The notes below the pieces were generated by a model that had not been told where the DNA came from, searched no databases, and saw only the letters and a list, made by a program, of their open reading frames with translations. A stretch of DNA of 64,000 nucleotides from contig NZ_CP141266.1 of the NCBI RefSeq assembly GCF_030540775.2, positions 3,955,001-4,019,000 of the forward strand, written 5' to 3'. The stretch comes from Flavivirga abyssicola. GTDB taxonomy: Bacteria; Bacteroidota; Bacteroidia; Flavobacteriales; Flavobacteriaceae. The position numbers and the translations under genes were made by a program. Below are positions 1-64,000 of the stretch, piece by piece (the first letter of the stretch is position 1; each line of letters begins with the position of its first letter).

Positions 1-2
1 AG

Positions 3-455
3 ACCGATACTCTAAATATCTTTAGTGATGAGAGGGTATACTTGTACCATCAGAACAAATCACTTTTAAAGAAACCCTTCAGGCTTATAAGGTCACATTC
101 AAAGCAGACAAGGGAAGAGTTACTGTTCCTGACTAATATAGAAGATTTAAATGCGGATGATGTTACCGAGATTTATAAAAGACGTTGGGACATTGAAGTG
201 TTCTTTAAGTTCATAAAGCAGCACTTGCATTTTAAGCATCTTGTCAACCAAAGTGAAAACGGAATCAAGGTCATGATGTATATGACCATGATTGTTGGGA
301 TACTTTTATTGCTTTACAAAAAACTAAACAATGTAAAGAGTTATAAAATAGCTAAATACGAATTTACCGAGGAACTAAATATGGAAATAATAAGAGAAAT
401 AGTAGTGATTTGCGAGGGAGATCCACGCAAATCTGATATATTTGATACCTCTTAA
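3..455 (+). CDS. IS4-family transposase, C-terminal fragment (runs off the window start)
   Basis: The reading frame is open to the left edge, so only the last ~150 residues of the transposase are visible and the TTG at 42 is not a true start. The segment YKRRWDIEVFFKFIK matches the IS4 YREK signature exactly in spacing: Y, two residues, R, three residues, E, six residues, K. The Glu is the third acidic residue of the DDE catalytic triad. The rest of the element and its left end are outside the window. The right terminal repeat probably lies between 456 and about 535 but cannot be fixed without the other end. Family assignment is firm; whether the full element is intact is unknown. Confidence 0.88.
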   Translation, partial: TDTLNIFSDERVYLYHQNKSLLKKPFRLIRSHSKQTREELLFLTNIEDLNADDVTEIYKRRWDIEVFFKFIKQHLHFKHLVNQSENGIKVMMYMTMIVGILLLLYKKLNNVKSYKIAKYEFTEELNMEIIREIVVICEGDPRKSDIFDTS

Positions 456-536
456 AGCTCTTCCGAACACTTATGTTTTCAAAACCTGACAGGTCTACAA
501 TCAAAAATCGTAAAACCTTTTAGGGGCTGACCAAAG

Positions 537-555
537 CCACCACTTTTAGTGGTGG
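537..555 (-). terminator. Short hairpin downstream of the 560-1006 gene
   Basis: CCACCACT and AGTGGTGG form a perfect 8-bp stem around a three-base loop, five bases beyond the stop codon of the minus-strand gene. The T-run after the stem on the minus strand is weak. It could be a terminator for that gene or lie close to the end of the IS element. Confidence 0.35.
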
Positions 556-559
556 ATAT

Positions 560-1006
560 TTACTTTAGCGCATCCAAGTTAAGAATCCATTCTATGGCTT
601 CATCTAAAGATAAACAAGAGTGGATATTAATTTTTGAAAACCTTTTTTCTAAAGTAGCGTTCATATACATCATATCATTATAATACACAATAGTACCACC
701 AACAACCATATTGTTTTTATTGTATTGTTCTGCTTTTGCCCAAACTTGTGGATCGACAGAATATGAATTAATTCTATTAGAGATATAGCCTAGCTTATCA
801 TCCTTATCATAAAAACTTAAAATATCTTTAGCAGCTTCTTGAATTTTAGGCCAGTCAAGATGAATACCGGCATTTAATTCTGATATAAAAAATTTTTCAC
901 ATAAAAAATAATTACCATAAGACATTTCTAATTTATAGTAGTTAATTGTTTTGCTTAAGTGAGAGTTTTCAAATTTCATAAAGCTATTGATTGGTAGAGG
1001 GTTCAT
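560..1006 (-). CDS. Conserved hypothetical protein, possibly STAS/SpoIIAA-like
   Basis: A 148-residue soluble protein with no signal peptide or membrane segment. The pattern of short strands and helices (YYKLEMSYGNYFLCEKFFISE near the N-terminus; TIVYYNDMMYMNATLEKRF and a final AIEWILNL helix) resembles small STAS/SpoIIAA-like proteins known from Flavobacteriia, but I cannot prove the fold by eye. It is divergent from pdxH, with about 68 bp between the start codons, and its stop is followed by a small hairpin. The start at 1006 is the longest; an internal Met at residue 10 is an alternative. Function unknown. Confidence 0.6.
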   Translation of the reverse strand: MNPLPINSFMKFENSHLSKTINYYKLEMSYGNYFLCEKFFISELNAGIHLDWPKIQEAAKDILSFYDKDDKLGYISNRINSYSVDPQVWAKAEQYNKNNMVVGGTIVYYNDMMYMNATLEKRFSKINIHSCLSLDEAIEWILNLDALK

Positions 1007-1074
1007 GCTAATTTACAATGTTTCGAGAAATTTTAATGTTCAAGAGAGCATTATTTTTTGTTATTTTGTTGTCT

Positions 1075-1722
1075 ATGGAAAAAGATTTAGGAAATTATAG
1101 AAAACCTTACGAGAAGTACGAACTACTTTTAAAAGATGTACCAGAAAATCCAATGGAATTATTCCAAAAATGGTTTCATGAGGTAGATAAATTTTTTATT
1201 GAAAATGAAACTAATGCCATGACTATTTCTACCATTGGCTTAGATGGTTTTCCTAAGAATAGAATTGTATTATTAAAACGCTACACATATGAAGGCTTTA
1301 TTTTTTATACCAATTATGATAGCGAAAAAGGAAAAGCAATAGCTCAAAATCCAAATGTGTGTTTGTCCTTTTTTTGGCATGGTGCAGAACGTCAAATTAT
1401 CATTAAAGGACAAGCTGAAAAGATTGCAGAGAATTTAAGTGATGGCTATTTTGAATCTAGACCCAGGGGAAGTCAGTTGGGCGCTTTAGTTTCGAATCAA
1501 AGTCAAATTATAGAAAGTAGAGATGCTCTTGAAAAAAAACTTTCAGAATTAGAGAATGAGTTTGAAGGAAAAGAAATACCAAGACCAGCTAATTGGGGTG
1601 GGTATATTGTTAAGCCTGTGGAAATTGAATTTTGGCAAGGTCGACCTAATAGATTACACGATAGGGTAAGATTTAGACTTCAAAATGATTACAATTGGAA
1701 AATTGACCGATTATCTCCTTGA
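1075..1722 (+). CDS. pdxH: Pyridoxamine 5'-phosphate oxidase
   Basis: FMN-dependent oxidation of pyridoxine or pyridoxamine 5'-phosphate to pyridoxal 5'-phosphate, the last step of PLP synthesis and salvage; cytoplasmic homodimer. From the chosen ATG the protein is 215 residues, the usual PdxH length. Visible family motifs are RIVLLK (63-68) for FMN binding, SRPRGSQLGALVSNQS (128-143), the GGY turn (175-177) and the C-terminal signature EFWQGRPNRLHDR (185-197), ending in DRLSP. An upstream ATG at 1018 would add 19 hydrophobic residues that the family lacks and would leave only 11 bp to the divergent gene, so 1075 is preferred. It stands alone on the plus strand. Confidence 0.95.
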   Translation: MEKDLGNYRKPYEKYELLLKDVPENPMELFQKWFHEVDKFFIENETNAMTISTIGLDGFPKNRIVLLKRYTYEGFIFYTNYDSEKGKAIAQNPNVCLSFFWHGAERQIIIKGQAEKIAENLSDGYFESRPRGSQLGALVSNQSQIIESRDALEKKLSELENEFEGKEIPRPANWGGYIVKPVEIEFWQGRPNRLHDRVRFRLQNDYNWKIDRLSP

Positions 1723-1886
1723 ATTAGCTATTAAACTTATAATATTTTTACTACAAATTGTATTTCAACGATTAAAAGCAATATAATACGACAAAATACA
1801 TGTTTTTAATCGATTTTAACATTTTATTAACATTTACTTCAGGGTAGGCTGCTAATTTTACAGAACCTAATCTAAATTACCTACTT

Positions 1887-2384
1887 ATGAAGTCATTAAT
1901 TAAACTACCTTTATTGGTATTGTTTGCTGTGTTGACATTTTCTTCTTGTTCAACAGACAGCATTGATGACAAGGCAGATGCTATTGAATTAAGCCTTGTT
2001 GAACAAGAAGCAAAAGACATTGAAATAGAAATACTTAAGCGTATTAACGATTATAGAATATCATTGGGTTTAAATGCCTTAAATGATATGTCTGTTGTTA
2101 AATCTGTAGCATTTAGCCATACAGACTATATGGTAGATAAAAATGAAGTATCACACGATAATTTTTTTACTCGCAGTAATTATTTAAAATCGAATGCTGG
2201 TGCTGAGAAAGTATCTGAAAATGTTGCTTATGGATATAGTTCTGCAGAAACTGTTGTTAAAGCTTGGATTAAAAGTGAAGGACACAGAGGAACCATTGAA
2301 GGCGATTTTACAAACTTTGATATTTCAGCAGAGAAAAATGAAAATGGAAGATGGTATTTTACAAACATCTTTATTAAAAAATAA
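1887..2384 (+). CDS. CAP/SCP-domain lipoprotein
   Basis: A 165-residue exported lipoprotein: a hydrophobic leader ends in the lipobox LTFSSC with the acylated Cys at residue 21. A short linker (22-45) is followed by a CAP (SCP/PR1/Tpx-1) domain. The CAP cavity residues are visible as His78 (AFSHTDYM), His90, Glu111 in SENVAYGY, and His133 in WIKSEGHR. Bacterial CAP lipoproteins sit in the envelope; their substrates are mostly unknown. The gene is monocistronic, with a hairpin terminator-like sequence at 2529-2559. Domain call firm, molecular role not. Confidence 0.88.
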   Translation: MKSLIKLPLLVLFAVLTFSSCSTDSIDDKADAIELSLVEQEAKDIEIEILKRINDYRISLGLNALNDMSVVKSVAFSHTDYMVDKNEVSHDNFFTRSNYLKSNAGAEKVSENVAYGYSSAETVVKAWIKSEGHRGTIEGDFTNFDISAEKNENGRWYFTNIFIKK

Positions 2385-2528
2385 GATTGCTTTTCTTATG
2401 GATAAGCAATGAAAATATAACCTATTTAATGCACTAATTTTTAGCAAAATATACATGATTTAATCATTATATAGAATTAAATTGGTTATTATTGATAACT
2501 TAATTGTTATTGAATTTAGCTTTAGGTA

Positions 2529-2559
2529 AAAAATCCTCTCATTTTATGGGGGGATTTTT
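2529..2559 (+). terminator. Probable rho-independent terminator after the CAP gene
   Basis: AAAAATCC pairs with GGATTTTT across a 15-base loop, and the 3' arm is itself T-rich. It lies ~145 bp beyond the stop codon, so it may end a long 3' untranslated region. Confidence 0.5.
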
Positions 2560-2684
2560 GTTTACTGCGTAATTAAGTGATTCTTTTATTGATCTTAATT
2601 TAACAAGGGTCAGGGCTTGCTTAATGGTCATTACTTAACGAGTACCTTAATCCCCTTTTTTAAATCTTATATACAGGTAAACTA

Positions 2685-2723
2685 AAAAACCATCAAAAAA
2701 GTAAATGATTCTTGATGGTTTTT
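2685..2723 (-). terminator. Terminator of the adhesin/OmpA transcription unit
   Basis: AAAAACCATCAA and TTGATGGTTTTT form a perfect 12-bp stem with a 15-base loop, 25 bp past the stop of the last minus-strand gene. A T-run follows the stem on the minus strand. The arm composition would also work on the plus strand. Confidence 0.75.
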
Positions 2724-2747
2724 AACTCTTATTGAATTTAGCTTAAA

Positions 2748-4670
2748 TTATTCCATTTTTACAACAATAAACTGTGTACGTCTATTTTCTTGATGTTGTT
2801 CCTCTGTACAATTAATAGTACCATCACAATCGTTTGCTAACTTTTGCTTGCCGTAACCTTTATGTTCGGTAATTCTGGCTGGATCTACTCCTTTTTCTAC
2901 TAAGTATTTGTACGTGGCATTTGCTCTATCTAGAGATAGTTTATTGTTATATTCTGATGACCCTCTGGAATCTGTATGGGATTCTATTTTAATTACCATG
3001 CTAGGATAAATATTCATCATTAAATTAACTATTCTATCTAATTCTACAGTACCATCTCGTCTAATATCAAACTTATTAAAGTCAAAGTAAATAGGGTAGA
3101 GCTCTGTAATTGGAGTCACCTTTTTTACAATGTGATTTAGATTAAAGTCTGCAGTAATGCTTGTCACTTTATTTTCAACGCCTTTAGAGGTAACATTCCT
3201 AGTATCTTCAATATAATCCTCTTTTTTAATGTTTACAATATAGTCAGCGTCTCTATCTATGTTTATTTCATAGTGTCCATCTTCATCTGTTTCCAAATGA
3301 GCTATTTGTTTATTATCACTATCAAGTAGTGTAACAATAGCATTAGGTACTGGTTTATTTGTTGTTATATCAGTTATGGTTCCTTCAATTTTTAGTTGAG
3401 GGATTCTGTCATATGCATAAATATCATCACCACCAGCTCCACCATTTCTATTAGAAGCAAAATATCCAGATAATCCATCTTCATTCATAAAAAATGAAAA
3501 ATCATCTTTACTGGAATTTACAGGAACACCAAGATTTAGAACGCTAATAATATTATTATTTTTATCAGAAACGGTTCCAAAGATATCTAAAAGACCTAAT
3601 CCCGGATGTCCATCTGAAGCAAAGAAAAGAACGCCTTCACTATTAATAAAAGGAAATCTTTCGTTTTTATCGGTATTAACTACGTTTCCTAAATTTTGAG
3701 GAGTTCCAAAAGAACCGTCATTATTAATATCTACATGGTAAATATCTGTCCCCCCAAAACCATCGGGCATGTTGGAAGCAAAATACAATTTAGTACCATC
3801 ACTATTTAGTGCTGGGTGACCATTAGAGAAGTCATTACTGTTAAAAGGAAGTTCTTCAATGTTTGTCCACTCATCTTCAATTAAGGAAGCCTTATAAATC
3901 TTAAGATTTGTCATGCCTTCCTTATCTTTTCCTAAAATATTTTTATTATAATTATTTCTTGAAAAATATATGGTTTTGCCGTCTTTTGTTATAGTAATTG
4001 GGCCTTCGTGATAAATAGAATTTACATCACCTTTAAGCTTAGATTTGTGATCTACAATGCTATCATTAGCACTTTTATCAGTAACATATATGTCTAAAAA
4101 AGGTTCTTCATTCCATCCATATATATGTTTTGTTGAAACTCCAGTATTTCTTGAGGACGCAAAATAAATATTACCATCGTGCTCATAAGCTCCAAAATCG
4201 CTATATTTTGAATTAAAATTAACTTCTTTTAAAAAGTATTGTTGTTTCGCACTAAAGATTGAATTGATAAAGTCTGCATCTTTTAAAAATCGCTCTTCAT
4301 TTATTTCCCCACCAGCTTTTTTAAAGCGTTTCATCCAAACACGAGATTCTTTATATGCTTTTATGCCTCTTAATGCTTGTGCATAATTGTAATAGTATGC
4401 TATAGGAACATTAGGCTGTTCTACAGCTTTTTTATAATAAACTACCGCACTGTCTGGATTTCTTAAGAAAGCGTAGCTATCTGCTAATTGCCTGGTTGCA
4501 TAATCAGCATTATAGTCTTTTTCTATAAGATTATGATAAACTTGAGCAGCATTAACAAACGAAAATTTGTTAAACAGGTTATCTGCTCTTTTTTGTGAAC
4601 CATATTGCGCAAGTGCCGAAAAACCTGTTAGCAATATAATACTTGTTAAAATGTAATTTTTTAATCTCAT
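2748..4670 (-). CDS. PorE-like outer-membrane protein (TPR, beta-propeller, CRD, OmpA), second copy
   Basis: A 640-residue exported protein with a signal peptide ending ALAQ at about residue 21. Domain order is a TPR-like helical region (~25-150), PD40/WD40-like propeller repeats (~160-430; recurring KLYFASN, ILFFASDG and GYFASNR strands), a carboxypeptidase-regulatory-like fold (~432-510; LKIEGTITD then DEDGHYEINI) and a C-terminal OmpA domain (~525-640; SHTDSRGSS...N..LS..RA) that binds peptidoglycan. This is the architecture described for PorE of the type IX secretion system, but the signal peptide has no lipobox Cys, unlike the lipoprotein PorE. It is a close tandem paralogue of the 4752-6668 gene and the last gene of the adhesin unit. 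It probably anchors or supports export of the co-transcribed adhesin. Confidence 0.82.
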   Translation of the reverse strand: MRLKNYILTSIILLTGFSALAQYGSQKRADNLFNKFSFVNAAQVYHNLIEKDYNADYATRQLADSYAFLRNPDSAVVYYKKAVEQPNVPIAYYYNYAQALRGIKAYKESRVWMKRFKKAGGEINEERFLKDADFINSIFSAKQQYFLKEVNFNSKYSDFGAYEHDGNIYFASSRNTGVSTKHIYGWNEEPFLDIYVTDKSANDSIVDHKSKLKGDVNSIYHEGPITITKDGKTIYFSRNNYNKNILGKDKEGMTNLKIYKASLIEDEWTNIEELPFNSNDFSNGHPALNSDGTKLYFASNMPDGFGGTDIYHVDINNDGSFGTPQNLGNVVNTDKNERFPFINSEGVLFFASDGHPGLGLLDIFGTVSDKNNNIISVLNLGVPVNSSKDDFSFFMNEDGLSGYFASNRNGGAGGDDIYAYDRIPQLKIEGTITDITTNKPVPNAIVTLLDSDNKQIAHLETDEDGHYEINIDRDADYIVNIKKEDYIEDTRNVTSKGVENKVTSITADFNLNHIVKKVTPITELYPIYFDFNKFDIRRDGTVELDRIVNLMMNIYPSMVIKIESHTDSRGSSEYNNKLSLDRANATYKYLVEKGVDPARITEHKGYGKQKLANDCDGTINCTEEQHQENRRTQFIVVKME

Positions 4671-4751
4671 GGGGTCATTTAGTTTTAATTAAAAACATAT
4701 GCTAATAGTGGATAGCTATTGTTTATTTAAACAGTGGTCAATGCCATGTTG

Positions 4752-6668
4752 TTATTCCATTTTTACAACTATAAACTGAGTACGTCTGTTTAATTGATGG
4801 TCTTCTTCTTCACAATCTTCACCATCTTCACAACCATTAGTTAATCTGCGTTCACCAAAACCTTGATGTTCTGTAATTCTTTCAGGAGCAATACCTTTAG
4901 AAATTAAATATTCATAAGTTGAGTTTGCTCGATCTATAGATAATTTGTCATTGTATGTTAGATCACCTCTTGAATCTGTATGGGATTCAATTCGAATTAC
5001 CATATCCGGATAGTCATTCTGCATTAGGCTAACAATTTTATCTAGTTCTAAAGCAGCATCTTTTCTAATATTATATTTATTGAAATCAAAATAAATGTTG
5101 TTAAGCTCTGCCAGCTTTATCACATTAGGTTCTGGGTTTAACAATAAATTTGCAGCAATTGTTGTAAGCTCAGTCTGAATGTTTTTAGATGTGAATTTTC
5201 TATAATCATCAATATATTTATCTTGATTCGCTACAATTTTATAGTCTTTATTTCTGTCGATATTTATTTGATAATAACCATTTTCATCAGTTTCCATGTA
5301 GGCAATTTGATTATCATTTTCATCAAATAAGGTAATTTTCGAGTTTGGTATTGGGTTAGTATTAATAGCATCGGTTACAACACCTTCAACATGTAAAACG
5401 GGTTTTCTATGATATGCATAAATATCATCATCTCCTCGTCCACCTTTTCTGTTTGATGCAAAATACCCTGTGATACCGTTTTGATTCATTGTAAACGAAA
5501 AATCATCTTTATTAGAATTTACTGGAACTCCCAAGTTTATAACATCTGCGATATTACCATCTTCACCTTTTATAGTTCCGAAAATGTCATACAGTCCTAA
5601 ACCAGGATGCCCGTCTGAAGAAAAGAATAAAACACCCTCATTATTAATAAAAGGAAACCCTTCTGAATTTTCCGTATTTACAATATCACCAACATTTTGT
5701 GGCTCACCAAGTGTACCATCAATATTAATATCTACCACATAAATATCTGAACCACCGTAACCACCAGGTCTATCTGATGAGAAGTATAATTTAGTTTCAT
5801 CAACACTTAAAGCAGCATGTTGTGTGGAAAAATCGTCACTATTAATTGAAAGGTCTTCAATATTAGTCCAGATACTATCTTGCAAAGTTGCTCTGTATAT
5901 CTTCATGTTTGTTAAACCTTTTTTGTCCTTTTTTTCTATATCTTCAGTGAAGTTATTTCTAGAAAAGTACATGGTATGACCATTTTTTGTAATGGTGACA
6001 GGTCCGTCATGATATATTGAGTTTACATCTCCTTTTAACTTTGCTGTATGGTCTACATTTCTTTTGGTTCCAGCATCTGCTACATAAATATCTAGAAATG
6101 GTTGTTCATTCCAGCCATACAGACGCTTTATGGAAACGCCTTCGTCTCTGGTGGATGCAAAGTAAACTTTACCGTTGTGTTCAAAAGCTCCAAAATCACT
6201 AAACTTTGAGTTGAAGCGAATTCTATCTAAAAAGTATTGTTGTTTCGCGCCAAAGACACTGGTAATAAAATTGGCATCTTTTGAAAAGTCATTAGAATTA
6301 ACGACACCGCCAGAATCTTTAAAGCGTTGTAACCAAATTTGAGATTCGTCGTATTTTTTCATACCACGAAGTGATTGTGCATATTTATAATAATATTCAA
6401 CAGGTACATTTTTTTGCTTAACAACATTTTTATAAAATCTTGAGGCATTCCTTGGATCTCTTAAAAACGCATAACAATCTGCTAATTGACGGGTTGCATA
6501 GTCTTTGTTGTAATTATTTTGAATAAGTTCTCTGTAAACTTTTGCAGCTTTTACAAAAGAGAATTTATTGAATAATGTATCGGCTCTTTTCTGTTTTCCT
6601 TGTTGAGAAAAGGCAGAAAAGCTTAACATTAAGGCGATACAGACTAATATGTAATTTTTATTTTTCAT
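4752..6668 (-). CDS. PorE-like outer-membrane protein (TPR, beta-propeller, CRD, OmpA), first copy
   Basis: A 638-residue paralogue of the protein encoded just downstream, with the same signal peptide type (AFSQ cleavage near residue 21) and the same four domains: TPR region, PD40 propeller with KLYFSSDRPGGYGGSD and LFFSSDGHPGLG, a regulatory-like beta-sandwich (VEGVVTDAINTNPIPNSK) and an OmpA domain with SHTDSRGDLTYNDKLS. Long blocks are shared between the two copies, indicating a tandem duplication followed by divergence. It starts 13 bp after the PorP/SprF gene and 81 bp before the second copy. The role is inferred: peptidoglycan-linked partner of the type IX system serving the adhesin. 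Domain assignment firm, exact role less so. Confidence 0.82.
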   Translation of the reverse strand: MKNKNYILVCIALMLSFSAFSQQGKQKRADTLFNKFSFVKAAKVYRELIQNNYNKDYATRQLADCYAFLRDPRNASRFYKNVVKQKNVPVEYYYKYAQSLRGMKKYDESQIWLQRFKDSGGVVNSNDFSKDANFITSVFGAKQQYFLDRIRFNSKFSDFGAFEHNGKVYFASTRDEGVSIKRLYGWNEQPFLDIYVADAGTKRNVDHTAKLKGDVNSIYHDGPVTITKNGHTMYFSRNNFTEDIEKKDKKGLTNMKIYRATLQDSIWTNIEDLSINSDDFSTQHAALSVDETKLYFSSDRPGGYGGSDIYVVDINIDGTLGEPQNVGDIVNTENSEGFPFINNEGVLFFSSDGHPGLGLYDIFGTIKGEDGNIADVINLGVPVNSNKDDFSFTMNQNGITGYFASNRKGGRGDDDIYAYHRKPVLHVEGVVTDAINTNPIPNSKITLFDENDNQIAYMETDENGYYQINIDRNKDYKIVANQDKYIDDYRKFTSKNIQTELTTIAANLLLNPEPNVIKLAELNNIYFDFNKYNIRKDAALELDKIVSLMQNDYPDMVIRIESHTDSRGDLTYNDKLSIDRANSTYEYLISKGIAPERITEHQGFGERRLTNGCEDGEDCEEEDHQLNRRTQFIVVKME

Positions 6669-6681
6669 ATAAAAAGCCTTA

Positions 6682-7608
6682 TTAGAAATATCTTGGTGAT
6701 TTTAATTTAGAACTTAAGAATTTAAACTCATATATAAGTAATATTTCATGAGTTCCTGTAGTGTAACTAGCTATGTCCGAAATAGGTTTTTCGTAAGCAT
6801 AGCCTACACGTAATTGTCTTGAAACCTGAAAGTCAGCGATACCACCAATAGCGGCCGTTTTTTCATTAATTCTGTAAGACCCTCCTATCCAGAATTTCTC
6901 ATTGTATAAGAAATTAGCGGTAAGATCGAACGATAAGGGCGCCCCATTAGTTGCTTTTATTAAACCGGCAGGCTTAAATTTGAAACTTTTACTTATGTCG
7001 AGTACGCCTCCTAGTGTGAAATAGTAGCTAATACGCTCTAAAGCTTTATAATCACCTTGTTTATTTTCATCAGTGTTTAATATTCTGGGTGCAGACAAGC
7101 CTGCATAGAATCTGTTGGTATGATAATAGACACCAGCACCAATATTAGGAGCCCAACGGTTTTCTGTGCCGCTAAAAAAATCGTCTTCAACTATTGTAGG
7201 ATCGTTTATGAAATCCTGGTCAAAACTATAACCGGTAAACCCTCCTTTTAAACCAAAGGCTAATTTTCCACTTCTCCCGGTAGGAATAGTATATGAGAAA
7301 TCTCCATATAAGTATGAGTAGTTTTGAGGACCTAAATCATCTTCAATAAAAGTTAGTCCTAATCCAATTCTATCATTCCTAAGAGGTGTGTGTACAGATA
7401 GTGTTTGTGTTATAGGACCTCCTTTAAAACCAACCCATTGGCTTCTATGTAATCCAACAATACTTAAAGCTTCTCTACTTCCTGCATAAGCAGGGTTTAT
7501 TGAGATTGTATTGTACATATACTGTGTGAATTGCGGTAATTGTTGTGCAATTCCAACCGTACAACTTAACAATGCAATAGCGATTATGTTATGTTTAATA
7601 AGTTTCAT
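6682..7608 (-). CDS. PorP/SprF-family type IX secretion membrane protein
   Basis: A 308-residue outer-membrane beta-barrel with a signal peptide (cleavage after IAQ near residue 22). The family opening is clear: QLPQFTQYMYNTISINPAYAGSRE, then GLHRSQWVGFKGGP and alternating aromatic/glycine strands to the end (LLIYEFKF). In Flavobacterium johnsoniae the paralogue SprF is needed for secretion of the adhesin SprB, and SprF-like genes typically sit directly after genes for type-B CTD substrates. Here it is 12 bp downstream of exactly such a gene, so it is probably the dedicated acceptor for the 2340-residue adhesin. Strong call. Confidence 0.9.
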   Translation of the reverse strand: MKLIKHNIIAIALLSCTVGIAQQLPQFTQYMYNTISINPAYAGSREALSIVGLHRSQWVGFKGGPITQTLSVHTPLRNDRIGLGLTFIEDDLGPQNYSYLYGDFSYTIPTGRSGKLAFGLKGGFTGYSFDQDFINDPTIVEDDFFSGTENRWAPNIGAGVYYHTNRFYAGLSAPRILNTDENKQGDYKALERISYYFTLGGVLDISKSFKFKPAGLIKATNGAPLSFDLTANFLYNEKFWIGGSYRINEKTAAIGGIADFQVSRQLRVGYAYEKPISDIASYTTGTHEILLIYEFKFLSSKLKSPRYF

Positions 7609-7620
7609 AGGTTATGCTTT

Positions 7621-10600
7621 TTATTTGGTTCCTAAGTAAACAGGTCCTGTAATAGGATTCAATCCACTATCTTTTAAGGTTATTATATAATAATATGTTC
7701 CATTTGGTACTTTACCAGCATTTCCAACGGATGATTTATGTGCAGTACCTTCCCAACTGCCAGATGGAGGTTTGTTGTATCTATCCACTCCTTTTATAAG
7801 TGGGTAGGCATTAGATTCGAAAACTAAAGCACCCCAACGATTAAATATTTTTACTTCGGCAGTAAACCCACACAATTCAATACCCGAGATATAGAAAAAG
7901 TCATTTCTATCGTCACCATTTGGAGTGACAGCTTTTGAAATCGTTATATCATTCTCACCACAAGGCAATACAACACAATCTGCATGTACATTCATAATAA
8001 CTTCAGTAATGCTTATACAGCCATTGTCTGTAGTTGTATATCTGAATCTGTAATCAATTCCACCACTTTCTGGTAAGAAGTCTGCGCTTAATTCAAGGTT
8101 TGAGGGGTCGAATATGCTACCGTTTAATGTTGCAGCAGGATCACCTTCCAATAATTCCCATGTACCATTTGTATTGAGGTCACTAGGTAACAAATTATTC
8201 ATATTAATGGCACCTTCATCATAACACCAGTCTGGAGCAGATAAATCTGTAACAACTTCATCAAGTGCTACTAAAAGTGTTTGAGTGTAAGTTTCTTCAT
8301 TATTACATTCATCTCTTACTATCCAGGTTCTAACAATTTCATAATCAGCAAATACATTTTCCTCATATGAGTTTGTTTCATTGAATGCAACTGTAATATT
8401 GCTTGAACAGTTATCGGTAAAAGTTAATTCTGGAACATCTGGTATATCAGTACAACTAACATTTAATGTTTCTTCAAAAGTTGATGTTGGTTCAGGAGCT
8501 TTAGTGTCTTGAACTGTTATAACTTGAATATGTGTAGTTGTTAAACCACATTCATCGGTAGCTGTCCATGTACGAGTAATTGTATAATTGTTAGGGCAAT
8601 CACCTGGAGTTGTAGCATCTACAACATTAACAGAAGCATCTCCACAGTTATCTGTTGCTGTTAACTCCTCTGCATTTGGTATAGCATCACATTCTACAGT
8701 TATACTAGGTAGAGGAAGTGTTGTTTGTTCAAACACTGGAGGAGTTTTGTCCTCAACTATGATTGTTTGAATATGACTTTTAGTTAAACCACATTCGTCA
8801 GTAGCTATATAACTACGTCTAATAGTATAATTATTAGCGCAATTTCCATCAATTCTTTCATCTACAACGTTAACGGAAGCTGTTCCGCAATTATCTGTAG
8901 CATCTAAATCTTCTGGAAGAGGGACATCACTACTACATTCCACTGCTATATTTCCAGGAAGTGTTGTTTGAACAAATTCTGGAGCAGTTGTATCTGATGT
9001 AGATATTACTTGATCTGCAGTTATTTCGTTTCCACACGCATCTTCAGCTTTCCAAGTACGAGTAATTGTATAACTACCAGGACATAGTCCGTCTGTTCTA
9101 ACATCATTAAAAGTGATTGTTGGATTGGCATCACAGTTATCTATAGCTGTAGCTGAACCAAAAGCTATTGGAGACAAGTCATCACTACATTCTGCGGTTT
9201 GACTAGCTGGTAATGTAAGTACTGGAGGGGTAGTATCATTAATAATAATAGTTTGTGTTACATTAATAGTATTACCACAATCATCGGTTACACTATAAGT
9301 TCTTGTGATTCTTTCTGCACATGTATTATTGTCGGATACGTCCGACACAAAAGCAACTGTAGGGCTTGCGGTACAATTATCAGCTTCATCTGTAACCACG
9401 GTTACATCAGGAGCAGGTACATCTGCTAGACATTCTACATTAATATCAGCAGGATTGGAAGCTGTCGGAACCGTTGTATCGTTGACATTTATAGTTTGAG
9501 AGGCCGTAGTGGAGTTGCCGCAAGCATCTGCAATGGTATATGTTCTGGTAACTACAATAGGACAAGAACCGGAAGCAGTATCCAAATTGGTCACGGTAAG
9601 GTCTGCATCGCTAGTACAGTTGTCACCTATGGTAAGCCCAAGAGCTTCAAGAGCAGCTACTGTACTTACAGGAGCAGTGGCATCAGCTGCAGAGCATCCT
9701 TCAACCGTTGATTCTAGGATCGTACCTGATACGGTAGGGTCCGTGGTATCGTTAACGGTGATGGTTTGGGTAACGTTTATTGTATTGTTGCAAATATCCG
9801 TTACGCTGTAAGTCCTGGTAATCACCTCAGGACAAGAATTTCCATCGGATACATCCGAAACAAAGGCAACTACTGGAGTACCTTGGTTGTCCGCTTCGTC
9901 CGTCACTACCGTCACATCCGGTGCTGGAACGTCACCGATGCACTGTACATCTATACCGGCAGGGTTCGAGGCCGTAGGCGGTATAGGGTCCGTGATTAGA
10001 ATAGTCTGCGTTACGTTGATTGTATTGCCACAATCATCCGTTACGCTATAGGTTCTTGTGATGGTTTCGGGACAGTCACCATTATCGGATACGTCCGACA
10101 CAAAAGCAACTATAGGGTTCGCGGTACAATTATCAGCTTCATCTGTCACCACGGTTACATCAGGGGCAGGTATAGGCCCGCCCGGCACTGTAATGGTAAC
10201 AGGGTTGGAAGCTGTCGGTACCGTTGTATCGTTGACATTTATAGTTTGAGAGGCCGTAGTCGAGTTGCCACAAGCATCTGCAATGGTATATGTTCTGGTA
10301 ACTACAATAGGACAAGAACCGGAAGCAGTATCCAAATTGGTCACGGTAAGGTTAGCATCACTGGTACAATTATCCTCTATAGTAAGCCCAAGAGCTTCAA
10401 GAGCAGCTACTGTACTTACAGGAGCAGTGGCATCAGCTGCAGAGCATCCCTCAACCGTTGATTCTAGGATCGTACCAGCTACGGTAGGATCTGTAACATC
10501 ATTAACGGTAATGGTTTGGGTAACGTTTATTGTATTGTTGCAAATATCCGTTACACTATAAGTCCTGGTGATTACCTCAGGACAGGAATTTCCATCGGAT

Positions 10601-13600
10601 ACATCCGAAACAAAGGCAACTACGGGAGTACCTTGGTTGTCCGCTTCGTCCGTCACGACCGTCACATCCGGTACAGGAACATCATCAATACACTGTACGT
10701 CTATCCCTGCAGGGTTCGAGGCCGTAGGCGGTATAGGGTCCGTGATTAGAATGGTCTGCGTCACGCTGATTGTATTACCACAATCATCGGTTACGCTATA
10801 GGTTCTAGTGATAGTTTCGGGACAATTTCCATTATCCGATACGTCCGATACAAAAGCAACTATAGGGCTTGCGGTACAATTATCGGCTTCATCTGTAACC
10901 ACGGTTACATCAGGGGCAGGTACAGGCCCGCCCGGCACTGTAATGGTAACAGGGTTGGAAGCTGTCGGAACCGTTGTATCGTTGACATTTATAATTTGAG
11001 AGGCCGTAGTGGAGTTGCCGCAAGCATCTGCAATGGTATATGTTCTGGTAACTACAATAGGACAAGAACCGGAAGCAGTATCCAAATTGGTCACGGTAAG
11101 GTTGGCATCACTGGTACAGTTGTCACCTATAGTAAGCCCAAGAGCTTCAAGGGCAGCTACTGTATTTACAGGAGCAGTAGCATCAGCTGCAGTACACCCT
11201 TCAACCGTGGATTCCAAAATCGTACCAGCTACGGTAGGATCTGTAACATCATTAACGGTAATGGTTTGGGTAACGTTTATTGTATTGTTGCAAATATCCG
11301 TTACACTATAAGTCCTGGTGATTACCTCAGGACAGGAATTTCCATCAGAGACATCCGAGACAAAGGCAACTACGGGAGTGCCTTGGTTGTCCGCTTCGTC
11401 CGTCACGACCGTCACATCCGGTACAGGAACATCACCGATGCACTGCACATCTATACCGGCAGGGTTCGAGGCCGTAGGTAATATAGGATCCGTAATTAAA
11501 ATAGTTTGCGTCACGTTAATGGTATTACCACAATCATCCGTTACGCTATAAGTTCTAGTGATGGTTTCAGGACAGTCACCATTATCGGATACGTCCGACA
11601 CAAAAGCAACTGTAGGGCTCGCGGTACAATTATCGGCTTCATCTGTCACCACGGTTACATCGGGGGCAGGTATAGGCCCGCCTGGCACTGTAATGGTAAC
11701 AGGGTTGGAAGCTGTCGGTACCGTTGTATCGTTGACATTTATAGTTTGAGAGGCCGTAGTCGAGTTGCCACAAGCATCTGCAATGGTATATGTTCTGGTA
11801 ACTACAATAGGACAAGAACCGGAAGCAGTATCCAAATTGGTCACGGTAAGGTTAGCATCACTGGTACAATTATCCTCTATAGTAAGCCCAAGAGCTTCAA
11901 GAGCAGCTACTGTATTTACAGGAGCAGTAGCATCAGCTGCAGAGCATCCCTCAACCGTAGATTCTAGGATCGTACCTGATACGGTAGGGTCCGTGGTATC
12001 GTTAACGGTGATGGTTTGGGTAACATTAATTGTATTATTACAAATATCCGTTACACTATAAGTCCTGGTAATCACCTCAGGACAGGAATTTCCATCAGAG
12101 ACATCCGAAACAAAGGCAACTACGGGAGTGCCTTGGTTGTCCGCTTCGTCCGTCACGACCGTCACATCCGGTACAGGAACATCACCGATGCACTGCACAT
12201 CTATACCGGCAGGGTTCGAGGCCGTAGGTAATATAGGATCCGTAATTAAAATAGTTTGCGTCACGTTAATGGTATTACCACAATCATCCGTTACACTATA
12301 AGTTCTAGTGATGGTTTCAGGACAGTCACCATTATCGGATACGTCCGACACAAAAGCAACTGTAGGGCTCGCGGTACAATTATCGGCTTCATCTGTCACC
12401 ACGGTTACATCGGGGGCAGGTATAGGCCCGCCCGGCACTGTAATGGTAACAGGGTTGGAAGCTGTCGGTACCGTTGTATCGTTGACATTTATAGTTTGAG
12501 AGGCCGTAGTCGAGTTGCCACAAGCATCTGCAATGGTATATGTTCTGGTAACTACAATAGGACAAGAACCGGAAGCAGTATCCAAATTGGTTACGGTAAG
12601 GTTAGCATCACTGGTACAATTATCCTCTATAGTAAGCCCAAGAGCTTCAAGAGCAGCTACTGTATTTACAGGAGCAGTAGCATCAGCTGCAGTACACCCT
12701 TCAACCGTAGATTCTAGGATCGTACCTGATACGGTAGGGTCCGTGGTATCGTTAACGGTGATGGTTTGTATATAATCACCAATAGTAACACCACAAGCAT
12801 CAGTAAAATTCCACGTATTAGTATATGTCCCACTACTAGGGCAAGTTGGATTAGGAACAAATGCTCCAGGTGTTTTTGTTAATGTTAAGTTACATTTGTT
12901 TGTAACTGGTTCTAAAGCTTGTGCAGTAGTTAAGCCTGTAGCGTCACTACATTCAATAGTTGCGTCTAAGCCATTAATAGGTGTTTGCCAAGATATTGTA
13001 GGCTGTATTACGTCAATAACTATTGGGTCTAATATTCCCACTCCACAATCATCTAGATTTGCAGAACTCACTACAGATTGAGGACTAGGATCTTGAGTTC
13101 CAGTGTAGGAAGCCTCTAATTGTAAGTTAAATTGAAGGTCACAACTGGTTTCTAAAAAATAACACTCATCTCTAATTTCTAAATCAAAATCAACATTTAC
13201 AGCTGCAGCTCCAGCATCAGCAACACCATCAGCAACGAAAAACTCTAATAAGTTAGTTCCTGTATTATAGTTATAAGTAATTCCAGTGGGAAGAGCAGGG
13301 CTTATAGGTTCTACTAATGTTACCTGTGGGGGGAGTGTAGTAGAAATTTCTAAACTTTTGGCATCATCATTTCCTTTGTTTTCAACAGTAAAACTAGCTC
13401 CAAAACTTGCTCCAGGATTTAGAGAGGTTGTAGGTGTGTCTAGTGTTAAATGAATAGGTCCTAAATTTGGAGACCAAACATCTACAGATAAACCCAATAA
13501 AAACAATCCATATGTTTCCTTGTTAGATGCTAATCTAAATGTCGCTGAAGTTTGATTATTAGCAATAATAGTATTGCTAGGGTTTGATAATTGAAAAATT

Positions 13601-14643
13601 GCAGCATCAAAACCTAAAGTATTAGTACTAGCAGGGGTTCTATTCGTGAAATTTGCATTATCAATTGTAATTTTACTATTAAAAAAGTTATTAGTATCTC
13701 TAATTGGACTTGTTGGCGATGTCGATAAGTCAACAAAAGTATTAGATGTGTTTTCTATTTGTAACCTATCACCATCTAGACCTAAGTCACCTTCTAAACC
13801 ACCAATAAGAATATTAGCATTTACATCACCAGTCGGTACAGTTTGAAAACCATTAAAGTCAATATTATAGCTACCCTGTCCATTAACAACATGTCCGTAT
13901 CCGTCAAAGATTGAAATATTCTTTAATGGTAATAGAGGGCTTTCATATACAAATACTATTTGCCAACCCCCAGAGACACCAGTAGGTAAATTATTGTTAT
14001 GATCATTTAAACTACCTATTTTCCCTTCAACATTAGCAACTAGATAACTACCATAAGGACTTATATTATTGTCGATTAAATTGACAACAGAACTTGTAAT
14101 GTCTTTTACACAGATATATGGATCATTACTAAAATGTCCATTGTGAGGCGGTCCTATATGATCTTCCCGACCTCTATAGATAACTTCATCTGCTGTATAT
14201 GTAGTATATGCCGTTTCCGATGGAAGCATAAGTTTTATATCATTATAATTCCAATCAGGTTGATTTTCAGAATTTGGATCTAACTCATTTGGTTCTTGAT
14301 CTGCTGCAGCCCAATACAATAATACTTTTTTTATTGTTAAACAACTTGCGGTAGGAGCGGGATTAACAAAATTAGCACTACTTGAATTGAATGTCGTATC
14401 GTCTGTATCAATATCTACATATACAAGGTTGGAAAATTGGTCATTATCGTTTCCACCATTATAATTACCAGTTGCCGTTGTAGAAATCATGTTATTCGCG
14501 ATAATAGTGAAATCTCCATTTACAGCTTCATTAAAACGAGGGGTAAAAGCCTTTTTTAACTGGGCTTGAGCAAAAGCACTTATTAATAGCAAAACTATCA
14601 ATATTACTTTATGATAGTTTATATGTTTAGTAAAGATTTTCAT
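7621..14643 (-). CDS. Giant repeat adhesin secreted by T9SS (type-B C-terminal domain)
   Basis: 2340 residues. The signal peptide is ~1-27 (LLISAFAQAQ). An N-terminal region (~28-550) carries a surface-protein domain and a DUF11-like stretch (NLGPIHLTLDTPTTSLNPGAS). From ~560 to ~2090 there are Ig/HYR-like modules, each with a Cys pair and endings such as NDTTVPTASNP; the part from ~625 to ~1785 is a near-identical 250-residue double module repeated about 4.6 times. More divergent modules follow. The C-terminus (~2230-2340) is the gliding-motility-associated, type-B T9SS sorting domain: KAVTPNGDDRNDFF, VKIFNRWGALVFE, PNGTYYYIITL. Predicted surface-exposed adhesin, exported with the downstream SprF-like protein. 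The repeat tract is visibly richer in G and C than its surroundings. Confidence 0.9.
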   Translation of the reverse strand: MKIFTKHINYHKVILIVLLLISAFAQAQLKKAFTPRFNEAVNGDFTIIANNMISTTATGNYNGGNDNDQFSNLVYVDIDTDDTTFNSSSANFVNPAPTASCLTIKKVLLYWAAADQEPNELDPNSENQPDWNYNDIKLMLPSETAYTTYTADEVIYRGREDHIGPPHNGHFSNDPYICVKDITSSVVNLIDNNISPYGSYLVANVEGKIGSLNDHNNNLPTGVSGGWQIVFVYESPLLPLKNISIFDGYGHVVNGQGSYNIDFNGFQTVPTGDVNANILIGGLEGDLGLDGDRLQIENTSNTFVDLSTSPTSPIRDTNNFFNSKITIDNANFTNRTPASTNTLGFDAAIFQLSNPSNTIIANNQTSATFRLASNKETYGLFLLGLSVDVWSPNLGPIHLTLDTPTTSLNPGASFGASFTVENKGNDDAKSLEISTTLPPQVTLVEPISPALPTGITYNYNTGTNLLEFFVADGVADAGAAAVNVDFDLEIRDECYFLETSCDLQFNLQLEASYTGTQDPSPQSVVSSANLDDCGVGILDPIVIDVIQPTISWQTPINGLDATIECSDATGLTTAQALEPVTNKCNLTLTKTPGAFVPNPTCPSSGTYTNTWNFTDACGVTIGDYIQTITVNDTTDPTVSGTILESTVEGCTAADATAPVNTVAALEALGLTIEDNCTSDANLTVTNLDTASGSCPIVVTRTYTIADACGNSTTASQTINVNDTTVPTASNPVTITVPGGPIPAPDVTVVTDEADNCTASPTVAFVSDVSDNGDCPETITRTYSVTDDCGNTINVTQTILITDPILPTASNPAGIDVQCIGDVPVPDVTVVTDEADNQGTPVVAFVSDVSDGNSCPEVITRTYSVTDICNNTINVTQTITVNDTTDPTVSGTILESTVEGCSAADATAPVNTVAALEALGLTIEDNCTSDANLTVTNLDTASGSCPIVVTRTYTIADACGNSTTASQTINVNDTTVPTASNPVTITVPGGPIPAPDVTVVTDEADNCTASPTVAFVSDVSDNGDCPETITRTYSVTDDCGNTINVTQTILITDPILPTASNPAGIDVQCIGDVPVPDVTVVTDEADNQGTPVVAFVSDVSDGNSCPEVITRTYSVTDICNNTINVTQTITVNDVTDPTVAGTILESTVEGCTAADATAPVNTVAALEALGLTIGDNCTSDANLTVTNLDTASGSCPIVVTRTYTIADACGNSTTASQIINVNDTTVPTASNPVTITVPGGPVPAPDVTVVTDEADNCTASPIVAFVSDVSDNGNCPETITRTYSVTDDCGNTISVTQTILITDPIPPTASNPAGIDVQCIDDVPVPDVTVVTDEADNQGTPVVAFVSDVSDGNSCPEVITRTYSVTDICNNTINVTQTITVNDVTDPTVAGTILESTVEGCSAADATAPVSTVAALEALGLTIEDNCTSDANLTVTNLDTASGSCPIVVTRTYTIADACGNSTTASQTINVNDTTVPTASNPVTITVPGGPIPAPDVTVVTDEADNCTANPIVAFVSDVSDNGDCPETITRTYSVTDDCGNTINVTQTILITDPIPPTASNPAGIDVQCIGDVPAPDVTVVTDEADNQGTPVVAFVSDVSDGNSCPEVITRTYSVTDICNNTINVTQTITVNDTTDPTVSGTILESTVEGCSAADATAPVSTVAALEALGLTIGDNCTSDADLTVTNLDTASGSCPIVVTRTYTIADACGNSTTASQTINVNDTTVPTASNPADINVECLADVPAPDVTVVTDEADNCTASPTVAFVSDVSDNNTCAERITRTYSVTDDCGNTINVTQTIIINDTTPPVLTLPASQTAECSDDLSPIAFGSATAIDNCDANPTITFNDVRTDGLCPGSYTITRTWKAEDACGNEITADQVISTSDTTAPEFVQTTLPGNIAVECSSDVPLPEDLDATDNCGTASVNVVDERIDGNCANNYTIRRSYIATDECGLTKSHIQTIIVEDKTPPVFEQTTLPLPSITVECDAIPNAEELTATDNCGDASVNVVDATTPGDCPNNYTITRTWTATDECGLTTTHIQVITVQDTKAPEPTSTFEETLNVSCTDIPDVPELTFTDNCSSNITVAFNETNSYEENVFADYEIVRTWIVRDECNNEETYTQTLLVALDEVVTDLSAPDWCYDEGAINMNNLLPSDLNTNGTWELLEGDPAATLNGSIFDPSNLELSADFLPESGGIDYRFRYTTTDNGCISITEVIMNVHADCVVLPCGENDITISKAVTPNGDDRNDFFYISGIELCGFTAEVKIFNRWGALVFESNAYPLIKGVDRYNKPPSGSWEGTAHKSSVGNAGKVPNGTYYYIITLKDSGLNPITGPVYLGTK
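9290..12770 (-). repeat. Coding tandem repeat, period 750 bp, about 4.6 copies
   Basis: Landmark sequences recur exactly 750 bp apart: GTTGACATTTATA at 9481, 10231, 10981, 11731 and 12481, and GTTTGGGTAAC at about 9765, 10515 and 11265 with a one-base variant near 12015. The period is 250 codons, so the frame is kept. Each unit holds two related Ig/HYR-like modules. Copies differ at scattered sites that combine in different ways (see findings). Copy number is likely variable between strains and hard for short-read assembly. Confidence 0.93.
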
Positions 14644-14681
14644 AAGCCTTTAATTAACTAATTAATATTTTTTATAAATTT

Positions 14682-15212
14682 TTAGTGTCTTAAAATGTTT
14701 GGGTTCGGAATAAAAGTTCTTATTATGACATATTTTCCGGCTTTTTCATTATCCAAGAGATGTGTGGCTATTTTAAAACATTTCAATGTCCCCATTTCTG
14801 TATTGTTATGGCGTGTAATTTTAACATAAAACTCAATTGATTCATTTGGGTTTAAAATCATTTTATCAATCTTTTTGCTTAATGCTTTATTATAGATTTC
14901 AACAGTTAGGCTAGATGAGTTTTTTTCATTAACAACAACCTCTTCATTATTATCTACATCACCTATTTTATTACTAACAACATCATCATATTCAGTTTTG
15001 CATATTATTTCTTGACTTGAAATGCTATAATTCAACACCTTATTTGAATTATTAGTAAGGGATAGAAGATGTAAATGCTCAATATTAGCATCTGGTTTAT
15101 CACTATAATTAACTATATTTAAATCAAATGCATGTTGTTGTGCATTTATACATAATGAAAAGCAACACACTAATAGAAAAGAGTAAAGAGTTAGAGTCAA
15201 TTTATGTTTCAT
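14682..15212 (-). CDS. Small exported protein of unknown function, first gene of the adhesin unit
   Basis: A 176-residue protein with a signal peptide (hydrophobic core LTLYSFLLVCCFSLCI, cleavage near INAQQ at 25-26). The rest looks like one beta-sandwich domain: LLSLTNNSNKVLNYSIS, SSLTVEIYNK, ILNPNESIEFYVKITR. No catalytic motif is seen. It ends 38 bp before the adhesin gene on the same strand, so it is probably co-transcribed and may help the adhesin or its assembly. I do not recognise a named family. Confidence 0.65.
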   Translation of the reverse strand: MKHKLTLTLYSFLLVCCFSLCINAQQHAFDLNIVNYSDKPDANIEHLHLLSLTNNSNKVLNYSISSQEIICKTEYDDVVSNKIGDVDNNEEVVVNEKNSSSLTVEIYNKALSKKIDKMILNPNESIEFYVKITRHNNTEMGTLKCFKIATHLLDNEKAGKYVIIRTFIPNPNILRH

Positions 15213-15704
15213 GATTTAATAAAATTATTTTATTTTAAACTATATATAATAAACACCAAAGTGTCAAAATAGTCACATTGAGGTACTAAGGTTGAGGATT
15301 AATAAAAACAATAAAAAAGTTTTCGAGGGAAAAAACTGTGAGGGAATAACATTGTTTAACAATGTTGTAATTTTATATGATCTTAGATTCAGGTTCATAA
15401 CTTTGTAATGTTTAAGTAGGTGCTACAAAAGAACACATATGCAACAATCTGTTCAAAAATAAATGGTAAATCACTTATAAATTCGTTTAAAAGCTTTTGA
15501 GAATCCTTTGATCGGTATAATAAGTTTTTTATCGGTTTCGGAGTGTTTTCCTACTGTTTATGTACCCTAAGCTTTAACTGTTTTAACATATAATAGAAGC
15601 TTCATGTATGCTGATTTTTAACTAATTTTGCAGAGTAAATAAATTGAGTTTCATCGATAAAAAAACTATTTTAACCGATGAAAATTCTCACTTAATCGAT
15701 TTTT
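15213..15704. other. Divergent intergenic region with a perfect palindrome
   Basis: Roughly 490 bp between the adhesin unit (minus) and sixA (plus), with no credible ORF. At 15348-15366 AACATTGTT and AACAATGTT form a 9-bp inverted repeat with a one-base spacer, about 135 bp upstream of the first minus-strand gene: a plausible regulator site. At 15649-15683 TTTCATCG and CGATGAAA could form a hairpin in the sixA leader. No clear minus-strand -7 element was found. Confidence 0.45.
15623..15630 (+). promoter_or_regulatory. Candidate -7 promoter element for sixA
   Basis: TAATTTTG matches the Bacteroidota -7 consensus TAnnTTTG, 75 bp upstream of the sixA start. No good -33 TTG is visible at the usual distance. 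Confidence 0.4.
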
Positions 15705-16190
15705 ATGAAAAAATTAATTATAGTAAGACACGCTAAATCTTCATGGAAACATAATGTGATAGATCATGAAAGACCACTTAATGAAAGAGGTTTTAAAGAT
15801 GCCGATTTAGTTTCAGAAAACTTAAAAGGAAGCGGTTTAAAGGTCGATTTAGTTTTGTCAAGCGATGCTATGCGTGCCGAAACCACTTCAGACATTTTTA
15901 TCTCTAACCTGAATATTGATGAAAGTATTGTTCACTTAAATCATGATTTATATGATTTTTCTGGAAGTCATCTTATTGAAGTTATTAAATCATGTGATGA
16001 TTCTGTTGATACACTCATGGTTTTTGGACATAACCATGCCATTACGGCTTTTGTAAATACTTATGGAAGCATCATAATAGATAATGTTCCTACTAGTGGA
16101 GTGGTTGTTATAGAGTTTGATATTGTAAATTGGAAAAATTTAAATCAAGGGAAGACCATACAAACATTATTTCCTAGAGATTTAAAATAA
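15705..16190 (+). CDS. sixA: SixA-type histidine phosphatase
   Basis: A 161-residue cytoplasmic member of the histidine phosphatase superfamily. The phosphate-accepting RHG-type motif is at the very start (IIVRHAKSSW, His9), followed by ERPLNERGFKDA, and a second catalytic region is visible as VFGHNHAITAF. SixA proteins remove phosphate from phosphohistidine in phosphorelay or PTS proteins. The gene precedes ppk and ppx, so a link to phosphate metabolism is possible, though a 152-bp gap with a candidate promoter separates it from ppk. Family firm, substrate inferred. Confidence 0.85.
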   Translation: MKKLIIVRHAKSSWKHNVIDHERPLNERGFKDADLVSENLKGSGLKVDLVLSSDAMRAETTSDIFISNLNIDESIVHLNHDLYDFSGSHLIEVIKSCDDSVDTLMVFGHNHAITAFVNTYGSIIIDNVPTSGVVVIEFDIVNWKNLNQGKTIQTLFPRDLK

Positions 16191-16303
16191 TATTGTTTAT
16201 ACTTAATTTTTAAAGATTATTGGTATCAACGTAACAATTTACCGTTTAAAAAATCTTACCATTTCATAATGTTTTTTACTAATAATATTAAGCTTAAATA
16301 GAA

Positions 16304-16311
16304 TATATTTG
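16304..16311 (+). promoter_or_regulatory. Candidate -7 promoter element for ppk-ppx
   Basis: TATATTTG fits TAnnTTTG exactly, 31 bp before the ppk start codon; no convincing -33 element is seen. Confidence 0.45.
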
Positions 16312-16342
16312 TGTATATATTCTAACCCATTAATTTTTCTAA

Positions 16343-18409
16343 ATGACAAAACCAGAATTACAAGATAATAATTACGTAAACAGAGAAATAAGTTGGTTGC
16401 AGTTTAATGCTCGGGTTTTACAAGAGGCATCGGATGAAAAAAATGTACCATTAATTGAACGTTTGAGGTTTCTAGGTATTTTCTCTAATAATCTAGATGA
16501 GTTTTTTAAAGTTAGATATGCCACGGTTAAGCGTATAGTCGATGCTGGAAAAGGTGGAAAGAATGCCTTGGGAGGGATTAAAGCCAAAGAGTTATTGGAG
16601 ATTATAACTCAAATTGTAATTAAACAGCAGAGTAAAAGTTTAGAAATATTAAGCACCATTCATCAAAGGTTAGAGGATGAAAACATTTACATCATTGATG
16701 AGACTCAAATTGATAAAGCGCAGCATGACTTTATAAAGAAATACTTTTTAACACATGTTAGCCCAGCATTAGTGACTATTATTTTGAACGATTCTGTCGT
16801 TCTACCAAATTTAAAAGATAGTGGGGCCTATTTAGCAGTTAGGATGGTAATGTCTAATGATGAAAGACAGTTTGCTTTAATAGAAATACCAAAAACCTTT
16901 AATCGGTTTGTTGAATTACCAAAAGAAGGAGAAAAGAGTTATCTTATAATGATTGATGATTTACTTCGTCATTGTTTAAGTGATATTTTTAATATTTTCG
17001 ATTATAAGAGTATTTCTGCTCATATGATTAAAATTACTCGTGATGGGGAATTGGATTTTGAAAGCGATTTAAGTAAAAGTTTCATAGAGAAAATATCTGA
17101 TAGTGTTAAACATAGGCAAATTGGAGAACCCGTTCGTTTTGTATATGATAAAACAATAGATAAAGAAACTTTAGAGTATTTAATGACCAAAATGGGAATT
17201 GATGATACAGATAGTATTATTCCCGGGGGCCGATATCATAACAGAAGAGATTACATGGGGTTTCCTAGCTTAGGAAGAAACGACCTGCTTTACGATAAAA
17301 TTGAAGCTTTACCTATTAAAGGACTTAGTTTAGAAGCTAGTATTTTTGAAGCTATTAAGCAAAAAGATTATTTGCTTCAGGCGCCTTACCAAACTTTTTC
17401 CTATGTTGTTAAGTTTTTACGAGAGGCAGCTTTAGATCCGAATGTAAAAACGATAAAGATTACTATTTATCGTTTAGCTCAAATCTCACATATAGCGAGT
17501 TCACTTATTAATGCAGCTGTAAATGGTAAGTCTGTTACAGTATCTATAGAGTTACGTGCCAGATTTGATGAACAGGCAAATATTGATTATGCTCAGCAAA
17601 TGGAAGATGAAGGTGTTAATTTAATATTTGGGGTGGCAGGTTTAAAAGTACACAGTAAAATGTGTGTTATAGAACGAGAAGAAGGAAAAAAACTAAAACG
17701 ATATGGGTTTATAAGTACAGGAAACTTTAACGAATCTACTGCAAAAATTTATACAGATTATACATTGTTTACTTCAGACCAGCGTATTTTAAAAGATGTG
17801 AATAAAATTTTTAGTTTCTTTGAGACCAATTATAAAATTTTCACTTATAAACATTTAATAACATCACCTCACTACACTCAAAAAGCAATTTTTAAGTTAA
17901 TAGACGCTGAAATTGAAAGCGCTAAAAATGGAGACTTGGGCTGTATAAGATTGAAAATGAACAGTATTTCCAGTTATAAAATGATAGACAAGCTTTATGA
18001 AGCAAGCAGAGCAGGTGTGAAAATTCAAATGATAGTTAGGGGGATTTGTTGTTTAATTCCTGGAATAGAAGGAATGAGTGAGAACATTGAAGTTATTAGT
18101 GTTGTAGATAAATTTTTAGAACATTCCAGAGTGTATATATTTGGTAATAATGGCAACTCCAAAATTTATATTTCTTCTGCAGATTGGATGACAAGAAATA
18201 TTGATAATAGAGTAGAAGTGAGCTGTCCTATTTATGATGAAGATATTAAGCAAGAAATTATTGAGACGTTTAATATTAGCTGGAGCGATAATGTTAAAGC
18301 AAGATTATTGGGAGAATCACAAGAAAATAATTATAGAATAAATGATAACGAAAAAGTAAGGTCCCAATTTGCTATGTATGATTATTATTTAAAAAAGTTA
18401 GAGGGGTAG
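16343..18409 (+). CDS. ppk1: Polyphosphate kinase 1
   Basis: Reversible transfer of the ATP gamma-phosphate to inorganic polyphosphate, at the membrane or in the cytoplasm. 688 residues, the normal PPK1 length. The N-terminal domain opens with NREISWLQFNARVLQEA and SNNLDEFFKVR. The two HKD-like phospholipase-D motifs are present: VHSKMCVIERE with the phospho-accepting His437, and LEHSRVYIFGN with His594. It is followed after one base by ppx, so synthesis and breakdown of polyphosphate are translationally coupled. Confidence 0.96.
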   Translation: MTKPELQDNNYVNREISWLQFNARVLQEASDEKNVPLIERLRFLGIFSNNLDEFFKVRYATVKRIVDAGKGGKNALGGIKAKELLEIITQIVIKQQSKSLEILSTIHQRLEDENIYIIDETQIDKAQHDFIKKYFLTHVSPALVTIILNDSVVLPNLKDSGAYLAVRMVMSNDERQFALIEIPKTFNRFVELPKEGEKSYLIMIDDLLRHCLSDIFNIFDYKSISAHMIKITRDGELDFESDLSKSFIEKISDSVKHRQIGEPVRFVYDKTIDKETLEYLMTKMGIDDTDSIIPGGRYHNRRDYMGFPSLGRNDLLYDKIEALPIKGLSLEASIFEAIKQKDYLLQAPYQTFSYVVKFLREAALDPNVKTIKITIYRLAQISHIASSLINAAVNGKSVTVSIELRARFDEQANIDYAQQMEDEGVNLIFGVAGLKVHSKMCVIEREEGKKLKRYGFISTGNFNESTAKIYTDYTLFTSDQRILKDVNKIFSFFETNYKIFTYKHLITSPHYTQKAIFKLIDAEIESAKNGDLGCIRLKMNSISSYKMIDKLYEASRAGVKIQMIVRGICCLIPGIEGMSENIEVISVVDKFLEHSRVYIFGNNGNSKIYISSADWMTRNIDNRVEVSCPIYDEDIKQEIIETFNISWSDNVKARLLGESQENNYRINDNEKVRSQFAMYDYYLKKLEG

Positions 18410-18410
18410 T

Positions 18411-19316
18411 ATGCTAAATATAAAGAAATTCGCAGCTATAGATATTGGTTCTAATGCTGTTAGGTTACTTATTTCAAATATAATTGAACAAAAGGGGAAA
18501 CCTGTACAATTCAAGAAAAATTCATTAGTTCGTGTACCCATACGTTTAGGAGCCGATGTGTTTATAGAAAATAAAATTTCTAAGGAAAACACGCAACGCA
18601 TTGTTGATACCATGGTTGCATTTAAATTGTTGATGAAATCTCATAAGGTAGTAAAATATAAAGCCTGTGCTACTTCTGCAATGCGAGAATCAAAAAATGG
18701 TAAAGAAGTGGTCGATTTAGTTTTAAAAGAATCAGGAATAAGTATAGATGTTATTAAAGGTAAGGAAGAAGCCGCTATTATAGCAGCAACCGATTTACAT
18801 AAGTACATAGATAATAACAAGACCTATCTATATGTTGATGTTGGTGGTGGTAGCACTGAATTTACGGTAATACATAGAGGAAAACAAGTGGCTTCAAAGT
18901 CTTTTAAAATAGGTACTGTTAGACTTCTTAATGATATCGTTACAAAGGAATCATGGATAGAGCTAGAAGCGTGGATTGGTAGGCATGCAAAATCTTACCA
19001 CAAAATTGAAGTTATTGGTTCTGGTGGAAATATTAATAAAATCTTTAAAATATCTGGTAAAGCTATTGGTAAACCGCTTACTTATTTCTATTTATCTTCA
19101 TATTATCAGACATTACAAAGCTATTCTTATGAAGAACGTATCACAGAATTGGGTTTAAATCAAGATAGGGCAGATGTTATTATTCCTGCTATGCGAATTT
19201 ACCTTTCTTCAATGAAATGGAGTGGGGCAAAAAACATTTATGTGCCAAAAATTGGTTTAGCTGATGGTATAATTAAAAGTATTTACTATGATACTGTTTC
19301 TAGCAATACACAGTAA
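18411..19316 (+). CDS. ppx: Exopolyphosphatase / Ppx-GppA phosphatase
   Basis: Releases phosphate from polyphosphate or acts on pppGpp. 301 residues of the ASKHA fold: phosphate-1 motif AAIDIGSNAVRLLIS (8-22), phosphate-2 motif YVDVGGGSTEF (~138-148), and VIGSGGNINK (~200). Starts one base after the ppk stop codon. It is the short, two-domain form without a C-terminal HD domain, so the substrate preference (polyphosphate versus pppGpp) cannot be settled here. The pairing with ppk favours exopolyphosphatase. Confidence 0.92.
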   Translation: MLNIKKFAAIDIGSNAVRLLISNIIEQKGKPVQFKKNSLVRVPIRLGADVFIENKISKENTQRIVDTMVAFKLLMKSHKVVKYKACATSAMRESKNGKEVVDLVLKESGISIDVIKGKEEAAIIAATDLHKYIDNNKTYLYVDVGGGSTEFTVIHRGKQVASKSFKIGTVRLLNDIVTKESWIELEAWIGRHAKSYHKIEVIGSGGNINKIFKISGKAIGKPLTYFYLSSYYQTLQSYSYEERITELGLNQDRADVIIPAMRIYLSSMKWSGAKNIYVPKIGLADGIIKSIYYDTVSSNTQ

Positions 19317-19417
19317 AATTGTGCACTTCACCTTTTATAGTTGTCGTTTTTTAATTTTATAATATATATTCGTACCCAGTATAATTGCTTAAAATTATAT
19401 CCCAAACCTAATTTATT

Positions 19418-19945
19418 ATGAAAAAATTTTTACTGTTAGCAATCCTATTTAGTTTTTCAATTTATGGCTTTTCTCAAGATGTAAAATATGGTGTTAGAGG
19501 AGGTCTTAATATTTCAAACTTAGACTTCGATAATACTACTGGTGTCATAAATGAGCATAGGAATAGTATGTATATTGGTTTTTTTGCAAACATCGGTTTA
19601 TCTAAAACAATCTCTGTAATGCCAGAAATACAGTTTTCTGCTGAAGGAGCCAATGCAGAACCTTTACATTTGGATTATATACAAGCGCCAATTTTCTTAA
19701 AGTTTAGATTGAGTGAAAAAATTCATATAGGAGCTGGACCACAGGTTGGGCTTAAAGTACACAAAGAAGAAGATGGTGTTAAGAATTTTGCTTATTCTGG
19801 TGTTGCCGGTGTAGAATATAAAATCAACTATGCCATATTTGCAGATGTACGATATACATATGGTTTCTCCAATATTTTTGACGACGATTTATTAGTTGAA
19901 GCCAAAAACTCAAATATACAAATAGGTATAGGTTATAAATTTTAA
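19418..19945 (+). CDS. Outer-membrane beta-barrel protein (porin family)
   Basis: 175 residues with a signal peptide (IYGFSQD, cleavage near residue 20) and a small eight-strand-type barrel. Alternating strands begin with VKYGVRGGLNISN and end in the aromatic C-terminal strand IQIGIGYKF. Fits the OMP_b-brl_2 group common in Bacteroidota; function unknown. It converges with miaE: the last codons share the palindrome TTAA, so the two stop codons overlap by four bases and no separate terminator is visible. Confidence 0.82.
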   Translation: MKKFLLLAILFSFSIYGFSQDVKYGVRGGLNISNLDFDNTTGVINEHRNSMYIGFFANIGLSKTISVMPEIQFSAEGANAEPLHLDYIQAPIFLKFRLSEKIHIGAGPQVGLKVHKEEDGVKNFAYSGVAGVEYKINYAIFADVRYTYGFSNIFDDDLLVEAKNSNIQIGIGYKF

Positions 19946-20523
19946 CCGTGTATAGCTTCTGTATTGCCTAGGTTAGACATAATTTTCGCTTCATATTCAA
20001 GAAGTTGTTGCCATTTGGCATTAACTTCTTTTTTATTTCCATATTTACGGGCAAAACCTAAAAACATAGTGTAATGATTGGCTTCGCTAACCATTAAATT
20101 CCTGTAAAAGGTAGCCAATTCTTTATCTTGAAGCTCTTCTGAAAGTAATCTGAAACGTTCACAGCTTCTTGCTTCAATTAATGCAGCATATAGTAAACGA
20201 TGTACTAGTTGCGTCGTTCTGCTACCTCCTTTAGGGAAGAATTTTACAAGCTGAATGACATAATCATCGCGCCTATCACGTCCAAGAACCCACCCTCGTT
20301 CAATAATTTTATCATGTACCATTTTAAAATGACTCATTTCCTCCTTTACTAAAGCTGTCATTTCTTGTACTAATTCCGTGTATTCCGGAAAGCTTACAAT
20401 AAGGGAAATGGCTGTACTTGTTGCTTTTTGTTCGCAAAAAGCATGGTCTGTAAGTATTTCTTCAATATTTTTTTCTACAATGTTTACCCAACGTGGATCT
20501 GTTGGAAGTTTAAGTCCTAGCAT
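19942..20523 (-). CDS. miaE: tRNA-(ms2io6A) hydroxylase
   Basis: A 193-residue non-haem di-iron monooxygenase of the ferritin-like fold that hydroxylates the isopentenyl group at A37 of tRNAs reading UNN codons. Family signatures: LPTDPRWV near the start, DHAFCEQKATSTAISLI, KEEMSHFKMVHDKI and EARSCERFRLL with SEANHYTMF, supplying the Glu and ExxH iron ligands. Third gene of the dnaX unit, two bases after the lipoprotein gene. The stop overlaps the convergent beta-barrel gene by four bases. Confidence 0.93.
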   Translation of the reverse strand: MLGLKLPTDPRWVNIVEKNIEEILTDHAFCEQKATSTAISLIVSFPEYTELVQEMTALVKEEMSHFKMVHDKIIERGWVLGRDRRDDYVIQLVKFFPKGGSRTTQLVHRLLYAALIEARSCERFRLLSEELQDKELATFYRNLMVSEANHYTMFLGFARKYGNKKEVNAKWQQLLEYEAKIMSNLGNTEAIHG

Positions 20524-20525
20524 TA

Positions 20526-21095
20526 TTAAATAGTATTAGAAAAAATATGTACTTCTTCAATTTGTATGGTTCCAAATTCATCAATTTTAAGAGTGAAATC
20601 TTTGCATTTATCTGTATTTGGAACACAAAAAGAAGTATTTAAGCAAAGTGTGTTTTTATTAGAGGCCTCATGATCTACCCATACAAATTGCATAATGGCA
20701 CTTGCCCAAAATGAAGCGTTCTCAAACTCATAAAAAAGTCTTTTGTTAATTAAGCTTTTATTGATAATAACATTGTCTTTTGATACAAGAAGCTGTGCTT
20801 CAAAATTTTTGTGATGAATTTTAGCTATAGAGTCATTTTTCAATGTTCTGGATTCTAAAACAAAATCATTTTCTAAAGAATGATAGCTCATTTTAATCTT
20901 AAACCCATTGCTTAAAATAGTATCTGTTTTAATTTCAGTATATGTTTTTGGAACAAACTTTATCTCTTCAGTAAAGGACTCTAAAAGTTTATTTTCTTTT
21001 AAAACTTCCGCGTTAGTTTTATATTTCCTTTCTCTACCATTGCAGCTTGTTAAGGTTATGATAGAAGTTAAAATAATAAAAATTAATATTCTCAT
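20526..21095 (-). CDS. Lipoprotein of unknown function, possibly DUF4738
   Basis: 189 residues with a lipoprotein signal (IITLTSC, acylated Cys at 18). The core is beta-rich (TDTILSNGFKIKMSYHSLEND, AQLLVSKDNVIINKS), with a late Cys-containing stretch (NTLCLNTSFCVPNTDKC). The TILSNGFKI segment recalls the DUF4738 lipoproteins of Bacteroidota, but I cannot confirm this. It lies between dnaX (10-bp gap) and miaE (2-bp gap) and is probably co-transcribed; no functional link to either is evident. Confidence 0.6.
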   Translation of the reverse strand: MRILIFIILTSIITLTSCNGRERKYKTNAEVLKENKLLESFTEEIKFVPKTYTEIKTDTILSNGFKIKMSYHSLENDFVLESRTLKNDSIAKIHHKNFEAQLLVSKDNVIINKSLINKRLFYEFENASFWASAIMQFVWVDHEASNKNTLCLNTSFCVPNTDKCKDFTLKIDEFGTIQIEEVHIFSNTI

Positions 21096-21105
21096 TTTAA
21101 ACAGT

Positions 21106-22839
21106 TTATATATCTAAATCGAAAGTCTTTCTTAATATATCAATATTAGAATTTTTCTCTTTTAATTTTTCAAACTTCTCCGCGGTAGTATAAGCATATT
21201 TTTTCTCCATGACTTCGTTTATACTAATCGATAAGCTAATGTCATAGTTGTTTAAAGACTTTCTAATATAAGCCAAAAGATCATATTGGTTACGTTCTAC
21301 CTCAACCTTATTTGTGGCGTTTGGAAACTCTAAATAAACCGTTGTTTCTTTAACTTTTGGAGTATCTATAGACAATATTGAAGCTAAATTATGTTTCCCT
21401 TTACCTCTTATTATTTCGATATAAGTATTCCAAACATTTACAAGTTCTTTCTCAGTAAAACTTTCTTTAGGTAAATCTTCTTCTTCTATAACAACATCCA
21501 TTTGTTTAATAAGATGTTCTTTTTTAGCTTTTATGCTACTTAATGAAAGACCAGAAGCTCGTTTGGTTTCTTTTTTTAAAATTATTGTTGGAGGCTCATT
21601 AACTTGAAAAGCTTTTATTTTATTTGAATAAGTTGATTCAGTCTTAGTATTTTCCTCTATTGAATTGTCGGCAACTGAATTATTTTGTTCTTGCTTAGGA
21701 GCTGTTACTGGAACAGGAGTAACCCCTTTCTTTTTAAAGTAAGAAGCTGGAATTATGTAATGTCTGCTATTTTTTTTTTCTCCATCAAAAGTGATAGAGG
21801 CAAGCTGCATTAAACATAACTCGATAAGTAAGCGCTGATTTTTGCTGGTTTTGTATTTGAGATCGCAATCGTTTGCTAGATTTATGCCTTGAAGGAGGAA
21901 CTCTTGTGAAGCTTTTTTAGATTGTTCTAAGTATTTCGTTTTGGTTTGTTCTCCTACTTCTAGTAATTCGATAGTTTCAGGCGTTTTAGTTACTAATAAA
22001 TCTCTAAAATGAGATGCTAATCCAGAGATATAATGATGTCCATCAAACCCTTTAGACAATGTATTATTGAATTGTAGTAGCAATTCCGGAATCTTATTTT
22101 CTAAAATTAAATCCGTACTTGTAAAATAGGTTTCGTAGTCAAGTACATTTAAATTCTCCGTAACTGCTTGCCTGGTTAGATTTTTACCCGAAAAACTTAC
22201 CACTCTATCAAAAATAGATAGGGCGTCACGCATAGCACCATCTGCTTTTTGAGCTATAATATGTAACGCATCATCATCTGCAGTGACACCTTGTTCTTCT
22301 GCAATAAATTTTAAATATTCTTTAGCATCTTTTACGGTAATGCGTTTAAAATCGAAAATCTGACAACGCGATAAAATAGTTGGAATTATTTTATGTTTTT
22401 CAGTAGTTGCTAAAATAAAAATACAATGTTTAGGCGGTTCTTCCAATGTTTTAAGAAACGCGTTAAAAGCAGCTTGAGATAGCATATGTACCTCATCAAT
22501 AATGTACACTTTGTATTTTCCAACCTGAGGTGGTATACGAACCTGATCTGTTAAACTCCTAATGTCATCAACAGAATTGTTTGAAGCTGCATCTAGTTCA
22601 AAAATATTAAATGCAAAATCTTCATCATTAGTTTCGGTACCATCACTGTTAATCATTTTAGCGAGAATACGCGCACAAGTTGTTTTACCTACACCACGAG
22701 GCCCTGTAAAGAGTAGGGCTTGAGCTAAATGGTTATTGTCTATTGCATTCAGTAAAGTATTTGTAATAGCCTGTTGTCCCACAACATCTTTAAATGTTTG
22801 TGGTCTATATTTTCTGGCTGATACTACAAAGTGTTCCAA
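21106..22839 (-). CDS. dnaX: DNA polymerase III subunit gamma/tau
   Basis: Clamp-loader ATPase of the replicative polymerase, 577 residues. N-terminal AAA+ module: RKYRPQTFKDVVGQ (9-21), Walker A GPRGVGKT (46-53), Walker B IIDEVH (113-118), sensor LATTE (143-147) and the SRC arginine-finger motif (157-159). The four-Cys zinc module normally inserted after the Walker A helix is missing; residues ~61-78 are an acidic loop (SDGTETNDEDFAFN). This appears to be usual in Flavobacteriia. The C-terminal half is linker plus a tau-like domain. First gene of a unit with a lipoprotein gene and miaE. Confidence 0.95.
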   Translation of the reverse strand: MEHFVVSARKYRPQTFKDVVGQQAITNTLLNAIDNNHLAQALLFTGPRGVGKTTCARILAKMINSDGTETNDEDFAFNIFELDAASNNSVDDIRSLTDQVRIPPQVGKYKVYIIDEVHMLSQAAFNAFLKTLEEPPKHCIFILATTEKHKIIPTILSRCQIFDFKRITVKDAKEYLKFIAEEQGVTADDDALHIIAQKADGAMRDALSIFDRVVSFSGKNLTRQAVTENLNVLDYETYFTSTDLILENKIPELLLQFNNTLSKGFDGHHYISGLASHFRDLLVTKTPETIELLEVGEQTKTKYLEQSKKASQEFLLQGINLANDCDLKYKTSKNQRLLIELCLMQLASITFDGEKKNSRHYIIPASYFKKKGVTPVPVTAPKQEQNNSVADNSIEENTKTESTYSNKIKAFQVNEPPTIILKKETKRASGLSLSSIKAKKEHLIKQMDVVIEEEDLPKESFTEKELVNVWNTYIEIIRGKGKHNLASILSIDTPKVKETTVYLEFPNATNKVEVERNQYDLLAYIRKSLNNYDISLSISINEVMEKKYAYTTAEKFEKLKEKNSNIDILRKTFDLDI

Positions 22840-22910
22840 TTTTGCTGAATTTACCTGTATTAACTTGTTTTAATACTTAGCATTTATTTGATGCTGATTA
22901 TAATGTTTAA

Positions 22911-22918
22911 CAAAGTTA
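22911..22918 (-). promoter_or_regulatory. Candidate -7 promoter element for dnaX
   Basis: CAAAGTTA on the plus strand reads TAACTTTG on the minus strand, matching TAnnTTTG, 72 bp upstream of the dnaX start. No convincing -33 element. Confidence 0.4.
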
Positions 22919-23038
22919 AAAATTCAACTTAAAATTAAAGATAAAGCACATAAAATTTAAAACGAGTTATTAACAAATTTCAAAAATAAGTCTACAAAGC
23001 AAAAGTATTTTAAAGTAAATGAATAGTTCTGCTTATTT

Positions 23039-23071
23039 TTTGATATTTAAAATTTCTTTATTGTAATTTTG
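23039..23071 (+). promoter_or_regulatory. rnpB promoter
   Basis: TTTG at 23039-23042 and TAATTTTG at 23064-23071 with a 21-base spacer match the Bacteroidota -33/-7 pattern. The predicted start, about six bases beyond, coincides with the first bases of the RNase P P1 helix. This is the best promoter in the window. Confidence 0.7.
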
Positions 23072-23074
23072 CGC

Positions 23075-23480
23075 TTAAGTAGATTGCCTTATCGCTCTTG
23101 TGCTGAATTTGTTTCATAATCATTTTTTTATTGGCTATATAGTTGATTTGAAAAGGTACTGAAACAAGTTCAGTGCTGGGGAGGAAAGTCCGAACACCGT
23201 AGTGCAACATAGTGGTTAATTACCACCAGTCGTGAGGCTAGGAAAAGTGCAACAGAAAGTATGTACAGGTTATGCTGTAGTGAAATCAGGTAAACTCTAT
23301 GTGGTGCAATGTCATGTAAACCAGTGTTTGAGGGCTGCACGCTCGATGCTGGAGGGTAGGCAGCTAAAGTATATTGGTAACAATATACTCAGATAAATGA
23401 TAAGGTATTCTTGTGTTTGTTTTTAAGCAATTTTGAAACAAGTTCAGGATGAACAGAATTCGGCTTATAGATTTACTTGA
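23075..23480 (+). ncRNA. rnpB: RNase P RNA, bacterial class A
   Basis: Catalytic RNA that matures the 5' ends of tRNAs. The universally conserved block GAGGAAAGTCCGAACACC is at 23181-23198, the CAGAAAG element near 23252, and the closing ACAGAATTCGGCTTATAG at about 23453-23470. The ends were set by the P1 helix: TTAAGTAGAT at 23075-23084 pairs with ATTTACTTGA at 23471-23480 (ten pairs, two of them G-U). A GAAACAAGTTCAG motif appears twice (about 23161 and 23436) in separate helices. Identity is certain; the exact ends could shift by a few bases. Confidence 0.95.
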
Positions 23481-23486
23481 ATATAA

Positions 23487-23519
23487 ATAAACCCTTTTCT
23501 ATTATAGAAAAGGGTTTAT
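23487..23519. terminator. Strong bidirectional terminator between rnpB and the 23558 gene
   Basis: ATAAACCCTTTTC pairs perfectly with GAAAAGGGTTTAT around a short loop, seven bases after rnpB and 39 bp beyond the stop of the convergent gene. Both arms give T-rich tails. Confidence 0.85.
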
Positions 23520-23557
23520 CATTAAAAATAATTGGTTAGTAATAAATATATTTTAGA

Positions 23558-24304
23558 TTATTTGGGAGAATAGGATAAATCTGGTCTCATTTCTCCACTA
23601 TATTCTTCCATTCTTGATATATTGTTTAATACTTTACTAAACGTTTCCCAACGGTCCGGACCCAAAACGTCTTCATTAGCCTTGGCTTGTGTTGCTCCAT
23701 CTATTTCATCTTTAGCAGCAACAGATACCAGATAATAGTTTTCCATGGCTCCAAATCCATTTCGGTATATACGGTAGTAATTTGTGGATCCTTTGCTTGC
23801 AAATAGTTCTTTAACGGCTTTCATGCCTTCTTTTACCTTTTTGGCATTTTTGGGTGCATAATACATATAAAACCATTTGCGGTAGTTTTTTCCTTCTATT
23901 GCTTCTTTAGAGCCGTTTGGCATATAGCTAAGTTCTTCATCATGTACTACGATGTAAGAGCCGTGCGAATTGTAGCATTTATCATAACGTTCAAACATTT
24001 CTCCAAATTTATCTCCCATTGCCTTTGCCATATCTGCCATTGGACGTTTATCTAATTCAGCAAAGTTTTCAATAGGAGTGATATAAAAATATCTAAAATC
24101 ATTAGATACTGCCGTTACCCATTTGGTTTGTAAATTATGTTCTACAGAGGCAGCATGGAATTCTTTAGCAATTTTCTCATATTCCATCATTTTTGACGGT
24201 TTTACATTGTCTTGGTGTACCAGGAACATTTGTTGTGCTTGCGATAGGTTACATGTTAAGCATAAAATGAATGCTAGGATTAAAGTTGTTTTTAGTGCTT
24301 TCAT
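23558..24304 (-). CDS. Exported protein of unknown function
   Basis: 248 residues with a signal peptide (cleavage in NLSQAQQ, about residue 23). The mature part seems to hold two similar halves: each begins with an alpha/beta segment on a basic, amphipathic helix (VKPSKMMEYEKIAKEFHAASVEH; AKKVKEGMKAVKELFASKG) followed by a strand and an aromatic stretch (WVTAVSNDFRYFYITPI; YRIYRNGFGAMENYYLVSV). This internal repeat suggests a duplicated ferredoxin-like (ABM/Dabb-type) fold, but that is inference. It follows an NTF2-like lipoprotein gene by 29 bp, likely as a pair. Confidence 0.6.
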   Translation of the reverse strand: MKALKTTLILAFILCLTCNLSQAQQMFLVHQDNVKPSKMMEYEKIAKEFHAASVEHNLQTKWVTAVSNDFRYFYITPIENFAELDKRPMADMAKAMGDKFGEMFERYDKCYNSHGSYIVVHDEELSYMPNGSKEAIEGKNYRKWFYMYYAPKNAKKVKEGMKAVKELFASKGSTNYYRIYRNGFGAMENYYLVSVAAKDEIDGATQAKANEDVLGPDRWETFSKVLNNISRMEEYSGEMRPDLSYSPK

Positions 24305-24333
24305 AAATTTAATATTTGGTTAGTTAGTCGTTT

Positions 24334-24846
24334 TTATTCTTTTTCAGCTTCAGCTTTGGCTTTTGCAGCTGCTATGGCGGCAAATTCTTGGTTCATTGCC
24401 GTACCATCAAAATAAATGTGTTCTTCTATAATTTTCCCCTTATCGAATCGTACAGCTAAATGTACTGGTATCAATAATTCTTTATTATTTGCTGCAAATG
24501 TACCTTTGTGTGAAGCCCAGTAATAAACCCAGGTTTCATCATCTTTATCTAATACCATTTCTACGTATTCTTTATCATGATTAAAACCGTAGGTAGACAT
24601 AGCACTAGTCATAGCTTTTAAGTCATCTAGTCTTTTTTCTGCTGTTATTGGTTTAATAGAATTAACAAATATTTTTGCAGTATCGGCAAAATGGCCTTTC
24701 CATGTGTCCCAGTCACCGGTTTCATAAGCTTTAATACCGGTTTTTAACGTTTCAATTTCAGTAGATTCAGCAAAATAGCGCTGTGTTTTTTTTTCGCAAG
24801 CAATTAAAATAATCACTGTAAATAGTAATAAAAGAAGTTTTTTCAT
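24334..24846 (-). CDS. NTF2/SnoaL-like lipoprotein
   Basis: From the Met chosen here the protein is 170 residues and begins with a clean lipoprotein signal (MKKLLLLLFTVIILIAC, Cys17); a longer frame to 24882 would place 12 polar residues in front of it. The mature part matches the small cone-shaped NTF2/SnoaL fold: an IKAYETGDWDTWKGHFADTAKIFVN helix-strand opening, then WVYYWASHKG and VHLAVRFDKGKIIEEHIYFD. The C-terminus is Ala/Lys/Glu-rich. No catalytic residues can be claimed. Probably co-transcribed with the exported protein downstream. Confidence 0.72.
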   Translation of the reverse strand: MKKLLLLLFTVIILIACEKKTQRYFAESTEIETLKTGIKAYETGDWDTWKGHFADTAKIFVNSIKPITAEKRLDDLKAMTSAMSTYGFNHDKEYVEMVLDKDDETWVYYWASHKGTFAANNKELLIPVHLAVRFDKGKIIEEHIYFDGTAMNQEFAAIAAAKAKAEAEKE

Positions 24847-25018
24847 TTCGTTTATGGTTTTAAAGTTAGTGTTAGCACTCAAACTAAGCCATAAGCAATT
24901 GTGGGAAAAGATATGCTTTTAGACTCTTAATATAGTAGGGTGTAGAGTCTGGGATTTTAAAGAATAGAATCTAAAGTACTGAAAAAAAAAGAATTAACAA
25001 AAAAAGGAGCGCACTGGT

Positions 25019-25558
25019 TTAGGCTATTTCAAAAAAACTAAACATATTACCACCATAACTTTTAGAATAACTATAATGATTTAGATTAGATAAATCTGTG
25101 TGTTTGGAGTGTTCAATAATTAGAATACCATCTTCCAATAACATGTTGTTTTGAAAAACCAATTCCGGTATTTTAGAAAATTGTTCTTCTGAAAAATTAT
25201 AAGGAGGGTCTGCAAATACAACGTCAGTTTGTAAATTGGACTTTTCTAAAAATTTAAAAACATCACTTTTTATAGTATTTATAGGCATTTCAAAAGCTTC
25301 GGCAGTTTGGTTTATAAACTTAATACAGCCATAATCTTGATCTACACAAGTAATATTTTGGGTACCTCTTGATGCAAATTCATAACTTATATTACCAGTG
25401 CCAGCAAACAAATCTAAAACAGAGACCTCATCAAAATAAAACAGATTATTTAAAATATTGAATAAAGATTCTTTAGCCATATCTGTTGTTGGTCTCACCG
25501 GTAAATTTTTAGGTGCAACAATTTTTCTACTTTTATAAATACCAGAAATAATACGCAT
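25019..25558 (-). CDS. rsmD: 16S rRNA (guanine966-N2) methyltransferase
   Basis: SAM-dependent methylation of G966 in 16S rRNA. 179 residues: MRIISGIYKSRKIVAPK then RPTTDMAKESLFNIL, the SAM loop VLDLFAGTGNISYEFASRG, and the catalytic DPPY (in VVFADPPYNF). The start is the ATG overlapping the stop of the upstream gene as TGATG, typical of translational coupling; the TTG just before it is less likely. Second-to-last partner in the membrane protein-DUF3822-rsmD unit, a pairing common in Bacteroidota. Confidence 0.93.
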   Translation of the reverse strand: MRIISGIYKSRKIVAPKNLPVRPTTDMAKESLFNILNNLFYFDEVSVLDLFAGTGNISYEFASRGTQNITCVDQDYGCIKFINQTAEAFEMPINTIKSDVFKFLEKSNLQTDVVFADPPYNFSEEQFSKIPELVFQNNMLLEDGILIIEHSKHTDLSNLNHYSYSKSYGGNMFSFFEIA

Positions 25559-26379
25559 CAAAAACTTTTTATTAAAGTGAAATCTGAATGATTATACTTT
25601 GGGTTTTCATTATATGTATAGTTATCATTTCGATCACCAAAACTTATATTTCTTATATACTTATATGCAATTTGATATACATCATCGCTTTCTTTTATAT
25701 CACCAATAAAAGCTACATTTAACGTTTCAGGATTTAAATTTAATTGCTCTGCAGTAAATAAAACATAATATATAAAGTCTTCTTTTGTAGTGTATTCAAA
25801 TGTATTGTATAGTAATAGCTTACCTTTTTCTATAATTACTATTTCAAAATGATTTTTGCAAATGTTTAAATATGCTCTAGGGGTATTGGTGTTTTTCTCA
25901 ATCTGTAAAATTTCTTCAATTAGGATAGTAGAAACATGTTTAAAAGTAAAAGCTCCAAATTTGTCATATATAAAATTATTAATATTTATATAGGGAACAT
26001 AGACATTTACACTATCATTTAATACGATATCATCGTAGGTAATAAAATCCGATTTAAGAATTTTAGAATTAAATTTTAAATAATCAGCTAAACAGTCTTC
26101 TTCAAATAAGGGTTTAGGTACTAGTGTAGATAATTCATTATCATGAATTACACAGATGTTATTAAATGATTCCTGTAAATGTGATTCTGTATCGAAGATA
26201 TTTTGACAACGGTCTAAAAGCTCTAAAGGCGTCAGTCTTTTGTTAAAATCGAAGTGCTTTAAGACAGAAATATTATTGGAATCTTTTTGCAGTATAGAAA
26301 AAGAAAGTCCACTCAAACTTATTTGAATGGACAATTCTAGATTCGTTAATTTATTAGTGTTTTTATTTAACTGCGTCAT
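25558..26379 (-). CDS. DUF3822 family protein
   Basis: 273 residues, cytoplasmic. The family layout is recognisable: LELSIQISLSGLSFSILQKD at the start, a central strand-rich region (RAYLNICKNHFEIVIIEKGKLLLYNTFEY) and LNPETLNVAFIGDI. The paired halves recall an actin/ASKHA-like ATPase fold, but no ATP-binding motif is obvious. It overlaps the upstream membrane-protein gene by 17 bp and shares TGATG with rsmD, so the three are one transcription unit. Biological role unknown. Confidence 0.8.
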   Translation of the reverse strand: MTQLNKNTNKLTNLELSIQISLSGLSFSILQKDSNNISVLKHFDFNKRLTPLELLDRCQNIFDTESHLQESFNNICVIHDNELSTLVPKPLFEEDCLADYLKFNSKILKSDFITYDDIVLNDSVNVYVPYININNFIYDKFGAFTFKHVSTILIEEILQIEKNTNTPRAYLNICKNHFEIVIIEKGKLLLYNTFEYTTKEDFIYYVLFTAEQLNLNPETLNVAFIGDIKESDDVYQIAYKYIRNISFGDRNDNYTYNENPKYNHSDFTLIKSF

Positions 26380-27100
26380 AATTTGTCGGCCAATTCCCGA
26401 CAGTTTTAACTTCGTCCATAGAACCTACTACTAATTGATCTCCATTTACGCCATCAACCGAAACAATTTGGTTTTCTTGCATAAGAAGGTCCTTATTTTG
26501 GTCGAATAAAATAACATCCTTTTTAACAGAAGCTTCAAAAACAGGTATCTGTATATCGTTTTGTCCTATATATCCAGCTTGTAACTTAAATTTAGCGCCT
26601 TCTTTACCTACAGGAACATTCATCATGGATTTGTAACGATCAGAAGATTTAAATAATGAATCTTTAACAGAAACAAAACCTAAAGTATCAACTATAACAA
26701 TCTCTTTAGTAGTGTCAACTCCATATAATTTGGTTAATTGTTCATCTATAACAGTAGAATCTCTACGTTGCGTAATAGTATATTGAGCGGTGTCTATAAA
26801 TTTAATCAAGCTTTCAAAATTACCAGAAAATTTACCAGTTACTTGTTTATGAGCAAGTTGAGCATCTCTAATATCTATTAAACTTGTAATAACTTCTTTA
26901 TAACGTTTGTTTTTAAGTTTATTAAATTGAATAGGCTCATAAATGGACATGTATGTTTGATAGCCTAGATAACCAATTAATAACCAAAGTACAATTGTTA
27001 AAACAGGTTTAAGTTTTGAAGGTATGAATTTGTCAACCAGCTTTACCAAGCCGATTGTAAGCAATATCACTGCTACTGCGATAAGAATAAATGTCAACAT
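26363..27100 (-). CDS. Membrane-anchored protein of unknown function
   Basis: 245 residues. Two N-terminal transmembrane helices (about 2-20 and 32-50, ending LLIGYLGYQTY) are followed by a soluble domain with a helix (RYKEVITSLIDIRDAQLAHKQVTGKFS) and beta-rich remainder. The DAQLAHKQVTGKF...L..FI pattern resembles a pseudopilin-like helix followed by a small sheet, though no prepilin cleavage site exists. First gene of the DUF3822-rsmD unit. No catalytic motif seen. Confidence 0.6.
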   Translation of the reverse strand: MLTFILIAVAVILLTIGLVKLVDKFIPSKLKPVLTIVLWLLIGYLGYQTYMSIYEPIQFNKLKNKRYKEVITSLIDIRDAQLAHKQVTGKFSGNFESLIKFIDTAQYTITQRRDSTVIDEQLTKLYGVDTTKEIVIVDTLGFVSVKDSLFKSSDRYKSMMNVPVGKEGAKFKLQAGYIGQNDIQIPVFEASVKKDVILFDQNKDLLMQENQIVSVDGVNGDQLVVGSMDEVKTVGNWPTNYDAVK

Positions 27101-27130
27101 AGGATGTTCTATTAATTAAAAGTCTTTTCG

Positions 27131-27138
27131 CAAATCTA
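27131..27138 (-). promoter_or_regulatory. Candidate -7 promoter element for the membrane protein-DUF3822-rsmD unit
   Basis: CAAATCTA reads TAGATTTG on the minus strand, matching TAnnTTTG, 31 bp before the 27100 start codon. Confidence 0.45.
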
Positions 27139-27184
27139 CAATTTTTTTTTAACCGTAAAAACCTAAGAGAGTAAAAATCATTTC

Positions 27185-27192
27185 TATCTTTG
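27185..27192 (+). promoter_or_regulatory. Candidate -7 promoter element for the RecD-like helicase
   Basis: TATCTTTG matches TAnnTTTG, 29 bp before the start at 27221. It is divergent from, and 46 bp away from, the minus-strand element at 27131. Confidence 0.45.
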
Positions 27193-27220
27193 AATAATTT
27201 TTAATTTGTCGAAACTTTAG

Positions 27221-28648
27221 ATGACGTCATCAGAATTTTATTCCCTTATAAACCAGCAGTTCCCGTTTAAACCTACGTTAAAACAAAATATTGTTCTGCA
27301 ACAGCTTTCAGAGTTTATTTTTAACAAAGCACCAAATTTACTTTATGTGCTAAAAGGTTATGCAGGTACAGGAAAGACTACAATTGTAGGGATTATTGTG
27401 ACTAATTTATGGAAAGCTAAAAAAAGTGCTGTTTTAATGGCTCCAACAGGTAGAGCGGCTAAAGTTATTTCTAATTATTCGGGAAAAGAAGCATTTACCA
27501 TTCATAAAAAAATATATTTCCCAAAGAAAGAAAAGGGTGGAGGTGTTAGATTTGTGTTACAACCCAATAAGCATAAAAACACCGTTTTTATAGTTGATGA
27601 AGCATCTATGATACCAGATACGCCAAGTGATTCAAAACTTTTTGAAAATGGCTCGTTACTTGATGATTTAATTCAATATGTGTATTCCGGTCATCATTGT
27701 AAATTACTTTTAATTGGTGACACGGCTCAATTACCACCAGTTAAGTTAGATATTAGCCCTGCTTTAAATGAAGATGCTCTTAGTTTAAATTACAACAAAG
27801 AAGTTACCAGAATGGAATTAGACGAAGTTGTGAGGCAAGGGCAGGATTCTGGGATTCTTGCCAATGCAACGGTATTACGTGAGGCCTTATCACATAGCGT
27901 TCATGATAGTTTTAAATTTGATTTGGCAGACTTTAAGGATATTGTTAGGTTAATAGATGGGCATGAGATTATGGATGCTATTAACGATGCTTATAGCGAT
28001 TTAGGGAAGGAAGAAACGGCCATTATTGTGAGAAGTAATAAACGGGCTAATTTGTATAATCAACAAATACGTAATAGAATATTATTTAATGAAAGCGAAC
28101 TCTCTGCTGGCGATTATTTAATGGTTGTTAAGAACAATTACTTTTGGATTAAGCCAACTACTGAAGCTGGTTTTATTGCAAATGGTGATATTATAGAAGT
28201 GCTTGAAATTTTTAGTATTCAGGAGCTTTACGGCTTCCGTTTTGCAGAAGTTAAAATACGTATGGTAGATTATCCGAAAATGAGACCTTTTGAAACGGTT
28301 TTACTTTTAGATACTATCGAAGCTGAAACACCATCTTTACCTTTCGAAGATTCTAATAAGTTATACCAAGAAGTTATGAAAGATTATGAAGATGAATCTA
28401 GTAAGTATAAAAAATTTATAAAAGTAAAGGGTAATAAACACTTTAATGCACTTCAAGTGAAGTTTTCTTATGCCATTACCTGTCATAAATCGCAAGGTGG
28501 ACAATGGCACACCGTTTTTGTTGAGCAGCCTTATTTGCCAAATGGTATTGATAAAGACTATTTGCGTTGGTTGTATACCGCAGTAACCAGAGCTAAAGAA
28601 AAACTATATCTTATTGGTTTTAAAAATGAATTTTTTGAAGAAGATTAA
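27221..28648 (+). CDS. RecD2-like ATP-dependent DNA helicase
   Basis: 475 residues of the SF1B helicase group. Walker A GYAGTGKTT (46-54), motif Ic region MAPTGRAAKVIS, Walker B VFIVDEASM (~127-135), motif III LIGDTAQLPPV, and the C-terminal UvrD_C_2 region AITCHKSQGGQWHTVFVEQ with YTAVTRAKEKLYLIGF, including the motif-VI arginine. It lacks the long N-terminal extension of RecD2 proper. Probably works in DNA repair or recombination. Stands alone, followed directly by a heptanucleotide repeat. Confidence 0.87.
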   Translation: MTSSEFYSLINQQFPFKPTLKQNIVLQQLSEFIFNKAPNLLYVLKGYAGTGKTTIVGIIVTNLWKAKKSAVLMAPTGRAAKVISNYSGKEAFTIHKKIYFPKKEKGGGVRFVLQPNKHKNTVFIVDEASMIPDTPSDSKLFENGSLLDDLIQYVYSGHHCKLLLIGDTAQLPPVKLDISPALNEDALSLNYNKEVTRMELDEVVRQGQDSGILANATVLREALSHSVHDSFKFDLADFKDIVRLIDGHEIMDAINDAYSDLGKEETAIIVRSNKRANLYNQQIRNRILFNESELSAGDYLMVVKNNYFWIKPTTEAGFIANGDIIEVLEIFSIQELYGFRFAEVKIRMVDYPKMRPFETVLLLDTIEAETPSLPFEDSNKLYQEVMKDYEDESSKYKKFIKVKGNKHFNALQVKFSYAITCHKSQGGQWHTVFVEQPYLPNGIDKDYLRWLYTAVTRAKEKLYLIGFKNEFFEED

Positions 28649-28653
28649 TTTTA

Positions 28654-28695
28654 GTAATCAGTAATCAGTGGTCAGTGGTCAGTGGTCGGTAGTCG
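28654..28695. repeat. Heptanucleotide tandem array, six degenerate units
   Basis: Units GTAATCA, GTAATCA, GTGGTCA, GTGGTCA, GTGGTCG, GTAGTCG run without a gap for 42 bp and begin five bases after the helicase stop codon. Resembles the second heptamer array at 50084-50125 in length and core (CAGT). Confidence 0.85.
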
Positions 28696-28770
28696 GTAGT
28701 ATTGTTTATAATTTTTATGTTGCCAAGAAAGTTTCAGCAATATAAAGGCAAAACCTAATGATAATTATTC

Positions 28771-28778
28771 TATTTTTG
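28771..28778 (+). promoter_or_regulatory. Candidate -7 promoter element for kdsB
   Basis: TATTTTTG matches TAnnTTTG, 23 bp before the kdsB start codon. Confidence 0.45.
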
Positions 28779-28801
28779 AATTAGATACTGAGCTTAATAT
28801 T

Positions 28802-29530
28802 ATGAAAATAATTTCAATGATTCCTGCGCGTTACAGTGCATCGCGATTTCCAGGAAAACTTATGCAAGACCTAGGGGGAAAAACGGTCATATTGCGTACA
28901 TACGAAGCCACTGTAGCTACTAATTTGTTCGATGACGTCTTTGTCGTTACGGATAACAAAATTATTTATGACGAAATTGTAAATAATGGAGGTAAAGCCA
29001 TAATGAGTAAGAAAGAACATGATTGTGGTAGCGATAGAATAGCAGAAGCTGTCGAATTTATGGATATAGATATTGTTATTAATGTTCAAGGAGACGAACC
29101 ATTTACAGATAGAGAGTCGCTGGCAAAATTGATAGAAGTCTTTAAGGAAGACCATGATAAAAAAATTGATCTAGCGTCCTTAATGGTTCATATCACAGAT
29201 TTGGATGAGATTAATAATCCAAACACTGTAAAGGTGATTGTAGACCAATCAAATTTCGCACTTTATTATTCTCGAAGCCCAATTCCTTATCCAAGAGAAA
29301 AAAATGTAGGTGTGAAATACTATAAGCATAAAGGCGTTTATGCTTTTAGAAAAGAAGCTATACTTGATTTTTACAAGTTACCCATGTTGCCATTAGAAGC
29401 TTCAGAAAAAATCGAGTGTATTCGTTATTTGGAATATGGAAAACGAATTAAAATGATAGAAACCGATATTGAAGGTGTTGAAATTGATACACCTGAAGAT
29501 TTGGAACGCGCTAAAAAATTATGGAAATAG
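28802..29530 (+). CDS. kdsB: CMP-Kdo synthetase (3-deoxy-manno-octulosonate cytidylyltransferase)
   Basis: Activates Kdo (or 8-amino-Kdo) with CTP for lipopolysaccharide inner-core synthesis. 242 residues with the nucleotidyltransferase signature [16 protein letters not shown] (6-21), NVQGDEPF (metal and nucleotide binding) and [13 protein letters not shown]. Followed immediately by a 162-bp repeat element, then by genes that include kdnB. In Shewanella a KdsB homologue works with KdnA/KdnB to use 8-amino-Kdo, so the substrate here could be either sugar. Confidence 0.93.
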
Positions 29531-29534
29531 TTAG

Positions 29535-29696
29535 TGAACTCATCTTGACTTTTTGTTTTTAACCGAAAATGAGATAAAATTTGTTCAGATGAGGCATTTT
29601 TTGAAAGGCATAGCAGTGCTAAGCATAAAAAAAGTAACAAAATATGGGCGAATTTTAGCCATTTTTTAGGAAATAGAAAAAGTCAAGATGAGTTCA
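29535..29696 (+). repeat. 162-bp inverted-end intergenic element, copy A
   Basis: Perfect 20-bp terminal inverted repeats: TGAACTCATCTTGACTTTTT at 29535-29554 and its exact complement at 29677-29696. A second element of identical length is at 48182-48343 in the opposite genomic orientation. The centre contains a small hairpin (TAGC, three bases, GCTA, about 29611-29621). It begins four bases past the kdsB stop codon. No direct target duplication is evident. Confidence 0.85.
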
Positions 29697-29737
29697 GTAT
29701 TAAACTTGCTTTAGTAACTTAATTAAAAGACAATTAA

Positions 29738-30442
29738 TTGATAAAAGAATACAACAATATAAAAGTGATTGGCTTTGATGCAGATGATACCCTTTGGGTG
29801 AATGAAACTTATTTTCGTGAGGCAGAAGAAGCATTTGGGAAATTATTATCAGACTATGAAACCCCAAATAAAATAGATCAGGAATTATTTAAAATGGAAA
29901 TACGCAATTTACCTATATATGGATACGGGGTTAAAGCTTTTGTATTATCTATGGTTCAATCTGCTTTAGAATTGTCTAACTATAATGTACCTCATAAAAC
30001 AATAGAAGAGATTCTTAATATTGGAAAAAGAATGCTTGAAAAGCCCGTAGAATTGCTTGATGGTGTTGAGGATGTTTTAAAAGTATTATCGAAAAAATAT
30101 CGTTTAATACTTGCTACGAAGGGTGATTTATTAGATCAAGAACGCAAGTTAGAAAAGTCTGGCCTTACAAGTTATTTTCACCATATAGAAGTATTAAGCG
30201 ATAAGCAAGAAATTAATTATTCTAAATTATTAAATCATTTAGAGGTTAAACCATCAGAGTTTTTAATGATAGGCAACTCTTTAAAATCTGATGTATTACC
30301 ATTAGTGAATATTGGAGCTCATGCAGTCCATGTCCCTTTTCATACTACTTGGGCACATGAAGAAGTTACTGAAAAAGAGACAAACGGAAAGACTTATAAA
30401 ACGATAAGTAGTTTACGAGATGTTATAAAATTATTAGAGTAG
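29738..30442 (+). CDS. HAD-family hydrolase
   Basis: 234 residues with the HAD nucleophile motif GFDADDTLWVNE (12-23; Asp14 nucleophile, Asp16 acid/base), motif II LILATKGD and a motif-IV-like FLMIGNSLKSDVLP near residues 175-188. A helical cap lies between. Start is TTG, as no upstream ATG is in frame. The next gene begins directly at its stop codon, so they are coupled. Position between kdsB and kdnB suggests a sugar-phosphate substrate, but the canonical Kdo-8-phosphate phosphatase is shorter and capless; substrate unknown. Confidence 0.82.
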   Translation: MIKEYNNIKVIGFDADDTLWVNETYFREAEEAFGKLLSDYETPNKIDQELFKMEIRNLPIYGYGVKAFVLSMVQSALELSNYNVPHKTIEEILNIGKRMLEKPVELLDGVEDVLKVLSKKYRLILATKGDLLDQERKLEKSGLTSYFHHIEVLSDKQEINYSKLLNHLEVKPSEFLMIGNSLKSDVLPLVNIGAHAVHVPFHTTWAHEEVTEKETNGKTYKTISSLRDVIKLLE

Positions 30443-31060
30443 TTGAAAATTATAGATATAAATACCTGGAATAGAAAGCAGCATTACGAGCATTTTAGTA
30501 AGCTAAAAGACCCCTATTTTGCTGTAATAATTCCTTTTAATGTTACTAAAGCATATAAGTTTTCAAAAGAGAACAACAAAAGTTTTTTTGCGAAGTACTT
30601 ACATGATTGTATGAAAGCGATAAATGTGGTTGATAATTTTAGATATAGAATAGAAGATGAAAACGTAGTGGATTATCATGTTATTCATGCATCAGCTACA
30701 ATTATGAGATCTAATAAAACATTTGGCTTTTCATTTGTTGAATATAACGATGATTTGAATATTTTTGCAAAAAATATAGCAGAAGAAAAAGAAAGAATTG
30801 AAAATTCTACAGCATTATATCCACCTCAAAATGGATTAAACTGTATACACTGTTCTGCCATGCCCTGGCTTCATTTTTCAGGACATAAAGAACCTGTTTC
30901 TGGAGTATTGGAATCTGTACCAAAAATTGCATTTAGCAAAATAACTCAAATCAATGACGAATTAATTATGAATGTTTCTGTTAACGTAAACCACGCATTA
31001 GTTGATGGCTATCATATTGGTTTGTTTTCAGAAGAATATCAAAAATATTTAAACCAATAA
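30443..31060 (+). CDS. Chloramphenicol acetyltransferase-fold protein
   Basis: 205 residues aligned over the whole length with the CAT family (usual ~215). The active site NHALVDGYH carries the catalytic His184, Asp188 and His191; the first His of the canonical HHxxxDG pair is Asn, which is not the catalytic one. FFAKYLHDCMKAIN and PWLHFSGH are further family features. Starts with TTG immediately after the HAD stop. Chromosomal CAT homologues in Bacteroidota usually acylate unknown small molecules; the neighbourhood suggests envelope or sugar chemistry rather than antibiotic resistance. Confidence 0.82.
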   Translation: MKIIDINTWNRKQHYEHFSKLKDPYFAVIIPFNVTKAYKFSKENNKSFFAKYLHDCMKAINVVDNFRYRIEDENVVDYHVIHASATIMRSNKTFGFSFVEYNDDLNIFAKNIAEEKERIENSTALYPPQNGLNCIHCSAMPWLHFSGHKEPVSGVLESVPKIAFSKITQINDELIMNVSVNVNHALVDGYHIGLFSEEYQKYLNQ

Positions 31061-31109
31061 AAATTTAAAATAAATACTATTTTTACCTTTTGTAAAAAAA
31101 ATCTGTTAA

Positions 31110-32192
31110 ATGAATTATAAAAACTTTCCAATGGTGCCAAGAGTTATTTTTGGCAGAGGTAGTTTCAATCAGTTAAACGAAATTTTGACCCCAAAACGTT
31201 TAAACATCAATGCGCCTTTTATTTATTTGGTAGATGATGTTTTCAAGAACAATTCTTGGTTAACTTCAAGAATACAATTATCATATGATGATAAGATTAT
31301 TTTTATTTCTTCAAAAGAAGAACCAAAAACGTCTCAAGTAGATGAGCTGGTTGAAGACATTATTTTATTAACAAAAGAACGTCCGTCTGGAGTTATCGGA
31401 ATAGGAGGCGGGACGCTTTTAGATCTGGCAAAGGCAGTTGCTATAATGCTAACTAATGAAGGCGAAGCTAAAGATTATCAGGGTTGGGATTTAGTTAAAA
31501 ATGAAGGAATATATCATGTTGGTATTCCAACTATATCTGGTACAGGAGCCGAAGTTTCTAGAACAACGGTACTAACCGGACCACATAAAAAGCTAGGCAT
31601 AAATTCGGATTTCACTCCATTTGATCAAGTTGTACTTGACTCAGAACTCACAAAAGATGTTCCAGTAGATCAATGGTTTTATACAGGAATGGATTGCTAT
31701 ATTCATTGTGTAGAGTCGTTAAATGGAACGTATTTAAATGCTTTTAGTAAAAGTTATGGTGATATGGCCTTAGACTTATGTAAAGAGATCTTTTTAAGTG
31801 ACGATCTTTCAGAGGTTGAATCTCAAGAAAAATTAATGATGGCTTCCTGGCATGGCGGTATGAGTATTGTATATTCTCAGGTAGGTGTTGCTCATGCTAT
31901 GAGTTACGGTTTATCTTACTTATTGGGTACAAAACATGGTATTGGTAATTGTATCGTTTTTGATCAGTTAGAAGAGTTTTATCCAGAAGGTGTAAAGCTT
32001 TTTAAACAAATGAAGGAAAAACATAATATTGAGTTACCCGTTGGTCTTTGTGCTAATTTGTCGGATGAGGAATTAAATATCATGATTGATATCTCGTTAA
32101 GTTTAGAACCTCTTTGGGAAAATGCCTTGGGGGAAAACTGGCAAAAAACAATAACTCGAGAAAAATTAAGAGCTCTTTATCAAAAAATGTAG
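31110..32192 (+). CDS. kdnB: Kdo 8-oxidase-type iron-containing alcohol dehydrogenase
   Basis: 360 residues of the group III Fe-ADH fold. NAD-site loop GVIGIGGGTLLDLAKA (~95-110), PTISGTGAEVSRTTVL, and the metal-binding stretch HGGMSIVYSQVGVAHAMSYG followed by KHGIGNC. The full-length pattern (opening FPMVPRVIFGRGSFNQL; WFYTGMDCYIHCVESL) matches KdnB, which oxidises Kdo C8 so that KdnA can transaminate it to 8-amino-Kdo. kdsB lies three genes upstream, but no kdnA aminotransferase is in the window. A PlsC-like gene follows after one base. Confidence 0.83.
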   Translation: MNYKNFPMVPRVIFGRGSFNQLNEILTPKRLNINAPFIYLVDDVFKNNSWLTSRIQLSYDDKIIFISSKEEPKTSQVDELVEDIILLTKERPSGVIGIGGGTLLDLAKAVAIMLTNEGEAKDYQGWDLVKNEGIYHVGIPTISGTGAEVSRTTVLTGPHKKLGINSDFTPFDQVVLDSELTKDVPVDQWFYTGMDCYIHCVESLNGTYLNAFSKSYGDMALDLCKEIFLSDDLSEVESQEKLMMASWHGGMSIVYSQVGVAHAMSYGLSYLLGTKHGIGNCIVFDQLEEFYPEGVKLFKQMKEKHNIELPVGLCANLSDEELNIMIDISLSLEPLWENALGENWQKTITREKLRALYQKM

Positions 32193-32193
32193 T

Positions 32194-32742
32194 ATGCAAT
32201 GGCTAGCCAAATTTCTTTATTTTAAATTATTAGGATGGAAAGTTGTTGGCAATACGCAAGTATCTAAAACCTTAATTAAAAAAGCCATTATAATAACCGT
32301 ACCACACACCAGTTGGCATGACTTTTATATTGCTGTTTTGTTACGTTCTGTATTAGACATAAAAACAAATTTTGTTGGTAAAAAAGAATTGTTTGTATTT
32401 CCAATAGGATGGTTTTTTAGAGCATTAGGAGGCATACCAATAGATAGGCATGCTAAAGAAAAAAAAGTAGATATAATTGCTAAATTATTTGAGACAAATG
32501 AAGAATTCCGGATGACTTTAGCACCAGAGGGAACTCGTAAAAAGGTTGATAAATGGCGTACAGGGTTTTATTACATAGCTAAAAAAGCTAAATTGCCTAT
32601 TATAATGATTACACTTGATTTTGAAAATAAACAAAATAAAATTTCAGAACCTTTTTATCCTACAGATAATATGGAAGCTGATTTTAAGTTTATGCGTGAT
32701 TATTTTATAGGTGTAAAAGGAAAGATAGTCGAATATTCTTGA
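32194..32742 (+). CDS. PlsC-family lysophospholipid acyltransferase
   Basis: 182 residues with the acyltransferase block I H-x4-D as HTSWHD (His38, Asp43), block II-like GWFFRALGGIPIDR, and block III EGTR (112-115). Transfers an acyl chain to a glycerophospholipid or similar acceptor at the inner membrane. One base separates it from kdnB, so a role in envelope lipid or LPS maturation is reasonable. No separate transmembrane segment is obvious. The exact acceptor is unknown. Confidence 0.85.
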   Translation: MQWLAKFLYFKLLGWKVVGNTQVSKTLIKKAIIITVPHTSWHDFYIAVLLRSVLDIKTNFVGKKELFVFPIGWFFRALGGIPIDRHAKEKKVDIIAKLFETNEEFRMTLAPEGTRKKVDKWRTGFYYIAKKAKLPIIMITLDFENKQNKISEPFYPTDNMEADFKFMRDYFIGVKGKIVEYS

Positions 32743-32860
32743 TATTTTTTGAATTTATACTGAATATGGCACAGAATTTGAATACTGTTTATTGTAGAAA
32801 TGAAACATAAAGTAAACAATTCATTTGTTCCTAAAAAGAAACATTTTTACTCCATAGAAC

Positions 32861-32893
32861 AAAAGCTACCTCATTATTTATGTGGTAGCTTTT
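32861..32893 (+). terminator. Terminator ending the kdsB-kdnB-plsC region
   Basis: AAAAGCTACC pairs with GGTAGCTTTT around a 13-base loop and runs into a T-tract, 118 bp after the acyltransferase stop. Confidence 0.75.
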
Positions 32894-32993
32894 TTGTTTG
32901 AAATATGTTTATAAGCGATTGGCTTCTAGGTTATGCTTGACCTGACATTGATATGACTTTAAGTACCCAATATACTGATTTAGTAGCTTGTCG

Positions 32994-33089
32994 CCTTGAG
33001 CGCAGTCGAAAGGTAATAAAAACCTGCAAGTTTAAATGGGTTTCGACTTTAGTTTATACTGAGCGCAGTCGAAGTACTCAGTATAAACT
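32994..33089. repeat. GAGCGCAGTCGAA repeat with hairpin
   Basis: GAGCGCAGTCGAA occurs at 32998-33010 and again at 33061-33073. The second copy sits in the loop of a perfect 13-bp inverted repeat, AGTTTATACTGAG (33051-33063) with CTCAGTATAAACT (33077-33089). The region lies between two convergent genes (32742 and 33195) and contains no ORF. It looks like a dispersed REP-like family of Bacteroidota. Confidence 0.75.
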
Positions 33090-33194
33090 ATAGCCGAAGT
33101 GCTCAATCTGATACGAAGAACATAATTTATTGATTTTTAGTAAAATAGATTCATATTTACATCATGCCAACTTAAGTTAAGCTAATAGTTTTAG

Positions 33195-35798
33195 TTACTT
33201 AACTTCTTTTAAAGCGTTATCAATAAGCGTTCTTAAGTGTTGTTTATGGGCTCTAGATGATATATTTCCTGTGTTAGAAGCCATGGTTTTAATGTTTTTC
33301 AAATTATATAGAGCCATAGACTTTGCATTATTGGTATATCTGCTGTTGTACTTTCCTGTAAACATATCAATAAGCATATTTGTATATTCCAGTTGTAAAT
33401 TTTGCCTAAAAGAGTTTATGTTATAATAAATATCAGCTTTGAAAATAGCGCGGTTTAAGTCATTCATAAAAGTAGATAAACTATAGCTGTTACCATATAA
33501 TTCTGAATCCGTAATTCTTTGTAGTGTATTAGGGTGTAATATATGATTTAGCACATTTTTTTGATACCCTAATATCTGCCTGTGAATCTTAGGATCCTCG
33601 GGAGTTCTAAAATCATACCCTCTTCTTTGCATTGCTAAATAATTATATAAATCATTAGGAGCATTAAAAGCATCAGGAGCAAACACATATTTACTTAAAG
33701 CAGCCATGGCTCTTTTTTGATCCGTTAAACTTACTGGTGTATAGGGTTGTTTTTCACCTTTTTGTTTGGCCATAGCTCTATCAACATAAACCCCGCCAAT
33801 AAACCTTGAAATCACATTAGCAGCACTTCCTTTTTGTCCACTTAAGATATAATAGGCTTGCCTTAATTCTTGATAAGATTGGCCAGACTTAGTAAACTTA
33901 TCCTTTATACCAGCCATCATAGTATTAATTGTTTCAAAACGATCAATAGAGTATTTAATTTGGTCGTTAGACATATCTCCAACCATAACTCTTGGGTCAA
34001 TAGCTTTACCTGGAGCGCGCATATCATCAGCGTCATTACCAAAAATAAGCTCTGGTTTAGTAGATTGATCTAATAATGTTGTTTTTTCAAGCTTAGTTTT
34101 AAAAGGCGTATATCCAAATTGGATCGCCCAAACATCATAAGGCCCAACAGCCGTATCATAGTATTGTCCTTGCTTCGTTCTGTCTTTTGTGATGTTAATA
34201 GCGGCATAGTCCATCACTGAGCCTGTTAGGCATTTACCTTTAATAAAATCGGCGTCAGCTAATTGTTCAGGAGAGAATAATTGACTAGCTTTCATGTTAT
34301 GGTTTAATCCTAGCGTGTGTCCAACTTCGTGCATAATTAAAGCTGTCATAGCTTCTTTTTTCATGCGTTTCATTTCTAAATCTGTCGCATTTGTAGCTTT
34401 TAACACCGCATTTCCGAAAAGTGTGTTTTCATGCATAACATGCCCTAAAGAACAATACATATTGTCATCTTCTTCAGTATTTGAATTCTCAAAAGTATCA
34501 TGCAATGAAGCTAGATCAAATAATTTGTCGTACATCACTCTGTTGGTAAAATGTACATATTCTAGCATGATATCTGCTCCTAAAATCTGTCCGGTTTTTG
34601 GATTCACAAAACTTGGGCCATAACCTCCAAATGGTGGTTGAGGAGACGACGTCCAACGCAATACGTTATAATTTATATCTCCAGCATCCCAATTAGCATC
34701 ATCTGGTTGAATTTTAACAGCCAAAGCGTTTTTAAATCCGGCTTTTTCAAAAGCTACATTCCACTGCAATACTGCTTTTTCTATGGTTTCTCTCCACTCT
34801 AGAGGCGTCGAATTCTCTATCCACCATGTAATAGGTTCAACAGGCTCAGAAATAACGGCATTTGGATCTTTCTTTTTTAAGTTCCAACGGTGTACTAAAT
34901 CCCGATATGGTGTTGGGCTAGTTGATGTTTGATCGTCTACTTTGGTAGTAAAATAACCAACTCTAGGATCATCATATCTAATTTCATAATCGTTTTCTGG
35001 CATAGCTATTAAGCTGTGAAATACTTTGATACTAACATTTCTTCCATCTGCTAAAGCATTCGACCCTCTATTTAAAACAGAAGGGGATGAATATACATAT
35101 TCTACTGCTAGATCCGTGTTATTATCATAATTACGAATCGCTTTTATTTTAGTCTTTGTTTTATTTAAATTTCCTAATTTAAAAGCTGTGGGAGGTCTTC
35201 CCGGGAAATTTGGTCGCTTGATTTGAGACAGGGTCTCAGCTAAAAATAGATTATCAGCCTTTATTAGATAAAGCCCCTTTTTTTTGTCATGACTTTCTAT
35301 TTTTATACTTGCCATGTTTCCGTTACTAATATTAGCGTCCTTAGATTTTGAAAGTGCACTTTTCGGATCAAAGTAAAACGATGTGTTTTGTGTTATAAAC
35401 TCAATCTTATTAAAATATTTTTCAATTTTAAATACTTTAGATCCTTTGTACGATCCTCTAATGATTCTTCCTGCATCCATCACACCATCCGCGATTTGAC
35501 TAAAATAGATGTATTCTTTGTTTAGCTGCTTATCAGAAATGATCATTTGTATAGTTCCTGTTATAGTATCCTGATAAATAGGAAATAAGCCGTCAATTTT
35601 TTTGCTGGACTTAATGAGGGCCGCAATTGTTTTAGGTTTTTTCTTTGTCGGTCTTACAGGGCTTGCAGGTACTTCTACTTGATTTTTTTTCTTGCCTTTT
35701 TTTCTTTTTTGAGCTTGAGCGTTTTCAGTTACAGAGAAAAGCATCAACATTAAAACAAAGCAAATAAGCTTTGTTGCCTTTAAATTTCTAAGTGTCAT
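33195..35798 (-). CDS. Secreted zinc metalloprotease (DUF5117/DUF5118 type)
   Basis: 867 residues with a signal peptide (cleavage near AQAQKRKK, residue ~30) followed by a strongly basic stretch (RKKGKKKNQ). The metzincin zinc motif HEVGHTLGLNH gives His490, Glu491, His494 and His500, and a downstream Met in GSVMDYAAIN would be the Met-turn. The N-terminal half contains the beta-rich DUF5117 region. Large proteins of this group are exported in Bacteroidota, but no T9SS C-terminal domain is seen here. Substrate unknown. Single gene on the minus strand. Confidence 0.88.
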   Translation of the reverse strand: MTLRNLKATKLICFVLMLMLFSVTENAQAQKRKKGKKKNQVEVPASPVRPTKKKPKTIAALIKSSKKIDGLFPIYQDTITGTIQMIISDKQLNKEYIYFSQIADGVMDAGRIIRGSYKGSKVFKIEKYFNKIEFITQNTSFYFDPKSALSKSKDANISNGNMASIKIESHDKKKGLYLIKADNLFLAETLSQIKRPNFPGRPPTAFKLGNLNKTKTKIKAIRNYDNNTDLAVEYVYSSPSVLNRGSNALADGRNVSIKVFHSLIAMPENDYEIRYDDPRVGYFTTKVDDQTSTSPTPYRDLVHRWNLKKKDPNAVISEPVEPITWWIENSTPLEWRETIEKAVLQWNVAFEKAGFKNALAVKIQPDDANWDAGDINYNVLRWTSSPQPPFGGYGPSFVNPKTGQILGADIMLEYVHFTNRVMYDKLFDLASLHDTFENSNTEEDDNMYCSLGHVMHENTLFGNAVLKATNATDLEMKRMKKEAMTALIMHEVGHTLGLNHNMKASQLFSPEQLADADFIKGKCLTGSVMDYAAINITKDRTKQGQYYDTAVGPYDVWAIQFGYTPFKTKLEKTTLLDQSTKPELIFGNDADDMRAPGKAIDPRVMVGDMSNDQIKYSIDRFETINTMMAGIKDKFTKSGQSYQELRQAYYILSGQKGSAANVISRFIGGVYVDRAMAKQKGEKQPYTPVSLTDQKRAMAALSKYVFAPDAFNAPNDLYNYLAMQRRGYDFRTPEDPKIHRQILGYQKNVLNHILHPNTLQRITDSELYGNSYSLSTFMNDLNRAIFKADIYYNINSFRQNLQLEYTNMLIDMFTGKYNSRYTNNAKSMALYNLKNIKTMASNTGNISSRAHKQHLRTLIDNALKEVK

Positions 35799-35933
35799 AT
35801 TATTATTTGTAATTGATCATGATAAAATTAAAAATAAAGAACTGCTTATATCCATATAAAATGTTAAAAGAAACCTAATGTTATATATTTTAAAAAGATT
35901 ATAGTAGATAATATATTACTATCTTTAAGCATT

Positions 35934-36662
35934 ATGATAAAAGACACTAAGATTGCCGTATTAATTGATGGAGATAATATTCCATCAAAGTATATTTCTG
36001 AAATGATGGAAGAAATAGCCAAATACGGAACACCAACAATAAAAAGAATTTATGGAGATTGGACAAAACCACATCTTTCTAAATGGAAAAGTATACTCCT
36101 TGAAAATGCTATTACACCCATTCAACAGTACGGTTATACTACGGGGAAGAATGCTACAGACTCAGCCATGATTATCGATGCGATGGATATTTTGTACTCT
36201 GAAAAAGTAAATGGCTTTTGTTTGGTGTCCTCTGATAGTGATTTTACCAAATTAGCAACACGATTACGAGAAGCTGGTATGCAGGTTTATGGCATGGGAG
36301 AAAAGAAAACACCTAATCCGTTTATTGTTGCTTGTGATAAATTTATTTATCTGGAGATTCTTAAAAAGGATCTTGAAAAAGATGATAAGGAAGGAAAATC
36401 TAAAAAAGATAATTTATATAATATTACCCCTAAGGTTATTAGGCTTCTTAAAAATTCGGTATCTGATGCTGCCGATGATGATGGTTGGGCATTTCTTGGT
36501 GATGTTGGCTCTTTAATATTAAAAAAGCAGCCTAATTTTGATTCTAGAAACTTTGGTTTTGATAAGTTAACGCCTCTTTTTAAATCGTTAAACAATTTTG
36601 AAATGGAGCAACGCGACCAGAGCAATGGGCGATTTAAATTAATTTATGTTAGGAATAAGTAA
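35934..36662 (+). CDS. NYN-domain (LabA/DUF88) nuclease-like protein
   Basis: 242 residues. The N-terminal PIN-like NYN domain has its acidic residues in LIDGDNIP (10-17), GYTTGKNATDSAMIIDAMD and LVSSDSDFTKLATRLREAG, the layout of a metal-dependent RNase. A charged linker (KKDLEKDDKEGKSKKD) leads to a C-terminal winged-helix OST-HTH/LOTUS-like domain (~155-240). Likely acts on RNA; target unknown. Monocistronic, followed by a palindromic repeat. Confidence 0.85.
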   Translation: MIKDTKIAVLIDGDNIPSKYISEMMEEIAKYGTPTIKRIYGDWTKPHLSKWKSILLENAITPIQQYGYTTGKNATDSAMIIDAMDILYSEKVNGFCLVSSDSDFTKLATRLREAGMQVYGMGEKKTPNPFIVACDKFIYLEILKKDLEKDDKEGKSKKDNLYNITPKVIRLLKNSVSDAADDDGWAFLGDVGSLILKKQPNFDSRNFGFDKLTPLFKSLNNFEMEQRDQSNGRFKLIYVRNK

Positions 36663-36676
36663 ATCTAATTTTTTTC

Positions 36677-36809
36677 ATTCCTGCGACTTGCCCGGAACTT
36701 GTTTCAGTAAGGCAGGAATCCACTTTGAATTTAAAATCATTGTTAAGCTATTATTTGTGAATTTGTAATAAACAATTACTAATAAAGAGATTCCTGCCTT
36801 CGCAGGAAT
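36677..36809. repeat. ATTCCTGC palindromic repeat element
   Basis: ATTCCTGC/GCAGGAAT pairs occur twice: at 36677-36684 with 36712-36719 (27-base loop) and at 36790-36797 with 36802-36809 (four-base loop). It fills the gap between the convergent NYN and oxidoreductase genes and could act as a bidirectional terminator. The last T is also the first base of the oxidoreductase stop codon complement. Confidence 0.7.
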
Positions 36810-37801
36810 TAATTCCCTAAGATTTTATCCATAACCCAACTCGTATGAAGTGCAGAGCTTCCAAGCGAAGGATGGGTATAGTTTTTTTTGATAAGCATGT
36901 CTCTCATACCTTCAACATGGTGAAGCTGTATATGTTTTGGGTTTTCTATTACTAACTCTTCACTTTTTGTCTCTCCGTTTAATATGATTGGATTGTCATG
37001 AAAAACAGAAAATTGAATCGTTCCTTTGCTTCCAAAAATTTGAACTTTATCGCAATGATCGTTGCAGCCAAAATTCCAACTACCAGCTCCGGTAATATCA
37101 TTTTTATGTATCCAGCAAGCTGTTACAGCATCTTTCGACGTGTAAAAGTTTTGTTGATTGGCGCTTAAGCCATATGCATTTTTTATATCACCTAGTAGGT
37201 AAGTAAACAAATCGAGTCCATGGCTTGCTAAGTCATCAAAGTAACCACCCATTGCTATTTTTGAATCTGTTCTCCAATTGTATGATTTTGATTTATCCAA
37301 ATCGCTAGCAGGTTTACTTAAATGCCAATCTATATGCCTAACATCTCCTATATACTTGTTTTCTAACCAATTTTTTATTTGATTAAATCGGGGTAATGAT
37401 CTTCTGTAATAAGCAATAAATAACGGTAAATTTTTACTGTTGAAGGCATTGTATATTTCCAAGCTGTCTTCATAAGAGGGAGCCATAGGTTTTTCTATAC
37501 AACAAATTTTTCCTGCGTTTGCAACTTTTATGGCATAAAGTTTATGTGTATCGGGAGGTGTTGCAATGTATATTGCATCAATTTCAACATCATTAATTAA
37601 ATCATCGGCATTGGCATAAACCTTTTCTATGTTGTGTCTTTGCGCGTAGTCTTTAGCTTTGTTAAAATCACGTCGCATAACAGCAGCTAGTTTAAAACCT
37701 TCTGTTGCTTTGTAAGCAGGACCACTTTTTACTTCTGTTACGTTTCCACAGCCAATAATTCCCCATTTAATTGTTTTGTTAGAGTCTTGAGAATTGGACA
37801 T
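36809..37801 (-). CDS. Gfo/Idh/MocA-family oxidoreductase
   Basis: 330 residues with an N-terminal Rossmann domain (IKWGIIGCGNVTEVKSGPA, 10-28) and IYIATPPDTHKLYAIKVANAGKICCIEKPMA, which holds the EKP motif that contacts the NAD(P) ring. The C-terminal domain contains GGYFDDLASHGLDLFTYLLG, where Asp and His are the usual substrate-site residues. Substrate is probably a sugar or inositol-like compound; not resolvable here. Next to yebC with 21 bp between them, possibly co-transcribed. Confidence 0.88.
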   Translation of the reverse strand: MSNSQDSNKTIKWGIIGCGNVTEVKSGPAYKATEGFKLAAVMRRDFNKAKDYAQRHNIEKVYANADDLINDVEIDAIYIATPPDTHKLYAIKVANAGKICCIEKPMAPSYEDSLEIYNAFNSKNLPLFIAYYRRSLPRFNQIKNWLENKYIGDVRHIDWHLSKPASDLDKSKSYNWRTDSKIAMGGYFDDLASHGLDLFTYLLGDIKNAYGLSANQQNFYTSKDAVTACWIHKNDITGAGSWNFGCNDHCDKVQIFGSKGTIQFSVFHDNPIILNGETKSEELVIENPKHIQLHHVEGMRDMLIKKNYTHPSLGSSALHTSWVMDKILGN

Positions 37802-37822
37802 GTGTTTTAAATAATTAAAAAT

Positions 37823-38542
37823 TTATTCAGTACTCTCTTCCATGGTATGATATACGTTCTGTACATCATCATCTTCTTCAAGCTTTTCTAAAAGTTTTTC
37901 AACATCTGCTGTTTGCTCCGCGTTAAGTGGTTTTGTTACTTGTGGAATACGCTCAAAACCAGAAGATAAAATTTCAATTTCCCGAGTTTCTAATTCCGCT
38001 TGAATGGCTCCAAAACTTTCAAAAGGGGCATAAATTAATATACCATCTTCATCAGCGAAAACCTCTTCTGCACCAAAATCTATAAATTCCAATTCGATTT
38101 CTTCAGGGTCTAGACCTTCGGCATTGATTCTAAAATTGCAAGTATGATCAAACATAAAAACGACCGATCCAGATGTTCCCAAGCTACCATCACATTTATT
38201 AAAATAGCTACGAACATTGGCAACGGTACGTGTATTGTTATCGGTAGCAGTTTCAACTAAAATAGCGATTCCATGAGGTGCATATCCTTCAAAAATAACT
38301 TCTTTATAATCACCTTGGCTTTTATCACTTGCTTTTTTTATAGCACGTTCTACATTGTCTTTAGGCATATTAACTGCCTTGGCATTTTGTATAACGGCTC
38401 TTAAACGGGAATTACTAGCTGGGTCTGGGCCACCTTCTTTTACAGCCATAACAATGTCTTTACCAATGCGTGTAAAGGCTTTACTCATTGCAGACCAGCG
38501 TTTCATTTTTCTTGCTTTTCTAAATTCAAAAGCTCTTCCCAT
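37823..38542 (-). CDS. yebC: YebC/PmpR-family regulator or translation factor
   Basis: 239 residues, standard for the family. Starts MGRAFEFRKARKMKRWSAMSKAFTRIGKDI, then GGPDPASNSRLRAVIQNAKAVNMPKDNVERAIKKA and YEGYAPHGIAILVE-type strands (EGYAPHGIAILVETATDNN). YebC proteins bind DNA in some species, and recent work places some of them at the ribosome resolving stalls at proline-rich sequence. Probably heads a short unit with the oxidoreductase. Confidence 0.93.
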   Translation of the reverse strand: MGRAFEFRKARKMKRWSAMSKAFTRIGKDIVMAVKEGGPDPASNSRLRAVIQNAKAVNMPKDNVERAIKKASDKSQGDYKEVIFEGYAPHGIAILVETATDNNTRTVANVRSYFNKCDGSLGTSGSVVFMFDHTCNFRINAEGLDPEEIELEFIDFGAEEVFADEDGILIYAPFESFGAIQAELETREIEILSSGFERIPQVTKPLNAEQTADVEKLLEKLEEDDDVQNVYHTMEESTE

Positions 38543-38717
38543 AATACTGATATTTTATTTTTATTTCCTCGAAGAAGGAAATCCCATTAATTTTTACTGG
38601 ATATTATTTATATCGGCAAATTTAAAAAAATCTATTAATCAACATAATGGTTGTCGATTTTAATTTTTTTGAACCTATAATAACTGCTTACTAAATACTG
38701 ATTATTTTAAAATGGCA

Positions 38718-39011
38718 TTATTCTTCATCAGGCTCAACAATAGATTCTATAGCTTCAGCTAATTTAAAGTCTTTGTTGGTTACTCCTTTGGTATCATGGG
38801 TTGATAGCGAAATAGTAAGTACGTTATATGTATTAGACCAATCTGGATGGTGGTTTAATGCTTCACACTCGAAAGCAATTCGACTCATAGCACTAAAGCA
38901 GTCTTTAAAGTTTTCGAATTCAAATTCGGCGTGAATGGCATTATCATAATAATCCCAATCTGGAAAGTGTAATAATCGTTTTTCTATATCTTGTTCTGAA
39001 AGTTTACTCAT
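38718..39011 (-). CDS. phhB: Pterin-4a-carbinolamine dehydratase
   Basis: 97 residues from the chosen ATG (a longer frame to 39071 adds 20 residues not found in the family). Dehydrates 4a-hydroxytetrahydrobiopterin. The catalytic motif is visible as ECEALNHHPDWSNTYN (the paired His plus PDW), followed by LSTHDTKGVTNKDFKLA. In Bacteroidota it usually supports pterin-dependent aromatic hydroxylases. Downstream of the epimerase and gcvT on the same strand, 60 bp after the epimerase stop. Confidence 0.92.
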   Translation of the reverse strand: MSKLSEQDIEKRLLHFPDWDYYDNAIHAEFEFENFKDCFSAMSRIAFECEALNHHPDWSNTYNVLTISLSTHDTKGVTNKDFKLAEAIESIVEPDEE

Positions 39012-39071
39012 AAGTATATGTTTATGTCCATGTAATTTTACTAATTTAAAGATTTCAGAGATTAAAATCAA

Positions 39072-39914
39072 TTATAATTTTAATTCTGATAGGATTTGCT
39101 GACTTACAAGTTGTAAATGTTTGGGTAATAGGTTATACTTTGGTAATACGGCTAAATACCTATCGTCGTTAGTCGTATAAACATTTTTATAAGTTACTTT
39201 TTTGTTATGCCACTCGAAGGAATCGACAATTTCTTTTATAAAATCGTCATGATGCACTAAATCACTACTTCCCAAATGAAAAACGCCCGATTTATTTCTA
39301 TTGATTATGTAATGAACTTGTTGTGTTACTTTTAAATCGTTCGTTACATTCATGATTAGATTTGGAAATACTTCTATAGGCTCTTTTTCTTTTATATGTT
39401 CTTGTATTTCCATTATTCTGGGAGATTGTGCTCCAAAAACCATTGGCAATCTTAAAATGGCGACTTGTTTTTTGGGCATGCGTAATAGCATGTTTTCAAT
39501 TTTAATTTTAAAATGCCCGTAAATGCTATTGCTTAAGGTTTTATCGGTCTCGTAACTAGGGTATTTGCTATAGGCATCAAAAACATTCGCTGAGGATATA
39601 AAAATGAGCTTTATTTTATTTGTAAATACATATTCTGCCAGATGTTGATGTGCTACTAATTGAGCTGAAAAGTCACCGCGAATTGCCGAAATAACAATGG
39701 TAGGCCTAACGATTTCCAATATTTCATAAACATCATCTTCCTCAATATTATACTGAAAGAGGTGTTTGTTTTTTTCGTATTGTTTATTTGAAGTATTGTA
39801 TGTTCCAAATGTTTTAAAATAGGAGCAGAGCTCTTTGTATATAGCTCCACCTAAAAAACCGCTAGCGCCTAATATTAAAATTCTATGTTTACTTTCTTTC
39901 TCCTGCCTCTTCAT
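39072..39914 (-). CDS. RmlD-like NAD(P)-dependent sugar epimerase/reductase
   Basis: 280 residues of the extended short-chain dehydrogenase fold. The nucleotide loop is ILILGASGFLGGAIYKEL (residues ~12-29). RPTIVISAIRGDFSAQ, LIFISSANVFDAYSKYPSYE (Ser/Tyr active-site region) and FHLGSSDLVHHDDFI follow. Closest to dTDP-4-dehydrorhamnose reductase-like proteins, but the usual YxxxK is not clean (SNSIYGHFKIK), so activity is uncertain. It begins 19 bp after gcvT on the same strand. Confidence 0.78.
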   Translation of the reverse strand: MKRQEKESKHRILILGASGFLGGAIYKELCSYFKTFGTYNTSNKQYEKNKHLFQYNIEEDDVYEILEIVRPTIVISAIRGDFSAQLVAHQHLAEYVFTNKIKLIFISSANVFDAYSKYPSYETDKTLSNSIYGHFKIKIENMLLRMPKKQVAILRLPMVFGAQSPRIMEIQEHIKEKEPIEVFPNLIMNVTNDLKVTQQVHYIINRNKSGVFHLGSSDLVHHDDFIKEIVDSFEWHNKKVTYKNVYTTNDDRYLAVLPKYNLLPKHLQLVSQQILSELKL

Positions 39915-39933
39915 TTATAGAAATGCTTTTCTT

Positions 39934-41016
39934 TTAGCCTTTATAAAACGGTAGTTTGATTACGGTTGCGGGAACAGCATTTTTACGTATCTGAATGTTA
40001 ATTTTACTATTAATATCTGTAAAAACGGTTGGTACATAGCCTAAACCAATACCCTTACCTAACGATGGCGACATGGTGCCTGAAGTAACATGACCTATTT
40101 TATTTCTGTTACCGTCAACAATATCGTAGCCTTGTCTTGGAATACCTCGTCCATCTAATTCGAAAGCAATCAATTTACGTTCAGCACCTCGTTCTTTTTC
40201 TGCTTTTAAAGCTTCAGAATTAGTAAACTCCTTTGTGAATTTTGTAATCCATCCTAAACCAGCTTCAATAGGAGAGGTGGTATCGTCTATATCATTTCCG
40301 TAAAGGCAATATCCCATTTCCAAACGCAAAGTATCACGCGCGGCAAGTCCGATAGGTTTGATACCATAATCTGCACCGGCTTTAAATACATTATCCCAAA
40401 TTTGTTTTACTTCACTATTCTTACAGTAAATTTCAAAACCACCACTTCCTGTGTATCCTGTGGCCGATATAATGACATTGTCTATCCCCGCAAAATCTCC
40501 AACTACGAAATTGTAGAATTTTATGGCAGATAAATCATGACTGGTAATTGATTGCATGGCTTCTATGGCTTTTGGACCTTGAATGGCAAGTAGTGAATAG
40601 TCTTCACTTAGATTACGCATGGTAGCACCAGCATCATTTTTAGACTGAATCCAGTTCCAATCCTTTTCAATATTACTTGCATTAACAACCAACAGATATG
40701 TGTCCTCTTTTATCTTATAAATGATTAAATCATCTACAATGCCACCATTATCATTTGGTAAACAGCTATATTGTGCTTTACCTATGGTTAATTTAGAAGC
40801 ATCGTTACTAGATACTTTTTGAATTAAATCCAATGCATGCTCTCCTTCAATTAAAAACTCGCCCATATGGGATACATCAAAAACTCCAACAGCTTGTCTT
40901 ACTGTTTCATGTTCTATATTCACGCCTTCGTATTGTACAGGCATATTGTAGCCCGCAAAAGGTACCATTTTAGCGCCAAGTGATTCGTGAGTTGATGTTA
41001 ATGCAGTGTTCTTCAT
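39934..41016 (-). CDS. gcvT: Glycine cleavage system T protein (aminomethyltransferase)
   Basis: 360 residues. Transfers the methylene group from H-protein-bound aminomethyl to tetrahydrofolate. Family features: [61 protein letters not shown] and a C-terminal [16 protein letters not shown]. No gcvH or gcvP is adjacent, as is common in Bacteroidota. First gene of the run gcvT-epimerase-dehydratase. I looked for a glycine riboswitch upstream and saw none. Confidence 0.95.
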
Positions 41017-41042
41017 TTTATAGTGATTGAAATATTGTCGAG

Positions 41043-41050
41043 CAAAACTA
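41043..41050 (-). promoter_or_regulatory. Candidate -7 promoter element for gcvT
   Basis: CAAAACTA reads TAGTTTTG on the minus strand, matching TAnnTTTG, 27 bp before the gcvT start. Confidence 0.42.
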
Positions 41051-41153
41051 CATAAATTTTACTTGATTTTTGCTATCAAAGTTTTGTTAAAAATGTAAAG
41101 TATTAACATTTTGTTCGTCTTTTAATGCATTATTCGTAACTATAACCCTTAAA

Positions 41154-41222
41154 ATGAAGAAACTTTTAATTTTTATTAGGCTTTTATTTTTTCAAAATGT
41201 CTTGGGCATTTTCTGTTTTTAA
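41154..41222 (+). pseudogene. Possible truncated gene start beside the island
   Basis: A short open frame encodes a signal-peptide-like stretch (MKKLLIFIRLLFFQNVLGI) and stops after 22 codons. It lies 53 bp from the left edge of the duplicated HAD sequence, so it may be the remnant of a gene broken when the island arrived. It could equally be chance. Confidence 0.25.
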
Positions 41223-41274
41223 GCTATGATATGGGGGATTTAACCTTAACTATTGCCAGTGTTTTAATACATTT

Positions 41275-41657
41275 TATTTTATACAATTTCCTTAAGATAT
41301 TTAAAACTATCAATTATGTAGTTTGGTCTTTGTTTTTCTAATTCTTCTCTTGTGTTGTTCCCATATGTTGCCCCACAAGTATCCACAAGAGCTCTTTGTC
41401 CCATTTCAACATCAAAAATTGTATCACCGACTACTAAACATTCATTGGGGTGATATTTAAATTTGTCCATAATAACGTTGACAATGTCTGGAGAAGGTTT
41501 TTTGTTTTTGCACCTTCTTCACCACCTATAAATGAAAAAATATCATAAATATTCTGTTTTTTAAGAATCTTAATTAATGATTCTTTCCCTTTACTTGACG
41601 CAACTGCCAAGTTTATTCCATTTAAATGAAAATCAAGCAATGTATCTTTGACGCTAT
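41275..41657 (-). pseudogene. Frameshifted 3' fragment of a HAD phosphatase gene (left direct repeat)
   Basis: About 383 bp matching 44514-44897 in the same orientation with roughly 15 differences by eye (about 96% identity). It contains only the last ~125 codons of the intact HAD gene and lacks the nucleophile motif. One T is missing in the run near 41509 (TTTTTTGTTTTTGC versus TTTTTTGTTTTTTGC), which splits the frame. Together with the intact copy it brackets the ArsR island as a long direct repeat. Confidence 0.9.
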
Positions 41658-41667
41658 GCCTAAACCA

Positions 41668-42378
41668 CTATTCCATTATTCCCGTGAAAATGAAAACATA
41701 ATACAATCCAGTCGTGATAAAAGTGACAGCAGCAACAGTTCGCATTACTTTTTCGATTTTGGTAATTCTGTTATAGAAAACACCTACTTTTCCTGTGGTA
41801 AATGCCAATAAATAGGTGAAAAGAATTACAGGTAACCCTGTTCCGAATGCAAAAACAATAGGTAAATAAAGACCGTCTGCTGATGTAATAGTCATTGGCA
41901 TTAACATACCAAAAAATAAAGCTCCACTATATGGGCAAAATGCCAAAGCAAAAATTACTCCTATCAAAAAGGAACCTAGCAGACCTTTATCTTTAAATTT
42001 TGCGGAAAGTTTTTCTTGAAAATTCGATTTGCCTAAAAAATTAAGCTTTATTACATTTAGCATTATTAAGCCTATAACTATCAATAAAGGCCCTAAATAC
42101 TTCTCTCCATTCTGATTGAAAAATCGAGCAATGTGGAATTTACTTGCACCAAGATATAATATCAAACCTATTGAGGCATAACTGAACCCTCTTCCCAAAG
42201 AGTAAAGCAATCCGCTTAAAAATACTTTTCGTTTACTGGAAATGTTTTTAGAAATAAAAGCTGTTGCAGTTATATTGGTAGCCAAAGGACACGGACTAAT
42301 GGCTGTCATTAATCCGAGTATAAATGCCGATAATATTGGGACCTCATAATTTTCTAAAAGTGACTGCAAAAAAGTCAT
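41668..42378 (-). CDS. ArsG/CcdA-like membrane transporter
   Basis: 236 residues with about six transmembrane helices. Two Cys-Pro motifs in membrane helices, SPCPLATNITA and AFCPYSGALFF, place it in the DsbD/CcdA-type superfamily. Combined with the neighbouring CxxC lipoprotein it resembles the ArsG family, described in Shewanella (arsEFG) as an efflux permease for aromatic arsenicals. Alternatively it moves electrons across the membrane to the CxxC partner. Its start directly abuts the ArsF-like stop. It ends ten bases from the HAD remnant, at the island's edge. Confidence 0.72.
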   Translation of the reverse strand: MTFLQSLLENYEVPILSAFILGLMTAISPCPLATNITATAFISKNISSKRKVFLSGLLYSLGRGFSYASIGLILYLGASKFHIARFFNQNGEKYLGPLLIVIGLIMLNVIKLNFLGKSNFQEKLSAKFKDKGLLGSFLIGVIFALAFCPYSGALFFGMLMPMTITSADGLYLPIVFAFGTGLPVILFTYLLAFTTGKVGVFYNRITKIEKVMRTVAAVTFITTGLYYVFIFTGIME

Positions 42379-42816
42379 TTAGAGCATTTTTAATTCTGTG
42401 TCTATTTTAGATTTCAGTTCTTTTGAAAAGGCTTCTTGGTCATTCCCCTTCATAAAAGCAAAATCCGTCAGATTTATTTGAACTTCCTTTCCATTTTTTA
42501 TAACATTTAAAAATAGAGATGTACCTGATGCCTCAAATTTTTCAGCAATTTTTTCATTTTCCTTTGCATCTATATTGATTATCTGAAACGTAATTTTATC
42601 TTCTTTGAGTTCCTTTGCAAAATAAGTGTTCAATGTATATTTCGTATTAGCTTCAATGGCATTACACGTTGTACACCTATGTGTTGAATGAAAATCCAAG
42701 ACTTCAATTTTTGAAATGGATTTATCTAAAGAAGCTGTTTTGCTTTTATCTTGACCATTGCAAGCTGTAAGTATTAGACTTAATACTAAAACTGTGAAAA
42801 ATTTGATTGTTTTCAT
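42379..42816 (-). CDS. ArsF-like CxxC lipoprotein
   Basis: 145 residues with a lipoprotein signal (LSLILTAC, Cys19). The mature part has a thioredoxin-like fold with the redox pair in HRCTTCNAIE and a strand-helix order ending SKELKSKIDTELKML. It matches the small proteins annotated as ArsF family that accompany ArsG. It lies 17 bp after the permease gene and abuts the ArsG-like gene. A periplasm-facing redox partner of the ArsG-like membrane protein is the likely role. Confidence 0.7.
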   Translation of the reverse strand: MKTIKFFTVLVLSLILTACNGQDKSKTASLDKSISKIEVLDFHSTHRCTTCNAIEANTKYTLNTYFAKELKEDKITFQIINIDAKENEKIAEKFEASGTSLFLNVIKNGKEVQINLTDFAFMKGNDQEAFSKELKSKIDTELKML

Positions 42817-42833
42817 TTTTATTGATTTATAGT

Positions 42834-43811
42834 TTATAATATGATGTTAAATAAATATCCAGAAATAATAATGCAAAGCGTAACTACACCAAAAAAAATG
42901 GCAATAAGTTTTAAGGTCATTACTTTTTTAAGTAGCATAGCTTCAGGTAAAGACAAACCAACAACTCCCATCATAAAAGCGATTGCAGTTCCTAAGGGAA
43001 TCCCTTTGGATACCAATACTTGAACTACAGGAAGAATGCCTGATGCGTTCGAATACATTGGCACAGCCAAAATTGTAGCAACAGGCACAGCCAAAAGATT
43101 GTCCTTGTCCATATATTTTTCAAAAAAATCTTCTGGAATATATCCATGCATTAGTCCGCCAATTGCGATACCTACTAAAACATAAGGAATAATACCTTTA
43201 AGGATTTTTACAACTTCTGTCCAAATAATTGGCAAACGTTGCTTAAAGGTTTGCTTTTCTGCTTGAAATATATCTTGCTCTCTTTGTGCGCTTACCAATA
43301 CTTCTTTAACCCAAGGTGTTAGATAGCATTCTAATTTTAGATTTTGAAGTATGATACCTGATATCGTACCTAACAACACGCCACTAACGACGTAAATGAT
43401 TGTTGTTTTTAAACCGAACAAGCCAACAAAAAGCCCAATTGCAACTTCATTGACCAAAGGTGAAGTAATCAAAAAAGTAAAAGTTACACCTAAAGGGATT
43501 CCACCTCTTACGAAACCGATAAATAAAGGTACTGATGAGCAGGAACAAAAAGGTGTTACCGCACCAAAAATACTTGCCATAAGGTATTCCAATCCGTATA
43601 ATTTATTTCTTGATAGATAATTTTTAACCTTGTCTATGGGAAAGTAGCTATTGACGATTCCCATAAAAAAGATGACCACAAAAAGTAGGATTAGAATTTT
43701 TGTGGTATCGTAAACAAAGAAGTTCAAGGCTTCCGCTAAATGTTGCCCTTTGTTTAAATTCAGAACATCATAGACCAACCAATCAGCTATGTTTTGTATC
43801 CAATCAAACAT
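42834..43811 (-). CDS. ArsP/DUF318-type permease
   Basis: 325 residues, eight or so transmembrane helices. The family signature is GAVTPFCSCSSVPLFIGFVRGG with three clustered polar/Cys residues, followed by TFLITSPLVNEVA; a second half repeats the fold (PMYSNASGILPVVQVLVSKGIPLGTAIAFMMG). ArsP of Campylobacter exports trivalent organoarsenicals; many relatives have unknown substrates. A central cytoplasmic loop (~160-190) is charged. Lies between the thioredoxin-like and ArsF-like genes under ArsR control. Confidence 0.83.
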   Translation of the reverse strand: MFDWIQNIADWLVYDVLNLNKGQHLAEALNFFVYDTTKILILLFVVIFFMGIVNSYFPIDKVKNYLSRNKLYGLEYLMASIFGAVTPFCSCSSVPLFIGFVRGGIPLGVTFTFLITSPLVNEVAIGLFVGLFGLKTTIIYVVSGVLLGTISGIILQNLKLECYLTPWVKEVLVSAQREQDIFQAEKQTFKQRLPIIWTEVVKILKGIIPYVLVGIAIGGLMHGYIPEDFFEKYMDKDNLLAVPVATILAVPMYSNASGILPVVQVLVSKGIPLGTAIAFMMGVVGLSLPEAMLLKKVMTLKLIAIFFGVVTLCIIISGYLFNIIL

Positions 43812-43831
43812 TTTTCATAGTAAGTTTTGTA

Positions 43832-44068
43832 TTAGTTTAAAAAAGCCAATACTTCCTCTTTTGAAGGCACTCTACCTTTAATTTTTATTTCGTCATCAAT
43901 GACTAAAGCAGGTGTAGTCATTATATTAAATTTCATAATTTCCATGATATCCTCGACTTTTTCAATTTTGGCGTCGATATTGTTTTCAGATACTACATCT
44001 TGTACAATCCCTGTCATAGATTGACACTTAGGACAACCTGTTCCTAAAATTTTAATTACTTTGGTCAT
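43832..44068 (-). CDS. Thioredoxin-like small redox protein (MTH895/TM0996 type)
   Basis: 78 residues, cytoplasmic. KILGTGCPKCQSM has the active-site CPKC at 11-14, followed by TTPALVIDDEIKIKGRVPSKEEV with the cis-Pro. This group often travels with DUF318 permeases and ArsR regulators and probably reduces or carries the metal(loid) substrate. The permease starts 20 bp downstream. An ArsR-type operator (44087-44102) lies just upstream. Confidence 0.87.
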   Translation of the reverse strand: MTKVIKILGTGCPKCQSMTGIVQDVVSENNIDAKIEKVEDIMEIMKFNIMTTPALVIDDEIKIKGRVPSKEEVLAFLN

Positions 44069-44086
44069 AATATTTATATTTTGTTT

Positions 44087-44102
44087 ATCGCCAATAAACG
44101 AT
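44087..44102. promoter_or_regulatory. Second ArsR-type operator
   Basis: ATCG, eight bases, CGAT: the same half-sites and spacing as the operator before arsR at 44433-44448. It lies between arsR and the thioredoxin-like gene, 19 bp before that gene's start. The spacer here is not a promoter element. Confidence 0.6.
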
Positions 44103-44119
44103 TTGTTTTTTAAAAAATA

Positions 44120-44425
44120 TCAATCAAAAAATTGTTGAAATAACGCTTTTGCAGTTTTCCAATTATCTTGATTAATACAATATTTTATTTTGGGTGGTTT
44201 TAATTCTCCTTGAATCAAACCTGCATTTTTTAATTCTTTTAAATGTTGAGAAACTGTAGATTGGGATATCGGTAATACATCAACCAAATCCCCAGTAAAA
44301 CAACACGATTGATTTTCAAGATATTTTAAAATAGCAACTCGTGTAGGATGTGCCAAAGCTTTAGCAAATTTTGCTAAGGCTTCGGTATCTTCTTTGTATT
44401 CTATATGTTCTAAACTTCTTTTCAT
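44120..44425 (-). CDS. arsR: ArsR/SmtB-family metalloregulator
   Basis: 101 residues from the chosen ATG. Winged helix: ALAHPTRVAILKYLEN, then the recognition helix SQSTVSQHLKELKNAGLI. The sensor region has adjacent Cys41 and Cys42 (SCCFTGDLV) in the alpha-3 position used by many ArsR proteins for As(III)/Sb(III). An upstream ATG at 44470 is rejected because the operator/promoter at 44432-44449 lies within that extension. First gene of the island unit; represses when no metalloid is bound (family knowledge). Confidence 0.9.
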   Translation of the reverse strand: MKRSLEHIEYKEDTEALAKFAKALAHPTRVAILKYLENQSCCFTGDLVDVLPISQSTVSQHLKELKNAGLIQGELKPPKIKYCINQDNWKTAKALFQQFFD

Positions 44426-44431
44426 AATGTT

Positions 44432-44449
44432 TATCGCAAATATACGATA
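44432..44449 (-). promoter_or_regulatory. arsR promoter embedded in its operator
   Basis: TATCG, eight bases, CGATA form a perfect inverted repeat, 7 bp upstream of arsR. The eight central bases read TATATTTG on the minus strand, an exact TAnnTTTG -7 element. Repressor binding would directly cover the -7 region. Confidence 0.68.
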
Positions 44450-44517
44450 GGTTTTTGAGATGGCATGCAACTAAAGTTACATTTTCTATTTTTTATTGAA
44501 GAGGTGAAACAGCTATT

Positions 44518-45159
44518 TTATACAATTTCCTTAAGATGTTTAAAACTATCAATTATGTAGTTTGGTTTTTGTTTTTCTAATTCTTCCCTTGTGTTGTTCC
44601 CATATGTTACCCCACAAGTATCCACAAGAGCTCTTTGTCCCATTTCAACATCAAAAATTGTATCACCAACTACTAAACATTCATTGGGTTGATATTTAAA
44701 TTTGTCCATAATAAGGTTGACAATGTCTGGAGAAGGTTTTTTGTTTTTTGCATCTTCTTCACCACCTATAAATGAAAAAATATCATAAATATTCTGTTTT
44801 TTAAGAATCTTAATTAATGACTCTTTCCCTTTACTTGATGCAACTGCCAAGTTTATTCCATTTGAATGAAAATCAAGTAATGTGTCTTTGACGTTATCAA
44901 AAAGAGAAATTGTGTCGATAACAATTTCATTGTAATGTTTGCGATAAACCAAAGTTGCTTTTGGTATCAATTCTTCATCAAGTAAAAAAGCCTTTTCGAA
45001 GGTTGTTTTAAGGGGTAACCCTATTAAACTCTTTATTAATTTTTCATCATACGCTTTAATATTTAGAGTGTCTGACACGAATTTCATTGTCTTAACGATA
45101 CTTTCTTTGGTATCGGCCAATGTACCATCAAAATCTAAAATAAGAGTTTTATATTTCAT
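44518..45159 (-). CDS. HAD-family phosphatase (phosphoglycolate phosphatase-like)
   Basis: 213 residues, subfamily IA with helical cap. Nucleophile motif LILDFDGTLADTKESI (Asp9 and Asp11), motif II LAVASSKGKESL, motif III region KPSPDIVNLIM, and motif IV CLVVGDTIFDVEMGQRA. Predicted cytoplasmic phosphatase for phosphoglycolate or similar small phosphates, or a pyrophosphatase like PpaX. The last 384 bp are duplicated at 41275-41657 as a broken copy, so the gene marks the right border of the ArsR island. Confidence 0.86.
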   Translation of the reverse strand: MKYKTLILDFDGTLADTKESIVKTMKFVSDTLNIKAYDEKLIKSLIGLPLKTTFEKAFLLDEELIPKATLVYRKHYNEIVIDTISLFDNVKDTLLDFHSNGINLAVASSKGKESLIKILKKQNIYDIFSFIGGEEDAKNKKPSPDIVNLIMDKFKYQPNECLVVGDTIFDVEMGQRALVDTCGVTYGNNTREELEKQKPNYIIDSFKHLKEIV

Positions 45160-45363
45160 CTTGTTTTCAAAATGTTTACACTATGCCAGTTGCACAAATA
45201 TTGGCTAAAGATACAGAAAACACGTATTTTGTTATGTGATAGCAAGAAAGATTATCAAGAGAAGTTATTTTCTAAAACCCAACTCAGTGAGCGTGTTCCT
45301 GAGGACAATTTTTATCTGTGATTAAATAGAGGCTGGTGCAACTACTACTAGTGTTAGGTACAG

Positions 45364-46038
45364 TTATTTTATCAGTTTCATTACATTTTCCGTTATTTTG
45401 TCACATCTGCTAAACCCAAATTCAAAGATTTTTTTATTATCTGCTACTTCATAAAGTTTCTCTTTTAGCTTTTCTTTTGATCTGTGTAAACGCATTTTCA
45501 CATTAACAACAGTTAAATCCAAAGCAGTGGAAATTTCTTTTAGGCTCATGCCTTCCAATTCTTTCATAATATAGACTGTTTTATATTTTATGTCTAAACT
45601 GTCAATAGCATTTTCCAATAATTGTTTTGCTTCATTCCGAATCATCTTGTCTTGTGGATTTAATTGTTTGCTATCTGGAATTTCTAAAATTGCATTACTC
45701 TTTAAATTGTTCGATTGTTTATCTAAGTGATATAGTTTTCCTTTTTCCTTTATACGTGCCAAAGATTCGTTTATTCCTATACGAATAAGCCAAGTAGAAA
45801 AGGTGGATTCTAATTTAAACTGATACAATTTAGTAAAGGCTTTTACATAACAATCTTGCATGATATCTTCAATTTCAGCATCATTTTTAATATAGCTTCT
45901 AATTATCCGATATAATTTTTGATTATTTCTTCTAACCAAAATTTCATAAAGTTCTTTTTCACCATCTAAAATTCGTTTTATGACTTCGCTCTCATTGATT
46001 TTATGATTGTTAAAATCATTGATGTTTATTGCTTCCAT
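45364..46038 (-). CDS. ECF-type RNA polymerase sigma factor
   Basis: 224 residues. Sigma region 2: LYRIIRSYIKNDAEIEDIMQDCYVKAF and FSTWLIRIGINESLA; region 4: LEGMSLKEISTALDLTVVNVKMRLHRSKEKLKEKL. A C-terminal extension FGFSRCDKITENVMKLIK contains a single Cys and occurs in a Bacteroidota sigma subgroup. No anti-sigma gene is adjacent. Divergent from a DoxX-like gene 112 bp away, its likeliest nearby target; this is inference. Confidence 0.9.
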   Translation of the reverse strand: MEAININDFNNHKINESEVIKRILDGEKELYEILVRRNNQKLYRIIRSYIKNDAEIEDIMQDCYVKAFTKLYQFKLESTFSTWLIRIGINESLARIKEKGKLYHLDKQSNNLKSNAILEIPDSKQLNPQDKMIRNEAKQLLENAIDSLDIKYKTVYIMKELEGMSLKEISTALDLTVVNVKMRLHRSKEKLKEKLYEVADNKKIFEFGFSRCDKITENVMKLIK

Positions 46039-46150
46039 TTTATTGTGTCTTTTATTTTAGATAAGAAACTTTAAAAAAAGTTACAAAATTTTGTATCCTT
46101 TTTTAAAATCTGCTATCCAAAGACTGTAACAAAATAATAAAAATAAGATT

Positions 46151-46534
46151 ATGGGTTCAAACGTACAATTAGTGAAAAACATTTTAAAGTATACTTTTGG
46201 CTTAGTGCCAATCGTTGCAGGGTTAGACAAGTTTACTAAAATTCTAACCAATTGGAGTCAGTATATTTCTGAAGGTTTTGCAGGAATGCTTCCTTTTGAA
46301 GCTTCAACGTTTATGATAATAATAGGTGTTATAGAAATTATAGCTGGTATTCTTGTTTTAACAAAAACAAAATTAGGTGCTTATGTAGTTTCTGCATGGT
46401 TAGTAGCAATTGCATTGACTTTGATTTTTAGTTGGAGTTATGTAGATGTTGCTGTGAGAGATCTAGTAATGGCTATTGCTGCTTTTTGTTTAGCAAAATT
46501 ATCAGAAAATAATTATAGTAAAGCCAATAATTAA
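46151..46534 (+). CDS. DoxX-like membrane protein
   Basis: 127 residues with four predicted transmembrane helices (about 12-28, 48-68, 76-92, 98-115). GLVPIVAGLDKFTKIL followed by GVIEIIAGILVL fits DoxX/DoxD-like small membrane proteins. Role in Bacteroidota unclear; relatives appear under redox or stress control. Divergent from the ECF sigma factor, so possibly in its regulon. Confidence 0.75.
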   Translation: MGSNVQLVKNILKYTFGLVPIVAGLDKFTKILTNWSQYISEGFAGMLPFEASTFMIIIGVIEIIAGILVLTKTKLGAYVVSAWLVAIALTLIFSWSYVDVAVRDLVMAIAAFCLAKLSENNYSKANN

Positions 46535-46743
46535 TGAAATAAAACTAAACGAAAGCACTTGTTTAATTGAAGAAAAATTAAAAAGGTTTCAATCAACACG
46601 TAGTGGATTTAAAGCCATTAGGTGTTGATGCTTTTGATAGAGATTAAGATTAATAACAAAGAAGTTTAAGGATACTGTTAACTTTTATGTAATAAGACTA
46701 CAAGCCCAAGAGCGATTAACCATGTAGATATTGCAATAAAACA
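46535..46743. other. Gap with possible gene remnants
   Basis: A plus-strand frame around 46594-46647 reads QHVVDLKPLGVDAFDRD then stop and has no start codon. On the minus strand near 46680-46735 a hydrophobic stretch (IAISTWLIALGLVVLLHKS) ends in a stop. Both look like tails of lost genes, but neither can be identified. Confidence 0.3.
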
Positions 46744-47619
46744 TCATTGATAGCTTTTTTTAAAATCCAAAGGCGTACTATTTGTTTTTTGCTTAAATAC
46801 TTTAGAAAAATATGCATAATCTTGATACCCTAATATTTCAGCAATAGTAGATAAAGAGTTTTTAGAATGAACAATTAAACGTTTTGATTCAAGGATGACT
46901 CGCTCTGTGATTAAATCGGTTGTCGTTTTGCCTAATGTAGCTTTTACAACTCTATTCAAATGTTTGGAAGTTATATTTAGTTCATTCGCATAAAATGTTG
47001 CTGATTTTTCTGTTTTATAATATTTCTCAACGATCTTTTCTAAATGTCTTAATGTTTCTATATAGGTGGCCGATGTTATATCTTTTACAGGTTCAAATAT
47101 ATTGTAGTGTCTCGCTAAATCTATATAAACGGTGTTTATAAGACTTGCTATTTTTTGTTTTTGATAAGTTAAGCTTTTGTAATACTCGTTATTAATGTTC
47201 TTAAATGTTGATTCTAAATATGTAATTTCATTTGAATTTAAATGGAGTGTAGGTATGTTTTTGTGTGAATAATAGTAAGGAAACTGTTCTAGTTTACTTT
47301 TTGAAAAATGAAGTTCATAGAAGTTCTGAGTATGAAAAAAAATGTAGCCTTCTGGGTTGGTATCAAATTTCCAATAATGTGTTTGACCTGGCCTTAAAAA
47401 ATACACGCTGCCAGGCTTTACTGTATAGGTGTTAAAATCTATTTCATGAATACCTGACCCTTTGGAGAATAAAACACATAGAAAAAAATCATGTTTATGT
47501 GGCTTATTGAAAAAACCTTTATTTCTTTCTAAATGACTTTTTAGGTCATTACTGTAGAAGTCAGACATGGGGACATCTTGCTCAAATTGCTGAATGTTTA
47601 AAACTGGAATAGATTTCAT
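46744..47619 (-). CDS. AraC-family transcriptional regulator
   Basis: 291 residues. An N-terminal cupin-like sensor (HKHDFFLCVLFSKGSGIHEIDF, then PGSVYFLRPGQTHYWKF) and a C-terminal pair of helix-turn-helix motifs: NELNITSKHLNRVVKATLGKT and SLSTIAEILGYQDYAYFSKVFKQKTNSTPLDFKKSY. The ligand is unknown. Divergent from the DUF983 gene, about 100 bp away. Confidence 0.92.
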   Translation of the reverse strand: MKSIPVLNIQQFEQDVPMSDFYSNDLKSHLERNKGFFNKPHKHDFFLCVLFSKGSGIHEIDFNTYTVKPGSVYFLRPGQTHYWKFDTNPEGYIFFHTQNFYELHFSKSKLEQFPYYYSHKNIPTLHLNSNEITYLESTFKNINNEYYKSLTYQKQKIASLINTVYIDLARHYNIFEPVKDITSATYIETLRHLEKIVEKYYKTEKSATFYANELNITSKHLNRVVKATLGKTTTDLITERVILESKRLIVHSKNSLSTIAEILGYQDYAYFSKVFKQKTNSTPLDFKKSYQ

Positions 47620-47689
47620 AACGACGATTATGTCCTAAAAGTACAAAAAATGGCGCATTATTTATGAGCTCTATTTTTAGGGATCACTG

Positions 47690-47697
47690 TAAATTTG
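47690..47697 (+). promoter_or_regulatory. Candidate -7 promoter element for the DUF983 gene
   Basis: TAAATTTG matches TAnnTTTG, 25 bp before the start codon. Confidence 0.42.
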
Positions 47698-47721
47698 CAA
47701 AATGATTCTCAATTGTAAAAA

Positions 47722-48081
47722 ATGAAACCAATTTCAATTTTAAAAGGTAAATGTCCCCAATGCAAAAAAAATGACATTTTTAGTTCTAATGGCAATTTGT
47801 TGTTGTTTAGAATTCCAAAAATAAATGATAGGTGTAAAACTTGTAATTTTAAATTTGAAAGAGAACCTGGGTTTTTCTTTGGAGCTATGTTTGTGAGTTA
47901 TGCACTAGCCGTTGCTGAATTTATAGGTGTTTTTATAATGTCTTATTTTTTTCTTGGATTGTCGCTATTAGTTTCCTTTTTTGGAATCATAGTATCTGCA
48001 ATTTTGTTTAGCACTATAAATTTTAGGTTATCTAGAACCATTTGGATTTATTTATTTTTTAACTCGAATGTAAAAGTTTAA
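47722..48081 (+). CDS. DUF983 membrane protein
   Basis: 119 residues. An N-terminal zinc-ribbon-like region with two CxxC pairs (GKCPQCKKNDIF and CKTCNFKFEREPGFFFGAMF) precedes two transmembrane helices (~58-80 and ~84-102). This is the DUF983 layout, function unknown. Followed by a hairpin terminator and a 162-bp repeat element. Confidence 0.87.
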   Translation: MKPISILKGKCPQCKKNDIFSSNGNLLLFRIPKINDRCKTCNFKFEREPGFFFGAMFVSYALAVAEFIGVFIMSYFFLGLSLLVSFFGIIVSAILFSTINFRLSRTIWIYLFFNSNVKV

Positions 48082-48123
48082 GTTTTTTTTTGTTCCTTTA
48101 TTGGGATTAAATTATTGATAAAT

Positions 48124-48161
48124 AAAAGCTCATGATTTTAATTAAAAATCCATGAGCTTTT
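48124..48161 (+). terminator. Terminator after the DUF983 gene
   Basis: AAAAGCTCATG pairs with CATGAGCTTTT (11 bp) across a 16-base loop, 43 bp after the stop codon, with a T-run on exit. Confidence 0.75.
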
Positions 48162-48181
48162 TGGTATGGGAACTAAAATAA

Positions 48182-48343
48182 TGAACTCATTTAGACTTTT
48201 TCAATTTGCTAAAAAATTGCTGTTTTCAGCTCTGTTTTTGTCTTTTTTTCCTTCCGTAGCTTTGCTATGCAACTCAAAAAAGTCTTCAACAGAAGCAAAA
48301 ACTTCTAATTTTCGCTTAAATCCAAAAAGTCTAAATGAGTTCA
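48182..48343 (-). repeat. 162-bp inverted-end intergenic element, copy B
   Basis: Perfect 20-bp inverted ends: TGAACTCATTTAGACTTTTT at 48182-48201 and its complement at 48324-48343. Its reverse complement aligns along its length with copy A at 29535-29696 (same length; shared CGAAAAT, GCATAGC, ATTTTTTAG blocks). It begins 13 bases after the thrC stop, in the same orientation relative to thrC as copy A has to kdsB. The open frame across it on the plus strand (from 48166) belongs to the repeat. Confidence 0.85.
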
Positions 48344-48356
48344 ATGAGTTATAAGA

Positions 48357-49649
48357 TCATTTCAGCAAATAGCTTTTTAAATCTTCATATGTAGAAATGA
48401 CTACAGATTCTTTTTCTTTATCCATAACTGATTGAATTTGTTTTGGTAAAGGTTGTTCTTCTTTAATAACATCTTCAACAACGTCTAAAAATTTAGTAGG
48501 GTGAGCCGTTTCTAAAAATACACAATGCGCTTTAGGGTTTTCTTTTAAATAAGCTTTAGAACCTAAATAACCAACTGCACCATGAGGATCTGCCACATAG
48601 TTATATTGCGTATAGATTTCTTTCATGGCTTCTTTGGTAGCATCGTCAGAAAAACTAAAAGAAGAGATATTGTCCTTTAAGGTCTCAAATTTGTTTTTAT
48701 AGATTTCTTGAATACGAATAAAGTTACTAGGATCTCCTACATCCATAGCATTACTTATAGTCTGTACTGATGGTTTAGGAGTGTATAGCTGTGTTTTTAA
48801 ATATTCAGTAACCACATTGTTTTCGTTGTTTGATGCAATGAAATGATTGACTGGCAGGCCTAATTGCTGCGCCATCATACCAGCACAAACATTTCCGAAG
48901 TTCCCACTTGGTACAGAAAATACAATATCATCGTATTTTTTATGTAATTGCTTGTATGCAAACATAAAATAAAATAACTGTGGTAACCAGCGTGCTACGT
49001 TTATTGAGTTAGCAGAAGTTAACTGCATGTTACTAGTTAAAGTTTCATCTAAAAACGCCCTTTTTACCATGGCTTGGCAATCGTCAAATGTACCGTTGAC
49101 TTCTAATGCTGTAATGTTTTGACCTAGTGTAGTCAACTGTTTTTCTTGAATATCACTTACTTTTCCGCTAGGGTAGAGTATAACCACATTTACGCCTTTA
49201 ACACCCAAAAAACCATTAGCTACAGCACCACCTGTATCTCCAGAAGTGGCTACTAAAACTGTAACCTCATTAGTGTTATCTTTATTAAAATAACCTAAAC
49301 AACGCGCCATAAAGCGTGCCCCAACATCTTTAAATGCCATGGTTGGACCATGAAATAATTCTAAAGTTGAGATATTATCATTTAATTGAACCACAGGAAA
49401 CTCAAAAGACAATGTTTCTTCAATAATCGTTTTCAATATGTCTTCTGGAATTTCTGGAACTACAAATTGCTTAATAGCTTGAAATGCAATCTCCGTATGT
49501 GATAATTGATCTATGTTTTTAAAGAAATCATCACTTAAAGGCGTAATACTTTCAGGAAAATACAACCCTTTATCTGGTGCTAATCCTTTTATTACGGCCT
49601 CTTTAAAAGAGGTATTAGGTGCTTGTTTGTTTAGTGAGTAGTAATTCAT
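48357..49649 (-). CDS. thrC: Threonine synthase
   Basis: 430 residues. PLP-dependent conversion of O-phosphohomoserine to threonine. The PLP Schiff-base lysine is Lys107 in FHGPTMAFKDVGARF; the phosphate-binding loop is seen in VATSGDTGGAVANGF and VPSGNFGNVCAG. N-terminus YYSLNKQAPNTSFKEAVIKGL is typical. Last gene of the thr operon; separated from thrB by an inserted four-helix-bundle gene. Regulation by the upstream leader is expected. Confidence 0.96.
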   Translation of the reverse strand: MNYYSLNKQAPNTSFKEAVIKGLAPDKGLYFPESITPLSDDFFKNIDQLSHTEIAFQAIKQFVVPEIPEDILKTIIEETLSFEFPVVQLNDNISTLELFHGPTMAFKDVGARFMARCLGYFNKDNTNEVTVLVATSGDTGGAVANGFLGVKGVNVVILYPSGKVSDIQEKQLTTLGQNITALEVNGTFDDCQAMVKRAFLDETLTSNMQLTSANSINVARWLPQLFYFMFAYKQLHKKYDDIVFSVPSGNFGNVCAGMMAQQLGLPVNHFIASNNENNVVTEYLKTQLYTPKPSVQTISNAMDVGDPSNFIRIQEIYKNKFETLKDNISSFSFSDDATKEAMKEIYTQYNYVADPHGAVGYLGSKAYLKENPKAHCVFLETAHPTKFLDVVEDVIKEEQPLPKQIQSVMDKEKESVVISTYEDLKSYLLK

Positions 49650-49665
49650 TTTTTAAATAGACCAC

Positions 49666-49687
49666 AGACGGAAGACGGAAGACCGAA
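49666..49687. repeat. Degenerate heptamer repeat (GACGGAA) after the four-helix gene
   Basis: AGACGGAAGACGGAAGACC contains two and a half GACGGAA/GAAGACG units. Its reverse complement (CTTCCGT) resembles the CAGTCTT array on the other side of the same gene. Confidence 0.55.
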
Positions 49688-49704
49688 TTCAGTTTGTGGG
49701 AGTT

Positions 49705-50061
49705 TTAGTTAATATTTTTTCTAAATGCGTGCATCATGTTCATTAGGCCAAAAGCATCATTGTAAAAACCTGTAAAATCATTTTCAGAAATGTATTTTCT
49801 ACTTCTGGCTTTAAAGAGGCAGGTAACAACTTCTGCTAAAGAACGAATGGAGTAACCAATAAATTTTTTTTGTTCTGGGTTAGACTGACCGATAGATCCT
49901 TCAGAAATATTTAATGCTATTGAATCTGCTGCTCTTCTTATTTGAGATGATAAGTTAAACTTTTCTTTGTCTGGAAAGCTATTAGTAATTTTATCGATAT
50001 CTTCTCCAAAATCCATTGCCTTTTGCCAAATAATTAGCTTTTCAAATTTGAATTTATTCAT
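49705..50061 (-). CDS. Four-helix-bundle protein (S23/IVS family)
   Basis: 118 residues, all helical: FEKLIIWQKAMDFGEDI, FNLSSQIRRAADSIALNISEGSIGQSN, IGYSIRSLAEVVTCLFKARSRKY. This is the family first seen in 23S rRNA intervening sequences and also related to Avd of diversity-generating retroelements; it binds nucleic acid in some cases. No rRNA or reverse transcriptase is nearby. It interrupts the thr operon between thrB and thrC and is flanked by heptanucleotide repeats in opposite orientation (50084-50125 and ~49666-49687). Confidence 0.9.
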   Translation of the reverse strand: MNKFKFEKLIIWQKAMDFGEDIDKITNSFPDKEKFNLSSQIRRAADSIALNISEGSIGQSNPEQKKFIGYSIRSLAEVVTCLFKARSRKYISENDFTGFYNDAFGLMNMMHAFRKNIN

Positions 50062-50083
50062 ATAATTAAAATATATTAAATTT

Positions 50084-50125
50084 CAGTCTTCAGTCTTCAG
50101 TCTTCAGTCTTCAGTCTTCAGTCTT
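50084..50125. repeat. Heptanucleotide tandem array CAGTCTT x6
   Basis: Six perfect CAGTCTT units, 42 bp, starting three bases beyond the thrB stop codon and ending 22 bp before the start of the four-helix gene. A perfect short repeat of this kind is prone to length change. Confidence 0.95.
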
Positions 50126-50128
50126 TTG

Positions 50129-51052
50129 TCAATAAATCTTTATTCCCTCCGTATTAATTTTTGTTATATGAATTTCAAATGTTATTCCCGTTTCTGAGTA
50201 CACTTTATTCATAGCGTCTTTAACACTTTTAGCGTTTTCTAATCCTTTACTTAATGTAAAAATAGAAGGACCAGAACCTGATATTCCAGCACCCAAAGCC
50301 CCATGTTCTAGCGAAGCTTCTTTTACTTCTTTATAATAAGGAATTAATCGACTTCTATAGGGCTCTACAATAACATCGTGTAATGATTTTTGTATTAAAT
50401 CAAAATCACTTGTATGTAGACCATGAATTAGACTTCCAAAATTAGCCCATTGGCTAATAGCATCTTGCAGAGGTACTTCTTTAGGAAGAATAGCTCTAGC
50501 TTCAGATGTTTTTACTTCTATCTGCGGATGAATAATTGTTGCATATAAATCTTCTGGAGAAGGAATTTCCAGAATCTCTAAAGGAGCAACACTTTTTACC
50601 AATGTAAAGCCACCAAAAATGGCAGGAGCAAGGTTGTCTGCATGCTCACATTTGCTGGCTAAAGCTTCTCCTTTCATGGCAAATTGCGTTAATTCTGTTT
50701 TATTACAGGGCTTTCCTAAAAGGGCATTCATTCCAAAAACACTACCAACGGCACTGGCAGCACTACTACCAATACCACTTCCAGGTTTTATGTTTTTGTA
50801 AATTTCAATTTCAAAACCACACGCTGGTTTTAGTGCTTCATACATCGCTAAAGCAGAAACACCAGCAACGTTTAACTCTGCTTCAAATGGTAAATCGAAT
50901 CCTTCAATTTTGGTGATATGAATCCCCTTTTTATCGGTTTTTCTAATGACCATTTCATCGCCAATACTGTCTAAACAGAATCCTAATACATCAAATCCAC
51001 AGGCTACATTAGCAACTGTTGCAGGTGAAAATATTTTTATTTCGTTTTTCAT
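50129..51052 (-). CDS. thrB: Homoserine kinase
   Basis: 307 residues, GHMP kinase. Phosphorylates homoserine for threonine synthase. ATP loop PGSGIGSSAASAVG (90-103); N-terminal SPATVANVACGFDVLGF; C-terminal GAGISGSGPSIFTL. Lies 87 bp after thrA; the spacer holds repeated AGAAAATAG-type and complementary pyrimidine tracts (about 51060-51138) that could fold together. Confidence 0.96.
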   Translation of the reverse strand: MKNEIKIFSPATVANVACGFDVLGFCLDSIGDEMVIRKTDKKGIHITKIEGFDLPFEAELNVAGVSALAMYEALKPACGFEIEIYKNIKPGSGIGSSAASAVGSVFGMNALLGKPCNKTELTQFAMKGEALASKCEHADNLAPAIFGGFTLVKSVAPLEILEIPSPEDLYATIIHPQIEVKTSEARAILPKEVPLQDAISQWANFGSLIHGLHTSDFDLIQKSLHDVIVEPYRSRLIPYYKEVKEASLEHGALGAGISGSGPSIFTLSKGLENAKSVKDAMNKVYSETGITFEIHITKINTEGIKIY

Positions 51053-51139
51053 AATTTATAGAAAAAAGAAAATAGAGAAAAGAAAATAGACTTCAACTGC
51101 TAAGTCATTATTCTCTTTTCCTTATTCTCTTGTCTTTTT

Positions 51140-53584
51140 TTAATTATTCCCAATTCTAATAATATCAGCAAATAACCCTGAGGCTGTTACTTCTGCACCA
51201 GCACCAGCACCTTTAATAATCATGGGCTGCTCTGGGTAGCGTTGTGTATAAAACATCACAATATTGTCTTTACCTTCTAGATTGTAAAATGGATGACCTT
51301 CTGGGATTTCTTGTAAACCAACATTAGCTTTACCATTATTTAATTGTGCCACATATTTTAATTGGCAATTTTTAGCTTTCGCGGAAGCGTATAAACTTTG
51401 ATAATGGGCTTCATCGTCAACTAATGTTTTATAAAAATCATCGACTGAACCACTTTTCAATCCTGATTCTGATAGGAAAGGTGTATTCGAAATATCTTCC
51501 AAATTCATTTCCATACCACTTTCACGAGCTAAAATCAATATTTTTCTAGCCACATCAACACCGCTTAAATCTATTCTTGGGTCTGGCTCTGTATAGCCTT
51601 CTGCTGCTGCTTGTTTAACAACATCATAGAATTTAGTGGTATCATTAAAATTATTAAATACAAAATTTAAACTTCCAGATAAAACAGCTTGAATTGATGT
51701 GATTTTATCACCAGAGGCAATTAAATTATTTAGTGTGTCAATAATAGGCAAGCCTGCACCTACATTGGTTTCAAATAAATATGGTGCGTTATATTTAAGA
51801 GATAGGCGCTTTAATAAACTGTAATTTTCATAATCACTAGAACATGCAATTTTATTACAAGCTACAACACCAATACTTTGGCGTAAATAGTCAGCATATA
51901 AATTCGCAACATCTTTATTTGCTGTCACATCAACAAAGATGCTATTACGTAAATTAAGAGATTTTGTTTTTTCAAAAAAGCCTTTTAAAGTAGCTTGTTC
52001 CCCAGAAGCGAGTTCTTCTTTCCAGTTTTTCAAGTCTATGCCAGCGTCATTAAAAATCATTGTTCTGGAGTTTGATAATCCAGCAATACGTATATTGATT
52101 TTTAAATTTTCTTTTAAATAGGCGTTTTGTTGCTGTATTTGATCTACTAACTTTTCTCCAACATTTCCAACGCCTGTAATAAATACATTCAGTTGTTTCG
52201 TTTCAATTTCAAAGAATTGCTCGTGCAAGGTATTTAAAGCCTTTTTTACGTCGTTTTCTGATATTACGGCTGAAATATTCTTCTCGGAAGCTCCTTGTGC
52301 AATAGCGCGAATGTTAATATTGTTTTTACCTAAAGTACTGAACATTTTTCCGCTAATACCTTGATGGTTTTTCATGTTATCGCCAACAAGCGCAACAATA
52401 GAAAGATTTGTTTCAACTATTATTGGGTTTATTTTATTTAAAGCAATTTCGTTTTCAAAAGCGGTGTCAATAGCTTGTTTAGCCATTTCAGCATCTTTTT
52501 CTTCAATTCCTAAACAAATAGAATGCTCGGACGATGCTTGAGTAATTAAGATGATATTAATTTTTTCCTGAGACAGAGTTTCAAATAACCTTTTAGAAAA
52601 CCCAGGAATACCAACCATACCGCTACCTTCTAAGGTTAATAACGCAATATTTCCAATATTACTGATTCCTTTTACAGGTGATACAGCACTTGTTTCCTCA
52701 TTAGAAATAATGGTTCCAACCGCATTTGGTTCTAATGTGTTTTTTATGTGGATAGGGATTTCTAAATCTAAGACTGGTTGCACTGTTGGTGGATATAAAA
52801 CTTTAGCACCAAAGTGTGATAATTCCATAGCCTCTTGGTATGAAATTTTTTCGATAGGGTAGGCTTGTTTTACCAATTTTGGATTGGTAGTATACATTCC
52901 ACTAACGTCTGTCCAAATCTCCAATTGTTCTACTTTTAATGCAGCAGCGACTATAGCTGCGGTAAAATCTGAACCGCCACGTCCTAGCGTCGTTTGTTCT
53001 CCTGCTATAGATTTTGATACAAAGCCAGGAAGAATAGTAATTTGTTGAGTTGCAGTTTTAAAATAATCTACTATATTTTTATCAGTAAGATTGTATTCAA
53101 CTTCTGCTTTTGTGAAATTTGAATTCGTTACGATTAATTCCTGAGAGTTTTTACGATCTGCAGAAAACCCGCGATTTTTCATAGTTTCTGAAATCATATA
53201 GGACGATAACAATTCTCCAAAACTCACCAGTTTATCGGATGTTTTCGGAGATAACTCATTTATTAGATAGATACCCTCTAGTAAATTTTTTAATTCTTCT
53301 AATCTGGTTTCTGTATATGCTATAATTGAACTAGCATGATTTGGATTTAATTCATTTATAATATTTAAATGAATATCTTTTATAGTATTAAAAGTGTCTT
53401 TAAAACTAGTGTCTTTATTTTGAGCTTGCTTACCAGCTAAAAGCAGCTTATCAGTAATACCACCAACGGCAGATACAACGCATATAATGGAATCTTTTTG
53501 CGAATATCCAGTTAAGATATCTATGACGTTATTTATGTTTTTTGCAGAACCTACTGAAGTTCCACCAAATTTTAAAACTTTCAT
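51140..53584 (-). CDS. thrA: Bifunctional aspartokinase / homoserine dehydrogenase
   Basis: 815 residues from MKVLKFGGTSVGSAKN; a longer frame to 53629 is rejected because those residues overlap the attenuator hairpin. The kinase domain (1-~290) has KFGGTSV and FAAIV-type active-site loops (GRGGSDFTAAIVAAAL); two ACT domains (~300-455) mediate Thr feedback; homoserine dehydrogenase follows (~460-815) with the NAD loop FITGVGNVGEKLV and FETNVGAGLPII. First enzyme gene of the thr operon, preceded by a Thr/Ile-rich leader peptide. Confidence 0.96.
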   Translation of the reverse strand: MKVLKFGGTSVGSAKNINNVIDILTGYSQKDSIICVVSAVGGITDKLLLAGKQAQNKDTSFKDTFNTIKDIHLNIINELNPNHASSIIAYTETRLEELKNLLEGIYLINELSPKTSDKLVSFGELLSSYMISETMKNRGFSADRKNSQELIVTNSNFTKAEVEYNLTDKNIVDYFKTATQQITILPGFVSKSIAGEQTTLGRGGSDFTAAIVAAALKVEQLEIWTDVSGMYTTNPKLVKQAYPIEKISYQEAMELSHFGAKVLYPPTVQPVLDLEIPIHIKNTLEPNAVGTIISNEETSAVSPVKGISNIGNIALLTLEGSGMVGIPGFSKRLFETLSQEKINIILITQASSEHSICLGIEEKDAEMAKQAIDTAFENEIALNKINPIIVETNLSIVALVGDNMKNHQGISGKMFSTLGKNNINIRAIAQGASEKNISAVISENDVKKALNTLHEQFFEIETKQLNVFITGVGNVGEKLVDQIQQQNAYLKENLKINIRIAGLSNSRTMIFNDAGIDLKNWKEELASGEQATLKGFFEKTKSLNLRNSIFVDVTANKDVANLYADYLRQSIGVVACNKIACSSDYENYSLLKRLSLKYNAPYLFETNVGAGLPIIDTLNNLIASGDKITSIQAVLSGSLNFVFNNFNDTTKFYDVVKQAAAEGYTEPDPRIDLSGVDVARKILILARESGMEMNLEDISNTPFLSESGLKSGSVDDFYKTLVDDEAHYQSLYASAKAKNCQLKYVAQLNNGKANVGLQEIPEGHPFYNLEGKDNIVMFYTQRYPEQPMIIKGAGAGAEVTASGLFADIIRIGNN

Positions 53585-53605
53585 TTTTTTAATGAATTGA
53601 TAATT

Positions 53606-53645
53606 GAAAAAAATATTTTGATGTTGCAATTGTAAAAATTACAAC
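53606..53645 (-). terminator. Putative attenuator terminator of the thr operon
   Basis: On the minus strand GTTGTAA (53645-53639) pairs with TTGCAAC (53629-53623, one G-U) around a nine-base loop, followed by an A/T tail with seven Ts. GTTGTAA can instead pair perfectly with TTACAAC inside the leader Thr codons, an exclusive alternative. The CCC...GGGG hairpin at the end of the leader ORF is a third structure. Confidence 0.5.
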
Positions 53646-53666
53646 GATAGCCTGAAGAATATATAG

Positions 53667-53774
53667 TTAGCAACCCCAAAGGGTTGTAATAATTGTAGTT
53701 GTACCAAAAATAGTAATAGTCCCTTCTGTTAAAGAAGAGAAATATATATCTGTATTTTGGTTTAAATGATTCAT
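53667..53774 (-). CDS. thrL: thr operon leader peptide
   Basis: A 35-codon ORF on the minus strand, ATG at 53774, TAA at 53669-53667. Residues 16-31 read TEGTITIFGTTTIITT: eight Thr and four Ile in sixteen, with nine Thr and five Ile in all. It ends LWGC, where the RNA can form a CAACCC/GGGTTG hairpin. It lies 82 bp before thrA and just after a candidate promoter. The composition mirrors the E. coli thr leader, where scarcity of Thr or Ile stalls the ribosome and prevents termination. Analogous mechanism is inferred; the ORF itself is plain in the sequence. Confidence 0.78.
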   Translation of the reverse strand: MNHLNQNTDIYFSSLTEGTITIFGTTTIITTLWGC

Positions 53775-53795
53775 TATATTCATATAATACTACTT

Positions 53796-53803
53796 CAAAA
53801 GTA
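53796..53803 (-). promoter_or_regulatory. Candidate -7 promoter element of the thr operon
   Basis: CAAAAGTA reads TACTTTTG on the minus strand, matching TAnnTTTG, 22 bp upstream of the leader start codon; predicted 5' end about 15 bases before the leader ATG. Confidence 0.5.
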
Positions 53804-53918
53804 TTACTTTTAGCCTAATAAAAAAACTAAAATTGCTTTATTTGTAGTATTCTTATATAGAAGCTATTTTCTTAAAATAAAAGCGACGAAAGTAATAGAG
53901 AATTGAAAAATTAATAAT

Positions 53919-53968
53919 TGAACTCATCAGGGCTTTTTGGTTAAATATAAAAAGTAATCATGAGATCA
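53919..53968. repeat. Degenerate, shortened relative of the 162-bp element
   Basis: TGAACTCATCAGGGCTTTTT at 53919-53938 is close to the terminal repeat of copies A and B, and AAAAAGTAATCATGAGATCA at 53949-53968 resembles the other end. The interior is nearly absent. Confidence 0.45.
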
Positions 53969-53985
53969 TTAATAAAAAAGAATGC

Positions 53986-55527
53986 ATGAAACTATTTTCT
54001 AAAGAACAGATTTATGAAGGAGACAAGCTAACTTCAGAACGTCAAAAAATATCATCAACAGATTTGATGGAGCGAGCAGGGATGCAAATATTTAACTGGA
54101 TGCATATGCGCATGCAAGGGGCACAAGTGCCTATTCATATATTTTGCGGGATTGGAAATAATGGGGGTGATGGATTAGTGCTTGCCAGACATTTAATTCT
54201 AGATGGTTATAATGTTAAAACTTATATTATTAATTGTAGTGATAAACGATCGAAGGATTTTTTAATTAATTATGACAGAATTAAAAATGTTACTAAAGAT
54301 TGGCCTACACTTTTAAGCTGTACTGAAGACTTTCCTGAAATTCATCCGGATGATATTATTGTTGATGCTGTTTTTGGTATTGGATTAAACAGACCTGTAG
54401 ATGATTGGGTGAAAGCATTATTTATGCATTTTAGAAAAACTAAAGCATTTACTTTATCTGTTGACATTCCTTCAGGATTAAGTACAGATAAGGTTTTAGA
54501 AGATGAAGATGGTGCTGTTTGGGCGGGTTATACACTAAGCTTCGCATCACCTAAATTGGTTTTCTTTTTACCAGAAACTGCCAAGTATACTGTACAATGG
54601 GAAGTCTTGGATATTGGTCTTGACCAAGAGTTTTTATTGACTACTAATACAGAGGCAGAATTAATAGGAAAACATGAAGTACTACCTCTTTATAAGCCAA
54701 GAGAAAAATTTTCACATAAAGGGCAATTTGGGCATAGTCTTATTATTGGTGGAAGCTATGGTAAAATAGGAGCTGTGGCATTAGCTAGTAAAGCTGCTTT
54801 ATCTGCTGGGGCTGGTTTAATTACTACATACACTCCAAAATGCGGATACATACCTTTGCAGGCCTCTTTCTCAGAAGCCATGGTTATAACAGATACTGAT
54901 GAGGAAATAATCACAGATATTAAGTTTGATATAGAACCTACAGTTGTAGGTTTTGGAATAGGAGTGGGAACGCACTCAAAAACTATAACTGCTTTTGAAG
55001 CCTTTTTGAAGAAAAACAAGGCGCCTTTGGTTATTGATGCCGATGGAATCAATATGTTATCAAAAAAGAAAGCTTTATTAAAATTACTGCCAGAACAAAC
55101 CATTTTAACACCTCACCCTAAAGAATTAGAGCGTTTAATTGGAACTTGGAAAGATGATTTTGATAAATTAAAAAAAGTAAAAGCATTTTCGAAAAAGTAT
55201 GCATGTATAGTTATTATAAAAGGAGCCAATAGTATTACCGTGTTTGATAATAAGCTTTATGTAAACACAACAGGGAACCCTGGATTATCTACAGCTGGAA
55301 GTGGAGATGTATTAACCGGAATTATTACCGGATTGATTTCTCAAGGATACACCACGTTAGAAGCTGCAATATTTGGAACATATTTACATGGAAGATCAGC
55401 AGATATTGCCGTTGAAAGTTTTGGTTATCAAAGTTTAATTGCCAGTCATGTTATTGACTACCTCGGTGAGGCTTTTATTGATTTGTTTAAGCAGCCAGAG
55501 CAACCAGCAGAACCAGAACAAGATTAA
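53986..55527 (+). CDS. nnr: Bifunctional NAD(P)H-hydrate repair enzyme
   Basis: 513 residues. The N-terminal YjeF_N epimerase domain (~1-215; IFCGIGNNGGDGLVLARHL, VDAVFGIGLNRPV) interconverts the R and S forms of damaged NAD(P)HX. The C-terminal ribokinase-like ADP-dependent dehydratase (~225-500; GHSLIIGGSYGKIGAVALASKAAL, TPHPKELERL, GNPGLSTAGSGDVLTG with the catalytic Asp near 441) restores NAD(P)H. A Pro/Glu-rich tail ends the protein. Monocistronic with a strong terminator. Confidence 0.95.
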   Translation: MKLFSKEQIYEGDKLTSERQKISSTDLMERAGMQIFNWMHMRMQGAQVPIHIFCGIGNNGGDGLVLARHLILDGYNVKTYIINCSDKRSKDFLINYDRIKNVTKDWPTLLSCTEDFPEIHPDDIIVDAVFGIGLNRPVDDWVKALFMHFRKTKAFTLSVDIPSGLSTDKVLEDEDGAVWAGYTLSFASPKLVFFLPETAKYTVQWEVLDIGLDQEFLLTTNTEAELIGKHEVLPLYKPREKFSHKGQFGHSLIIGGSYGKIGAVALASKAALSAGAGLITTYTPKCGYIPLQASFSEAMVITDTDEEIITDIKFDIEPTVVGFGIGVGTHSKTITAFEAFLKKNKAPLVIDADGINMLSKKKALLKLLPEQTILTPHPKELERLIGTWKDDFDKLKKVKAFSKKYACIVIIKGANSITVFDNKLYVNTTGNPGLSTAGSGDVLTGIITGLISQGYTTLEAAIFGTYLHGRSADIAVESFGYQSLIASHVIDYLGEAFIDLFKQPEQPAEPEQD

Positions 55528-55563
55528 TTTTAAAAATAGCTTGAATGGTAATGAAATTTACTA

Positions 55564-55597
55564 AAAAAGCCAATGAAATTTGTTTCATTGGCTTTTT
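55564..55597. terminator. Strong bidirectional terminator between nnr and the TlpA-like gene
   Basis: AAAAAGCCAATGAAA and TTTCATTGGCTTTTT form a perfect 15-bp stem with a four-base loop, 36 bp after nnr and 25 bp after the convergent gene. Confidence 0.92.
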
Positions 55598-55622
55598 ACT
55601 TTATGTATATTATTCTCTTTAA

Positions 55623-56633
55623 TTAAATATTTAAAGAAGTAAATAATTCGATTAGTTTCGGGTTAGATGGTCTAGGAGCATCAGCATTAACAACGTTACC
55701 ATCTGGGTCTATCAAAATAAAACGAGGAATCCCTTTTATATTATAGCCTCGAACAAATTCCGATTGCCAATTATTATCGGCAAATAATTGTACACCGCCT
55801 AATTCTTTATCGGCAACCATTTTTTTCCAGGCATCATGATCTTTCTGGTTATCAATAGAAATACTAACAAACTCAATATTTTTCCCATGATATTGTCCTT
55901 CAACTTTTTTAAGCGAAGGAATTTCTTTTTTACAAGGTCCACACCAGGTTGCCCATACATCAATGTAAACATATTTTCCTTTTAAATCTGCTAATGATGT
56001 TGTTCCTCCTTTATGATTCTCATAATTAACAAAGTTAGGAGAAGGTTTGCCTATAAAGTCAGATAATTGGCTTGCTCGCTGTTTTTGTTGAGTATAAGCA
56101 GCTGTAATACCTGTATTAAGGTTCTTCAAACCAGCTTTTTCATTTGCATAAATTGTAGAGTCGATGTTTTTATTGCTTTCAATAAACTCCGTTAATGTTT
56201 TTTCAATTTCATTAACTTTGGCTTTAAAAGCATCTTCTTCTAAATCAAATAAATCTGGCGTTAAAATACGTTCCTGTATTAAAGCTTTTTGTGCTAGGTA
56301 GTTGCTTGTTTCTGCACCTGTGCCTGTATATTTAATCGTCTCGTCAAATTGTTTTGTATCAAGGGTTAAGTTAATATCAAATCCATTTTCAAGGAACATA
56401 TTAGTAGATTCTGCTCCATCAAAAAGGTTGTGAATACCAGAAACAACTTTTAAGGTATCACTAAAAGTACCATCTTCATTGACTTTAATGGTTTTAGAAT
56501 ATGTTCGTGTTCTAACAACTAAGGAGTCGCTATTTTTATCGGTGATTTTACCTGATAAAGTTACATAGTCTTTGGGAGCATTCTCACAGGCCGCTATAGC
56601 TACTGTTAATGCTAAAAAAAGTATTTTTTTCAT
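55623..56633 (-). CDS. TlpA-type thioredoxin lipoprotein with DUF4369 domain
   Basis: 336 residues with a lipobox (AIAAC, Cys16). An N-terminal DUF4369-like beta domain (LSGKITDKNSDSLVVRTRTYSKTIKVNEDGTFSD) and a helical linker (~110-195) precede a TlpA/ResA-like thioredoxin domain with WATWCGPCKKEIPSL (WCGPC near 228-232) and a cis-Pro in IKGIPRFILIDPDG. Likely a periplasm-facing reductase, for cytochrome c maturation or unknown disulfide proteins. Confidence 0.9.
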   Translation of the reverse strand: MKKILFLALTVAIAACENAPKDYVTLSGKITDKNSDSLVVRTRTYSKTIKVNEDGTFSDTLKVVSGIHNLFDGAESTNMFLENGFDINLTLDTKQFDETIKYTGTGAETSNYLAQKALIQERILTPDLFDLEEDAFKAKVNEIEKTLTEFIESNKNIDSTIYANEKAGLKNLNTGITAAYTQQKQRASQLSDFIGKPSPNFVNYENHKGGTTSLADLKGKYVYIDVWATWCGPCKKEIPSLKKVEGQYHGKNIEFVSISIDNQKDHDAWKKMVADKELGGVQLFADNNWQSEFVRGYNIKGIPRFILIDPDGNVVNADAPRPSNPKLIELFTSLNI

Positions 56634-56653
56634 ATTTCGGTTTATTAAAAAAC

Positions 56654-56661
56654 CAAAAATA
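56654..56661 (-). promoter_or_regulatory. Candidate -7 promoter element for the TlpA-like gene
   Basis: CAAAAATA reads TATTTTTG on the minus strand, matching TAnnTTTG, 21 bp before the start codon. Confidence 0.42.
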
Positions 56662-56752
56662 AACTTTTATATTAAACGTTGTTAATTATTAACATTTTGT
56701 TATGTATTAGATTTAGGTTGTTTTAATAGTTGTGTGGGCAAGTAATGTTTAT

Positions 56753-57607
56753 TTATAGTTCACAGGTTAATGTATTATAATCCACTATTTCTGGTATAAT
56801 ATTTAATGCATGCAATTGTTTTTGCACGTTCATTATGGTTTGCTTATCAATTAAACTCTGGGACCATTCGGTAATGCTTAACCATTCTTGTACATCTTCA
56901 AGTTGTTGCTCATAGCGATTTGAAATTGTTTTGTCTATACTTGGAATCTCTTTAAATTCTGAGGTTGTATTATTAATAATCTCTAAAATAGTTTCTAAAT
57001 CTTCTTGATTCGAATCAATAAAATCTTCGCGTACAGCAATTACAAAACATGGCCATGGTGATGGGCAATTACCAATTCTTCTAAATATGCCATCGTCAAC
57101 TAATGGTTTTGTCGTAAATTTTTCCCATAAAAAATAATCTGCTTTACCAGTAGTTAATCCTTCTACGGCTCCGTCTAAATTTTTTATAATTTCAAAATCC
57201 AGATCTTTTTCTAAGTTCCATCTATTATTTTCTGCATGGATGTAAGCCATTAAATGAGAGCCAGACCCATACCTGCTTATTGCAGCTTTTGTCCCTTTTA
57301 GGTCTTCTATGGTTTTATAAGGAGAATTATGGGCTACATGAATACCCCAATTTAAAGGGGTTTGCACAAAGGTTTGCACAATTTTACTAGGGTTACCAGC
57401 TATGATATCTTTTATAATCCCTTCTGTAAGTATAACAGCTATATCAATGTCTTTGTTTCTAAGGGCTTTACACATAGCACCTGTGCCTCCTGCGTAATCG
57501 TGCCAGCGTAAATTAATACCTTCTTTTTTATAATCTCCATTTTTTAGTGTTAAATACCATGCTAAATTAAAATGCTCTGGTACGCCACCAATATTTACTT
57601 TCTTCAT
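56753..57607 (-). CDS. Substrate-binding-type protein without signal peptide (NMT1/THI5-like)
   Basis: 284 residues of the type II periplasmic-binding-protein fold: KVNIGGVPEHFNLAWYLTLKNGDYKKEGINLRW, GTGAMCKALRNKDIDIAVILTEG, then DLKGTKAAISRYGSGSHLMAYIHA. It lacks any signal peptide or lipobox and no ABC permease or ATPase is adjacent, so it probably acts in the cytoplasm as a sensor or enzyme. Last gene of the SUI1-DUF1835-phosphorylase unit, 12 bp after the phosphorylase. Ligand unknown; a pyrimidine-like molecule would fit the neighbours but is not shown. Confidence 0.8.
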   Translation of the reverse strand: MKKVNIGGVPEHFNLAWYLTLKNGDYKKEGINLRWHDYAGGTGAMCKALRNKDIDIAVILTEGIIKDIIAGNPSKIVQTFVQTPLNWGIHVAHNSPYKTIEDLKGTKAAISRYGSGSHLMAYIHAENNRWNLEKDLDFEIIKNLDGAVEGLTTGKADYFLWEKFTTKPLVDDGIFRRIGNCPSPWPCFVIAVREDFIDSNQEDLETILEIINNTTSEFKEIPSIDKTISNRYEQQLEDVQEWLSITEWSQSLIDKQTIMNVQKQLHALNIIPEIVDYNTLTCEL

Positions 57608-57619
57608 TAAGTCAATCTG

Positions 57620-58489
57620 TTAGTCAGCAATTTTATCAAGTGTATATTTTATAAGTTTATCGATAACTTCTGAAGGGTTTTTACTAAAAGTCCCAGAAGC
57701 TCTATTAGCAATTATAGCATTTAGAGATAAGGCATGATGCCCTAATAATTTTGCTAAGCCATATATAGCAGATGTTTCCATCTCCAAATTAGTAATGCGT
57801 GTGCCTTCAAAATTAAAAGCATCCATTTTATTGTTTAGGTCAGCGTCTTGAACGGGTAATCTTAAAACACGTCCCTGTGGCCCATAAAATCCGCCTGCTG
57901 TAGCAGTTAATCCTTTATGAGTCATGTTACTTTCAAATTGCTTTTCAAGTAAGTCACTGTTTTCTATAACAATAGGCCTTGCTTTGTGCTTATGCCAATT
58001 GGTTTGCTTTATAAAAGCGTCTTCTATATTTGGGTTATTAATAGTGTCTATTTGGTAGGCATGTAACATGCCATTAAGGTCTAATCCATAAGTGCTTAAG
58101 AGAAAAGAGTCTATAGGTATATCCTTTTGTAACGAACCAGAAGTCCCTATTCTTATAATATTCAAACTTGTTATGGTTTGTTTTGGGATTTTGGTGGTTA
58201 AATCGATATTAAAAAGGGCGTCCAATTCATTTAGAACAATATCTATGTTATCTGGACCAATTCCTGTAGAAATAACAGTTATACGCTTGCCTTTATAATG
58301 TCCTGTTTGGGTTTTAAACTCACGTTTTTGTGTAGAGAATTCAATGCTATCAAAATATTTAGAGACTTTCTCAACACGATTTTGATCACCAACAAAAATG
58401 ATCGTATTAGAAACGTTTTCGGGCTTTAAATTTAAATGATAAACACTGCCATCCGGATTTAAAATGAGTTCAGATTCCTTAATGGGCAT
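57620..58489 (-). CDS. Nucleoside phosphorylase (uridine phosphorylase-like)
   Basis: 289 residues of the PNP/UDP superfamily. VGDQNRVEKVSKYFD (phosphate site), VISTGIGPDNIDIVLNEL, LNIIRIGTSGSLQ and ITNLEMETSAIYGLAKLLGHHALSLNAI, where the EMET motif binds ribose. Reversible phosphorolysis of a nucleoside in salvage. The start overlaps the end of the DUF1835 gene by 11 bp, so the genes are coupled. The base specificity is not resolved. Confidence 0.88.
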   Translation of the reverse strand: MPIKESELILNPDGSVYHLNLKPENVSNTIIFVGDQNRVEKVSKYFDSIEFSTQKREFKTQTGHYKGKRITVISTGIGPDNIDIVLNELDALFNIDLTTKIPKQTITSLNIIRIGTSGSLQKDIPIDSFLLSTYGLDLNGMLHAYQIDTINNPNIEDAFIKQTNWHKHKARPIVIENSDLLEKQFESNMTHKGLTATAGGFYGPQGRVLRLPVQDADLNNKMDAFNFEGTRITNLEMETSAIYGLAKLLGHHALSLNAIIANRASGTFSKNPSEVIDKLIKYTLDKIAD

Positions 58490-59420
58490 TTAATACAGTT
58501 TTTACGAGTTTATTTTGTTTTTTATTAAATTGAAAGTCGAATTTTTTAAGACCTCCATAAACTATATTATTATCAATTTCAATAGCGACATTATGTTGAC
58601 CTAATAGTGCTTCGTGTCCTTTTCTATTAAGGCTTATATGTTGTTCTTCATTTGTAAAAAAGATACTAAGCTTATCTATGATTCTAGAAATTTGAATATC
58701 CCCAAAGCCATAGTACCCTTGATAATTAAGAACATACCCTAATAAGTGATGTTTAGATTTTATAGTATTATTTTTAATAATTTCCAGTATGTTTTTTTCT
58801 AAAGCATTTAAACCATGTACAGAATCTGGAAAACGTTCTAAATGTGCTTTTAGGCAATTACTTAAATATTTGAATGACGATACAGTTATAATGTACGGTT
58901 TTAACAAGTTATGATCTTTACCGCAATAAATTTCCCAAATGGTTTTAGCTAAATCTAAATCTTCAGAATTTAGCTTAACTCTTTCTTTGTAATGAGTCAT
59001 TAATTGCTCAGCATTGAGCTCTGATAACCCTTTTAATATTTTACTACCTTTAATACGTCCGCTACATACCAAGAAAATTGGAAGATTGATTTTCTTCTGC
59101 ATTAAGAGGTTGATAACTGCTAGCATATTAATATGACAAAACAAATCGTATTCAAACCACAGTATAATTTCTGAGTAGTCTTTGTAAGTATTCAGTTTAC
59201 TTAATTCAGATTTAATCTTATCTGTATCTAAATCAATATCATAAAACTCGTTAAAAAAAGACGTTCTGACATCCAAGAATTTTTCAGAGTTTATCTCTAC
59301 AATAGTTGGTCCTTCACAAAGCATTTCTTGCCAAGTTAGTTTTTCACCAGCAATATCTAACTCATTTAAATAATTAGTTAAAACATCGCCATTAGTAATA
59401 TGAAGTGGTCGTTTTTCCAT
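58479..59420 (-). CDS. DUF1835 family protein
   Basis: 313 residues, cytoplasmic. The N-terminal DUF1835 signature is RPLHITNGDVLTNYLNELDIAGEKLTWQEMLCEGPTI; the C-terminal part (LNALEKNILEIIKNNTIKSKHHLLGYVLN; FGDIQISRIIDKLS) resembles a winged helix as in DUF3658 partners. Function unknown. It starts two bases after the SUI1 gene and overlaps the phosphorylase start. Confidence 0.83.
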   Translation of the reverse strand: MEKRPLHITNGDVLTNYLNELDIAGEKLTWQEMLCEGPTIVEINSEKFLDVRTSFFNEFYDIDLDTDKIKSELSKLNTYKDYSEIILWFEYDLFCHINMLAVINLLMQKKINLPIFLVCSGRIKGSKILKGLSELNAEQLMTHYKERVKLNSEDLDLAKTIWEIYCGKDHNLLKPYIITVSSFKYLSNCLKAHLERFPDSVHGLNALEKNILEIIKNNTIKSKHHLLGYVLNYQGYYGFGDIQISRIIDKLSIFFTNEEQHISLNRKGHEALLGQHNVAIEIDNNIVYGGLKKFDFQFNKKQNKLVKTVLNAH

Positions 59421-59422
59421 AA

Positions 59423-59752
59423 TTAACCGCCTACACGTTTTACTTTAAATCCCTTCTCTTGAAGCATTTTCATTATTTTGTCACGATAATCTCCTTGGAT
59501 AATAATTTTATCATCCTTAAAACTACCGCCAACACTTAGCTTGGTTTTAATATCTTTAGCTAAAGCCTTAAAATCGTCATGGGCACCAGTATAACCTTCT
59601 AGTATAGTAATGGGTTTGCCTTTACGCTTTTCGTACTTGCAAATAATTGGGTCGTCTTGCATCCATATTCCTGATGGTTCACTATCGTTTTCCACAGGTT
59701 CAGATGGTGCGTGATCTGGAAACAGGTTTTTTAATTGGTCTTGTAAATCCAT
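59423..59752 (-). CDS. SUI1/eIF1-like translation factor
   Basis: 109 residues, YciH type. An acidic N-terminal tail leads into the SUI1 fold: ICKYEKRKGKPITILEGYTGAHDDFKALAKDIKTKLSVGGS, then IIIQGDYRDKIMKMLQEKGFKVKRVGG with the conserved QGD turn. Bacterial homologues are thought to affect start-codon fidelity, but their role is uncertain. First gene of a four-gene unit. Two TTCAGTT units (59757-59770) lie directly upstream of the start. Confidence 0.9.
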   Translation of the reverse strand: MDLQDQLKNLFPDHAPSEPVENDSEPSGIWMQDDPIICKYEKRKGKPITILEGYTGAHDDFKALAKDIKTKLSVGGSFKDDKIIIQGDYRDKIMKMLQEKGFKVKRVGG

Positions 59753-59877
59753 CTTGTTCAGTTTTCAGTTACAGTGTTCAGATAATAGGTACTAAACAAA
59801 AAACTGTTTACTATTTTTTATGGTGTTAAATATTCAGTTAAGAGAGCTAACTGCCAACTTCAACTGAATACTGTAAA

Positions 59878-60828
59878 CTATTTCTTTATCAACCCTAATT
59901 CTATTAATCGTTCATTTAAAAATTCACCTGCGGTAATATTTTTAAATGCCTTAGGGTTGTCCTTGTCAATACAACCTTCTAATACATCTAGTTTCATGTC
60001 ACTTATAGGATGCATAAAAAATGGAATAGAGTAGCGAGATGTTCCCCAAAGTTCTTTTGGAGGGTTGACTACACGGTGTATTGTAGATTTTAATTTGTTA
60101 TTGGTATGTCTAGAGAGCATGTCACCTACGTTAATCATAAGTTCATCTGGTTGTGCAATAGCATCAATCCATTCGCCTTTATGGTTTTGTACCTGTAAAC
60201 CACGTCCTTGGGCCCCCATTAATAAGGTTATTAAGTTAATATCTCCATGAGCAGCAGCACGAACTGCTTCCTTGGGTTCTTCTTTAATAGGCGGATAATG
60301 AATGGGTCTTAAAATCGAATTGCCATTATGTATAAATTCATCGAAATAAGTTTCTTCAATACCTAAATGAATTGCCAAGGCACGTAACACATACTTAGCT
60401 GTTTTTTCAAGCATTTTATAGGTTTCTTTACCTATAGCATTAAATTCTGGAAGTTCGTTAACAATCACGTTTTTGGGATACTCCGCTTCAAGTTTCGGGT
60501 TGTTTTCAACGTATTGCCCAAAATGCCAAAACTCTTTTAAGTCGCCTTCCTTTTTACCTTTGGCACTTTCTTTTCCGAAAGATACATAGCCGCGTTGACC
60601 GCCAATTTCGGGGATTTCATAGTTTTGTTTAGTTTCAGTTGGCAAACTAAAAAAACGTTTAACTTCTTTATATAAGTTTTCAACTAGTGTATCATCAAGA
60701 AAATGACCTTTTAAAGCGACAAACCCGATGTCTTCATAAGCTTTTCCTATAGCATCGACAAATTTTTGCTTTTGTGCAGGATTATCAGAGATAAAATCGT
60801 TTAAATCTACACTTGGTATATTAGTCAT
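59878..60828 (-). CDS. 2-oxoglutarate/Fe(II) dioxygenase, isopenicillin N synthase-like
   Basis: 316 residues of the double-stranded beta-helix fold. Iron triad His194, Asp196 (AAAHGDINLITLL) and His251 (TIHRVVNP); the 2-oxoglutarate-binding RxS is Arg265/Ser267 in SRYSIPFF. The N-terminal DIOX_N region starts IPSVDLNDF. Substrate unknown. Lone gene, divergent from the E1 gene. Confidence 0.9.
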   Translation of the reverse strand: MTNIPSVDLNDFISDNPAQKQKFVDAIGKAYEDIGFVALKGHFLDDTLVENLYKEVKRFFSLPTETKQNYEIPEIGGQRGYVSFGKESAKGKKEGDLKEFWHFGQYVENNPKLEAEYPKNVIVNELPEFNAIGKETYKMLEKTAKYVLRALAIHLGIEETYFDEFIHNGNSILRPIHYPPIKEEPKEAVRAAAHGDINLITLLMGAQGRGLQVQNHKGEWIDAIAQPDELMINVGDMLSRHTNNKLKSTIHRVVNPPKELWGTSRYSIPFFMHPISDMKLDVLEGCIDKDNPKAFKNITAGEFLNERLIELGLIKK

Positions 60829-60854
60829 GAATTAGTATTTAATATGGTGTTATA

Positions 60855-60862
60855 CAAATGTA
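60855..60862 (-). promoter_or_regulatory. Candidate -7 promoter element for the dioxygenase gene
   Basis: CAAATGTA reads TACATTTG on the minus strand, matching TAnnTTTG, 27 bp before the start. Confidence 0.45.
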
Positions 60863-60930
60863 CAAAAACATTGTAAAGTTTGATATAGATAGGATTATAT
60901 AACTTTTATATATTTTTTGTCTTTTTATGG

Positions 60931-60938
60931 TATATTTG
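60931..60938 (+). promoter_or_regulatory. Candidate -7 promoter element for the E1 gene
   Basis: TATATTTG matches TAnnTTTG, 22 bp before the start at 60961. Confidence 0.45.
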
Positions 60939-60960
60939 ATCAAGTAATATATTTTAATTT

Positions 60961-62964
60961 ATGAGTACAGAATCCACTTCAATTGCTATGGAATATAATA
61001 TTGAAAATCTTGACAAAGATGTATTGATTCAATTGTATAAAAATATCTTGAAGCCAAGAATGGTGGAGGAGAAGATGCTTATTTTGTTGCGACAGGGAAA
61101 GATAAGCAAATGGTTTTCTGGTATCGGACAAGAGGCTATCGCTGTGGGAGTTACAATGGCATTAAATAATGATGAGTATATTTTACCCATGCATAGAAAC
61201 TTAGGCGTGTTTACGTCTCGTGACATCCCTTTGCATAGATTGTTTGGTCAGTGGCAAGGCAAAGCCTCTGGATTTACAAAAGGTAGAGATCGATCATTTC
61301 ATTTTGGAACTCAAGCGTATAAAATAGTGGGGATGATTTCTCATTTAGGACCACAATTAGGTGTAGCAGATGGGATTGCTTTAGCTTCTAAATTGAAAAA
61401 TAAAAATAGCGTAACGGCAGTATTTACAGGCGAAGGTGGTACCAGTGAAGGCGATTTTCATGAAGCGCTAAATGTCGCGTCAGTATGGCAATTACCTGTT
61501 TTGTTTTGTGTTGAAAATAATGGTTACGGTTTGTCTACACCCACCAGTGAACAGTATAATTGTGAAAATATAGCAGATAGAGGTCTTGGATATGGTATGG
61601 AGTCACATATTATTGATGGCAATAATATTGTTGAAGTGTATAAAAAAGTTAATGAATTAGCGGAAAGTGTTAGAGAAAACCCTAGACCCGTTTTATTAGA
61701 ATTTAAAACGTTTAGAATGCGTGGACATGAAGAGGCAAGTGGTGTTAAATATGTTCCGAAAGAACTTATGGATGCCTGGGCTATTAAAGATCCTGTTTTA
61801 AATTTTGAAACATTCTTAATAGAAAATGATTTATTGAATACTTCAGAAAACACTGCTATTAAAGCAGAAATTATAGCAGAAATCAATAAAGATCTGGAGA
61901 TCGCTTTCGCGGAAGAAGCTATAGTATCATATGAAACTAATGAGTTAAATGATGTTTTTCAAGAATTTGATTATCAGGTTATTGATCCTGAAAATAAATT
62001 AGAAGAAATGCGCTTTATTGATGCCATATCTAATGGTTTAAAGCAAAGTATGGAACAACATGATGACTTGGTTATTATGGGGCAAGATATTGCTGAATAC
62101 GGTGGAGCTTTTAAAATTACACAAGGGTTTGTCGAGCAATTTGGAAAAGAGCGCGTGAGGAATACTCCCATTTGCGAATCAGCAATTGTTGAAGCTGCCA
62201 TGGGATTATCTATAGCAGGTATTAAAAGTGTTGTTGAAATGCAGTTTGCAGATTTTGTGACTTCTGGGTTCAATCCGGTGGTTAATTATTTAGCTAAATC
62301 TCATTACAGATGGGGACAACAGGCCGATGTTGTTATAAGAATGCCTTGCGGTGGCGGTGTGGCTGCTGGTCCTTTTCATTCACAAACCAATGAGGCCTGG
62401 TTTACAAAAACACCAGGATTAAAAGTCGTTTACCCAGCATTCCCCTATGATGCAAAAGGTTTATTAGCCACGGCAATTAACGATCCGAATCCTGTTCTGT
62501 TTTTCGAGCATAAAGGCTTATACAGGAGTATTCGTCAGGAAGTTCCAACAGATTACTACACATTACCTTTTGGAAAAGCATCAGTTATTAAAGAAGGCCA
62601 TGACGTTACTATTATTAGCTATGGCGCTGCTGTTCATTGGGTTTTGGAAACTTTGGAAAGCAACTCTGACATTTCAGCAGATGTCATAGACTTAAGAACA
62701 CTTCAACCTTTAGATACGGAAACATTATACACTTCAGTTAGAAAAACAGGTAAAGCGATCATTTTACAAGAAGATTCTTTGTTTGGTGGTGTTGCAAGTG
62801 ATATTTCTGCACTCATTATGGAACACTGTTTTGAGTCTCTTGATGCGCCAGTAAAACGTGTTGCCAGCATGGAAACACCTATACCATTTGCAAGTCAATT
62901 AGAAGCACAATATTTGCCTAAAAATAAGTTTGAACAAGAACTAAAATTACTTTTAGAGTATTAA
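60961..62964 (+). CDS. 2-oxoacid dehydrogenase E1, fused alpha and beta subunits
   Basis: 667 residues. The alpha half (~1-335) carries the thiamine diphosphate motif from GEGG at 157 to ENN at 185-187 and MHRNLGVF. The beta half (~345-667) begins RFIDAISNGLKQSM and includes GQDIAEYGGAFKITQGF, FADFVTSGFNPVVNYLAK and RMPCGGGVAAGPFHSQ. Alpha-beta fusion is usual for the branched-chain-type E1 of Flavobacteriia. It decarboxylates a branched-chain or related 2-oxoacid and passes the acyl group to E2, which is not in the window. Confidence 0.92.
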   Translation: MSTESTSIAMEYNIENLDKDVLIQLYKNILKPRMVEEKMLILLRQGKISKWFSGIGQEAIAVGVTMALNNDEYILPMHRNLGVFTSRDIPLHRLFGQWQGKASGFTKGRDRSFHFGTQAYKIVGMISHLGPQLGVADGIALASKLKNKNSVTAVFTGEGGTSEGDFHEALNVASVWQLPVLFCVENNGYGLSTPTSEQYNCENIADRGLGYGMESHIIDGNNIVEVYKKVNELAESVRENPRPVLLEFKTFRMRGHEEASGVKYVPKELMDAWAIKDPVLNFETFLIENDLLNTSENTAIKAEIIAEINKDLEIAFAEEAIVSYETNELNDVFQEFDYQVIDPENKLEEMRFIDAISNGLKQSMEQHDDLVIMGQDIAEYGGAFKITQGFVEQFGKERVRNTPICESAIVEAAMGLSIAGIKSVVEMQFADFVTSGFNPVVNYLAKSHYRWGQQADVVIRMPCGGGVAAGPFHSQTNEAWFTKTPGLKVVYPAFPYDAKGLLATAINDPNPVLFFEHKGLYRSIRQEVPTDYYTLPFGKASVIKEGHDVTIISYGAAVHWVLETLESNSDISADVIDLRTLQPLDTETLYTSVRKTGKAIILQEDSLFGGVASDISALIMEHCFESLDAPVKRVASMETPIPFASQLEAQYLPKNKFEQELKLLLEY

Positions 62965-63159
62965 ACGGTTTATTGATTATTCTAGTTTAAAATAATACCA
63001 TGTAACTTTTGTTACAATCATAGAAGGTTATTAATCGTAATTTTTACAAAAATTAATGACTCTTTTTTATGAAACATCCATAACTAAAAATTCGATACTC
63101 AAGGATAATGATTATATGGATGCTACATGTGACAAATAAAAAACAATAGGTATAAACAC

Positions 63160-64000
63160 ATGAAAAGAAGAACGTTTATTAGAAATACTTTTTTTGGTAC
63201 TGCTGCATCATTCATTAGTGCAGAAATAGTGTTTTCCTCTTCAATGCCTAAAGGTTATGTACCAATAGCATTACAAAATTCAGATCCATACAAGCTATTC
63301 AATAAGGATAAGGAGATGACGGTATTGAATGATAAACCATGGAACATAGAGGCTAAAGCCCATTTGTTAGATGATAACATTACCCCTAACAAATACATGT
63401 TTATAAGGAATAATGGCTTAATACCTCAAGATATTGATGTAGATAATTGGAAACTGATTATTGATGGTGAATCCGTTACCTCTCCAAAAACATATACACT
63501 TGAAGAGCTAAAAAGTAAATTTAAAAACTATACATATCAGCTCACGTTAGAATGTGGGGGAAATGGAAGAAGTGAATTTAATCCGCCGGCAAAGGGCAAT
63601 CAATGGACAGTTGGTGCGGTTTCTTGTGCAGAATGGACAGGCATTAGGTTAAAAGATATCCTTGAAGATGTTGGTATTAAAGATAATGCTATTTACATAG
63701 GATATCATGCAGCAGACACGCATTTAAGTGGTGATCCGGAAAAGGAACCTATTTCCAGAGGTGTGCCAATGTATAAAGCATTTCAAGAAGAAACACTGTT
63801 AGCTTTTAAAATGAATGGAGAAGATATACCACTTGCACATGGGTATCCTTTGCGGTTAATTGCTGGTGGTTGGCCGGCATCAGCCTCAGGAAAATGGATT
63901 AATAGAATAAGTGTTAGAAATAAAATCCATGACGGTACAAAAATGAAAGCACCAGCATATAGAGTGCCTTGCAAACCTGTTGCGCCAGGAGAAAAAGTAA
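63160..64000 (+). CDS. Sulfite-oxidase-type molybdopterin oxidoreductase, N-terminal part (runs off window end)
   Basis: At least 280 residues, no stop before the window end. A twin-arginine leader (KRRTFIRNTFFG) indicates Tat export of a folded, cofactor-loaded enzyme. The molybdenum ligand is Cys132 in LECGGNGRSEF, and GVPMYKAF, PLAHGYPLRLI and GGWPASASGKWI are family blocks of sulfite oxidase/YedY-like domains. The C-terminal dimerisation domain, and any haem domain, would lie outside. Physiological substrate is not certain; sulfite is likely. Confidence 0.88.
   Translation, partial: MKRRTFIRNTFFGTAASFISAEIVFSSSMPKGYVPIALQNSDPYKLFNKDKEMTVLNDKPWNIEAKAHLLDDNITPNKYMFIRNNGLIPQDIDVDNWKLIIDGESVTSPKTYTLEELKSKFKNYTYQLTLECGGNGRSEFNPPAKGNQWTVGAVSCAEWTGIRLKDILEDVGIKDNAIYIGYHAADTHLSGDPEKEPISRGVPMYKAFQEETLLAFKMNGEDIPLAHGYPLRLIAGGWPASASGKWINRISVRNKIHDGTKMKAPAYRVPCKPVAPGEKV

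What the first reader, a model, noticed from the sequence alone, without database searches (positions are those of the whole stretch)
53606..53803. Thr/Ile-rich leader peptide and attenuator-like structures upstream of thrA
Directly before thrA on the minus strand there is a 35-codon ORF (53774 to 53667) with nine Thr and five Ile codons, twelve of them inside a sixteen-residue block. It is preceded by a TAnnTTTG element (53796-53803) and followed by a hairpin with a T-run (53606-53645). The terminator arm GTTGTAA can instead pair perfectly with TTACAAC inside the Thr-codon block, giving mutually exclusive folds. This mirrors thr attenuation in enterobacteria, in a phylum where such leaders are little documented and ribosomes rarely use Shine-Dalgarno pairing. 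The ORF and pairings are seen; the mechanism is inferred.
Basis: partly seen in the sequence, partly recalled or inferred. Interest (0 to 1): 0.82.

Follow-up and report, generated by a model that had tools for sequence, protein, structure and literature searches.

The report
Threonine leader upstream of thrA
A short stretch of RNA in front of the threonine-making genes of a marine bacterium encodes a tiny threonine-rich peptide, widely conserved in its family, that very probably tells the cell when threonine runs short, but it seems to lack the usual stop signal of such switches, so how it works is open.

Summary
Observation confirmed: the 35-codon Thr/Ile ORF (53774-53667, minus strand), TAnnTTTG box and hairpin are there. 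The ORF is conserved in 12 of 12 genomes of the genus (Flavivirga by named matches), 73 of 80 named relatives and 94 of 113 family upstreams; controls gave 0 of 80, 0 of 400, 0 of 18. Its indels are in-frame. It is very probably a translated Thr/Ile sensor of thrABC.

Pairing of Thr codons with the terminator arm stays at shuffle level in 48 relatives, and its logic runs the wrong way; the hairpin has no adjacent U-run. What is conserved is hairpin P0 in the ORF, hairpin P1 at the last Thr codon, a motif ATAT(A/C)nTCC mostly 7-12 nt later, and hairpin P2 (compensatory changes, no U-run). I found no antiterminator. Classical thrA attenuators occur in related families and in the same family, and a classical his attenuator lies in the same genome. 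So this looks like a leader-peptide attenuator of a terminator-less variant; how transcription ends (Rho, NusA/NusG?) is inferred, not shown.

The parts
53796..53803 (-). TACTTTTG, -7 box of the Bacteroidetes primary sigma type (TAnnTTTG)
   Evidence: read; same box in 12 of 12 genus members; TAnnTTTG within 60 nt of the leader start in 96 of 115, shuffled 49 of 575; consensus as quoted in a passage of PMC7366714
53667..53774 (-). leader ORF, 35 codons plus stop, Thr/Ile rich
   Evidence: in-frame indels only
53682..53729 (-). control codons: 12 Thr/Ile in 16 residues, running into hairpin P1
   Evidence: position profile over 115 leaders
53720..53740 (-). hairpin P0 inside the ORF (TCTCTTCT-TTAAC-AGAAGGGA)
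   Evidence: 7 of 8 pairs with changes on both sides in 45 aligned relatives, 85.0% of cells paired
53671..53686 (-). hairpin P1 (CAACCC-TTTG-GGGTTG) over the last Thr codon and the end of the ORF, equivalent of region 1:2
   Evidence: 94.4% of cells paired in 45 relatives, 4 of 6 pairs never vary there; arms flipped to ACGGGG-TAA/TGA-CCCGT in L154 and L157
53654..53664 (-). conserved motif between the hairpins, here ATATATTCTTC, general form ATAT(A/C)nTCC
   Evidence: 7.96 bits per site against 4.8-5.3 in eight shuffles, 66 sequences; starts 7-12 nt after the P1 core in 93 of 107 scoring sequences of 110
   Evidence: compensatory changes in 6 of 8 pairs of 45 relatives; tail not U-rich
53607..53613 (-). 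T7 run, nine bases beyond P2, part of an AU-rich stretch before the thrA start
51140..53584 (-). thrA, bifunctional aspartate kinase / homoserine dehydrogenase I, first gene of the presumed operon
   Evidence: NF006959 at 1037 bits, cut-off 726
50129..51052 (-). thrB, homoserine kinase
   Evidence: TIGR00191 and NF002288 above cut-off
48357..49649 (-). thrC, threonine synthase
   Evidence: TIGR00260 above cut-off

Best explanation
A ribosome-mediated attenuator of thrABC. RNA polymerase starts at the TAnnTTTG promoter; a ribosome translates the leader, and its speed over the Thr/Ile codons reports the charging of tRNA-Thr and tRNA-Ile. With enough threonine the ribosome runs to the stop codon and leaves, P1 refolds, and transcription ends in the G-poor untranslated stretch before thrA or early in it. 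With little threonine the ribosome is held on the control codons, its footprint covers P1, and transcription goes on into thrA. In this clade P2 sits where a classical attenuator has its terminator but lacks the U-run, so termination is probably helped by a factor (Rho, or NusA/NusG acting on a polymerase paused at the motif behind P1). Shown: the ORF, its conservation and in-frame indels, P0/P1/P2, the motif, the uniqueness to thrA, and classical relatives. Inferred: sensing of Thr/Ile, direction of control, and above all the factor-assisted termination.
For: Leader in 73 of 80 named relatives and 94 of 113 family upstreams, controls 0 of 80, 0 of 400, 0 of 18. Indel runs in the ORF all multiples of three, 32 of 33 runs outside it not. 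Thr codons crowd into the seven codons before the P1 loop (partly built into the rule that picked the sequences). P0/P1/P2 compensatory: 57 cells against 17.2 +- 3.2 shuffled, 0 of 500. The covariance model hits 29 of 100 family genomes, once each, and all 29 lie at or within 230 nt upstream of thrA; in the own genome only thrA is a clear hit. thrA leaders with a true terminator and an 8-11 bp 2:3 helix in L133, L142, L159, L160 tie such leaders to attenuation. A classical his attenuator in the same genome suggests that the organism uses the mechanism. P1 to thrA has C 16%, G 6% over 99 sequences.
Against: No expression data. I could find neither terminator nor antiterminator in this clade, so two classical parts are missing. 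The C-over-G excess is weak: 16% of 620 stretches of the window reach the ratio of its leader. 7 of 80 named relatives and 19 of 113 family members fail the strict rule; L042 and L044 keep ORF and P1 but have few Thr codons. A P2-like hairpin was found in 97 of 117.
Confidence: 0.6

Rival explanations
1. Classical attenuation: P2 is the intrinsic terminator and the Thr block pairs with its 5' arm as the alternative fold.
For: 8-bp match ATTACAAC:GTTGTAAT in the window; T7 run downstream; pairing exceeds slid versions; listed low in the helix scan, 3 pairs and 5 cells changed on both sides; swap test in the near group p = 0.08.
Against: Pairing at shuffle level in 48 relatives; own better than swapped in only 16 of 48 near and 22 of 42 distant sequences; T-run nine bases from the stem; no U-enrichment behind P2; wrong sign of control.
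Confidence: 0.05
2. P2 is after all an intrinsic terminator of a weak kind (an interrupted U-tract such as ATTTTCTT stands behind it in some relatives) that needs NusA or NusG, and translation of the leader acts through P1 and pausing, not through an antiterminator.
For: P2 keeps the place of the terminator hairpin of classical relatives and is under selection as a helix.
Against: T frequency at +1..+7 behind P2 averages about 0.42 in the near group, little above what an AU-rich stretch gives; in the window the seven bases after the stem are ATCAAAA. Among P1-type leaders without a classical terminator the script calls P2 only in L089.
Confidence: 0.25
3. Control of translation, not transcription: the leader ribosome alters access to the thrA start or re-initiation on it.
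For: The leader is mostly close (about 50-115 nt) to the thrA start.
Against: P2 ends 38 nt before the thrA start in the window, and nothing tested pairs specifically with the stretch before the start (P2 and P1 3' arms, near group, p > 0.4; the distant-group run of this test failed on an empty row); re-initiation would lower ThrA on starvation; classical relatives carry transcription terminators.
Confidence: 0.1
4. A small protein with a function of its own, not a sensor.
For: The N-terminal MNHLNQN is conserved in the near clade.
Against: N-terminus, length and last residues differ between genera while Thr/Ile codons, P1 and position mostly stay; the conserved N-terminal stretch may serve RNA pairing (weak; upstream ORF against Thr block p = 0.0004 near, 0.008 distant); no Pfam or NCBIfam match for the window peptide.
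Confidence: 0.03

Closest known systems
thr operon attenuator of enterobacteria (thrL; Rfam Thr_leader; anatomy recalled)
   Same: Thr/Ile-rich leader ORF directly before thrA, control codons entering the first hairpin (1:2)
   Different: no 3:4 terminator with U-run and no 2:3 antiterminator found; P0, the ATAT(A/C)nTCC motif and P2 are extra; no Rfam match at gathering score, only chance-level ones below it
classical thrA attenuators of other Bacteroidota found here (L133, L142, L159, L160; L130 and L163 less complete)
   Same: same gene, Thr/Ile leader, similar spacing; L142 also has P1
   Different: strong terminator with U-run and, in those four, an 8-11 bp 2:3 helix
his attenuator of the same genome (G000:C1, upstream of hisG at 4093800-4094342)
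   Same: leader peptide MAFIQLHHHHFHICSQAN, same logic
   Different: canonical terminator, -16.5 kcal/mol, with T-run and a 9-bp antiterminator
5' leader-peptide elements of Flavobacterium psychrophilum (PMC9723704)
   Same: clues for attenuation before amino-acid operons, same family; hisG and pheA named among conserved 5' elements
   Different: thrA is not named in the section read and 'threonine' does not occur in the main text; supplements not readable

Membership tests
ribosome-mediated (leader peptide) attenuators in general | short ORF rich in codons of the operon's product, with signs of translation | tested here: met
ribosome-mediated (leader peptide) attenuators in general | expression responds to the amino acid through leader translation | not testable with these tools
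   no expression data
classical thr attenuator (1:2 / 2:3 / 3:4) | 1:2 hairpin overlapping the control codons | tested here: met
   P1
classical thr attenuator (1:2 / 2:3 / 3:4) | 3:4 intrinsic terminator with adjacent U-run | tested here: not met
   positive control: the his leader is called by the same script
classical thr attenuator (1:2 / 2:3 / 3:4) | conserved 2:3 antiterminator excluding 3:4 | tested here: not met
   The control (P2 arms with each other, 42 of 42 and 47 of 48) is favoured by construction, as the arms were picked as the best hairpin
Rfam leader families | covariance model match at gathering score | tested here: not met
   (whole window); one search gave six matches far below their gathering scores
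Rho-dependent leader attenuators (tnaC- or mgtL-type, recalled) | termination depends on Rho | not testable with these tools
   only a weak C-over-G bias

The most novel reading that the evidence does not exclude
A terminator-less and antiterminator-less attenuator, the common form in the Flavobacteriaceae sampled: the only ribosome-controlled helix is P1, a polymerase pause hairpin whose conserved downstream element ATAT(A/C)nTCC holds RNA polymerase some 20-30 nt ahead of the last Thr codon. A ribosome held on those codons stays coupled to the polymerase and shields it from Rho/NusG-dependent termination; a ribosome that finishes and leaves exposes it. Attenuation would then read coupling itself, not alternative RNA folds.
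Probability: 0.22. Interest if true: 0.8.

Novelty: new variant of a known kind. Interest (0 to 1): 0.55.

Why it matters
It would document amino-acid attenuation at thrA widely in a phylum whose ribosomes hardly use Shine-Dalgarno pairing (recalled), and it gives a natural series: classical terminator/antiterminator leaders and apparently terminator-less leaders before the same gene. That makes the question of how transcription and translation are coupled in Bacteroidota testable with one short reporter.

Tried and rejected
Thr block: P2 5' arm as antiterminator: rejected. Linker AATTATA: P2 5' arm: 88% paired but at shuffle level, no change on both sides. P1 3' arm: linker: dropped, because in L154 the linker keeps its pyrimidines though P1 is flipped (L157 is unclear); the swap test of this pair used overlapping windows and says nothing. 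P0 3' arm: T-run: slight excess (2 of 500 shuffles for cells paired and score), perhaps relatedness; left open. Long helix ACCAAAA:TTTTGGT in the ORF: weak by pair counts (24-41 of 500 shuffles), but upstream ORF against Thr block is own-specific in the swap test (p = 0.0004 near, 0.008 distant); unexplained. P2 as a protein operator: thought unlikely, sequence too variable. An internal TAnnTTTG at the P2 5' arm (exact in roughly two fifths of the rows, by eye): not maintained. Two pattern searches of the own genome (pattern mis-spaced by one base, one further hit inside a 301-aa ORF) and weak model hits (L181 lies at a terminator-like hairpin behind an 86-aa ORF) gave no second copy. Literature searches with no paper on thrA leaders of this phylum in their listings: (listings only, none of those papers opened).

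Limits of the counts: six fetched upstreams with no recognised start (L108, L109, L120, L123, L124, L126) were left out before all counts; the 80 family and 40 phylum stretches were picked by me from the listings, not at random, and 2 of the 40 (L178, L179) are of the same family. A1 holds 48 of 52 near sequences, A3 45 of 50; one search left out five and found no core in two. Shuffles keep base composition only; the real set had more restarts (30 against 8), and the weight matrix comes from the same sequences. The detection rule was set after seeing the sequences.

Full report
What is there. On the minus strand, ending 82 nt before thrA (53584-51140), lies a 35-codon ORF (53774-53667), MNHLNQNTDIYFSSLTEGTITIFGTTTIITTLWGC, with 9 Thr and 5 Ile codons, 12 of them in residues 16-31. 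A TACTTTTG box lies at 53803-53796. thrA, thrB and thrC follow on the same strand.

Conservation. The genus is Flavivirga by the named matches (91-96% identity for records with that name). In 12 of 12 genus genomes the ORF is kept (34-37 codons, ATG in 9, GTG in 3). In 27 of 27 further loci of the nearest group (26 genera) an ORF runs into the same hairpin, nearly all ending LWG or PWG plus one residue, though L042 and L044 have few Thr codons. It goes on into distant Flavobacteriaceae and other families of the phylum. With one rule (start codon, Thr/Ile score, hairpin at the end, stop 40-190 nt before thrA) it is found in 73 of 80 named loci, 94 of 113 family upstreams and 16 of 40 upstreams from the phylum-wide listing; reverse complements 0 of 80, shuffles 0 of 400, upstreams of aspartokinase paralogues 0 of 18. 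The rule was set after seeing the sequences. Indel runs inside the ORF are multiples of three (one 6-nt deletion is split 2+4 by columns of another row's insertion); outside, 32 of 33 are not. TAnnTTTG stands within 60 nt of the start in 96 of 115, median 19 nt, against 49 of 575 shuffles. This is what a translated leader with its own promoter should look like.

RNA structure. In 45 aligned relatives three local hairpins P0, P1 and P2 together show 57 cells with changes on both sides against 17.2 +- 3.2 in shuffles, 0 of 500 reaching it; P0 in 7 of 8 pairs, P2 in 6 of 8, P1 in 1 of 6. P1 (ACCC...GGGT) hardly varies in the near group but is flipped to ACGGGG-TAA/TGA-CCCGT in L154 and L157. The stop codon ends within 8 nt of the P1 3' end in 109 of 115. 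Thr codons crowd into the seven codons before the P1 loop, 98% of 115 having Thr in the 5' arm (partly a result of how P1 was picked). Behind P1 a motif ATAT(A/C)nTCC scores 7.96 bits per site against 4.8-5.3 in eight shuffles (66 sequences) and starts 7-12 nt after the P1 core in 93 of the 107 sequences that score above 3, of 110 examined. P2 stands mostly 20-33 nt behind P1; a hairpin was found there in 97 of 117, with mean best energy -3.3 against -1.7 kcal/mol in shuffles.

The proposed switch. Against this: it pairs better than slid versions, and the unbiased helix scan of the near alignment lists it with 3 pairs and 5 cells changed on both sides, far below P0 (7 pairs, 33 cells) and P2 (6 pairs, 28 cells). 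Its logic is also reversed: a ribosome stalled on the Thr codons would cover the strand needed for the antiterminator. No other tested upstream segment is a specific partner of P2. One result stays unexplained: the upstream part of the ORF and the Thr block are own-specific partners (p = 0.0004 near, 0.008 distant), which may reflect a long helix ACCAAAA:TTTTGGT (weak).

No terminator. The T-run starts nine bases behind the P2 stem. Over the relatives the bases right behind P2 are not U-rich (in the distant group some of the picked hairpins may not be P2). A script that finds the his terminator of the same genome (-16.5 kcal/mol) of 153 thrA upstreams (shuffles 3 of 77): 16 are P1-type, among them L142 with a true terminator and L089 on P2, the rest on P0, P1 or other ORF stretches by my reading; 9 are others; the window is not called. 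Related thrA genes do have true attenuators: L133 (same family; 11-bp 2:3 helix, terminator AAAACCTTCCTG..CAGGAAGGTTTTTTTT), L142 (P1 plus 8-bp 2:3 helix plus terminator), L159 and L160 (8 and 9 bp), these three from other families of the class; L130 (same family) has a terminator but no convincing 2:3 helix in the script; L163 was read by eye. The his operon of this very genome has a leader MAFIQLHHHHFHICSQAN with terminator and 9-bp antiterminator. So attenuation is probably in use here and is ancestral or recurrent at thrA, while this clade keeps the sensor and seems to lack the classical output.

Specificity. A covariance model of P1-motif-P2 has one clear match in the own genome, thrA (E 2e-22, next 0.08). 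In 100 family genomes it gives 29 matches, one per genome, all 29 at or within 230 nt upstream of thrA by the coordinates. The model was built from the near group and run with strict filters, so the 71 others are not evidence of absence.

Mechanism. Most likely the leader reports Thr/Ile tRNA charging and decides on elongation into thrABC. In the window the motif lies 18-30 nt behind the last Thr codon, roughly the spacing of a ribosome behind a paused polymerase (recalled), which suggests a pause that lets the ribosome catch up. The untranslated stretch behind P1 has 16% C and 6% G over 99 sequences, compatible with Rho but weak, as 16% of 620 window stretches reach the ratio of the window's leader. 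These last steps are inference.

Known. PMC9723704 (section 19 read whole, other passages seen) reports 'strong clues' for leader-peptide attenuation before amino-acid operons in F. psychrophilum and names conserved 5' elements before hisG and pheA, not thrA. PMC7366714 (passages) mentions leader-like sORFs in B. thetaiotaomicron. A comparative survey of attenuators by Vitreschak and others (2004), which I recall as including Bacteroidetes, was not seen, so a thrA leader of this phylum may be in print there. Seven further searches listed nothing on thrA leaders of this phylum by title or abstract start; none of those papers was opened.

Noticed in passing
L187 (own genome, C1, upstream of hisG at 4093800-4094342, outside the window): His leader peptide MAFIQLHHHHFHICSQAN before hisG with a canonical terminator and a 9-bp antiterminator.
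   Followed up: partly
49705-50061 (-): A four helix bundle protein gene (TIGR02436, 100.8 bits) sits between thrB and thrC.
   Followed up: no
L033 and L077: The leader lies about 172 and 290 nt before the recognised thrA start instead of about 82; L077 seems by eye to hold an inverted repeat between leader and gene.
   Followed up: no
L130, L133, L142, L159, L160, L163: thrA leaders switch between classical terminator attenuators and the P1-motif-P2 form, within one family and across the class.
   Followed up: partly
23165-23483 (+): Bacterial RNase P class A RNA gene, 157.1 bits.
   Followed up: no
L002 (own genome C1:2397908-2400310): A second aspartokinase/homoserine dehydrogenase paralogue, 37% identical, plus two aspartokinase-like matches; 18 genus upstreams of the paralogue and of one aspartokinase carry no such leader.
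   Followed up: partly
53720-53760 and 53680-53715 (-): Upstream ORF part and Thr block are own-specific partners across relatives; a helix ACCAAAA:TTTTGGT around P0 may be the reason.
   Followed up: partly
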